From a virus, in the IMG/VR virus record IMGVR_UViG_3300045051_000175, positions 1-35,355 of that record: a DNA stretch of 35,355 bases; one strand, given 5' to 3'. Below, piece by piece: positions 1 to 35,355 of the stretch. Below the pieces are notes generated by a model. The model saw only the letters and a program-made list of their open reading frames with translations. It made no database searches and had not been told where the DNA came from. Within the stretch, counting starts at the first letter, position 1, and every line of letters begins with the position of its first letter. The translations under genes were made by a program, and so were the position numbers.

Positions 1-1167
1 GGGCTGACCCCGGATTCAAGTCAGCCGTTGACCAAGCAGCAAGAGAAAGACTTGGGCATCCGTCCTTATTGGGTTCTCCTGCACCCCGACGAAGTGACGG
101 ATTGGGTCAAAGATGACTTCGGCGCGTATCTGTATTTGAAGCGCCTGCAACTTGTGGATGAGCCGTCGAAGGAAGGCGTGCGCCACTACGAGCAGTACAC
201 AGAGTGGTTCCTAAAGGAAATCGTGGTGTCTCGTGTAGACATCACCAACCCCGCTAGGCCGACTTTGGTCAGCGCGGTGACGTATCCCAACGAGCTTGGG
301 TACATTCCCATCCATGCCACCCTGTTCCGCGAGAGTAAGAAAAACCGGGGCATGGGGAACAGCTTCTTGCGGGATTTCGCACATAGCTCCCGCAGAATCT
401 TGAACCTGACGAGTTTGCTGGATGAGTTCCTTTACCGCCAGTGCTTCAATATGTTGGCCAAGCAGACGGACACAGCGATTCCCCTGCAAGACCAAGAGGA
501 CAACGTTACTGGTTCCTCGAACGTCATCGAGTACCCGAAGGGCGCAGACGCTCCTCAATATCTTTCGCCCCCGTCCGAGCCTGCGAAGTTCATCCAAGAT
601 GAGCGCCAGCGGGAAATCAACGAAATGTTCCGCCGCGCCGCTCAGGACACGGTGAACGAGCTTTTCAATGGGGAGAAGTCCAGCGGGTTCAGTCAGGCGC
701 AGTCGTTCTCTAAGACCGTGCCCTTCATCGCCACTCGCGCAGACACGCTAGAGAAGTGCGAGAACGCTCTTATGACCATCACCATGAAGGTGCTTGGTAA
801 AGAGTGGGACGGCAAGGTCAAGTACAAGGACAGGTACGAGCTTACCAACGTAACCGACGCCATCACACAGCTTACCTCTGTGTTCCGCGATTTGATGATT
901 CCTTCCGAATCGTTCGTGAAGGAAGAGTTGAAGCGCCTTGTGCGAGAGATTGACGGCAAGATTACCCCAGAGGTCATGGCCAAGATTTTGAAAGAGATTG
1001 AGGCGATGGATTTTCCGGGGTGGCAAGAGACTCAAAAACTGGCTCTCATCGGAAACGCGGGCAAGTCTCCTGCTGCACAGCAGAAAGATAAGTCAACCGG
1101 GACTGTTGCTGAGGCTGCGGCTGAGGCACGTGCTCCGGGGACTGCTACCAAGAAACTGCGTAAGTAG
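1..1167 (+). CDS. Portal protein, C-terminal part (5' end outside window)
   Basis: The reading frame is open to the left edge, so the true start lies outside the window; the TTG at 28 is probably internal. About 388 residues are visible. Portal proteins form the dodecameric ring at the capsid vertex through which DNA passes. The family is assigned from the acidic/aromatic N-terminal part (YWVLLHPDEVTDW and following), the FRESKKNRGMGNSFLRDFAHSS region and the helical C-terminal tail, which resemble SPP1-type portals, and from its place just before scaffold and capsid genes. The C-terminus is Ala/Lys-rich and ends KKLRK. A hairpin terminator follows. Portal is the best reading by context; I see no single diagnostic motif. 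Confidence 0.75.
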   Translation, partial: GLTPDSSQPLTKQQEKDLGIRPYWVLLHPDEVTDWVKDDFGAYLYLKRLQLVDEPSKEGVRHYEQYTEWFLKEIVVSRVDITNPARPTLVSAVTYPNELGYIPIHATLFRESKKNRGMGNSFLRDFAHSSRRILNLTSLLDEFLYRQCFNMLAKQTDTAIPLQDQEDNVTGSSNVIEYPKGADAPQYLSPPSEPAKFIQDERQREINEMFRRAAQDTVNELFNGEKSSGFSQAQSFSKTVPFIATRADTLEKCENALMTITMKVLGKEWDGKVKYKDRYELTNVTDAITQLTSVFRDLMIPSESFVKEELKRLVREIDGKITPEVMAKILKEIEAMDFPGWQETQKLALIGNAGKSPAAQQKDKSTGTVAEAAAEARAPGTATKKLRK

Positions 1168-1215
1168 CTCAAGCTTGCTCGTTCCATGCGCCTACGGGCA
1201 ACCCGGAACTGAGCG

Positions 1216-1254
1216 CGGGAGTGGTCGCGCAGAGACCCCACTCCCGTTATTTTT
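1216..1254 (+). terminator. Hairpin terminator after portal gene
   Basis: A 9-bp perfect stem (CGGGAGTGG at 1216-1224, CCACTCCCG at 1238-1246) is followed directly by a T-rich run at 1247-1254. It lies between the portal stop and the next gene, so it would reduce rather than block read-through into the capsid genes. Confidence 0.7.
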
Positions 1255-1285
1255 CTCTGTAAAAGAGAAAGGACTAATACACCAA

Positions 1286-1432
1286 ATGGCGAACACAGGA
1301 AATCAGGTGCGCTCGGTCGGTAACAGCAAGGGCACTGGCACTCGGAGAAAGCCCACTGCTATGGCTCTGGCCAGCAAGAAGCAGACGAAGCCTGCCAGCG
1401 ACAACCCTGACGGCAAGCGCAATCGTCCGTAA
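1286..1432 (+). CDS. Small basic protein, 48 aa, unknown
   Basis: This frame starts at an ATG with a good ribosome binding site (AAAGGA about ten bases upstream) and encodes 48 residues rich in Lys, Arg, Asn, Ser and Thr with no hydrophobic segment. It looks disordered and nucleic-acid-binding in composition. It sits alone between the terminator after the portal gene and the scaffold gene. A role in packaging or head assembly is possible from position only; no family is recognised. A longer frame reaching back into the portal gene exists but lacks a supported start. Confidence 0.6.
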   Translation: MANTGNQVRSVGNSKGTGTRRKPTAMALASKKQTKPASDNPDGKRNRP

Positions 1433-1521
1433 GGCAGTTCATCAACGTTCTTAAATACCCGGCCTTAGATGCCACTCACGTCTAACGGTCTCCATAAAAT
1501 TTTGAGGCAAAGGAATACAAA

Positions 1522-2325
1522 ATGGCTGACGAGCCTAACAAAAACGGCGCAGCGTCCGGTGACGGCGGCGACGAGACTAAAGTTGAGTTCACCCCGAAGC
1601 AGCAGGAGAAGGTGCAGGAGCTTATTGACAAGGCAGTGGGTCGCGTGGCGAACAATGTGCGCGACGAGTTTACTGGTCAAGTTAAGACTCTAACTGCTCA
1701 ACTCGAAACTGCAAGGGCTGCACTTAAGAGTGCCACGACCCCTGCGGAAAAGAAAGAGTCAAAAGAGGACATCGCTGCTCTTCAAGCGAAAATCGAGGAG
1801 ATGCAAAATGCCTCGAAGACCTCAACCGCTGACATCGAGCGGTACAAGGGGATTGCCCAAGCGAAGGAGAAAGAGCTAGAAGCTGCGAAAGCAGACGCTC
1901 TGAACGTTCGCAAAGAAGTTGCCATCACCAGTGCTGCAACGAAGTCAGCCGAGTGGGTTGACCTCGATGTGGTCAGGAAGCTAACGCAGGAGACTATCCA
2001 TTACGAGCCTGAGAAGGGCAAATGGGTCGTTCTCAATGAGAAGGGCCAGCCGCGTCTGAACGCTGCTATGGAAGAGATGTCTCTCGCGGAGTTCTTCAAT
2101 GACTTCGCAGCCAAAAACCCTTACCTCGTAAAGAGTTCCATCAAGCAGGGCGTCGGTTCTACGGAAGCGAGTCGCTCGGCCTTGTCGCGGAGCGGCAAGT
2201 TCGAGGTTTCACAGATTTTCGGGAAGGCGTCCAATTCCGCTCTTGCTTCCAAGCTGATGAAGGAAGACCCCGCAGAGTATCGCAGGTTGAAGGTCATCGC
2301 CAAAGAAGCCGGGTTGCTTGCCTAA
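1522..2325 (+). CDS. Capsid scaffolding protein (GP20-like)
   Basis: The 267-residue product is acidic at the N-terminus, has a long predicted coiled coil at about residues 40-150 (heptads rich in Ala, Glu, Lys and Gln), and a mixed C-terminal third containing WVDLDVVRKL and SLAEFFNDFAAKNPYLV. This is the layout of phage scaffold proteins of the minor structural GP20 type, which direct capsid subunits into a procapsid and then leave. It lies immediately upstream of the capsid gene, the usual place. The ATG has AAAGGA upstream. No protease motif is visible, so a separate or host protease, or no cleavage, is implied. Confidence 0.85.
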   Translation: MADEPNKNGAASGDGGDETKVEFTPKQQEKVQELIDKAVGRVANNVRDEFTGQVKTLTAQLETARAALKSATTPAEKKESKEDIAALQAKIEEMQNASKTSTADIERYKGIAQAKEKELEAAKADALNVRKEVAITSAATKSAEWVDLDVVRKLTQETIHYEPEKGKWVVLNEKGQPRLNAAMEEMSLAEFFNDFAAKNPYLVKSSIKQGVGSTEASRSALSRSGKFEVSQIFGKASNSALASKLMKEDPAEYRRLKVIAKEAGLLA

Positions 2326-2350
2326 CCCAAAGTTTTAACCAGTAATTTCA

Positions 2351-2378
2351 TCCCGCATTCATAAGGAGTAATACCTTG
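2351..2378 (+). promoter_or_regulatory. Shared leader of the capsid gene with ribosome binding site and TTG start
   Basis: The 14-base leader TCCCGCATTCATAA (2351-2364) is followed by GGAGT and a TTG start at 2376. The same 14 bases, followed by a similar GGAGT-AT-CC-TTGGCT arrangement, precede the tail-tube gene (4997-5026). Ribosome binding is supported by GGAG at normal distance. Conservation of bases upstream of the ribosome binding site suggests a function in translation or mRNA stability. Confidence 0.6.
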
Positions 2379-3269
2379 GCTTATACCGCCATTAGTGACA
2401 TCATCAACCCCGAAGTACTGGCTGACCAGATTGCTGCAAAGTTCCCGGATATGTTGGTTCTGGGCAACTCGAATCTGGTTGAGGTGGACTCCACCTTCCC
2501 GCTCGGTTCTCCGGGAACCAAATTCAAGATTCCGTTCTGGAAGCGTATCGCTGCGTTCGCTGACCTGTCAGAGGGTTCGGCCATGACGCCCGGTAAGATT
2601 CAGGCGGCTTCTGAGAGCGCGACCGTCGTGCGCGGCGGCGCTGCGTTTCAGGTGCTCGACACCGCTGAGTTGGTCTCCAAGGCCGACCCGGTGGGCGAGG
2701 TCTCTTCTCAGCTTGCTCGTAGGGCTGCGGAGTACATTGACGCGAAGCTGGTGGCTCAGGCTGAACTGACCCCCAATACCTTCGACCAGTCCGGCGTCAG
2801 CGGCGGAACCGTTGACCAGAACGCCATCGTCAACGCCATGTTGACCTTGGGCGACAACTACGGCGCGCTGCTCAAGGGCGGGGCCATCATCATGCACTCC
2901 AAAGTGTATGGCGACCTGCTCAAGTTGGGCGTGATTCAGAACCAGTACCAGTTCGGCGGGGACGTGCTTCGCACGGGCGTCATTCCGACCATTCTGGGGC
3001 TGCCTATCATCATCTCCGACCTCGTGACCACAAGCGTTGTGTCGTCTGTGACGTACTACCAGACGTTCATCCTTGGGCCGAGCGCGCTGGCGCTGTTCTA
3101 CCAGCGGCAGGTGATGGTGGAGTTCGACCGCGACATTCTGTTGCAGGCCGACGTAATCGCTGCCACTGTCCACTTTGCGCCGCACATCTTCGGTTACGAC
3201 GATGTGTCCACCGCTGTGGTCGCAGAGCAGAACAAGAGCATCCACGTTGTCAACATGAAGTCCAAGTAA
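2376..3269 (+). CDS. Major capsid protein
   Basis: This 297-residue protein is the main shell subunit, of the HK97-like fold judged from length, position after the scaffold, and sequence style. Visible features are the N-terminal SDIINPEVLADQIAAKF, a likely E-loop region around residues 35-80 (STFPLGSPGTKFKIPFW), a spine-helix region about 100-130 (QLARRAAEYIDAKLVAQAEL), and the MHSKVYGDLLKLG / GLPIIISD / FDRDILLQADVIAATVHFAPH segments typical of coat proteins. It starts with TTG, unusual for such an abundant protein, but GGAGT is well placed and no better ATG exists. No propeptide or protease site is apparent. A terminator follows the gene. Confidence 0.93.
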   Translation: MAYTAISDIINPEVLADQIAAKFPDMLVLGNSNLVEVDSTFPLGSPGTKFKIPFWKRIAAFADLSEGSAMTPGKIQAASESATVVRGGAAFQVLDTAELVSKADPVGEVSSQLARRAAEYIDAKLVAQAELTPNTFDQSGVSGGTVDQNAIVNAMLTLGDNYGALLKGGAIIMHSKVYGDLLKLGVIQNQYQFGGDVLRTGVIPTILGLPIIISDLVTTSVVSSVTYYQTFILGPSALALFYQRQVMVEFDRDILLQADVIAATVHFAPHIFGYDDVSTAVVAEQNKSIHVVNMKSK

Positions 3270-3289
3270 GGTTGACAACCAACTCTGAG

Positions 3290-3323
3290 AGGGGAGTCCT
3301 TCGGGTCTCCCCTTTCTTCTTTT
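3290..3323 (+). terminator. Terminator after capsid gene (UUCG-type loop)
   Basis: GGGGAGTCC (3291-3299) and GGTCTCCCC (3304-3312) pair with one mismatch around a TTCG loop, and a pyrimidine-rich T tract follows (TTCTTCTTTT). It lies 20 bases after the capsid stop codon. Confidence 0.75.
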
Positions 3324-3353
3324 GGAAATCCCTTCATAGAGGAAAGTTTTCGC

Positions 3354-3530
3354 ATGGGAATGTTGATGCGGCGTCACGCGAACTACCTTGCGGCGGAGAA
3401 GAAGCAAATCGCCGCTCCCGCAGAGCCAGAAGTGGCTGCTGCGCCCGCAGAGGTTGCAACAGTTGTGGAGGCCACCGTCGAGGTTGCTCCCGTGACTGAG
3501 AAACCGTCTGCTCCACGAAATCGAAAGTAA
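3354..3530 (+). CDS. Small Ala/Pro/Glu/Val-rich protein, 58 aa
   Basis: An ATG with AGAGGAAAG upstream opens a 58-residue frame. The N-terminus is basic (MGMLMRRHANYLAAEKKQ), the middle is almost only Ala, Pro, Glu and Val, and the end is basic (APRNRK). It lies between capsid and connector genes, where decoration, head-fibre or packaging-aid proteins often sit. The low-complexity middle argues for a flexible or disordered protein. No family is recognised and the function is unknown. Confidence 0.6.
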   Translation: MGMLMRRHANYLAAEKKQIAAPAEPEVAAAPAEVATVVEATVEVAPVTEKPSAPRNRK

Positions 3531-3545
3531 CTCAGGAGTCGGCAG

Positions 3546-4139
3546 ATGCCCATAACCATTGACACGTCTCTAGCAACGGAGACAGCGAACAGCTACGCAG
3601 ACGTTGCGTTTGCTGACGACTATTGGGAAAACCACTACCTCCCCGTGAAAGCTGCGGCGTGGGCCGCGCTTACCGATGAGGCGAAAGCTACCCTGCTTGT
3701 GAACGCGTGCAGAGTGCTGGAAACCGCAAGGTTCACCCTCAAGGTGGGCTTACCGGATTTCTCCCTCTACTACGACAGTGCCCATGCCATAGTGCTTGCC
3801 TTGAATCTCGACACCGAGCCAGTCAGGTACTACTTCTACCAGCGGTTGCAGTTCCCTCGCAACATAGATGTCTACAAGACCGGGACACAGCAGGGTGACC
3901 TGTATGTGCCTGATGAGGTCAAGTGGGCACAGTGCGAACAAGCTGTTTACCTTTTGTCTCTGGATGAGACCGCTATGTCCAATCGCGTCCAAGGTATCAC
4001 GATGGACAAGGTTGGAATTGGCAAGGGGCAGATTGAAGCAACGCAGGAATACGCCATCACAGGGAGTAGCTATTCTCCCATCGCGTTGGAGATTCTTCGT
4101 CCCTACATGATAAAGGGCGGACGGTTGAGGAGAGCTTAA
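3546..4139 (+). CDS. Head-tail connector / adaptor protein (DnaT-like family)
   Basis: The 197-residue product has the pattern of the phage proteins often labelled DnaT-like, which in this position serve as adaptors docking on the portal: an N-terminal segment with SLATETANSYADVAFADDYWENH, the helix AKATLLVNACRVLETARF, an aromatic middle (YYFYQRLQFPRN), VPDEVKWAQCEQAVYLLSL, and a C-terminal SPIALEILRPYMIKGGRLRRA typical of the family. The ATG has AGGAG upstream and follows the 58-residue gene by 15 bases. The next gene begins three bases after its stop. The DnaT label reflects a family name, not a replication role. Confidence 0.8.
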   Translation: MPITIDTSLATETANSYADVAFADDYWENHYLPVKAAAWAALTDEAKATLLVNACRVLETARFTLKVGLPDFSLYYDSAHAIVLALNLDTEPVRYYFYQRLQFPRNIDVYKTGTQQGDLYVPDEVKWAQCEQAVYLLSLDETAMSNRVQGITMDKVGIGKGQIEATQEYAITGSSYSPIALEILRPYMIKGGRLRRA

Positions 4140-4142
4140 CAG

Positions 4143-4592
4143 ATGGGGCGCGCTACTGGTTTGATTGCAAAGGTCAACGCCGTTCTAAAGAAGTTCACTC
4201 CCTTTGAGCGAACCGTGTATAAGCGCGCTATCACGCGCACGGGTGGAGACTCTCTCACCGGGCGTAAAGGAACAGTCGCTTACGTTGATACTGTTTTCAG
4301 CCCACAACCTGCTTACACGCGTTTGGGTAGAGAGCGTGTACCGGGGCACCAAGCAAACTTTGAGAATGTCTTGACTGCTTCGGGCGTTCAGCTAACGGCT
4401 GACGACTACGAGTTCCTTTTCTCTCCCGATGTGTTGGCTCTGTCAGACCTGCAAAACCCCGACATTGCCGTAGTTTTGAAAGACGCAGTAGGCAACAGCG
4501 AGACGCTGAAATACCTTGACCACGAAGCTCCTGCCCTCAACGGAACAGTGGTCGCGTACGTCGTCTTTATGAGGAGTACTAAGCGGCCATGA
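4143..4592 (+). CDS. Head-closure (stopper) protein candidate
   Basis: A 149-residue protein, basic at the N-terminus and beta-rich afterwards (GTVAYVDTVFSPQPAY, LTADDYEFLFSPDVLALSDL). Position between the adaptor and the tail-terminator candidate, its size, and the conserved-looking LNGTVVAYVVFMR end fit a head-completion or stopper protein that closes the portal channel after packaging. It overlaps the next gene by four bases (ATGA), so translation is coupled. No direct motif proves the assignment. Confidence 0.6.
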   Translation: MGRATGLIAKVNAVLKKFTPFERTVYKRAITRTGGDSLTGRKGTVAYVDTVFSPQPAYTRLGRERVPGHQANFENVLTASGVQLTADDYEFLFSPDVLALSDLQNPDIAVVLKDAVGNSETLKYLDHEAPALNGTVVAYVVFMRSTKRP

Positions 4593-4996
4593 TTCCGGCA
4601 CGGGATACGTTTCTTTATCTGCTGGCAGACAACCTAGCGTCACCAGTGGTTGTTCATCATGTTCGACAAGACCCGGACAATCCGGGGAATCAGCGGCTAC
4701 AAACGAACGCCGTGAATGTGCAGTTCCTTAACGACGGTCTTCACACCGTCGTCTCGGATTTGCGCGTGGCCATTGACGTTATCCACGAAGACGAGCGCAC
4801 CGCGATTGACTGGACAAAGCAAGTCTGGGCGATTCTGAGTGCCGCTTTGTACACCCCTATCTTCGACTACAGCAGCGGCACACCAGTTTTGACAGGACAC
4901 AATCTGTCTTGGGTTCAACCTGTGAGTTTTCGTCCGGTCTTTGACGAGTTGTATACGCGTCGAGGCTGTGTGCTCACTTTGCAGTACCACTTTTAA
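4589..4996 (+). CDS. Tail terminator / tail completion protein candidate
   Basis: The 135-residue product has a helix at the start (RDTFLYLLADNLA), beta segments (VNVQFLNDG, DLRVAIDVIHEDER), and a W/Y-containing C-terminal half ending CVLTLQYHF. Length and the alpha/beta order fit gpU-like tail terminators, which cap the tail tube and join it to the head. Its place directly before the tail-tube gene supports this. It starts inside the previous stop codon (ATGA). Confidence 0.6.
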   Translation: MIPARDTFLYLLADNLASPVVVHHVRQDPDNPGNQRLQTNAVNVQFLNDGLHTVVSDLRVAIDVIHEDERTAIDWTKQVWAILSAALYTPIFDYSSGTPVLTGHNLSWVQPVSFRPVFDELYTRRGCVLTLQYHF

Positions 4997-5026
4997 TCCC
5001 GCATTCATAAAGGAGTTATCCCATTG
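4997..5026 (+). promoter_or_regulatory. Shared leader of the tail-tube gene with ribosome binding site and TTG start
   Basis: TCCCGCATTCATAA (4997-5010) is identical to the block upstream of the capsid gene. AGGAGTT follows and the TTG start is at 5024. The first base of the block is two bases after the stop codon of the previous gene. Confidence 0.6.
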
Positions 5027-5644
5027 GCTATCGCAGTCAATAAAAATACCAACCAGCAGCCGATGTCAACGGCGGGGCGGACTGGCGCACAGACGCTTAA
5101 GTTCATCCCCGGCGCTCGTGTTTACACGAAGACCGCAGAGTCGTTGACCGCCGCTCCCGTGCAGACCCACTTCGTCAAGTCGGCAGGCACCACGCCTTCC
5201 GGCTGGACTGACCTTGGCACGGTGCTCGGCGCTGTGAAGGTCAACTACACCAAGAAGGTGAAGGAAGTAAACACAGGCATTGACAATTACTTCCGCGCCG
5301 CGTACGTCGAGCAGAAGATGGGCCAGATTGAGTTCGAGCTTTCGCAGCTTGACGATGTGGCTCTGGAAACCATTTCCGGCCTGTCGGCCTCAATCATCAC
5401 CTCTGGCAGCATCGTGAACTACGAGGTTGGTTCGGAAGACCTGAACCAGCTTGCGCTGCTCGTCGTGGCGACTTCTAAGCTGGACAGCAAGGAAATCCAG
5501 TTCTACAACCCCTCTGCCTATCTGAACTTTGTGTGGGCGGAGCAGGGCGATGCGCTGGTGCTCAAGTGTACGGGTATGCTTCCCTTCTTCACGCCTTCGG
5601 GCGCGACGGCGGAAGCCATGCTTTCCGTGACTGAGTTCGCGTAA
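5024..5644 (+). CDS. Major tail tube protein
   Basis: The 206-residue, largely beta protein has the features of a tail tube subunit: SGWTDLGTVLGAVKVNYTKKVKEVNTG, which is the typical early beta hairpin, then a conserved-looking FELSQLDDVALETISGLSAS region and a C-terminal VLKCTGMLPFFTPSG segment. Tube proteins stack as hexamer rings around the tape measure. Position between terminator candidate and tail chaperone confirms the call. It starts with TTG, preceded by AGGAGTT and the same leader as the capsid gene. A strong hairpin terminator follows its stop. Confidence 0.9.
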   Translation: MAIAVNKNTNQQPMSTAGRTGAQTLKFIPGARVYTKTAESLTAAPVQTHFVKSAGTTPSGWTDLGTVLGAVKVNYTKKVKEVNTGIDNYFRAAYVEQKMGQIEFELSQLDDVALETISGLSASIITSGSIVNYEVGSEDLNQLALLVVATSKLDSKEIQFYNPSAYLNFVWAEQGDALVLKCTGMLPFFTPSGATAEAMLSVTEFA

Positions 5645-5667
5645 ACAGCTTGACAACCTAGTGGATT

Positions 5668-5706
5668 GGGCGGGGCATCTTCGGTGCCTCGCCCTTCTAC
5701 TCTTTT
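5668..5706 (+). terminator. Terminator after tail-tube gene
   Basis: An 11-bp stem including G-T pairs (5668-5678 with 5684-5694) encloses the loop CTTCG and is followed by a pyrimidine-rich tract (TTCTACTCTTTT). It mirrors the hairpin after the capsid gene. Confidence 0.72.
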
Positions 5707-5743
5707 CCGCAACACACAAACCTGCAACACAAAGCAAAGGACT

Positions 5744-6274
5744 ATGGACACTGAAATCAGCACTACCACTCCTGAGACCTCTGCGCCTCCGACCAGCGCC
5801 CCTATTCCTGAACCTACCCCGGAACCCACCTTAACGGAAGCCGAAAAAGTACGTGCCGCCGTGAACGACCCCGCCGACCAGTTTGTTCTCGGAGGTCGCA
5901 CCTTCAAGATTGTGGATTTGACTTACGACGACTACCTGCGCTTCATCGTCTTGCTTGAGCCTCTCATCAAAGGCTTGGTCGCCAAAGTCGGCGCTGTGAG
6001 CAACGTCAAAATCCCCGGCATGGAACTGGACTCCTCTTCCCTCTCTGCATCTGGCATCGTCACCTACTGTGGCGAGAGCCTCCCTGAGATGGTTCGCATC
6101 ATCTGTTCTCAAACTGAGCCGGACATCACGGTTGCCGAAGTGAAGCTGCTTGGCAAGAACCCGTTCAACCTAGCGAAGGTCGTCATGCGACAGGTCGCGC
6201 AGAACGGAATCATCAAGGATTTCACGGATTTTTTCGGACAGATTCTTCCTCTCTTCACCCCACCCCAGAAATAG
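5744..6274 (+). CDS. Tail assembly chaperone, short form (gpG-like)
   Basis: The ATG at 5744 has AAAGGA upstream; the frame is open further left but without a supported start. The 176-residue protein begins with a Thr/Pro/Glu-rich stretch (about residues 5-30), then an alpha-helical chaperone-like body (DLTYDDYLRFIVLLEPLIKG, NPFNLAKVVMRQVAQNGI). Such chaperones coat the tape measure during tail assembly and sit between tube and tape-measure genes, as here. Near its end, at 6229-6235, lies a slippery heptamer that allows a -1 shift into the next frame, giving a longer G-T form. Confidence 0.82.
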   Translation: MDTEISTTTPETSAPPTSAPIPEPTPEPTLTEAEKVRAAVNDPADQFVLGGRTFKIVDLTYDDYLRFIVLLEPLIKGLVAKVGAVSNVKIPGMELDSSSLSASGIVTYCGESLPEMVRIICSQTEPDITVAEVKLLGKNPFNLAKVVMRQVAQNGIIKDFTDFFGQILPLFTPPQK

Positions 6275-6281
6275 AGGAAGA
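6229..6281 (+). promoter_or_regulatory. -1 ribosomal frameshift site with stimulatory stem-loop
   Basis: T TTT TTC occupies 6229-6235 in the chaperone frame, a classical X XXY YYZ slippery heptamer. After an 8-base spacer, 6244-6252 pairs perfectly over nine bases with 6273-6281 around a 20-base loop; the short-form stop codon (6272-6274) falls at the edge of the stem. Spacer and stem size fit known stimulators. Confidence 0.72.
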
Positions 6282-6591
6282 GGACACCAAGGGGAACCCT
6301 CTGGTCGTTGTGCAAAGCCTCATGGAGGCATACCACTGCTCTCTTAAAGAGGCTATGTCTCTCACTCTCCCACAACTCATCATGTTGAATCACTCGGCGC
6401 ACATCGCTTACGTCAACTCTGAAAAGCGTGCGGATGCGAGACACAAGGAGAACGGGACGCCAGACGCGACCCCCGGCCCTTCGTGGCGAGATGACCCGGT
6501 TGTTGGGGCGAATGGAGAGCGGCTTTCTGAGATTGAGAAGGACGACGCCAAGCTCTTCAACTACCTAAGAGACTGGAAGGGTATGGGATGA
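6235..6591 (+). CDS. Tail assembly chaperone extension (gpT-like), made by -1 frameshift
   Basis: This frame has no convincing start of its own (a GTG at 6310 lacks a clear ribosome binding site) but is open back through the slippery site. A -1 shift after the codon ending at 6235 joins 164 residues of the short form to 118 residues encoded here, giving a 282-residue fusion. The T part holds LVVVQSLMEAYHCSLKEAMSLTLPQLIML and a charged tail ending FNYLRDWKGMG. The T region in lambda-like phages contacts the tail tube while G coats the tape measure. Its stop overlaps the next start (ATGA). Confidence 0.75.
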   Translation, partial: RTDSSSLHPTPEIEEEDTKGNPLVVVQSLMEAYHCSLKEAMSLTLPQLIMLNHSAHIAYVNSEKRADARHKENGTPDATPGPSWRDDPVVGANGERLSEIEKDDAKLFNYLRDWKGMG

Positions 6592-7139
6592 GGCTACAAA
6601 TCACCTCTCGAAAGTTCCTCAAAGAACTACAACGTAGGCGCAGCGGGTTCGGTAGCAAAAGACTCGCTGCGCGTCTGCGCGTACCAGAGGGCTTGGAGAA
6701 TCGCTGGTGGTATTTCCAAGAATTTGGGACTGCGACCCACAACCCGGACAGCCCAAACTCATCCGGGTACAACATCTATCCGGTCACTCGCGGAGCGTTG
6801 GCGTGGACGGCACCGGACGGGACGCGCATTTCTCTCCCTTACGTCGGCTTCCCCTATAGCCGACCTCACCCCGGCGTGCCCGCCCAAAGGTTCATAGCCG
6901 AAATCGAGCCGACCATCAACGCAACCGTGGGCAGCATGGTGGGCAAGACCCTGCTTTCTTCCAAGTTCGACTTTGAGGCGCTGCATCAAGCCCTGCTTTC
7001 GGAAATCATGCCGGAAGTCAAAAAGCAAGTAGTGGACAGCATGGCAACCAAGCTAACGGGCACGCGAGAAGATGGTAAGTTGCTTGGGCGTGCGGCTGCC
7101 GACGTGTTCAACGAGATTACAACGATTGAAGAAGTATAA
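6588..7139 (+). CDS. HK97 gp10-like / minor tail component
   Basis: The 183-residue basic protein contains YFQEFGTATHNPDSP (about 42-56) and RPHPGVPAQRFIAEIEPTI, a pattern similar to gp10-like neck or tail-completion proteins, where a G-T/A motif precedes a Pro-rich R-P-x-x-F segment. In HK97-like phages such genes lie before the tube gene; here it lies between the tail chaperone and the tape measure, so a minor tail role is equally possible. It starts inside the previous stop (ATGA). Confidence 0.5.
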   Translation: MRLQITSRKFLKELQRRRSGFGSKRLAARLRVPEGLENRWWYFQEFGTATHNPDSPNSSGYNIYPVTRGALAWTAPDGTRISLPYVGFPYSRPHPGVPAQRFIAEIEPTINATVGSMVGKTLLSSKFDFEALHQALLSEIMPEVKKQVVDSMATKLTGTREDGKLLGRAAADVFNEITTIEEV

Positions 7140-7159
7140 CCGACCAAAGGATTTGAATC

Positions 7160-10100
7160 ATGGCAGATAACAACGCGGTCTTTACAGAGGTCTTAGAGGT
7201 ACAGGTAGATACCTCCGAATTTGCCTCTGGGCTGCAAAAGCTCACCGACGTTTATACGCAATGGTTGCAGAGCTTGCCGAAGGGTGTTAGCGCGAACGAA
7301 ATCCTTGGTGTCGGTGGTCTGACTACGTTCAACGCGGAGTTGACCGAGCTTACGGCGCACCTCAAAGCTTTCACAGAGGCGTTCCGTGACGGCTTTGGTG
7401 CGGTCGGCGCACAGATAAAAGAAGGTCTGGACGCCACAACGAAGCAAGAGCTTGAGAAGATTGATGAAGTCACCGCAGCACACAAGAAGGCGGAAGAGAC
7501 CAGAGAGAAGATTCGCTTTCAGGCCAATGAGCGCCGCCTTGCCTTAGAAACCAAGGCCACGCATGAGGTTGTTAACAACCGGGAGGCAGTGAAAGCTGCG
7601 GAAGCGAAGCAAGCCGAGGTCATGGAGGCCGCGCAGGTCAAGCTGGCCAACGTCTCTGCGGCTGCGGCCACCGCCAGAGGTGTGGCGGACAAAGCCGCTG
7701 CTGACCTCTCTGCCATCACCGCCAGCAACGCTTCAACTAGAATCGTTGACGCCTACAAGAAGACTGCTGATGCCGCCAAGGTGTATGCCCAAGAGCGCAT
7801 TGCTGCGGAAGAGAAGTACGCGGCGGTTGTTCAAGCTCTAGCCACGGGTACGTCCAAAATCCAAGTCACAGAGCTAAAGCGGGTAGCCAGCGAGACCGAG
7901 CGTTCCGCCAATAACGCACAGCGCAGCTATGAGCGGTTGGCCACCAAGCAAGAAGCTTTGGTTGCTCAGGGCAGCGTTTTGCAGCGCGCTTTCTCACGCT
8001 TCGTCAAAGACATCCCTGAGTTTGCTTCCATGATTTTCCGGCTGACTCTTGGTTTGCAAATCAGTTATACAATCATCAACGCCATTATATCTGTCATCGG
8101 CTTAATTCCCAAAGCCTTCCAAGAAGGCTGGACTTGGCTGAACCAGATAGCCGACCAAGCCGCCGAGTTGCAGGGTGTACTTGCAGGCAACGTTCGCTTC
8201 TCTGAGGACTTCGTAAAGAACTACGAGATGGCTGGCAAGGCTGCACGTCAGGTAGCGGAAGCCATACAAGACACAGCCTTCGTAACTGGTCAAAGCATTC
8301 AGACCATTGACACGGCGTTCAAAGCCTTCATCGAGGGTGGTGGGCAGAACTTCACCCACAACCTGCAAGAGAGCGTGCAACTGGTCGGTCTACTGGCGCA
8401 AGGTATGCACACCGTGGTTCCTCCTACACGGGTAATGCGTCAGCTTACCGAAGAGCTTCCGAAGCTACTGTCTGGCAACCTCGGCCCCACGAGCAAGTTT
8501 GGCGAGTTGCTGAACATGAGCCAGAAAGACTTGCAAAAGCTGGTCAAGGATGCTGAGAAGCACCATGACTTGCTGCAACGTCTTGCCCCGGCCCTTTCTG
8601 CCTTCACAAAGGTTCAGGACGAAGCGAGTGGCCGTCAGTCCGTCCTCAATAACCAGATAGAGAATATGCGGCAGCGCGCTATGGCGCTCGTGGCCGAACC
8701 TATCTGGAAGATGTGGACAGACCTCTTGCAAAAAGCGAAGGAGTACTTCGCAGCGCATCACACCCAGATTAGCGCCATCCTTTCTACGGTTGGGCATCTC
8801 ATTGAGGCCACGCTTCGCTTTGTGGGGGCGTTGGGACGCAGTGTGCTGGTCGTTCCCGGTATCGTTGAAGGCTTCAAAGCGATGGGTATAGTTCTCCTCG
8901 CCCTTGTAGAAGCCGTTTCTCTGTTTCTTCGTGGGTTGACCTCTTCTCTCAACATCTTCTCCGGGTTCGTTGCTTTACTGGCGTCCGGGAAAGCCCTTTC
9001 CAAGGACGCATGGGCTAGCTTCTGGCAGGATGCCAAGAAGGAAGGTAGCAAGTTCTTTGACGAGACGGAGCAGGGTATCCTGCGTCTGTCGGATGTCATC
9101 CACGGCACTAAGCTAAGTCGGGCAGCGCAAGGAGATGGAACAGAGTTCCTCAGCCTTGATGTCACTGGCTCCACGAAGCCGGGTGACCCGCCGAAGACCA
9201 AGTTTGACAACAAGCCCTTGCAGCACCTCCGAGAAGAGTACGCGAAGGAACTGGCCAAGCTCAGGAACGAAGCTGCGGCTCAACTCAAGGACATCAACGA
9301 CAAATTAGAAGCTGGTGTGCTCGACGCCAAGGAAGCGGGTATTGCTCGTTCCAACATATTAGGCAACGAGCACGTTGTTCTCGATGCCTTGATTAAGAAG
9401 TACGCGGAACTGGCCAGTAAGGTCAAAGGGGCAAGCCCGGATGCTAAGACGAGTTTCCTGAATCATCTTGCAACGGACAAAGAGCAGGGCAATCGCCTCT
9501 CGGACGAGTCTCTAGAAGCCCTCAAAAAGGGCAACACTGACCAAGCCAATGAGCAGGCGCGCCACAATGCCCGTATGCGCGCTCTCAAGCAAGACGCCGC
9601 TCGACAGCAGGCTCAGGTTGAGCGTGTTGGACTTGAAGCGATAGGTGCGCTGCGTTCTACTATCCTGAGACAGCAGTTCGCGGATGAAAAGAAGGCAGTC
9701 ACCGACCGCATCAAGGAAATTGACCGCGAGGTGAAAGAGCGCAAGCTCGTCGGTGAGAAGCTGAACCGCCTCATGGAAGAGCGGAAACAGGCTTCCGACA
9801 AGCTGGCTGCCGCCGAAAAAAAGAACGAAATCGAAGTGAGGGCTGCCCTTGAAGTCGAAGCACGTGAGCGGCGCGGCAATGTCATCACTTCTATTCAGCA
9901 GCACATCTCGACGCTAGAGCATCAACTCGCTTTGGAGCGGACACTCTACGGCGAGTCTATGCGGGCCAAGGCAATCGAAGCCCAAATAGCGCACGAGCGT
10001 GTCAAACTGACACAAGCCACCATAGACCAGACAAATGCAGAGATTGACTTGCTGCTGGTCAAAGCGGCTGAGGCCAACGACGCCGCCACCATACTGCACA

Positions 10101-11527
10101 TTCAAGATGAGATTGATAAGCGTAATGAGCTTATCAAGACCCTGAAAGCGCAGCAGGAAGCTCAGGAAGGTGCTGCTGGTAAGGCGGAGGGCAAGACTGG
10201 CTTCTTCGGCGGAATTGCTGACAAGCTAGACCTGTCTTTCAAAGGTTTTCAAAACAGCGTTGAGTCTTTGGGCAAGATATTCGACAAAGTTACAGGCGTT
10301 ATCGGCGCTGTTCAGCAAGGCGTCCAACAGGGCGGCACTCTTGGCGGAATCGGCGCTGGACTGTCTGCTGTCGGAGGGATGATTCCGGGGCCAGTCGGGG
10401 CCGTCATGTCCTTCGCTGGCTCTATTATGAGCATGATTGGTGGCTTGTTCAAGAAAGCTGCCGAGCGAATCGCCAAGCAAATCGCCAAAGAACTCTCCAA
10501 CATCATGAAGGACTACCAGCAGGGTACAACGAATCTGGTAGACACCATTGCTAGGTTGGAGGCAGAGCGCACCAAGGCCATCAGTCAGTTGTCCGGCAAG
10601 AAGGGTGGCAAGGAGCAGCTTGATAAGCTCCTGCCCCAGATTGACGACCAGATTGCAAGCCTGAAAAAGACGCAGGCCGACATCAAGGAGAAGTTCGAGA
10701 GCACCTTAGCGGTTATGAGGTTGCACTCTGACGTTCTCGGCAACGTGCTGAAAACTTGGCAGGACATCAACAAGCAGGTCAAGGAATACCTTGGCGCGGG
10801 CGGGGACAAGAACAAGGCCGCAGAGATGCTGTCTCTTACCCTGCAAAAGCTCAAAGAAGACACGCAGACTTCGCTGGCCGAGGGTGAGCAGGAAGCCATC
10901 AAGGACGCCCTGAATCTCAACGACCTTATCAAGCAGCGCATCGAGTTGATAAACGATGAGAAGAAGGCTGAGTTCGACCTCATCAACGGGGACGCGCTGG
11001 AAAAGCGGCGCGCTCCTGCCATCGAAGCTGGCCGTGAGCTTGCCAAAAAGCGGGCCGACTTCAAGGGCCAGCTTGACGACCTGAACAGCCAGATTGACTT
11101 GGAGACTATAAAGGTCAACAGGGAGAGGGATGTCTTCCATCTGGCCACGGACATCGCCGCGCTGCATCGCCGGGACGAAGAGCTTACGCTGAATGCCCTT
11201 GACGCTCAGATAAAGGCGTGGCTGCAAATGCAGGCGTTGGTGGCCGGGATTGTGCAAGGCCCGAACGGTCTGTTTGGCATGACGACGACCCTACAAAGAA
11301 TGTTGGGTCTTACTCCTACAGCAGCCGCAGGCGGTACTTCTGCATCGTCGTTGTTCCGGTATTTACCCAATCCCGATGCAGGCGGTCAGTTTACCCAGAT
11401 TGGTACGTTGACCGTCAATATGCAACTGAACGGCGTAACCGACGCCACGAGAGTAGTGGATGCACTTGACCTTGAAATCACCCGGCGCTACAGAAGCGGA
11501 AGGCAGAGCTACTCCCCTGTGCAGTAA
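7160..11527 (+). CDS. Tail tape measure protein
   Basis: At 1455 residues this is the longest product in the window. It has an Ala/Glu/Lys-rich coiled-coil part at about 90-280, hydrophobic segments at about 285-322 and 560-595, a second long charged coiled coil at about 680-1010, and a Gly-rich hydrophobic segment at about 1055-1100 (GGIGAGLSAVGGMIPGPVGA). These are hallmarks of tape measures, which set tail length and may form the DNA-injection channel in the host membrane. The length predicts a tail near 0.2 um. An ATG with AAAGGA upstream starts it. No lytic transglycosylase or peptidase domain is apparent. Confidence 0.93.
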   Translation: MADNNAVFTEVLEVQVDTSEFASGLQKLTDVYTQWLQSLPKGVSANEILGVGGLTTFNAELTELTAHLKAFTEAFRDGFGAVGAQIKEGLDATTKQELEKIDEVTAAHKKAEETREKIRFQANERRLALETKATHEVVNNREAVKAAEAKQAEVMEAAQVKLANVSAAAATARGVADKAAADLSAITASNASTRIVDAYKKTADAAKVYAQERIAAEEKYAAVVQALATGTSKIQVTELKRVASETERSANNAQRSYERLATKQEALVAQGSVLQRAFSRFVKDIPEFASMIFRLTLGLQISYTIINAIISVIGLIPKAFQEGWTWLNQIADQAAELQGVLAGNVRFSEDFVKNYEMAGKAARQVAEAIQDTAFVTGQSIQTIDTAFKAFIEGGGQNFTHNLQESVQLVGLLAQGMHTVVPPTRVMRQLTEELPKLLSGNLGPTSKFGELLNMSQKDLQKLVKDAEKHHDLLQRLAPALSAFTKVQDEASGRQSVLNNQIENMRQRAMALVAEPIWKMWTDLLQKAKEYFAAHHTQISAILSTVGHLIEATLRFVGALGRSVLVVPGIVEGFKAMGIVLLALVEAVSLFLRGLTSSLNIFSGFVALLASGKALSKDAWASFWQDAKKEGSKFFDETEQGILRLSDVIHGTKLSRAAQGDGTEFLSLDVTGSTKPGDPPKTKFDNKPLQHLREEYAKELAKLRNEAAAQLKDINDKLEAGVLDAKEAGIARSNILGNEHVVLDALIKKYAELASKVKGASPDAKTSFLNHLATDKEQGNRLSDESLEALKKGNTDQANEQARHNARMRALKQDAARQQAQVERVGLEAIGALRSTILRQQFADEKKAVTDRIKEIDREVKERKLVGEKLNRLMEERKQASDKLAAAEKKNEIEVRAALEVEARERRGNVITSIQQHISTLEHQLALERTLYGESMRAKAIEAQIAHERVKLTQATIDQTNAEIDLLLVKAAEANDAATILHIQDEIDKRNELIKTLKAQQEAQEGAAGKAEGKTGFFGGIADKLDLSFKGFQNSVESLGKIFDKVTGVIGAVQQGVQQGGTLGGIGAGLSAVGGMIPGPVGAVMSFAGSIMSMIGGLFKKAAERIAKQIAKELSNIMKDYQQGTTNLVDTIARLEAERTKAISQLSGKKGGKEQLDKLLPQIDDQIASLKKTQADIKEKFESTLAVMRLHSDVLGNVLKTWQDINKQVKEYLGAGGDKNKAAEMLSLTLQKLKEDTQTSLAEGEQEAIKDALNLNDLIKQRIELINDEKKAEFDLINGDALEKRRAPAIEAGRELAKKRADFKGQLDDLNSQIDLETIKVNRERDVFHLATDIAALHRRDEELTLNALDAQIKAWLQMQALVAGIVQGPNGLFGMTTTLQRMLGLTPTAAAGGTSASSLFRYLPNPDAGGQFTQIGTLTVNMQLNGVTDATRVVDALDLEITRRYRSGRQSYSPVQ

Positions 11528-11900
11528 CGTCCTGCGAGACTTCGCAGATTACCACATAGACAAGGACTACTCCGCCCAACACTTCGCTGGTTTCCACGAG
11601 AATGAGCTTTTCTTCAACTGCACCTTCAAGGACATACACGGTGTGACGTTGAAGGACTGTGACCTGAACAGGTCTCACCTCATGGCTGAGAGGCCGGAAG
11701 AAGTGCTTGGCGTTACCATAACATTGGGGGATTGCAACACGTTCGACAACGTGGAGTTCTCCCCCTTTCTGTTTGATGTCTACCTCATCATGCTGCTCAA
11801 GACAAAGGGGAACGACGCCAAACGTAAGGCGTTGATTGACCTCATCGGCAGGGACAGAGTTGTTGAAATCCTACGCAAGTTCAAGGAACTGGAACGGTAA
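11460..11900 (+). CDS. Unknown protein with pentapeptide-like segment
   Basis: The 146-residue frame begins at an ATG inside the tape measure gene, overlapping it by 68 bases in another frame; no other ATG, GTG or TTG gives a shorter well-supported start. Residues about 50-75 (ELFFNCTFKDIHGVTLKDC and on) have the F/L every fifth residue seen in pentapeptide repeats, but too few turns to be sure. The rest is a helical, charged C-terminus. The next gene follows after three bases. It is probably a tail-associated protein by position. Confidence 0.55.
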   Translation: MHLTLKSPGATEAEGRATPLCSNVLRDFADYHIDKDYSAQHFAGFHENELFFNCTFKDIHGVTLKDCDLNRSHLMAERPEEVLGVTITLGDCNTFDNVEFSPFLFDVYLIMLLKTKGNDAKRKALIDLIGRDRVVEILRKFKELER

Positions 11901-11903
11901 CCA

Positions 11904-13958
11904 ATGACACGCTTTGAAGGACAAGTACTCACCCAAATCGGAACCCCGCTGAGTGGCACAACTGTCACCGTACGTGTGGCGAACGTTGGCGCTCCCGGCA
12001 CAGGCGCATTGGCTACGCTGTATTCTGACAACGGTGTGACCCCCACCACCAACCCGGTGACGGCGGACTCCAACGCCCGTTATTGGTTCTACATTGCCGA
12101 TGGCAAATACGACATCACGTTCAGCGGCACAGGCATCACCACTTACACGCGTGGGAACATTGAAATCGCTGATTTGACCTCAGCAAATTCCGGTGGGTCT
12201 GATTGGGCAGCTAACAAAGTCAACGTTACTACCGGGGTGTACATCGGCGCTACCCCGTCCCTCACGGGAGCCATCGGCCTTTCCAACGGCGGTACGGTTA
12301 AGTCTAGGAACGCTGCAAACTCTGCGGACATTACTTTGATGTCACTGGACGCTACCAATGTCCTGAATCTGTATGGTACGGGTTTATTGGTAGACAGCAG
12401 CGGTAACGTAGCTATCGGTGGTACTGCGGCGTCTGCTGAGAAATTCCTTGTGAAGGGTTTGCAACGCCTGACCGGGATGGGTACGAGTCCGGCTTACGGC
12501 TCCTTGATGTTCAACTCTTCTGCCTTTTTGAGCGCAGGTTCCCGCCGCAGGTTACTTGTGAATTGGTTGTCTGGGCGTAAATTCGCTATCATCCGTGGGA
12601 CGGATGCTTCAACTGACCCGACGATGGATGGCGGTGGGAATATCACGGCAGGAACGGCGGATTTCCTCATTGACGAAACGGGCATAGTTGAGATTCCAAA
12701 TCGTTTGCTAATTGGTGGGGGCACCAACTCATCGCCCAACAGCATTTACTTCGGAACTTCAAATCCTCCATTTATTTTCGTAGACCAGATAAACACTGGT
12801 ACTCAAATACTCACGGTGCAAGCGGGGCGTGGGTCTGCCTCGTATGGTGGGAGCCTTATTCTGTATGGGCACGCTCATGGGACGAATCCGGGATGGGTAA
12901 GAGCGGGAATTTCTAACGGCTCTGGTGGAAAGTTTGCGGTCAATAGCCAAGCCCTCGGTGGTGGAACCGACGTATTTACGGTTACTGCTGCTGGTGACGG
13001 TGTTTTTGCGTCGGACGTTACTGCTACCGGGCTTATTGTTAGCGGGGCAATTTCACACGCAGGAACCGTTCGATACATTGATGCTGGCGGTGGAACAGGT
13101 ATTCAGTACAATGTTCCAACGAGTGCAGCCCATAAGTTTTCTATAAACGGCGTAACCAAGTTACAACTTGACGGAGCCGTACGATGTTTTGCCGCAGCGG
13201 GAACCAATTCAGCAGTTCTTTTGTCCGGCTCTGACACGGCGTATCACATAGTTCAAGCGACAAGTACGGGCGGAAACGGCATCTTTGGGGTTAACACATC
13301 AACTGGTACTGGATTGTTGGCAAACGCCACGGCATATTCTGCTATCTTAGGGTCGCTCAATGCTACTCCTCTGGAATTGTTTACCAACACTGTTGTCCGC
13401 ATTAAGATTGCGGATGCAGGAACAACGTTCTACACCCCTGCCGACAAGGTGGGCACAGCCTCCATCATAACGGACTCTGCTGGCATCAACACCACAGAGA
13501 CGGTCGTTGTCAAGAGTGGGACTCTTGCCGCCAACAGGCTAGTGGCAGGTACGGTAATCAGGGCTGTCTTAGAGGGCACCTGCACAGCCAGTGCAGCCAA
13601 CACCAGCACGTTCCAGATTCGCATAGGCACGGCGGGTACAACAGCGGACACCCTTGTTTTCTCTGGTGTGACCGCTGCTTCGGCGGTTACAGGGACGGCA
13701 GTTCCCTTCCGCGCAATCCTTGAACTGACCGTGAGAACCGTAGGCGTCAGCGCGACGGCGACGGGTTTCTTGACCATCCAGACAACCGGAGGCACCGCAA
13801 CAGGCATTTCGACCATCCCGGTGCAGGTCATTTTGCCTACCATGACAGCCTTCAACACCACAACGGCCAGCAACATCATCTCCGCTACTTACAAGTCGGC
13901 GGCAACCACCACCACCTGCACATTCAAGCAGGCGTTCATTGAGGTAGTGTACCTCTAA
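11904..13958 (+). CDS. Tail fibre-like protein
   Basis: The 684-residue protein is rich in Gly, Thr, Ser, Ala and Asn and almost free of Cys and charged helices, as in beta-structured fibres. Residues 1-95 form a domain often found at the start of phage fibres and tip proteins (GTPLSGTTVTVRVAN, then ATLYSDNG, NPVTADSNARYWFYIADGKYD). The middle has repeated VSGAI / GTAAS style turns similar to trimeric fibre shafts, and the last 170 residues form a beta-rich head (TSTFQIRIGTAGTTADTLVF). It probably contacts the host surface. No chaperone or endosialidase motif was seen. Fibre genes directly after the tape measure and before the hub are less usual. Confidence 0.72.
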   Translation: MTRFEGQVLTQIGTPLSGTTVTVRVANVGAPGTGALATLYSDNGVTPTTNPVTADSNARYWFYIADGKYDITFSGTGITTYTRGNIEIADLTSANSGGSDWAANKVNVTTGVYIGATPSLTGAIGLSNGGTVKSRNAANSADITLMSLDATNVLNLYGTGLLVDSSGNVAIGGTAASAEKFLVKGLQRLTGMGTSPAYGSLMFNSSAFLSAGSRRRLLVNWLSGRKFAIIRGTDASTDPTMDGGGNITAGTADFLIDETGIVEIPNRLLIGGGTNSSPNSIYFGTSNPPFIFVDQINTGTQILTVQAGRGSASYGGSLILYGHAHGTNPGWVRAGISNGSGGKFAVNSQALGGGTDVFTVTAAGDGVFASDVTATGLIVSGAISHAGTVRYIDAGGGTGIQYNVPTSAAHKFSINGVTKLQLDGAVRCFAAAGTNSAVLLSGSDTAYHIVQATSTGGNGIFGVNTSTGTGLLANATAYSAILGSLNATPLELFTNTVVRIKIADAGTTFYTPADKVGTASIITDSAGINTTETVVVKSGTLAANRLVAGTVIRAVLEGTCTASAANTSTFQIRIGTAGTTADTLVFSGVTAASAVTGTAVPFRAILELTVRTVGVSATATGFLTIQTTGGTATGISTIPVQVILPTMTAFNTTTASNIISATYKSAATTTTCTFKQAFIEVVYL

Positions 13959-13971
13959 AGGAGTTGGGACT

Positions 13972-14331
13972 GTGATTAACCTTGACGCTACAAAAGTCAA
14001 AGCGTTTCTTGAGGGCGCGGTGACGGTGGAAACCGTAGACAAAGCTGCGGTGACGGACATAAGGTTCAACTACGACCGGAACACTGTTTCCATTTGGGTC
14101 AATTACGGAGCCTTGGTGTCCAGTGCTCTTTCCGAGAGTAACCGGGCTGCTCCCTTGTTGTTAGAGGTTGACCTCACCACAGGGGACGTACGCTCTGAGG
14201 GACAAGTTCTGGGCACGCTTTCGCCAGCACAGCTTACGAGTTTCCAGAATACAGCCAAGAGCTTGCGGAACAGCGCAGAGACTTTCTTGGTCAACGTCGG
14301 CTTGGTTGTCGGCACACAAACAGCTTGGTAA
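13972..14331 (+). CDS. Unknown 119-aa protein between fibre and hub genes
   Basis: A GTG start with AAAGGAG upstream opens a 119-residue frame: an N-terminal alpha/beta part (VKAFLEGAVTVETVDKAAV), a beta hairpin (NTVSIWVNYGALV), and a helical end (LSPAQLTSFQNTAKSLRNSAETFL). No membrane segment. It sits 13 bases after the fibre gene and 13 bases before the hub gene, so it probably belongs to tail-tip assembly. No family recognised. Confidence 0.7.
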   Translation: MINLDATKVKAFLEGAVTVETVDKAAVTDIRFNYDRNTVSIWVNYGALVSSALSESNRAAPLLLEVDLTTGDVRSEGQVLGTLSPAQLTSFQNTAKSLRNSAETFLVNVGLVVGTQTAW

Positions 14332-14344
14332 TCACTGAGGGCTT

Positions 14345-17300
14345 ATGAACATCACGGTACTTCAAAAAAGCGGTCTGACCACCCCGGAGAGCCGCAGTGC
14401 GCCGAATATCCCTTTGGATATGTCGAGCGCCGTGAGCTTGACAGCTTCGCTGCTGTTCCAGAGCACGGCGGCGGGGACGAACTCAGACTACATCAAGTAC
14501 CTCTTTGAGAAGCCTGTCAAGACCGATGTTCGCAACGAGCCTACCACGCTGGACTTCGCCCTCGTGAATTGGGACGGCAACCTGCAACTGCTGCATAGAG
14601 GGAACTACATCGCCCTCAGCACGGTTACCTATCCTAACTGGTTCACTGGCTACATCATCAACGAACCTGAGTTGGCGTACCTCGGAACCACCAAGCGGGC
14701 AGGCGTCATCATCCCGGTGTGGGGCTATGTGTACCAAGCTACGGACGCCACGTTCATTTTGAACCAGCAGCCTCTTGGCCTCATGCCCCCGTTCGTGAAC
14801 ACGACTCAGGGGGCCATTCTTCGCGCCCTCGCGCAACGTATGCAGCCTAACAACTTCAACGTAGCACAGGTGCAGGACGGCAAAGCGGTAGCTAGGTACA
14901 TCGTAGCCCCGGAGAAGTATTTCTCGGATGTTGTGAAGGAGTTTTCCGAGGCTTCTTACTATCGCTTCTACGCTCTCGCCAAGTCTCTGTTCTTTGAACC
15001 CGCAGCTAGCTCTCCTGCGAACCTCATCATTGACGGGAATGACAAGCACTTCACTCCCGCCGCGCTGACCATCAGTGCCGCGAAAGACCAGATATTCAAT
15101 GACGCTATCGTGCTCGGCGGCATAGAGCCTCAAGGCTACATGAACGAGTGGTTTTTGGGAGACGGATACACGGCTCGGTTCCCCCTCGTTTCCAGTGTCT
15201 ACGGCGCTGATAGCTCCATACTGTTGGACGATGATTTTGGTGCGTCCAACATTGACACTGCAAAGTGGTCAGTGTATGACACGGTGAACAACTGGCTACG
15301 GGTGTACAACGGCTTTCTCAACGCTGTGGGTGGGGACGCGGACGGCAACTACAGGTCTTACCTGACCTCTGCGAACCTGCTGCCGATGGAGGGTTCCCTG
15401 CGGCTGACCCACGGCGAGTACGACTTCGTTTCCGCTTCTAGCGGCATCATCTGCGGACTGTGGTCTGGCGCTCCCAACGCTTCTTACGCGGGGTGTATGT
15501 ATGCCATCGCGTGCTCTAAGAATGGCTCTGCCACGGTGTTGAACCCTGTGGCGGGCGGAAGCTTGGATGTCACACAGAGCTTCACGGTGGACTACACGAA
15601 GCGGTATGTGCTGCGTACCCTTGTTTCTTTTTCCAACGCCACCCGCCTTACCAGCCACTACTCTTACTTGAACTCTGGTGGAACAGTGGGCAGCTATGGG
15701 GGAGGCTCCACAGCGGACACGGCGACTTACCAGACCGTCATTGTGGAGATTGACCCGACCACCGGGAACATAACGAACACCGTACATTGGCAGAATGCAA
15801 ATGTTGCACTGTCACAAAACCAGTACTTTGCCTACTACGTGCCTTTGGCTTTGAACGACCTGCACTGCACTGTGACGGGTGTCACTATCAGCACACCGAT
15901 GCAGGCGCAGTTGAGCATCCTGTACAAGAACGGGCTTGGGTACACACTACAAGGTTCTGGTGCCGGAATCATAGGCACGGCGGACGCTTGTCAGTTTGTG
16001 TACCAGAACCAGCCCGGAAACGGTTCCATAGTGTGCAGGGTCACGGGCTTGCTGAACACCAACGCGGACGCCAAGGCGGGACTCATGGTTCGCCAGAGCA
16101 CTACGGCAGGCGATGCGATGGTGGGGATTTTTGTCACGCCTTCAAGCGGAGTGAAGTTCGTCACGCGCACCACGGCAGACGCATCCGCAACCGTTACCAC
16201 TGTTGCAGGCGTCGTTGCCGATGTCTGGCTTAAGCTTTCTTCGATGAGTGGGCAGTTTTCAGGGTACTACTCTCTGGATGGCGCTACTTGGATTCAGGTG
16301 GGCACAACCACGGCCATAGACATGAGCGTCAAGCTCATGGGCTTGGCGGCTACTGCCACGAACAACAGCTTGCTTACCACAGCCGTGTTTGACCATGTGA
16401 TGACTCCTGCGGCCTCTACGACGTGGGTGAGCGTGGATGTTGGCTCTGTAGGGCTGGCTGGAAGCGCCCTCAGTACGGGGGTCATGGCAGAGAACGGTGT
16501 GTCTGCATGGACTCCGCAACTTGTAGGCCCAAACGAGATTGACTCTTTAGATGGCCAGTCCCCTATCGCAACCATTACCGACTCAAACTCAGGGGCTACG
16601 ACGCGAAACAGCACGCTTGGGTCTGTCATGTATAACCCCGGAAGCGCGGTGTTGCAGTTCTTCAAAGACTCTACACAGCAGGTTACACAGGTTCCTCAGC
16701 CGGGAGATTTCGTACACCTGACCTACCGCAGGGCAGGGGCAGCCATCGCCCGTGTTTCCAACTTAGCGGCTGTCGTATCCGAAGCAAGTGCGTGGGGAGA
16801 CATTGGTTTCCGCACCATCACAAAGAGGGACTTCAACCCTCTTCCTCGCACCTCGGCAGAGTGTGAACTCGCCGCTGCTGCTCTAGTGCAGGACATGGGT
16901 TACCAGCATTACGAAGGAACCTACAAATGCACAAACCTGTACAGCGTTGCGGGTCATCCGGTGACAGGCGCGCTTTTGACGTTTCAGAATCCGAGAGCAG
17001 GCTTTCCGGCTATTCCTGCCGAAGTAATCACTCAAGTGACGACCACGCTGGTCTCTACCAAGCCCCGCGAAGTCTTCGAGCATGAGATTAACTTTGGCAG
17101 ACCGGACAAGGTTCAACAACTGCTTACCGGGTTCAGCCAGCCTACGGATGTGTTCATGCCGCAGGACACGGCGGAGATTCCTGACACATTCGACCTCGCC
17201 TCCCTTGGCAGCACAACCGTGCCGGATGTGGTTGCACCCACGCTTGGAAGTTGGGACACCAATTATCTGTACTTCTCCACGAACCAAGCGCCTCCGTCAG

Positions 17301-18673
17301 GGGGCGGGTTTGAGATTCGCTACACTGACGAGAGTTGGGGAGCGGACGACGCCAAGAACCTTGTCACGCGCACCACAGGGCAGACATTCCAAGTGCCCAG
17401 AACTGCACGTGGGAAGATTTGTTTTGTGCGCGGCTACGACGCCAGAAATAAACTGCTCTATTCAGAAGACTTCACGCAATCCGCATGGAGTAAGGGTTCT
17501 GCGGCCACGGTTACGAACAGCACAATAACCAACCCTGACGCAGATGTCTCGCAGATTTCGGCCATAGCTTTTGCGAGTACAGCCGAAGCAACTACTTTCG
17601 TCCTCCAACAACTAACCATTCCCGTTGACAGCACCACTGGTGAGTTCAGTCTTTCTGTCAAAGGCACGGCTGGAAACAAAGTGCGTGTGGCTTTGGTTAC
17701 CACCAGTGGTGGCGCTTACCTTGCTTACACGGACGTTACTTTGACTGGTGGATGGCAAAGAGTTACTGTCACCTACACAGGCGGTGCGGGCGCTCCGGGT
17801 AATTTTGCGTGCCTGATTAACAACGTTCCCGGCTCGGTGCAAACGGTTTATGTGACCAGAGCTTCCTTTGAGCTTGCCACAACTGAGACCTTGTATTGCA
17901 AGACGATGGCTACCGCGTATGGCGCAACCTCTCGCTTTGCAGCAGGGTTGCACGTTGAGTTTCCGTTGCTTCCGCCAGCGCCTACAGCCACGATTGACTA
18001 CACGAACAAGCTGTCCCCAATCATTACCGTGGCGCTGCCTTCCGCAGCAGGAGATGTTTGGGGAGTAGAGATTCGTGCCAGCGACAATACTACGGTTCTC
18101 TACCACAAGGACTTGACAGCGACGGACTTTGTTCCTACGTTCACCGCCGACAACAGTGTGGCTCTGACTAGGAACTTGTCTTACTACGTGTACACGTACA
18201 ACTTGTTGGGGGAGTTCAGCAGTAGCGGTTACAACGCCACTGCTACCATCCCCACCCCGGCCATCAGCGCAGGGCCAACGGTGGACGAGTTGACTAAGCT
18301 GCTGACATGGGCAGGAACCGATGCAAGTGGTTATCGAGTGGAGATTGACAAGGTTAGCATGGCGTTCGCAAGCGAGAGCGTCAATACGACCTCATCGAAT
18401 CCCTACTACGCACTCACGGACACGGACTTCTTTTTCCAGAGGTACTTCCGTATCACTCCGTACGATGCGTTGGGTGATGGAACGCCAGCAACGGGTAGCC
18501 ATGTTTACACACCTGATGGTGTTGTGGAGTTCAATGGTAATGAGGCGCAAGTTGTCTCACCACCTACCACTCCAACCACCTCACCGACTGTGCCTGCAAC
18601 GTATGCGGACTACGCAAGCGACTATGTGACTCACAGTTGGGACGACTACAACGTGAACACCCTACACAACTAA
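14345..18673 (+). CDS. Large tail hub / tip protein with carbohydrate-binding-type insertions
   Basis: The 1442-residue protein starts with a hub-like part (about 1-290: KPVKTDVRNEPTTLDFALVN, PNWFTGYIINEPE, then a helical QGAILRALAQRMQ segment). A concanavalin/LamG-like stretch follows at about 290-520 (DDDFGASNIDTAKWSV), then a second, DUF1349-like domain at about 530-690 (IVCRVTGLLNTNADAKAGLMVRQS). A hub-like region returns at about 725-930 (LPRTSAECELAAAALVQDMGYQHYEGT). FN3-like segments and another lectin-type module (LLYSEDFTQSAWSKGSA, about 1035-1190) complete it. So the hub appears split by glycan-binding-type domains. It likely forms the tail tip and adheres to the host. Confidence 0.75.
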   Translation: MNITVLQKSGLTTPESRSAPNIPLDMSSAVSLTASLLFQSTAAGTNSDYIKYLFEKPVKTDVRNEPTTLDFALVNWDGNLQLLHRGNYIALSTVTYPNWFTGYIINEPELAYLGTTKRAGVIIPVWGYVYQATDATFILNQQPLGLMPPFVNTTQGAILRALAQRMQPNNFNVAQVQDGKAVARYIVAPEKYFSDVVKEFSEASYYRFYALAKSLFFEPAASSPANLIIDGNDKHFTPAALTISAAKDQIFNDAIVLGGIEPQGYMNEWFLGDGYTARFPLVSSVYGADSSILLDDDFGASNIDTAKWSVYDTVNNWLRVYNGFLNAVGGDADGNYRSYLTSANLLPMEGSLRLTHGEYDFVSASSGIICGLWSGAPNASYAGCMYAIACSKNGSATVLNPVAGGSLDVTQSFTVDYTKRYVLRTLVSFSNATRLTSHYSYLNSGGTVGSYGGGSTADTATYQTVIVEIDPTTGNITNTVHWQNANVALSQNQYFAYYVPLALNDLHCTVTGVTISTPMQAQLSILYKNGLGYTLQGSGAGIIGTADACQFVYQNQPGNGSIVCRVTGLLNTNADAKAGLMVRQSTTAGDAMVGIFVTPSSGVKFVTRTTADASATVTTVAGVVADVWLKLSSMSGQFSGYYSLDGATWIQVGTTTAIDMSVKLMGLAATATNNSLLTTAVFDHVMTPAASTTWVSVDVGSVGLAGSALSTGVMAENGVSAWTPQLVGPNEIDSLDGQSPIATITDSNSGATTRNSTLGSVMYNPGSAVLQFFKDSTQQVTQVPQPGDFVHLTYRRAGAAIARVSNLAAVVSEASAWGDIGFRTITKRDFNPLPRTSAECELAAAALVQDMGYQHYEGTYKCTNLYSVAGHPVTGALLTFQNPRAGFPAIPAEVITQVTTTLVSTKPREVFEHEINFGRPDKVQQLLTGFSQPTDVFMPQDTAEIPDTFDLASLGSTTVPDVVAPTLGSWDTNYLYFSTNQAPPSGGGFEIRYTDESWGADDAKNLVTRTTGQTFQVPRTARGKICFVRGYDARNKLLYSEDFTQSAWSKGSAATVTNSTITNPDADVSQISAIAFASTAEATTFVLQQLTIPVDSTTGEFSLSVKGTAGNKVRVALVTTSGGAYLAYTDVTLTGGWQRVTVTYTGGAGAPGNFACLINNVPGSVQTVYVTRASFELATTETLYCKTMATAYGATSRFAAGLHVEFPLLPPAPTATIDYTNKLSPIITVALPSAAGDVWGVEIRASDNTTVLYHKDLTATDFVPTFTADNSVALTRNLSYYVYTYNLLGEFSSSGYNATATIPTPAISAGPTVDELTKLLTWAGTDASGYRVEIDKVSMAFASESVNTTSSNPYYALTDTDFFFQRYFRITPYDALGDGTPATGSHVYTPDGVVEFNGNEAQVVSPPTTPTTSPTVPATYADYASDYVTHSWDDYNVNTLHN

Positions 18674-18678
18674 CTTAG

Positions 18679-18702
18679 CGGGGCTGACCTCAATCAGCCC
18701 CG
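18679..18702 (+). terminator. Hairpin between hub and Hint-adhesin genes
   Basis: CGGGGCTGA (18679-18687) and TCAGCCCCG (18694-18702) form a perfect 9-bp stem with a 6-base loop. The following tract (TACTCTTC) has few T residues, so it may act as a weak terminator or as an mRNA end-protecting or processing hairpin. The next start codon is at 18719 with GAGGAAC upstream. Confidence 0.5.
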
Positions 18703-18718
18703 TACTCTTCGAGGAACA

Positions 18719-21601
18719 ATGCCAGCATCAACTCAAGTAGCTACCGTGGTGGTCGCAGGTCTCTCTACCCCCTCGCGGTACGTAGACAAGTTCATCGTGG
18801 AGTGCTACGCCGACTCAGGGCTGACTACGAAGGTCACCCTTCAAGCCACCGGAGCCGTGTGGGATACAGGCAGCAGTCAGAATGTGCAGAAGGGCATCCT
18901 TGTGTTCAAGGGGCTGGTCTACGGCACTACCTACTACTTCCGCGCAGGCGTGGCTTGCCCCATTAGTGGCACGATTGCGTGGTCGAGCACTTACTCCTTG
19001 GTTGCAGGGACGGCGACTGGCCCTTCTGCGGTCACCTACACTGGCAGCTACGAGGGTACAACGTCTGGCATCTACTACACGCTGACCCCGGCTAGCGTGC
19101 CCTCTGATATTGACCACTACGACTTTGCTTTTACCTTGGATGGCAGCGTTCCGGCGTCTTCGTCCCTGCCCGCAGGTTCTATTTCTCCGGGCACCACTTT
19201 GACCTTCTTCGTTGGCGCGAAGCCCGGAGACCGGGTGACAACCTACGTACGCGCCACCAACACTTCGCAGCAACGCCAAGTCTGGACGAGCTTGGGCACT
19301 GTTGGAATCATGGCTGTGCCGAACGACGCCATCGTCCACGTGGGCACCTCTCCCGGCACCGGGGACAACTATTCGTATCGCCAGTTTTCTACCGCTACTT
19401 ACGCCATCGTAACAGGTGACAAGCTTGAGTACGACGTGTGGTTCGACCCCTCTTGCCCTGAGTTCAAGGGAGGCGTGGACTTCAACTACACTTCCCCGTC
19501 TGCGAACTTACGCGCCTCTGGTCTGAGTGACCAGAACGGTAAGGCAGTATTGCAGAGCACGGACTTGACCACCTACGCCAAAGGCCGTTGGTATCACCGT
19601 GAGGTGAGTCTTACGTCCTTGAATGGCAAGACTATTCAGAATTGGGCTACCTTCCTTGAAGGGGACGCCTCTGGTGCGTACAAGGCAAAGTTTGCGAACA
19701 TCCGCATCACCAACGGCAATACGCTTAAGCTCGACGTGTTTTCGACGTTTGGCATCGCTACCACTACGGTGTGGACGAACGGCCCCGGCTCCGGGGAAAC
19801 CTACACAAGTGTCACGGTTCACACTGCGGATGTCTCTCTCGGCTCTATCAACACTGCACAGCTAATCAGCAACGCGGTGACGGGGGACATCGCTGCTTTG
19901 ACGGCTTCGGCGCGGGATGTGAACGTCAACCTCTTTGGGAATCCTCAGATGAGTGCGACTCCCGGCACGGTTCTTTCTGCCGCTGCCGTGGGCACTTTGG
20001 AAAGCTGGACATATAGGCAGGACGGGACTAGCCCGACCGACACTCCTGAATACCGCAACGGCGGGGAAGTTCGCATTCCCAAGATTACCGCCTCTGGCGG
20101 GTCTTATGTCTCTGTGGGGCAGACGAAGAATTACAAGCGTTTCTTCCCCGGCCTCTACTACGCTTTGCGCGTGTGGGTGAGGAAAATCTCAAGCGACCCT
20201 ACACCTAACGGCAACTTCAACATTGTTATGCGGGCGTATGATTCTAGCAATGTCTTAGTCAGCACTCAGACGATTGCTACGCAGGCGGCATCAGGCATTA
20301 CGAGCACGCCGACGCTGGTGTGGGGCACTTTTATCTGGAACCTTGTTTCTGGTGCTCAGTACTACTACTTAGCGTTTGAGAGCACAAGCACTAACGTAGA
20401 CCTGTATATCACGCAGGCCATGTTGAACCGTGGCAAGCAGGTGTCTGAATACACCGAGGCAACTTCCTTGGTTGATGTGGCGCAGTATGCCTATGAGGGG
20501 TATGCGTTTGTCAACGACGGCTTCACTGGTTCCAACAGCACCGCACTGGCATCCCATTACCCGGACACTGCTGGTTTTGAATGGGTAAAGAACCTCATAA
20601 GTGGTACTGGCGGCTTGGAAATTCAAACCAACGCCGCGTATCACAACGCCTCTGCGGTCACGTGCTTGGTACTCTATAACAACCGCAGACCCGCTTTGGG
20701 TAATGGTTATGCTGTGCAAGCGGACGTAGTTGTTACTGGCACTGGCACCACTAACCAAGTGGGTGTCATGGGCAGATACCGCGACACCAGCAACTTTTAT
20801 ACCGCGTATCTCCGTGCAGACTTGGCCTTGGTCTTGGATAAGAAGGTGGCAGGAGTCACAACCAACTTGCAGACCGTAGCAGGCATGAGTGGTGCAAGTG
20901 GGACAGTCAAGCTGGTGCTCACGGACAACACCCAAAAGGTGTACTTCAATGGCGTTTTGAAGATTAGTCAGACCGACAGCGCCTTGGCTTTTGTAAATAC
21001 TGAGATGGCGGGCCTGTATTCACAGGTGTCCGCTACAGGAAACCATAACACGGCAGATAATTTCACTGCGACCTACGTACAGAATGTGGGTACTCCTCCT
21101 GACCCTCCCCCGCCTCCCGGTGGTGGCGGCGGCGGCGGAGACCCTGATGGAGGGTGTTGCGTTGGCAGGACGCCTATAACAACCAGAGCAGGCGACCAAG
21201 CGTTACATGACCTGTGGCTCAAATTTACGTTGCAGGAGTGGACTGACAGCGACGACTTGCTGACCTACGATTGGGTTGCAGGTGTTTGGGCGTACCGAAA
21301 GCCTGACAATATGTGGCTGTCGTCTGTGCGTAGCACTCTCAAGGTAACACTTGAGGGCGGTTCGTTGAACCAGTGCTCCGATGACCACGGGATTTTCCAT
21401 AGCCTTGCTGAGATGGATTGGGACAGGATGGGAAACATCTCTGTTGGTAGTCTTTGCGACACCGTAGAGGGTGTGCAGCCAGTGGAGAGCTTAGAGGTGG
21501 TGGGAGGCGACACCGTTGTTTACCACATCTCTATTCCGCCATCTTGTTTGTATGTGGCGGACGGAATCTTATGCCACAACAACCTTAAGGCACCGCCATA
21601 A
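18719..21601 (+). CDS. Tail adhesin-like protein with C-terminal Hint (intein-like) domain
   Basis: The 960-residue protein has FN3-like and jelly-roll-like beta regions over about residues 1-640 (for example FFVGAKPGDRVTTYVRATN, KLDVFSTFG), a laminin/concanavalin-like domain at about 640-785 (FVNDGFTGSNSTALASHYPD, then YTAYLRADLALVLDKKVAG), a Pro then Gly run (about 790-807), and a Hint domain at 813-954. The Hint signs are Cys813 followed by VGRTPITT, the block-B-like SDDHGIFH, the W..M..ISVGSLCDTV segment, and the end YVADGILCHNN with His953-Asn954. The +1 residue is Asn955, not Cys/Ser/Thr, and only six residues follow. No endonuclease insert. Probably displayed at the tail tip and self-cleaving at one or both ends; whether it is active is unknown. 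Confidence 0.78.
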   Translation: MPASTQVATVVVAGLSTPSRYVDKFIVECYADSGLTTKVTLQATGAVWDTGSSQNVQKGILVFKGLVYGTTYYFRAGVACPISGTIAWSSTYSLVAGTATGPSAVTYTGSYEGTTSGIYYTLTPASVPSDIDHYDFAFTLDGSVPASSSLPAGSISPGTTLTFFVGAKPGDRVTTYVRATNTSQQRQVWTSLGTVGIMAVPNDAIVHVGTSPGTGDNYSYRQFSTATYAIVTGDKLEYDVWFDPSCPEFKGGVDFNYTSPSANLRASGLSDQNGKAVLQSTDLTTYAKGRWYHREVSLTSLNGKTIQNWATFLEGDASGAYKAKFANIRITNGNTLKLDVFSTFGIATTTVWTNGPGSGETYTSVTVHTADVSLGSINTAQLISNAVTGDIAALTASARDVNVNLFGNPQMSATPGTVLSAAAVGTLESWTYRQDGTSPTDTPEYRNGGEVRIPKITASGGSYVSVGQTKNYKRFFPGLYYALRVWVRKISSDPTPNGNFNIVMRAYDSSNVLVSTQTIATQAASGITSTPTLVWGTFIWNLVSGAQYYYLAFESTSTNVDLYITQAMLNRGKQVSEYTEATSLVDVAQYAYEGYAFVNDGFTGSNSTALASHYPDTAGFEWVKNLISGTGGLEIQTNAAYHNASAVTCLVLYNNRRPALGNGYAVQADVVVTGTGTTNQVGVMGRYRDTSNFYTAYLRADLALVLDKKVAGVTTNLQTVAGMSGASGTVKLVLTDNTQKVYFNGVLKISQTDSALAFVNTEMAGLYSQVSATGNHNTADNFTATYVQNVGTPPDPPPPPGGGGGGGDPDGGCCVGRTPITTRAGDQALHDLWLKFTLQEWTDSDDLLTYDWVAGVWAYRKPDNMWLSSVRSTLKVTLEGGSLNQCSDDHGIFHSLAEMDWDRMGNISVGSLCDTVEGVQPVESLEVVGGDTVVYHISIPPSCLYVADGILCHNNLKAPP

Positions 21602-21606
21602 ACACA

Positions 21607-22056
21607 ATGACCTCAAAGAGCAACATCATCAAGCGCAATGTTCTTCGTGACTCACGAGGAATGAAGACCAAACAAACCGTCGTGCATGAACTGCAAAGCA
21701 GACGCGCAACCTACAACTACGAAGTGGAGTATGGCCCAGACGCTACAGAAGCCCACTTCGCAAAGGATGCACGCCTGCTTGAGGTAATGGCGGACGAGCA
21801 AGCAGACAAACTGGACGAATACGCGGCTGTCTATGGCGCTACAGTCAGCGCGGCTGGCCTCACTGCCGTCATTGTAGACTGTGCAGCGCACATAGATGGC
21901 CCCGGTCGTTGCCGCTTGTTTTTGCGCTTCACTGTCTTGGAAAAGAGTATGCCTGCTAGCAAGACGTTTGAAGTAGGCACTCCCCGGCAGTTCCCTACGG
22001 TGCAGCAAATCACCGACTACATCCGCGCTTATTTGACCGACCTCGCCAACGACTAG
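21607..22056 (+). CDS. Unknown 149-aa protein after tail genes
   Basis: A 149-residue charged protein with a helical middle (DARLLEVMADEQADKLDEYAAVYG) and a beta-rich second half (AGLTAVIVDCAAHIDG, CRLFLRFTVLEKS). It starts six bases after the Hint-protein stop at an ATG without a strong ribosome binding site, so it may be translated by coupling. It is the last gene before the promoter at 22062, and is the probable end of the virion transcription unit. No family recognised. Confidence 0.65.
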   Translation: MTSKSNIIKRNVLRDSRGMKTKQTVVHELQSRRATYNYEVEYGPDATEAHFAKDARLLEVMADEQADKLDEYAAVYGATVSAAGLTAVIVDCAAHIDGPGRCRLFLRFTVLEKSMPASKTFEVGTPRQFPTVQQITDYIRAYLTDLAND

Positions 22057-22061
22057 GAGGG

Positions 22062-22090
22062 TTGACACCCACCTCGTTTTGGTGTATACT
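22062..22090 (+). promoter_or_regulatory. Sigma70-type promoter P1
   Basis: TTGACA (22062-22067) and TATACT (22085-22090) are separated by exactly 17 bases in a non-coding gap. Its spacer end TTTGGTG repeats that of the promoter at 22873. It would start transcription of the accessory/lysis region. Confidence 0.85.
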
Positions 22091-22181
22091 GGTGCTAGAC
22101 TCGACAAGCTGTTCAGAGGGGAACACAGTCTTGTGTAGTACCCATCCATAAACCCTACTAACCGCAGCACCGCACTCATAG

Positions 22182-22210
22182 CGCGGGCACTCCGCTTCGG
22201 CGTGCTCGCG
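22182..22210 (+). promoter_or_regulatory. Hairpin in the leader downstream of P1
   Basis: CGCGGGCAC (22182-22190) pairs with GTGCTCGCG (22202-22210) with one G-T pair; the loop includes TTCG. It lies between P1 and the GTG start at 22233, about 90 bases into the transcript, followed by TATCTTACTT. It may be an attenuator or an mRNA-stabilising structure. Confidence 0.5.
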
Positions 22211-22232
22211 TATCTTACTTAAAGGGAATCTC

Positions 22233-22634
22233 GTGTCTGCAATCGCAATCATATCAATCATCGCCATCGCAGCCTCCATCGTAGTGGGCACAGGAGCAGT
22301 AGCGTTTGTATTCAAGTACGGCGTTCGTCTAGCGGTGCTTGAGCAGTTGTTTGCTGCCAAGAAGCAAGACTTGGATACTGTCAGGAATAATCAAGAAGGG
22401 TTCAATACACGCCTCTCTCTAGTAGAGAGTGCGGTTGTAGAGATGAAGCAGATGCTTCCTGAGTTGCACAAGTTATCAGCCATGTCCGACAATCTGGACA
22501 GGATAGTGGAAGGCATGAACAGTTTTGTGCCTCGTCCTGAGCTTAATGCTAAGTTCAGCGCGCTAGACGAGCGCATCGTCAAGCAGGAAGACTTTACTGC
22601 GCGTCTTTCTCAAGCTGTCCAAGAAGTAGCCTAA
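22233..22634 (+). CDS. Membrane-anchored coiled-coil protein (spanin- or holin-associated candidate)
   Basis: A GTG start with AAAGGGAA upstream gives 133 residues. Residues 2-27 form a hydrophobic transmembrane segment (AIAIISIIAIAASIVVG and on). The rest is a predicted coiled coil with regular Leu/Val spacing (RLAVLEQLFAAKKQDLDTV, LPELHKLSAMSDNLDRIVEG). A single N-terminal anchor plus coiled coil is the layout of inner-membrane spanins, but no partner lipoprotein is visible nearby, so a structural or regulatory membrane protein is also possible. First gene after promoter P1; overlaps the next gene by one base (TAATG). Confidence 0.6.
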   Translation: MSAIAIISIIAIAASIVVGTGAVAFVFKYGVRLAVLEQLFAAKKQDLDTVRNNQEGFNTRLSLVESAVVEMKQMLPELHKLSAMSDNLDRIVEGMNSFVPRPELNAKFSALDERIVKQEDFTARLSQAVQEVA

Positions 22635-22867
22635 TGGCATCAATCAAACGAGATGTGTTCAAAGTTGAGCGCAACGTACAAATAAGCGCCCTTCAAGAGA
22701 CTCTAAACGCAGCAGCTAGAACAAACTGGCGACTCATCGCACTCATACCTAGACGCTTTGTTGGAAAAAAGGAGTCTGTGCATCTCGTTTGGGCTAAATC
22801 AGAGACTATCACTGTGAAAGACCCTGTGGATGCCATCATTGAAACCGCGATGGAGCGCGACGGGTAA
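22634..22867 (+). CDS. Small 77-aa protein (DUF4177-like style)
   Basis: The start ATG overlaps the previous stop (TAATG). The 77-residue product has an Ile/Leu-rich middle with WRLIALIPRRFVGKKESVHLVWAK, a short beta-beta pattern resembling small proteins where W-x-L precedes a hairpin, as in DUF4177. The similarity is weak and the function unknown. It ends just before promoter P2. Confidence 0.6.
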   Translation: MASIKRDVFKVERNVQISALQETLNAAARTNWRLIALIPRRFVGKKESVHLVWAKSETITVKDPVDAIIETAMERDG

Positions 22868-22872
22868 AGCAC

Positions 22873-22901
22873 TTGACAACGACCGCTGTTTGGTGTATGA
22901 T
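22873..22901 (+). promoter_or_regulatory. Sigma70-type promoter P2
   Basis: TTGACA (22873-22878) and TATGAT (22896-22901) with a 17-base spacer ending TTTGGTG. It shares the block TTGACAACGA with the - strand promoter at 32600, and lies in a 111-base gap before the phosphoesterase gene. Confidence 0.85.
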
Positions 22902-22932
22902 AGTGGTTGACTAGCAGAAACGCCTGAATCGA

Positions 22933-22955
22933 GGGCGGGGCAGTTCAGCCCGCCC
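22933..22955 (+). promoter_or_regulatory. Hairpin in the leader downstream of P2
   Basis: GGGCGGG (22933-22939) pairs perfectly with CCCGCCC (22949-22955), followed by ATTCCTCTT. It lies about 25 bases after the expected transcription start and just before the AAGGA ribosome binding site of the TTG-started gene at 22979. Confidence 0.55.
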
Positions 22956-22978
22956 ATTCCTCTTCCAAGGAACACCCA

Positions 22979-24136
22979 TTGGCAAAATCTGAGTCACAGG
23001 CTGTGAAAGACGCTCGGTTGTTGGAGCGCCTACAGATGGAAAATGCCCGGTTGCGTGAACTGAACCGGAAGTATGCCCGTAATACTGGCCTTACCTTTGA
23101 AGTAGTCATTGATGACCTCCGGGATTTCTTGGCTGCGGATAAGACCTTCAATGCTTTCGTTTTCACTCCTACCTCTACTCCTGAGCATACGCCTATAGCC
23201 GCATCGGTTTTTGATAAAGACCACTCCGAGATTGCGGGCTTAGTTATCAGCGACATTCAGCTTGGTGAGACCATCACGCTTGAGCAGACCAACGGGATGA
23301 ACAAGTACAACTCAGTCATCTGCTCCAACCGTATGTACAAGCTGACGGAGAAGTTCAAACGCATTGTGCGCGGGCATCAGGCGATGTACCGGATTGATAA
23401 GATTTGGTTGCTGCTGCTTGGTGACATCATCAACGGCTCCATCCACGACGAGTTCATCCTCACCAACGACCTGTTAGACATCCCGGCGACTATCCTAGCA
23501 GCCCGCCTCCTCATCCTGTGCATCTACGAGCTTCTGGAACTTGGCCTACCCATAGAGATTGACACCATCGTTGGAAATCACGGTAGGACGCTTGTCAAGA
23601 TGCCAGCAAAGGCTCAGGTACACACCAGCTTTGACTGGATGGTCTATGTGATGGTGCAAGACCACTTCGCAGCGCGGCCAGAGTACAAAGACCGGGTAAA
23701 GGTTCGTATTCACACCGGAAAATTCGGCTTTGTGGAGCAGTTTGGGCATCGCGTCGTCATCGAGCATGGTTATGGCGCGACCTCTGGCAAGGAAGACGAC
23801 CTGCAATCGCGTATCCGCGACATCTTCGACAGCCCCGTGTACCGAAAGGCGACTGGCCTTAAGGGAACAGCGGTGGACTTCATCATCATCGGGGACAAGC
23901 ACAATTTCAAGCTTGGTGAGCGGTATCTGGTTAACGGGTGTCTTCCCGGCTCCAATGAGTTCGGCATGGAGTTGCGTATGCCCTCCATTGGGGCCATCCA
24001 GACCATGTTCGGCATCAGCCGACGCAGGATTCCTTCGTGGACGTACCCGCTCGACGTAGCGGATGTGCAGTCGGAAAAAGCAGAGAATGGTTTGAGTACC
24101 TACGCAAAAGAGTTCATGCGAGAGCACGGACGATAG
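22979..24136 (+). CDS. Calcineurin-like metallophosphoesterase
   Basis: TTG start with AAGGA upstream; 385 residues. After a helical, charged N-terminus (about 1-35) the metallophosphoesterase motifs appear in order: SDIQLG (91-96), LLGDIING (147-153), VGNHGR (198-203), H263 in IEHGYG, and GDKHNF (305-310). These bind the two metal ions and the phosphate in this superfamily. The first motif has Asp-x-Gln where most members have Asp-x-His. Phage members are usually linked to nucleic acid or nucleotide phosphoester cleavage; the substrate cannot be told from sequence. It is the first gene after promoter P2. A SbcD/Mre11-like role would need a partner ATPase, which is not seen. Confidence 0.8.
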   Translation: MAKSESQAVKDARLLERLQMENARLRELNRKYARNTGLTFEVVIDDLRDFLAADKTFNAFVFTPTSTPEHTPIAASVFDKDHSEIAGLVISDIQLGETITLEQTNGMNKYNSVICSNRMYKLTEKFKRIVRGHQAMYRIDKIWLLLLGDIINGSIHDEFILTNDLLDIPATILAARLLILCIYELLELGLPIEIDTIVGNHGRTLVKMPAKAQVHTSFDWMVYVMVQDHFAARPEYKDRVKVRIHTGKFGFVEQFGHRVVIEHGYGATSGKEDDLQSRIRDIFDSPVYRKATGLKGTAVDFIIIGDKHNFKLGERYLVNGCLPGSNEFGMELRMPSIGAIQTMFGISRRRIPSWTYPLDVADVQSEKAENGLSTYAKEFMREHGR

Positions 24137-24145
24137 GAGAAGAGA

Positions 24146-24538
24146 GTGAACATTGAACTTTACAAGGGGTCACTGATTCAGGATGGGGTGCGGGCCACTG
24201 CACTGCTGCCTTATGTCGAAGATGACATCAAGAAGGGCGACACGGTACGGCTGCTGAACGCTACGCTGGATGTGCTGGCTACGGCTGTCGTGGAAGACAT
24301 AAAAGTCGAGACGTTCGCCGCCCTGCAAAACAGCCAACTTGCTGACAACGTACACCCAGAGTTGCGCCATTGGGCGAACGCCTTCGCTTTCTTGCAGGCG
24401 CGCCATGTGGGGTTCCAGCAGACAGAGAAGGTCACGTTGCTCACTCTTATGCCTGCTCTGCAACCTGTGCAGGCACATGAAGAAGAGGTCATGTTCGCAG
24501 ATGAAACGGGGGCTGAGGCAGATGAAGACGAGGACTAA
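24146..24538 (+). CDS. ASCH/PUA-like domain protein, unknown role
   Basis: GTG start with AGGAGAAGAG upstream. The 130-residue protein has DDIKKGDTVRLLNATLDVLATAVVEDI at about 26-52, the K-G-D-x-V ... A-x-V-x-x-I pattern found in ASCH and PUA-like beta barrels that bind RNA or modified nucleotides, followed by a helical HWANAFAFLQARHVGF segment and an acidic tail (EADEDED). The family assignment is tentative. The next gene starts within its acidic tail in another frame. Confidence 0.6.
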   Translation: MNIELYKGSLIQDGVRATALLPYVEDDIKKGDTVRLLNATLDVLATAVVEDIKVETFAALQNSQLADNVHPELRHWANAFAFLQARHVGFQQTEKVTLLTLMPALQPVQAHEEEVMFADETGAEADEDED

Positions 24539-24746
24539 AGACGTTTTAGGAACCTTTGTGGTGCTCTTGGTGGCCACGCTTGGCGTGCTCTGCGCTATGG
24601 CCCTTGCTCCTGCGTTGTTCACGCTACTGGTCTTTTTGTTCAACGCCCTTTTTTATTGGGGCTTTGGGTGGGCGTGGTTGGGGCTTCGCAAGACAGTGAC
24701 TCTCGGCATTGTGTTGGGTGTCGCTAGCTGGTTCAGGAAGAAGTAA
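24522..24746 (+). CDS. Small two-TM membrane protein (holin-like candidate)
   Basis: The frame is open far upstream but the best start is the ATG at 24522 with GAGG seven bases before it, giving 74 residues and a 17-base overlap with the previous gene. Two to three hydrophobic segments follow a basic N-terminus (LGTFVVLLVATLGVLCAMAL, LFTLLVFLFNALFYWGF, VTLGIVLGVASWF), and the end is basic (RKK). Size and topology fit a holin or another small phage membrane protein; no signature decides it. Confidence 0.6.
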   Translation: MKTRTKDVLGTFVVLLVATLGVLCAMALAPALFTLLVFLFNALFYWGFGWAWLGLRKTVTLGIVLGVASWFRKK

Positions 24747-24755
24747 CAGGAGAAC

Positions 24756-25451
24756 ATGGAAACACTCATCGTTGGTTTCGGGTACAAAGCAAGAAATGGC
24801 AAGGACACGGCTGTTCAAGCTATTCTTGACGCACGGCGCGACAAGTTCGATGTTCGCCGCTATTCCTTCGCTTCGGCTCTCAAGCGAGAGGTCAACGAGG
24901 CGGCTGACAAGTGCGGCGGGATGTTGGGCCTGATTACCCGCCTACAGCTTGGTGGGGTCATCCCTGAGCTTGGCTTCCGTCTAAACAATGGGCTGCCCTC
25001 GTGGGTGACCTACGAGCCAGATGCTCCTGTGGACGCGGAGAATCCGTACGGCAAGCAGAGAACCTTGCTGCAATGGTGGGGCACGGAATTGCGCCGCAAG
25101 CTTGACCCCTTCTATTGGGTCAGGGCACTTGACAAGCAAATCACGGCGGACAAGCCGGGTATCGCGCTTATCTCTGACGTGCGCTTCCTCAACGAGGTGT
25201 TTTGGGTGAAGCACTACGCCGGGGACACGGTGAAAGTCGTCCGCTACGGCTACGACGACATCTTGGCGTCGTCCCACGCCTCAGAAAACGAGTTGACCAA
25301 CTACCTCTTCGACTACGAAATCAGCGTACTCGACGGAGAAGTAGAGCAACTCAAGAAAGACGCTGTAACCGTCTTCGACCTGATTGTTGAGGAGCGCACC
25401 CTGCCCTCTTACAAGCCAGAAGACTTTGGCCACGAAGTAGCTGCTTCCTAG
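24756..25451 (+). CDS. Deoxynucleoside monophosphate kinase
   Basis: The 231-residue protein begins with a P-loop variant at 7-18 (GFGYKARNGKDT), has SFASALKREVNEAA after it, RTLLQWWGTELRRK with DPFYWVRAL in the middle, and ISDVRFLNE at about 140-150. This order is characteristic of phage dNMP kinases of the T4 gene 1 / T5 dnk type, which turn dNMPs into dNDPs for DNA synthesis. ATG with AGGAG upstream. It complements the ribonucleotide reductase and dCMP deaminase on the other strand. Confidence 0.85.
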   Translation: METLIVGFGYKARNGKDTAVQAILDARRDKFDVRRYSFASALKREVNEAADKCGGMLGLITRLQLGGVIPELGFRLNNGLPSWVTYEPDAPVDAENPYGKQRTLLQWWGTELRRKLDPFYWVRALDKQITADKPGIALISDVRFLNEVFWVKHYAGDTVKVVRYGYDDILASSHASENELTNYLFDYEISVLDGEVEQLKKDAVTVFDLIVEERTLPSYKPEDFGHEVAAS

Positions 25452-25468
25452 CACACAAAGGACTTTCA

Positions 25469-25663
25469 ATGAACACCGTGGTGGAGAAGGTTTCAAAAGG
25501 GAATGTCACGGTCTACCGTGGCGGGCCATTCAAGGACTTGGTGCGGGCGTATAGCAGCGACCGTATGCAGCGAGACCCGAAATATAGGGAAGACGTGTAC
25601 AAGGCTATCGCGGAACGTCGTAGCCGGGGCAAGCAGAAACCTGCTACGAAGAAGGCGGCATGA
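25469..25663 (+). CDS. Small basic 64-aa protein, unknown
   Basis: The ATG has AAAGGAC upstream. The product has a short beta hairpin-like start (VSKGNVTVYRGG), then RAYSSDRMQRDPKYREDVYKAIAERRSRGK and a Lys/Ala tail, so it is strongly basic. Its stop overlaps the start of the protease gene by four bases, suggesting coupled translation. No family recognised. Confidence 0.6.
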   Translation: MNTVVEKVSKGNVTVYRGGPFKDLVRAYSSDRMQRDPKYREDVYKAIAERRSRGKQKPATKKAA

Positions 25664-26265
25664 GACGCGACTTTCTGTTGTGTGCTTTGCTGCTGACCGC
25701 GTTTGTAGGCTGGACTTTGGCAAGGCCGTCTCTTATGCCTACGGCGCATCTCATTGAGCAGAGCACCGTGCTTTCAGAGGGGCACTGCTCTGCCACGGCA
25801 GTAGGGCCGCACGCGCTCTTGACCGCCTCCCATTGCGAGGAGCCGACCGATGAGATTTACGTGGACGGCAAGAAGGCCAAGGTAGAGGGGATTCTGCGGG
25901 ACGGCAACGACCACTCCTTTTTGTTGTTGAGCGGTGTGGCGTTCGACAAGACCGCAGAGCTTGCAAGCCGCAAACAAGAGGTTGGGGACGAGATTGAGAT
26001 AGTCGGAAACCCGGCTAACCACGCGCTCTTGTACAGGGCTGGCCATGTCTCTGGGTATGAGTTCGGCTTCCCGCCCTACTTTCTGTACGACATCAACGCT
26101 TTCTTTGGAGATTCCGGCGCGGGCATCTTCCACGATGGCCGAATTGTCGGAGTCATCAGTTTCCTGCGTGTTGAGCAGGGAGAAGGCGGCACCAAGTTTA
26201 CGTTGGCGGGAGGCTTTGAATTGTCTTTCACTGACCAGCAAATCGCTGTTGCGAGGACATATTGA
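25660..26265 (+). CDS. Secreted trypsin-like serine protease
   Basis: The 201-residue protein starts with a signal peptide (MRRDFLLCALLLTAFVGWTLA), then a chymotrypsin-fold catalytic set: LLTASHC with His58, DGNDHSFLLL with Asp84, and FFGDSGAGIF with Ser152. Cys43 and Cys59 match the conserved disulphide next to the catalytic His. The fold length (about 180 residues after the leader) fits bacterial-type S1 proteases. It should act in the periplasm or outside. Such an exported protease is unusual in a phage; possible roles are lysis, receptor or immunity-protein processing, or virion maturation. It starts in the preceding stop (ATGA) and ends in the next TTG start. No propeptide or transmembrane anchor beyond the leader is evident. 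Confidence 0.85.
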   Translation: MRRDFLLCALLLTAFVGWTLARPSLMPTAHLIEQSTVLSEGHCSATAVGPHALLTASHCEEPTDEIYVDGKKAKVEGILRDGNDHSFLLLSGVAFDKTAELASRKQEVGDEIEIVGNPANHALLYRAGHVSGYEFGFPPYFLYDINAFFGDSGAGIFHDGRIVGVISFLRVEQGEGGTKFTLAGGFELSFTDQQIAVARTY

Positions 26266-26714
26266 GTTTAGAAGCGTACACGGCTGGCCTAGTGGATGGA
26301 GAAGGCTCCATTCAAATCAACTCTTCCACGAACGGAAGTGGAAAGAGCTATTGGGGCTTGACTGTTCAAGTATCGGGTAACTGCGGAGAAGTACTGACTG
26401 AGTTGCGTAATGAGTGGAATCTTGGCAGCGTAACTAAGTGGAGAGCTAAAGGAGCGAAGGAGGGTAGGCACTCTTATAACTGGCGTCTCTACTCAAAAGA
26501 AGCGGAGACCTTGCTTAACGCTCTTCTACCACACCTTAGAATCAAAAGACAACAAGCAGAGGTAGCTTTGAATTTCCGCACATTTGTAGCGGCAGGAAGA
26601 GGGTCTTTGACTGCTGAAATGTCGGCACAGAGGAATGCACTCGCATTACAAATGAAAACTCTGAACCAACGTTACGGCAAAGGGGTAGAGACTCCGTTTA
26701 GGGAGGCAGCATGA
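26262..26714 (+). CDS. LAGLIDADG homing endonuclease
   Basis: TTG start overlapping the protease stop (TTGA), GCGAGG upstream. Residues 5-17 (AYTAGLVDGEGSI) are the LAGLIDADG signature with the catalytic acidic residue; beta strands (WGLTVQVSG, SYNWRLYS) and a helix (AETLLNALLPHLRIK) follow as in the family. With one motif and 150 residues it would act as a homodimer. It is free-standing, with no intron or intein around it, and packed into the operon by four-base overlaps on both sides. Such genes spread by cutting related genomes that lack them. Confidence 0.85.
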   Translation: MSLEAYTAGLVDGEGSIQINSSTNGSGKSYWGLTVQVSGNCGEVLTELRNEWNLGSVTKWRAKGAKEGRHSYNWRLYSKEAETLLNALLPHLRIKRQQAEVALNFRTFVAAGRGSLTAEMSAQRNALALQMKTLNQRYGKGVETPFREAA

Positions 26715-27100
26715 CCGACATTCCTAAAGTCATTTGTTGTGACTTCGACGGCACCTTGTGCCACTTTGCTTACCCGGACATTGGGCCAATCAAGCCCGGT
26801 GCTAAGGAAGCTCTGCTCAGGTTCCGGGAGCTTGGATACCGCATCATCATCCACTCTTGTAGAACCTGCCTTTGGCATCCTGACATTTTTGGGGACAAGG
26901 ACGAAGACCTTTTCGACACTGCCAACCGCAGAGTCGTGCAGGCTATGGAGAAGTGGTTGAACGAGCACGACATACCCTACGATGAGATTGACTACGGGCA
27001 GAAGGGTAAGCCCACGGCGCAATTCTACATTGACGACAAGGGTGTTCGCTTTGAGGATAATTGGGATGAGGTTGTTCGGTTCGTGGAAGAGAGGACGTAA
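26711..27100 (+). CDS. HAD-family phosphatase-like protein
   Basis: Residues 9-15 (CCDFDGTLC) give HAD motif I with nucleophile Asp11 and Asp13; IIIHSCR (46-51) is motif II, Lys98 or Lys100 in GQKGKP a candidate for motif III, and FYIDDKG (106-111) motif IV with Asp108/Asp109. At 129 residues it has no cap domain. Small phage HAD proteins of this type are thought to dephosphorylate nucleotides or DNA ends, the substrate here being unknown. Starts in the previous stop (ATGA). Confidence 0.82.
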   Translation: MTDIPKVICCDFDGTLCHFAYPDIGPIKPGAKEALLRFRELGYRIIIHSCRTCLWHPDIFGDKDEDLFDTANRRVVQAMEKWLNEHDIPYDEIDYGQKGKPTAQFYIDDKGVRFEDNWDEVVRFVEERT

Positions 27101-27801
27101 TGGGTTCAGTTCAGGTGGATGATTTCAAAGCGGAGCTAGCCGCCCTGTCACGCAAACAGGCACACGTAAGCTTCGGAGTGCTTGGTGTTGTAGTGCTGAC
27201 GCTGGCTCTCATGGCCGTTGGCGGGTACGTGGCTATGGGGTTCTTCGAGCGCGCTCTGGAAAAGCAAGACGCAAAGTACTCAGTGTTTGTGGAGAACCAG
27301 AAGGCGATGCAGGAGCAGCTTCGGCAGGACGCCCAGACCATCGCCAACCTTAGCGTGCAGCAGGGGCAGAAGGTCGTGGTCATCCATGACAGAGACCAGA
27401 AGGCAGACAGGCAGATGGCAGATGTGACCAGCCCGAATAAGCCTGTGGAGCAGGTGGCGAGGGACTTCGGGGCACAGTTTGGCTACGAGCCGGGGATGAC
27501 GGCAGGGATGTTTCAGTTTACTGCCCCGCAAGTGCAGGGTTTTACTGCTCTCAAGATTGACCGTGACCGTCTCTACGCCGACTACGCCGACCAGAAAGAC
27601 GTGCTCGGCCTTGAACAGCAGAAGAATAGCTTGCTGACCAACGATGTAGCCATGCTGACCAAGACCAACAAGGAAGCTAACGAGCAGATTCAGGGATATA
27701 AGAAGCTGGCGCATCGCAGCAAGTTCCAAAAGTTTACGAGTGGGGCTTGGAAGGTGGGGTTGTTCGGGGCCGGGGTGTACTTGGGGTCGAGAATCCATTG
27801 A
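27100..27801 (+). CDS. Membrane-anchored coiled-coil protein (spanin-like candidate)
   Basis: The 233-residue protein has a short cytoplasmic N-terminus, a transmembrane segment at about 25-48 (FGVLGVVVLTLALMAVGGYVAMGF), then long coiled coils (about 50-90 and 165-205, with LGLEQQKNSLLTNDVAMLTK) and a short hydrophobic stretch near the C-terminus (WKVGLFGAGVYLGS). One anchor plus long periplasmic coiled coil resembles inner-membrane spanins, but it is longer than most and has a possible second membrane contact. No overlapping lipoprotein gene (o-spanin) was found in the +1 frame. The start overlaps the HAD stop (TAATG). Confidence 0.65.
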   Translation: MGSVQVDDFKAELAALSRKQAHVSFGVLGVVVLTLALMAVGGYVAMGFFERALEKQDAKYSVFVENQKAMQEQLRQDAQTIANLSVQQGQKVVVIHDRDQKADRQMADVTSPNKPVEQVARDFGAQFGYEPGMTAGMFQFTAPQVQGFTALKIDRDRLYADYADQKDVLGLEQQKNSLLTNDVAMLTKTNKEANEQIQGYKKLAHRSKFQKFTSGAWKVGLFGAGVYLGSRIH

Positions 27802-28208
27802 GGACAGTATGGATTGAGCCAGCGGCTCCGTGGTGGAAGTTCTGGGACACGCGGTGGTTTGTGTGCCGCTGGTCGAAAGAACTCATCATCGTCGGCAGTA
27901 TGCCGATGCCTGTTTCTATCGTGGTAGCAGTCGAGCACAGCAAGAAGTCGGCAGAAGCGGCGTTGGTCGAGTACTTGACTTACCACGCCTTCATCAAGTG
28001 TGACAGATGCAAACACATTAAGGAAGGGAGCGTTTGGGCAGACGGTAGCGGTAGTGCCGGGTGTTACGTGGTCGGCGGTGACGACAGCCATTATTGGAGT
28101 CGTTACGCGAACCCCGGAGAGCACCTCGTGTGCGACCAGTGTATGTGGTCTGACCCTCGCTATATCAAGGTGTACGGACGTGTGGGCTTCGTTCATGGTG
28201 GGTGTTAG
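27798..28208 (+). CDS. Unknown protein with two CxxC pairs
   Basis: A TTG at 27798 overlapping the previous stop (TTGA) is the most likely start, giving 136 residues; the frame continues left without a better start. CDRC and CDQC pairs about 50 residues apart suggest one structural zinc site. The N-terminal third is rich in Trp (PWWKFWDTRW) and a hydrophobic segment (LIIVGSMPMPVSIVVAV) follows. No family recognised. Confidence 0.55.
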   Translation: MRTVWIEPAAPWWKFWDTRWFVCRWSKELIIVGSMPMPVSIVVAVEHSKKSAEAALVEYLTYHAFIKCDRCKHIKEGSVWADGSGSAGCYVVGGDDSHYWSRYANPGEHLVCDQCMWSDPRYIKVYGRVGFVHGGC

Positions 28209-28443
28209 GTATCTCCTAGAGACCGGAGACGCTAATTCTAGGCTCGTGTTTCTGCTTCACGGAATCTCGGTCACGCTCTCAATGTTGATTTTGAGCGTGG
28301 CCTTTATGTTTGCTCATAATAGGGATGGCTACACAGAGATGGTCTTGGCTCTGGGTGGTTCAGGTGGGATGGCTGCGGTAGGTAGGATGCTCACGAAGAA
28401 GGATGGGAGTGACGGGCCTCTGCCTAAGCCTCCTGTGAGCTAA
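28195..28443 (+). CDS. Small membrane protein, holin candidate
   Basis: Starting from the ATG at 28195 the protein has 82 residues. SRLVFLLHGISVTLSMLILSVAFMFAH is a clear transmembrane segment, and MVLALGGSGGMAAVGRM a second, Gly-rich one before a charged tail (TKKDGSDGPLPKPP). Two segments, small size and a charged C-terminus match class II holins. It overlaps the preceding gene by 14 bases and is the last + strand gene before the terminator. A different small membrane function is possible. Confidence 0.6.
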   Translation: MVGVRYLLETGDANSRLVFLLHGISVTLSMLILSVAFMFAHNRDGYTEMVLALGGSGGMAAVGRMLTKKDGSDGPLPKPPVS

Positions 28444-28461
28444 AGCTTTTGCAAAGTACAA

Positions 28462-28491
28462 CCGGGGACTTAATCAGTCCCCGGCTTTGCT
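28462..28491. terminator. Hairpin between converging transcription units
   Basis: CCGGGGACT (28462-28470) and AGTCCCCGG (28476-28484) pair perfectly around TAATC. A further GCAAAG (28451-28456) / CTTTGC (28485-28490) pair can extend it. On the + strand a pyrimidine-rich T tract follows. It lies at the point where + and - strand genes meet; the stop codon of the - strand gene is in the loop. The - strand T tract is weaker. Confidence 0.75.
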
Positions 28492-28733
28492 TCTTCTGTT
28501 TTCGCTGTCTTCTTAGGTTTCTTTTTCTTAGCTGCATCCCATCGCGCTTTCTGCGCTTCGGAACGCCGCTTGCTCTCTGCTGCGGTGACTCGCCTCTTCC
28601 CACGCTTCCGATACACCGTTCGGCGCATCTTCCTGCGTGTCTTGCGTTCCCTTCCCGTCTCAAGCAATTCCGCTGCCTGATTCAGGCGCGCTGCCTCTGC
28701 TCGGAGTTCCTGTACCATTGCTTGTGTGTTCAT
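28470..28733 (-). CDS. Small highly basic protein, 87 aa, DNA-binding style
   Basis: The product begins with a short Ala/Glu/Leu helix (VQELRAEAARLNQAAELLET) and then a long Lys/Arg-rich part (RKTRRKMRRTVYRKRGKRRV). The segment RVTAAESKRRSEAQKARW matches the motif R-x-s-x-x-x-x-x-x-x-x-x-A-Q-K-x-R-W seen in many small bacterial regulatory or nucleoid-type proteins. It has its own promoter just upstream. ATG at 28733 was chosen over the longer frame because the promoter -10 box lies at 28742-28747, so an upstream start would not be transcribed from it. Confidence 0.65.
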   Translation of the reverse strand: MNTQAMVQELRAEAARLNQAAELLETGRERKTRRKMRRTVYRKRGKRRVTAAESKRRSEAQKARWDAAKKKKPKKTAKTEEAKPGTD

Positions 28734-28741
28734 GGGTGAGC

Positions 28742-28770
28742 AATGTACAAGATGAGACAAGGCGTGTCAA
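28742..28770 (-). promoter_or_regulatory. Promoter on - strand, TTGACA-N17-TACATT
   Basis: Read on the - strand, TTGACA (28770-28765), a 17-base spacer and TACATT (28747-28742). The expected start of transcription falls at or within a few bases of the ATG at 28733, leaving almost no leader. The -35 box overlaps the stop codon of the preceding 58-residue gene. Confidence 0.6.
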
Positions 28771-28943
28771 GCTTTCCTTCCAATCAGTTCTCGGATGCGC
28801 TCCGCAGCCTGTTCAAGGGCCAGAGCGTCGTCTTCGCAGAACCTCTGTGCGTCATCCCCACCAAACCCCGTTGTCATCTCTACGATTGTCTTCTTGGCAG
28901 CGTGCCAGTTGATGCGTACCTGCGCGTTCGTTTCTCTGCTCAT
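28767..28943 (-). CDS. Small 58-aa protein, unknown
   Basis: The ATG at 28943 overlaps the dCMP deaminase stop (ATGA) and has GAAGGG upstream at good spacing. The 58-residue product is mixed alpha: AQVRINWHAAKKTIVEMTTG then DALALEQAAERIRELIGRK. No family recognised. A longer start at 28949 is possible but lacks a ribosome binding site. Confidence 0.55.
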   Translation of the reverse strand: MSRETNAQVRINWHAAKKTIVEMTTGFGGDDAQRFCEDDALALEQAAERIRELIGRKA

Positions 28944-29377
28944 TCGCACCCTTCCACGTCATACAGCGCCAACTCTACGCCTGCTTCAAGATACAGTTGC
29001 TCTGTCTCTGCAAAGCTTGCAATCCAGCGTGGGTTGTTGCTGCGCGGGGCCACACACCGCTTGATGCCTGCCTGAATGACCATAGAGGCGCAGGTCGAGC
29101 AGGACATGAAGGGGTGGGTGTACAGCGTGCAGCCAGTCAGGTCACGCTGTGCAAAGATGATGGCATTGCGCTCACAGTGGACGATGAGGCGGTACTTGAG
29201 TTCCCTGTTGTTCAGGCGCTCTGGTAGGTCTTCCACGCCCTGTGGAAGTCCGTTGTACCCCATCGAGATTACCCGGTTCTTCGGGTTTACGATGACCGCC
29301 CCGGTTTGCGTGGACGGGTCTTTGCTCCACGAAGAGACCAGCTTTGCTACCTCAAGGAAACGCGTATCCCACTTCAT
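28940..29377 (-). CDS. dCMP deaminase
   Basis: The 145-residue protein (ATG at 29377, with GGGAG upstream; the frame is open further to 29419) starts [20 protein letters not shown], typical of phage dCMP deaminases. The zinc and catalytic residues are visible: HCER with His67 and Glu69, and SCSTC with Cys93 and Cys96, and [11 protein letters not shown] precedes them. It turns dCMP into dUMP, the substrate for thymidylate synthesis. The Pro usual before the first zinc Cys is replaced by Ser. It overlaps the rlpA-like gene by 26 bases. Confidence 0.9.
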
Positions 29378-29759
29378 AGAACGGCTCCCACCTGTATTCA
29401 TCACAATCCCTGCTTGCATCTGACCTTCCTAGTACTGCGTAGTTGACCTTGCCTACCCCACGATGCTTCATCCCTATGGCTTTTGCAGCGGCTTCGCTCA
29501 GGTCGAACACGCGGCCTTTGATGTAGGGGCCACGGTCGTTCACCCTCACCACTACCCACTGCTTCTCGTGAGAGACGAGTACGCAGGTGTTGAACGGCAA
29601 GGTCTTGTGCGCCGCCGTCATAGCGTGTTTGTTGAACCGCTCCCCATTCGCGGTCAGCCGTCCGTTGAACGGATAGCCGTAGTACGATGCCTTTACTGGC
29701 GTTGAGGACTGTAGGGCGGAGACCCACAGGACGAGGGCCAGCAACATCCCGCTAGCCAA
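29352..29759 (-). CDS. RlpA-like double-psi beta-barrel protein, exported
   Basis: A TTG start (29759) gives 135 residues; an ATG at 29747 is an alternative, and neither has a strong ribosome binding site. Residues 1-24 look like a signal peptide ([21 protein letters not shown]). Then the RlpA motifs appear in order: [54 protein letters not shown]. Residues Glu40, His51 and Asp86 align with those important in RlpA lytic transglycosylases. No SPOR domain. It is likely to act on or bind peptidoglycan during lysis. It lacks a lipobox. Unusual phage cargo. Confidence 0.82.
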
Positions 29760-30009
29760 TGGAAGTAGCGTTTCCCTTCTCGGTGGCCAACTTGGTTGAG
29801 TACCGTTTTGTAGGGGACGGGCGGTGATAACCGTCGGGGTTTCCTAGAAACATAGCTGGTCTTGGCACAGAAAACTCCTTTAGCTCCGCCGACTCCCCGC
29901 AAGCTTTGCAGGGAATCGGGTCTGACTTTTCTTTTTCGGCTGCACCAAAGGTCAGGAACAACTTCTCCGTTATGTGGCCCGCGCTGCATTCGTACTCGAA
30001 TATAGGCAA
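29752..30009 (-). CDS. FmdB-like zinc ribbon protein
   Basis: TTG start at 30009, with GGAG about nine bases before it. The 85-residue product begins [14 protein letters not shown] and has CKACG at about 34-38: the FmdB/putative regulatory zinc ribbon pattern, with one pair Cys/His (C8...H12) and CxxC. The C-terminal part is Pro/Ser-rich. Role unknown; such zinc ribbons are common small phage proteins. Its start is overlapped by the end of the HNH gene. Confidence 0.75.
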
Positions 30010-30446
30010 ATCAAGTTCTCCAAGAAGTGCGAGGTTTCTCGCAGTTCTTCATATGACAGTTTGTGCAGGAAGGCGCGTATTACATTGACAGGCCTACTAA
30101 CTGCTTCGAGATGGTCTGGGTTGACACATCTCCTGTTTCTACAAAGGTGGTCTAGGTGTTTCCCTTTCGGGATTAGGCCTTTGAACTGTACGTACACGCT
30201 TCGGTGGGCTAAAACAGCTTTGCCGTTTGCCCAATCGTTGCCGTACCCATCTTGGCGTATCTTAAGTAGCCAGTTCCAACACCCGGTAACCGAGTCAACT
30301 TCCCATCTGACCGTCTTACGTTGCACGCCAGAGTTTGCGTTGTGGCCTTGTATGAACCGTCGTGGCTTACCCTTTACTGCGCCGTACTTGCGGTCTGTGG
30401 CGGTTGCTATAGGAGCCAAACCACCACAGCCGCATTCGCAGTACAC
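29970..30446 (-). CDS. HNH homing endonuclease
   Basis: The 158-residue protein carries LAHRSVYVQFKGLIPKG followed by HLDHLCRNRRCVNPDHLE (about 97-114), an HNH_3-type site with His100, Asn109 and His112 and zinc Cys102/Cys107. The start MYCECGCGG is a further Cys cluster. It is free-standing; its stop lies 40 bases inside the FmdB-like gene in another frame. The gene begins right at the stop of the upstream 132-residue gene, so it seems inserted between two older genes. Confidence 0.85.
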   Translation of the reverse strand: MYCECGCGGLAPIATATDRKYGAVKGKPRRFIQGHNANSGVQRKTVRWEVDSVTGCWNWLLKIRQDGYGNDWANGKAVLAHRSVYVQFKGLIPKGKHLDHLCRNRRCVNPDHLEAVSRPVNVIRAFLHKLSYEELRETSHFLENLICLYSSTNAARAT

Positions 30447-30845
30447 TTAGGCAGCCTCAGCAGGAGCAGGGGCGTCCGCAGGGACTTCCTTCTGCACGAC
30501 TTCCTGCTCCACCTTGTCCACCGACTGCGTGCTGGCTTCGGGAGCCACGGGAGCTTTGATGAGCACGAAGCTGCGGCAGTCCGGAGTCACGCCGTAGGGT
30601 GCATCCACTGGCAGGTTAAGCTTCTGCTTGGTGTAGAGGATGAACTCTTGGAACTTCGCCTTGTGGCGCAGGTATTCCTGCTCGGCGGCGACTGCCGCGT
30701 TGTAGAAGTCCTTGATGATGGTGCCGATTTCTTCGCTGATTTCCACCTTTTCCGGCAAGCTGTCCTTGAGGGAACTAACTGCCTTGACGGTGGCGGACAT
30801 GGCTCCCGGATTGGGTGTTTCTACTGCCTTGCTCTCTTCTGACAT
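30447..30845 (-). CDS. Unknown 132-aa protein with Ala/Pro/Glu-rich tail
   Basis: AAAGGA precedes the ATG at 30845, which follows the methyltransferase stop with no gap. The middle is helical (EISEEIGTIIKDFYNAAVAAEQEYLRHKAKFQEFILYTKQKL is the clear core, about 35-77), followed by TPDCRSFVLIK, and the last 40 residues are Val, Gln, Glu, Ala and Pro. It is probably soluble. No family recognised. Confidence 0.65.
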   Translation of the reverse strand: MSEESKAVETPNPGAMSATVKAVSSLKDSLPEKVEISEEIGTIIKDFYNAAVAAEQEYLRHKAKFQEFILYTKQKLNLPVDAPYGVTPDCRSFVLIKAPVAPEASTQSVDKVEQEVVQKEVPADAPAPAEAA

Positions 30846-31376
30846 TCATAGTCCTTTCAGTAATGCCACGACGCAGACGCTTTCGTGGAGAATCTTGCCG
30901 CCCATGAACTCGAAGTCCTGCGGCGTCCAATGGGCCTTGTGCCGCTCTAACTCGTTGCCGTTGACCGCTCCCTGCTCACAGTAGTTCCTACCAAAGGGGC
31001 AGGACACGAGCACCTGCTTGTTGTGCTCCAAAAGGTTTCGTAGCAGGTCGTAGCCAACACTTTTTTCGACGTGCTCAAGGCTGTCCACAAGCAGTACGAG
31101 GTCAAACCCTGAGTACTGCATCTCTGTGAAGTTCTCGATGTGAACCGTGGTGTACACGTCCCAAAGCGGATTCCTGTAGCCCTCGAAGCCTTCCACACCT
31201 ACGATGCGCGTGCGCCAGTCTTCCTTGCGGATGCGCCCCGGCTCTATGTCCAGATACTCGCGGGCGATGACGCCGTACTTGCCGAAGCCACAACCCAAGT
31301 CGAGAAGTGACGTAGGACGGCTGTGGCAAATGGTTCTTGCGATGGTGGTCAGGTTGCCGGGGTCACTTACTGGCAT
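30846..31376 (-). CDS. Class I SAM-dependent methyltransferase
   Basis: The 176-residue protein has LLDLGCGFGKYG (about 24-35), the SAM-binding motif I, VGVEGFEGYRNP as the acidic motif II (Glu), and FDLVLLVDSLEHVEKS as motif III/IV. No NPPY or DPPY is present, so it is not a typical DNA adenine or cytosine-N4 methylase. The target is unknown; small molecules, RNA or protein are all possible. It overlaps the previous gene by 14 bases. Confidence 0.78.
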   Translation of the reverse strand: MPVSDPGNLTTIARTICHSRPTSLLDLGCGFGKYGVIAREYLDIEPGRIRKEDWRTRIVGVEGFEGYRNPLWDVYTTVHIENFTEMQYSGFDLVLLVDSLEHVEKSVGYDLLRNLLEHNKQVLVSCPFGRNYCEQGAVNGNELERHKAHWTPQDFEFMGGKILHESVCVVALLKGL

Positions 31377-31584
31377 CTGGCGTCTCTTCCTCCATGACCT
31401 TCACCACATCCTTGACGCGGGCTGCGTATTCCTTGTTGGTCTCTGGGTCAATCATGTTGAGCCAGCGCAACCCCATGACGGTGACTTTGTACTTCCGGCC
31501 CTCGTAGAGCACCATGTCTCCCGGTGCTGGTTTCAGCTTGGCGCGGTCGAACTCTTTGGGCACGAGCCTGTAGTCGAGCCTCAT
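31363..31584 (-). CDS. Small 73-aa beta-rich protein, SH3-like
   Basis: The ATG overlaps the endolysin stop (ATGA). The product contains PAPGDMVLYEGRKYKVTVMG and NMIDPETNKEYAARVKDVVKV, which suggests a small SH3-like barrel like KOW or similar modules. Ends with a Glu/Asp-rich tail. The family is not recognised. Its tight coupling to the endolysin gene suggests a lysis-linked or simply co-transcribed role. Confidence 0.6.
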   Translation of the reverse strand: MRLDYRLVPKEFDRAKLKPAPGDMVLYEGRKYKVTVMGLRWLNMIDPETNKEYAARVKDVVKVMEEETPDASK

Positions 31585-32147
31585 ATGAGGTCATAGGCTC
31601 GGTTGAGCCACCCGTTGAGAAATTCGGCCAGTCTGGGGTTGTTCCACACCAACCCTCTGTAGAAATCGGCCTGCACACCTCGCAAGGTAGAGAGGAGTCG
31701 CCAACCGTCAACTGCGTTGGTGGCGGCTAGGGTCTGGTTACCCAATACGCCGTCTACTGCGATTGTGTCGTTACCGCAGCGGTTGATGGCGCGCTGTAGT
31801 AGCTTGTGGGCCTGTTTGCCACCCATGTTCACAGCCATGTCAAAGACCTTGGTGGCTACGGCGTCTGAGGAGATGTTGCCGTACCCGAAGTAGTCCCACC
31901 ACTCCCGCTTGTAGATGGCGGTGGCGTCTGCAACTGACATGGTGGCGATGTCACGAGCGTCTACGATACCGTCGTGGTTGAAGTCCCCGTCGAGGATGCC
32001 GTCGTGGTCTTTGTCTACCTGTCCGTTGGCAAGGAGCCAACGCAGAGACACCCCGAAGTTCGTTGCCCCACCGGGGTCGCGCTTGTTGTCTACATATCCG
32101 CCCTCGTGTCGAAGGATGACGGGGATTGCTACGTTGAAGTCGGCCAT
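31581..32147 (-). CDS. GH108 endolysin with EF-hand-like insert
   Basis: The 188-residue product starts VILRHEGGYVDNKRDPGGATNFGVS (about 10-34), the hallmark of GH108 muramidases, with catalytic Glu15. Residues 45-66 hold DKDHDGILD and DFNHDGIVDARD, calcium-loop patterns like EF-hand or dockerin repeats. The helical remainder (REWWDYFGYG, VFDMAVNMGGKQAHKLLQRAIN) and a possible peptidoglycan-binding end (GNDTIAVDGVLGNQTLAA) follow. It should cleave the glycan backbone for lysis. No signal peptide is visible, so it depends on a holin. Confidence 0.9.
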   Translation of the reverse strand: MADFNVAIPVILRHEGGYVDNKRDPGGATNFGVSLRWLLANGQVDKDHDGILDGDFNHDGIVDARDIATMSVADATAIYKREWWDYFGYGNISSDAVATKVFDMAVNMGGKQAHKLLQRAINRCGNDTIAVDGVLGNQTLAATNAVDGWRLLSTLRGVQADFYRGLVWNNPRLAEFLNGWLNRAYDLI

Positions 32148-32366
32148 CTATCTTGTGTCAATGAGAAACCGTACGAACATGGCGGCACACTGTGTCGCCT
32201 CTTCGCGCAGGTTCGCAAAGTCCTTTCCTCGGATGGCGTCCTCGAACTCGTTGACCTCTTCCATGATGACGCCGTAGCCCTCGTGGGCTGAGTGGAATGG
32301 GCCGTACTTGGCTGTGGCGCGGTCTAACTCGGCTGCAACATCTGCAAGAGCTTGTTCCCTTGTCAT
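32148..32366 (-). CDS. MazG-like small protein
   Basis: ATG at 32366 overlaps the stop of the 58-residue gene before it (ATGA); the longer frame lacks a supported start. The 72-residue all-helical product has ELDRATAKYGPF, IMEEVNEFEDAI (E-E-x-x-E-x-x-D) and LREEATQCAAMFVRFL, the acidic helix pattern of MazG-type NTP pyrophosphatases, though shorter than full family members. It may clean the nucleotide pool. It lies between the promoter-proximal zinc protein and the endolysin. Confidence 0.65.
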   Translation of the reverse strand: MTREQALADVAAELDRATAKYGPFHSAHEGYGVIMEEVNEFEDAIRGKDFANLREEATQCAAMFVRFLIDTR

Positions 32367-32539
32367 GCGCCGATGACCACCCTGACCTTGCAACGCTTCT
32401 TCTCTATGGTGCAGCGCCACTTCCCCAGACCACCGAAGTCGGTGATGGAGGCTCCCCGCCAGCCGGGTACTGCCTTGAGGGGCGGCTTACGAGCCTGCGC
32501 CCCGCAATCGGTACAGAGGTACTGCCTTTGAGCTTGCAT
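32363..32539 (-). CDS. Zinc-ribbon-like 58-aa protein
   Basis: The ATG at 32539 has GGAG at good spacing and follows the promoter by about 25 bases. The product carries CTDC (9-12) and later Cys43 and Cys50 in WRCTIEKKRC, a possible four-Cys zinc site; the end is basic. It is the first gene of the - strand promoter at 32600, in a tight unit with the MazG-like and endolysin genes. Function unknown. Confidence 0.6.
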   Translation of the reverse strand: MQAQRQYLCTDCGAQARKPPLKAVPGWRGASITDFGGLGKWRCTIEKKRCKVRVVIGA

Positions 32540-32571
32540 TCGTCTCCAAGTCCTGTGGGTAGTGTAGGTTC

Positions 32572-32600
32572 ATTATACACCACCCACAGTTCGTTGTCAA
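32572..32600 (-). promoter_or_regulatory. Full-consensus sigma70 promoter on - strand
   Basis: Read on the - strand: TTGACA (32600-32595), a 17-base spacer ending GGTGGTG, and TATAAT (32577-32572). Its first ten bases TTGACAACGA equal those of promoter P2, showing a common promoter family. It lies in the gap between the 101-residue gene and the 58-residue zinc protein. Confidence 0.88.
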
Positions 32601-32604
32601 GTAG

Positions 32605-32910
32605 TTAGAAGCTGTAAGCTGGCGTGGAGTCTTTACCCCGCCAGAACAGGTGAATCCACCCGGCAGGGATGTAGTGGGAGGTTCCCTCAGCATCAATGAT
32701 GCGGTGGGAGTCGCCCTCTGGCTTCCTGCGAACGCTCAGGCTTACCGGAGCGGTGATGGTGACCTTTCCGCCGTTGGCAAAGACGTATGTGCGAAAAGCT
32801 TCGTTGTTGATGGGTGTAAACTCAGGCTTCCTGTTGAGGGAAGGCTCAAAGACCGGGGATTCCGGCTTGAAGCCTTCGGGTGTGCGCGTGTCTTCTTGGT
32901 CTCCTAGCAT
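32605..32910 (-). CDS. Unknown 101-aa protein
   Basis: The ATG at 32910 with GGAG upstream is preferred over the longer frame starting at 32961. The N-terminal 30 residues are Pro/Glu-rich; the rest is beta (RTYVFANGGKVTITAPVSL, SHRIIDAEGTSHYIPAGWIHLFW). It ends just before the promoter at 32600. No family recognised. Confidence 0.6.
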   Translation of the reverse strand: MLGDQEDTRTPEGFKPESPVFEPSLNRKPEFTPINNEAFRTYVFANGGKVTITAPVSLSVRRKPEGDSHRIIDAEGTSHYIPAGWIHLFWRGKDSTPAYSF

Positions 32911-32917
32911 TGTTCTC

Positions 32918-33181
32918 CTATCGTTTGTCGTAGTGACGCGGGGAGTAGCTTCCCTGCTCAAGGGCAGCCACGCACAGTGTTGCAGCTTTCAGCAGGTGCT
33001 CACGGAACTTCTCTTCCGAGAATTTCTGTGTGCTGCCGTCGTAAGCTCCCTCGCTCACGTACCGCGTGATATAGGCAACCCAATCGTTTACCGTGTTCTT
33101 GGCGTCGAAGGCGTTGCCCCACATCTTGTTCTGTCGTTCCCTCTCAGCGCCAATGCGTGAAAGGATTTCTTGTCTTTCCAT
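32918..33181 (-). CDS. Unknown 87-aa helical protein
   Basis: ATG with AGGAG upstream. The product has ERERQNKMWGN, NDWVAYITRYVSEGA and FREHLLKAATLCVAALEQG, an all-helical pattern that recurs in phage proteins next to nucleotide-metabolism genes and may be related to MazG-like or dNTP pyrophosphatases, which I cannot confirm. It lies eight bases after nrdJ on the same strand. Confidence 0.6.
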   Translation of the reverse strand: MERQEILSRIGAERERQNKMWGNAFDAKNTVNDWVAYITRYVSEGAYDGSTQKFSEEKFREHLLKAATLCVAALEQGSYSPRHYDKR

Positions 33182-33189
33182 GTGTTCTC

Positions 33190-34845
33190 CTAAGAGCCGC
33201 AGGTTCCGGCTTTGGTTATGTCACACACATCGGCAGATTCGATGAAGACTTCCCCGACGTGCTTGATGGCGGTGCTGTACTTCACGGGTGTCAGCGGTTG
33301 CCCACCACGCGCCCCATCCGGGTAGCAGGTGATGCCTCGCAGCTTCGGTAAGTACTGCACCAGCATCTTCCCGAAAGTCTGCACCGTGTTGTCGTTGTTC
33401 AACTCGCTGCCCCACGAGGGCAGGTTGATGGTGGACGAAATGGCGTGGTCAACGTATTGCTGCATCCATGCTTGGAAGGCCACGCGGCGCTCAGGCTCCT
33501 CCGCGATGAGGTAGGCGTTCTCGATGTCGTCAGGGTTGATTCCCTGCTCCATCAGCTTGTGCGCCACCACCTCAATCTTGTACTGGAAGTTCCACGTGCT
33601 CCCCTTTGCGTATCTCCGCTTGTAGGCAGCGCAGAGCATCGGTTCGATGCCTGTCGTCGTCTCAGCGATGATGCCGATGGTGCCTGTGGGAGCGATAGCG
33701 CGGGTCTTTATCGGGCGGCTCAGTTCCCACTCGTCCGCATACTTTGCAGCGACTTCGGTGCTCGTGGCATAGATGGACATGAGCTTCGCCAACTCGTCGT
33801 CCGCTCCGTACTTCTTCCCGCGCAGGAGCAGCCATTCGTGGACTCCCATGAGGCCCAGACCCAGACGGCGGTTCTTGGTGCGTATCTGGTCAACCTTGGC
33901 GTAGGGCACGTCGCTATACACCGTACCCGCCAAGAGGAACGCCGTGGCCACCTCGACCACCGCCTTCATATCCTCTGGCGTGCTGATGCGCGCTAGGTTG
34001 ATGCTGCCAAGGTTGCAAACATCGGAGTCATCTGCTGAGGTAATCTCCGTGCAGGCGTTCCGCAGAGTCTCGTGTCGGTTTTTCCCGGTGTCTACGCTGA
34101 ATCCCGGCTCTGCGGTCTTGAGCATCTGCCGCACCGTCGCCCAATAGACCGACTGCGCGTGCGGGTGGCGGGGGTGCTTGTCGTCGTGGAACGCCTCGAA
34201 GAACTCGTCGTCCAACTGCACAGAGACGTTCGTGCCATCCAACGTCGCCGGGAAGTTGAAGTCCTTCGCCTTCAAGTCCCGGACTTCCGGCATCCAGTTC
34301 TTGATGGTGATGAACTTGTGCACGTCCGGGTGCTTCCATGACAGGCCAGCCCAAATCGCGGAGCGGCGCGTGCCACCCTGCATGATAAACCTGCCTGCCT
34401 CGTTGACCATCTGCATCAGGGCGAGAGGGCCAGTCGCCACCCCACCTGTCTTGCGAATCGGCTTTCCTTCCGGGCGTACCAAGGAGTAATCCACGCCGAT
34501 GCCTGCACCCGTCATCAAAGCCATAGATGACTTCTGCATCAACTCTGACCAGCCTTCTCGACTGTCTTCGGCGCGGAGCAGCAGGCAGTTTTGGACTTGG
34601 TGGAACGGTCGCCCTGCTGCGTACAAATACCGTCCACCGGGGATGAATTGCCGTGTCGCAATCCTGTGTGCTGTCTCATCAACGAGAGACTTCGGCGCAC
34701 CTACGGACTTGAGGATGACGCGGGCAACGCGGTTGGCGGTGTCCTGCCAACTCTCTTTGCCGCCTTCCTTCAAGTCATGCGCGTACTTTTGCACACGGAT
34801 GGTTTCTGCGAACGGCCCGAACTGCAACAACTTCGGGTCAATCAT
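33190..34845 (-). CDS. nrdJ: Class II (B12-dependent) ribonucleotide reductase
   Basis: The 551-residue enzyme turns ribonucleotides into deoxyribonucleotides. Visible residues: Cys87 in VQNCLLL and Cys277 in CNLGSINLA as the redox pair, Cys265 and Glu267 in NACTEI at the radical site, PTGTIGIIAETTTGIEP phosphate-binding loop, and a C-terminal Cys pair (Cys541 and Cys549, CDITKAGTCGS) for re-reduction. A single-chain form with no R2-like partner and no ATP cone suggests class II, needing adenosylcobalamin from the host. It is shorter than most cellular NrdJ. The start overlaps the recA stop (TAATG). Confidence 0.88.
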   Translation of the reverse strand: MIDPKLLQFGPFAETIRVQKYAHDLKEGGKESWQDTANRVARVILKSVGAPKSLVDETAHRIATRQFIPGGRYLYAAGRPFHQVQNCLLLRAEDSREGWSELMQKSSMALMTGAGIGVDYSLVRPEGKPIRKTGGVATGPLALMQMVNEAGRFIMQGGTRRSAIWAGLSWKHPDVHKFITIKNWMPEVRDLKAKDFNFPATLDGTNVSVQLDDEFFEAFHDDKHPRHPHAQSVYWATVRQMLKTAEPGFSVDTGKNRHETLRNACTEITSADDSDVCNLGSINLARISTPEDMKAVVEVATAFLLAGTVYSDVPYAKVDQIRTKNRRLGLGLMGVHEWLLLRGKKYGADDELAKLMSIYATSTEVAAKYADEWELSRPIKTRAIAPTGTIGIIAETTTGIEPMLCAAYKRRYAKGSTWNFQYKIEVVAHKLMEQGINPDDIENAYLIAEEPERRVAFQAWMQQYVDHAISSTINLPSWGSELNNDNTVQTFGKMLVQYLPKLRGITCYPDGARGGQPLTPVKYSTAIKHVGEVFIESADVCDITKAGTCGS

Positions 34846-35355
34846 TAAGCGGTCTGTTTTTCCTTAAGGGTCTTTACGAGTTTTGCGTAGGCTGCTTTGT
34901 CGTCCTTGATGAAGGCAACAAGCTTGTCGCGCCCCTGAAACCGTGCTCCGTCTAGGGTGTACCACGCGCCAGACTTCTCGATGCTTCCGATGGCTACAGC
35001 CGCGTCCACCAAGCTCCCTGCGCCGTCAAACCCGCCGTCGAACAGCAGGTCAACCTCACAGGCGCGGAAAGGGGCACCGACCTTGTTCTTGGCAGCCTTG
35101 ATTTTCACCTTGTTACCCACGGGCGTTTCTCCGTCCTTGATGGTGGAGATTCGCCGCACGTCGAGGCGCAGGCTGGCGTAGAACTTGAGGCCACGTCCAC
35201 CTGTGGTGGTCTCCGGGCTGCCGTACATGACGCCAATCTTCTCTCGAATCTGGTTGATGAAGACGAAGGTGGTGCTGCTCTTGCTCACGATGCCTGTCAG
35301 CTTCCGCAAGGCTTGCGACATGAGGCGGGCTTGCAGACCCACGTTGGAGTCTCCC
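34845..35355 (-). CDS. recA: RecA recombinase, C-terminal part (5' end outside window)
   Basis: The frame runs off the right edge; about 170 residues are visible. The sequence [57 protein letters not shown] and [17 protein letters not shown] covers the RecA core around the L1/L2 loops and the beginning of the C-terminal domain. It promotes DNA strand exchange and repair, and here probably serves phage recombination. The C-terminus is shorter than in the E. coli protein and lacks its acidic tail. Stop and nrdJ start overlap. Confidence 0.93.

Follow-up and report, generated by a model that had tools for sequence, protein, structure and literature searches.

Our analysis confirmed that the tail protein encoded at positions 18719–21601 of the window, i.e. 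of the whole 35,355-base record of an uncultured phage analysed here, ends in a full-length Hint domain without an endonuclease (residues 813–954 of 960). By analogy with known Hint proteins, this domain probably processes itself in the manner of an A-type bacterial intein-like (BIL) domain, and autocleavage would yield a mature adhesin ending in Gly812, a reading to which we assign a probability of about 0.6. The Hint fold and its chemistry are already known; Hints on phage tail proteins appear to be unstudied, and no description of them was found in the openly accessible literature searched.

The tail protein and its phage

The capsid, tail and later genes of the window are collinear with those of Tunturi_4 at 27–52% identity, and IMG/VR contig L003 is a second collinear relative. 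Tunturi_4 is a siphovirus of Tunturiibacter (Acidobacteriota), its morphology being documented in PMC11924767, and because of this kinship the host of the window phage probably belongs to the Acidobacteriota as well.

The gp15 homologue of Tunturi_4 (Table 1) immediately precedes the 960-residue ORF, whose residues 7–189 are 41% identical to Tunturi_4 gp16, a 'tail protein'. Gene order and N-terminal homology together point to a putative tail-tip adhesin. In the homologous tail proteins of Tunturi_4 and L003 (717 and 707 residues, respectively) the similarity ends at about residue 190 and no Hint is found; conservation is limited to the N-terminal region, the middle region and the Hint being without a homologue. 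Searches using either the Hint or the whole protein as query returned no relatives carrying the window Hint. Since both homologues lack it, the Hint appears to be specific to this lineage and to belong to a host-recognition protein that varies between phages. A Pro/Gly linker in front of the Hint had been part of the original prediction and is indeed present: 18 of the 25 residues at 788–812 are Gly or Pro, compared with a maximum of 7 per 25 elsewhere in the tail protein.

Neither Tunturi_4 nor L003 has a counterpart of the two ORFs of 684 and 119 aa (11904–14331) that separate the gp15 homologue from the small gene behind the tape measure gene, and the 684 aa ORF has no match in Pfam or PHROGs. 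RNA families and tRNAs were searched for in the window and none was found. At 33190–35342 (minus strand), an ORF for the large subunit of ribonucleotide reductase directly follows the UvsX-like ORF; in Tunturi_4 a small-subunit gene lies between the UvsX-like and large-subunit genes.

Table 1. Features of the window that bear on the Hint-ended tail protein
Feature	Position	Strand	Basis or remark
Virion structural protein, 1442 aa, Tunturi_4 gp15 homologue	14345..18673	+	Upstream of the tail protein ORF; anchors the tail module
ORF of the tail protein, 960 aa, with a conserved N-terminal region, a divergent middle, the Gly/Pro linker and the Hint at its C-terminus	18719..21601	+	
N-terminal region, aa 7-189, common to the Tunturi_4 and L003 tail proteins	18737..19285	+	
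Gly/Pro-rich linker, aa 788-812, QNVGTPPDPPPPPGGGGGGGDPDGG	21080..21154	+	Gly or Pro at 18/25 residues
Hint domain, aa 813-954, no endonuclease insert	21155..21580	+	Profile match, predicted fold
Cys813, block A, predicted nucleophile of the N-S acyl shift	21155..21157	+	Invariant in the Hint alignment
Block B, S887-D-D-H890: His B:10 kept, Ser instead of the usual Thr at B:7	21377..21388	+	
His936, block F position 4; Asp there in most splicing inteins sampled	21524..21526	+	
Block G, His953-Asn954, predicted Asn cyclisation site	21575..21580	+	
C-terminal tail NLKAPP, six residues; +1 is Asn955, not Cys/Ser/Thr	21581..21598	+	

A full-length Hint domain

The protein ends in GTPPDPPPPPGGGGGGGDPDGG-C813CVGRTPI...QCS887DDH890GIF...VVYH936ISIPPSCLYVADGILCH953N954-NLKAPP-stop, and both the coordinates and the motifs originally given for this end proved correct. 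Block A (Cys813-Cys814-V-G-R-T818-P-I) has the canonical spacing from C1 to T6. Blocks F and G can be read as V-Y-H936-I...Y-V-A-D-G-I-L-C-H953-N954, with Cys943 at the position of the block F His. Cys1, His B:10 and the terminal His-Asn are retained at about 20% identity.

Searches of Pfam, NCBIfam and PHROGs alone miss the domain, the best relevant match being Pfam Intein_splicing at E = 0.16, below the cut-off. A sequence search of solved structures returned five matches, four of them inteins at E = 0.1–0.6, and weak tblastn matches in named phages included the terminase TerL of ME3, where an intein is visible in the translation, and the intein-bearing SCTP-2 gp204. A further weak tblastn match in Kumao was rejected, as its translation contains neither block B nor block G.

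Because these library searches were weak, a Hint profile was built from viral contigs. In detail, Hints were gathered with a degenerate block G pattern, compact domains running from Cys1 to His-Asn were extracted, and 17 phage Hint/intein domains, excluding that of the window, were used for the profile; several of the His-Asn pattern matches were chance ones and were discarded (e.g. L027, L051, L077, L082 and L145). Residues 813–954 scored 52.0 bits over the full profile length, and the best of about 20,000 shuffles reached 10.1. Since the C-terminal motif had served to find most of the profile members, the test was repeated without the last 14 residues, which still gave 28.5 bits versus 9.7 for shuffles. 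When all six frames of the window were searched, residues 813–954 were the sole significant match.

A structure model made from the single sequence was uninformative (pLDDT 45), and the model from an alignment of 15 phage Hints reached a pLDDT of 93.2 and a pTM of 0.86. The latter matched solved Hint structures with Z scores of 15.5–20.5 over 121–142 residues, including the inteins Mtu RecA (20.5), VidaL (19.9) and gp41-1 (18.6), the BIL domains Tetrahymena BUBL BIL2 (18.4) and Clostridium thermocellum BIL 2lwy (17.8), and Hedgehog (1at0, 18.2); the scores to inteins and to BIL domains are nearly tied. As the alignment consists of Hints, the model depends on the sequence result and shows that the sequence fits the fold. 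Profile statistics and predicted fold together bear out the original claim of a Hint without an endonuclease, and the structure prediction proposed as a check agreed with it, although a good model needed the Hint alignment. With a predicted Hint fold and with blocks A, B, F and G following one another in the expected sequence, the domain has the features that define the Hint superfamily.

Predicted processing and its alternatives

A-type BIL domains were reportedly described by Amitai in 2003 and by Dassa in 2004. They are defined by a C-terminal His-Asn with a non-nucleophilic flanking residue (PMC4031507, PMC7765530), and here His953-Asn954 is followed by Asn955. The window Hint resembles them further in anatomy, sharing the predicted Hint fold, Cys1, the block B His and a mini size without an endonuclease, and like them it occupies a hypervariable region in a protein that is not conserved. 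The examples cited here sit in bacterial surface or secreted proteins such as FhaB (PMC3091684), whereas the window Hint follows a Gly/Pro linker at the end of a phage tail protein and has His at F:4 and Cys in place of the block F His.

Following BIL chemistry (PMC4031507, PMC7765530), Cys813, assisted by His890, would attack the Gly812-Cys813 peptide bond in an N-S acyl shift and form a thioester, while Asn954, assisted by His953, would cyclise and cut off NLKAPP. Since no Cys, Ser or Thr is present at +1, the splicing branch cannot form, and the thioester would instead have to react with water or a small thiol. The products would be a mature adhesin with the flexible end ...PPPPPGGGGGGGDPDGG and the released Hint. 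Cleavage might, for example, rid the protein of a bulky cap at its C-terminus while it trimerises or the tail is assembled, or thereafter; cleavage itself, its timing and its use are all inferred. Ser at B:7, His at F:4 and Cys943 make the site non-canonical, so that it could be slow or dead, and these substitutions may slow the predicted reaction.

Canonical splicing is very unlikely, because +1 is Asn and six residues follow Asn954, and the sequence agrees in this with the original prediction, which had also proposed cleavage or attachment to another molecule; either is chemically plausible by analogy. The closest solved folds and the weak sequence matches are those of class 1 inteins (Mtu RecA, VidaL, gp41-1). 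Unlike these, the window Hint has no nucleophile at +1 and no C-extein, and it does not interrupt a conserved site of an essential enzyme; six residues follow it, and the Tunturi_4 and L003 homologues contain no matching C-extein, so that neither a second extein nor an intein-free allele can be recognized. A splicing intein that has lost its C-extein through a frameshift, misassembly or a split gene would account for the intein-class fold and for inteins being the best structural matches. We regard this as highly improbable, as Asn occupies +1, both alternative frames beyond His-Asn are open only without a nucleophile at the junction, the insertion lies outside any conserved protein site and the relatives end without a C-extein. 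A class 3 intein was rejected by eye, Cys1 being present and F:4 being His rather than Cys, and a trans-splicing split intein was rejected because one chain holds both halves.

The main functional rival to cleavage is attachment through the thioester: instead of release, the Gly812 thioester would be passed to an amine, thiol or hydroxyl of another molecule, be it a second tail protein, a glycan or the surface of the host, and the adhesin would thereby be fixed covalently. Gly-Gly at the end of a long flexible linker makes a good acyl donor, and BIL domains can ligate via a free amine (PMC4031507). Hedgehog, which attaches cholesterol in this way and is among the structural matches given above, likewise has a C-terminal Hint, and in both proteins the N-terminal part, adhesive or signalling, would be left with a thioester at its end. 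The window Hint, however, keeps the intein-type His-Asn end, and with only six residues after it there is no sterol-recognition or acceptor-binding region, nor was a candidate acceptor found. Very different proteins and linkers carry terminal Hints elsewhere (see below), which also speaks against ligation, and we consider it unlikely here.

PT-HINT domains of polymorphic toxins offer another parallel, in that a Hint processes a long surface protein; unlike in these, no toxin domain follows the window Hint and there is no match to Pfam PT-HINT. Phage fibre C-termini often bear chaperone or receptor-binding domains. As the Hint occupies the extreme C-terminus of a tail protein, it might thus be unreactive, a folded domain that caps the end of the fibre or binds there. 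Such a role is distinctly improbable in our view, for it leaves the retention of both reaction centres unexplained, here as well as in other families.

Terminal Hints on other phage proteins

Known routes of phage tail protein maturation are intramolecular chaperones and proteases. The original prediction had suggested looking for the same Hint end on unrelated phage tail proteins, and this search was positive in viral contigs, Erwinia phages and NCTB. A scan of viral contigs for Gly runs followed by Cys gave at least 120 stretches, and those listed include at least 21 ORF-terminal Hints behind Gly/Pro linkers, which fall into at least 9 clusters at 40% identity; among them are L270 (...PPPPPPPPDGGGGGG-Hint-HNSTLKN) and L222 (...SPPSGGGGGG-Hint-HNFTAKL, with a Pfam Phage_Tail_Tip match). 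ORF-terminal Hints were also seen in L018/L166 (fibronectin III, PPGFF repeats and GG-Hint-HNLKI, next to a gene for a tail fibre that has an Mtd_N domain) and in L164 (GGYGGGGGGFR-Hint-HNQLHQHDYN, separated by 2 bases from a preceding tail-fibre gene). Proteins of marine-type viral contigs (L038:5730-7952, L130:68-2419, L143:703-3003, L151 and L158) contain 2–3 tandem Hints and all end in HNK-stop.

Among cultured phages, Hint-ending tail or virion proteins occur in the Erwinia jumbo phages Y3 (gp110), Yoloswag (gp103) and Alexandra (gp112) and in phage NCTB_132 (...YSGGGGGG-Hint-HNAPVDQKH); the GenBank annotation of Y3 gp110 reads 'putative phage tail protein, contains intein domain'. Like the window protein, these are tail-cluster proteins with a C-terminal Hint and a short tail, but they share no detectable sequence homology with it outside the Hint, and the Y3 family differs in having a collagen-like stalk and Thr at +1. 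Judged from sequence, the layout of Gly/Pro linker, Hint and short tail recurs in unrelated phages, on their tail or virion proteins.

The Gly-run set had been selected without regard to the active site; its viral members have both the His of block B and the His-Asn end, with one exception, L244, which has no His-Asn end. Among the 21 terminal phage Hints compared, +1 is non-nucleophilic in 18 and Cys, Ser or Thr in three, and the tail after His-Asn comprises 1–14 residues in every case. Asp occupies F:4 in 70 of 97 internal inteins with Cys, Ser or Thr at +1 versus about 2 of the 21 terminal Hints (the latter read by eye), a scarcity to be expected if splicing is not selected. In five unrelated terminal Hint families dN/dS was 0.03–0.21; these values come from pairs with measurable divergence, synonymous sites being near saturation in the Y3–Yoloswag pair, and the window copy, having no close homologue, is not among them. 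Such values indicate that terminal Hints on other phage proteins are maintained, and together with the +1 residue, the tail length and F:4 they support the suggestion that terminal phage Hints function without splicing. Lys or Arg occurs in 20 of the 21 short tails (e.g. LKI, LKM, FKL and NLKAPP), which may merely reflect the general enrichment of Lys at protein C-termini.

These data also bear on the main null explanation, namely that a mini-intein or BIL-like element has settled as a passenger, decaying or neutral, in a tolerant Gly-coding linker near the gene end. Hints flanked by Gly-run DNA indeed occur at both ends of many phage genes, the relatives of the window phage lack the Hint, and several of its catalytic positions are substituted. 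On the other hand, the window Hint has lost none of Cys1, His B:10 and His-Asn, there is no endonuclease for mobility, and analogous terminal Hints keep the same residues under purifying selection, so that a passenger seems rather improbable.

At least 72 Hints among the 120 stretches listed in the scan lie close to the N-terminus of phage proteins. The one N-terminal-Hint protein tested, L255:4461-8222 (minus strand), is a lambda gpJ-type tail tip (phrog_31, E = 4e-237). We put forward, tentatively and at somewhat less than even odds, that Hints are general self-processing modules of phages, placed behind Gly/Pro linkers at adhesin C-termini and gpJ-type tip N-termini, where they would set mature ends or attach proteins covalently via a Gly thioester; the window would then exemplify a way of maturing host-recognition proteins that is so far undescribed. 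If true, this Hint-based route would add a mechanism of tail protein maturation, the predicted ends of many host-recognition proteins would change, and fibres would carry natural C-terminal thioester donors. As Y3, Yoloswag and Alexandra are cultured and have the same layout, the reading is directly testable.

In L255, L183, L192, L216, L235 and others, the Hint near the N-terminus lies between two Gly-rich linkers, e.g. TKRIIGAGGGGG-Hint-HN-AGLGSKIIGAGGGGGGKGGGG-. Proteins on the bacterial contigs L289, L290, L298, L330, L336, L348, L350, L354 and L374 begin with an apparent signal peptide ending in ARGGGGC, followed by 1–3 (often 2–3) tandem Hints; they have a C-terminal region of about 440 aa in common and come from Planctomycetota, Syntrophales, Verrucomicrobia and others.
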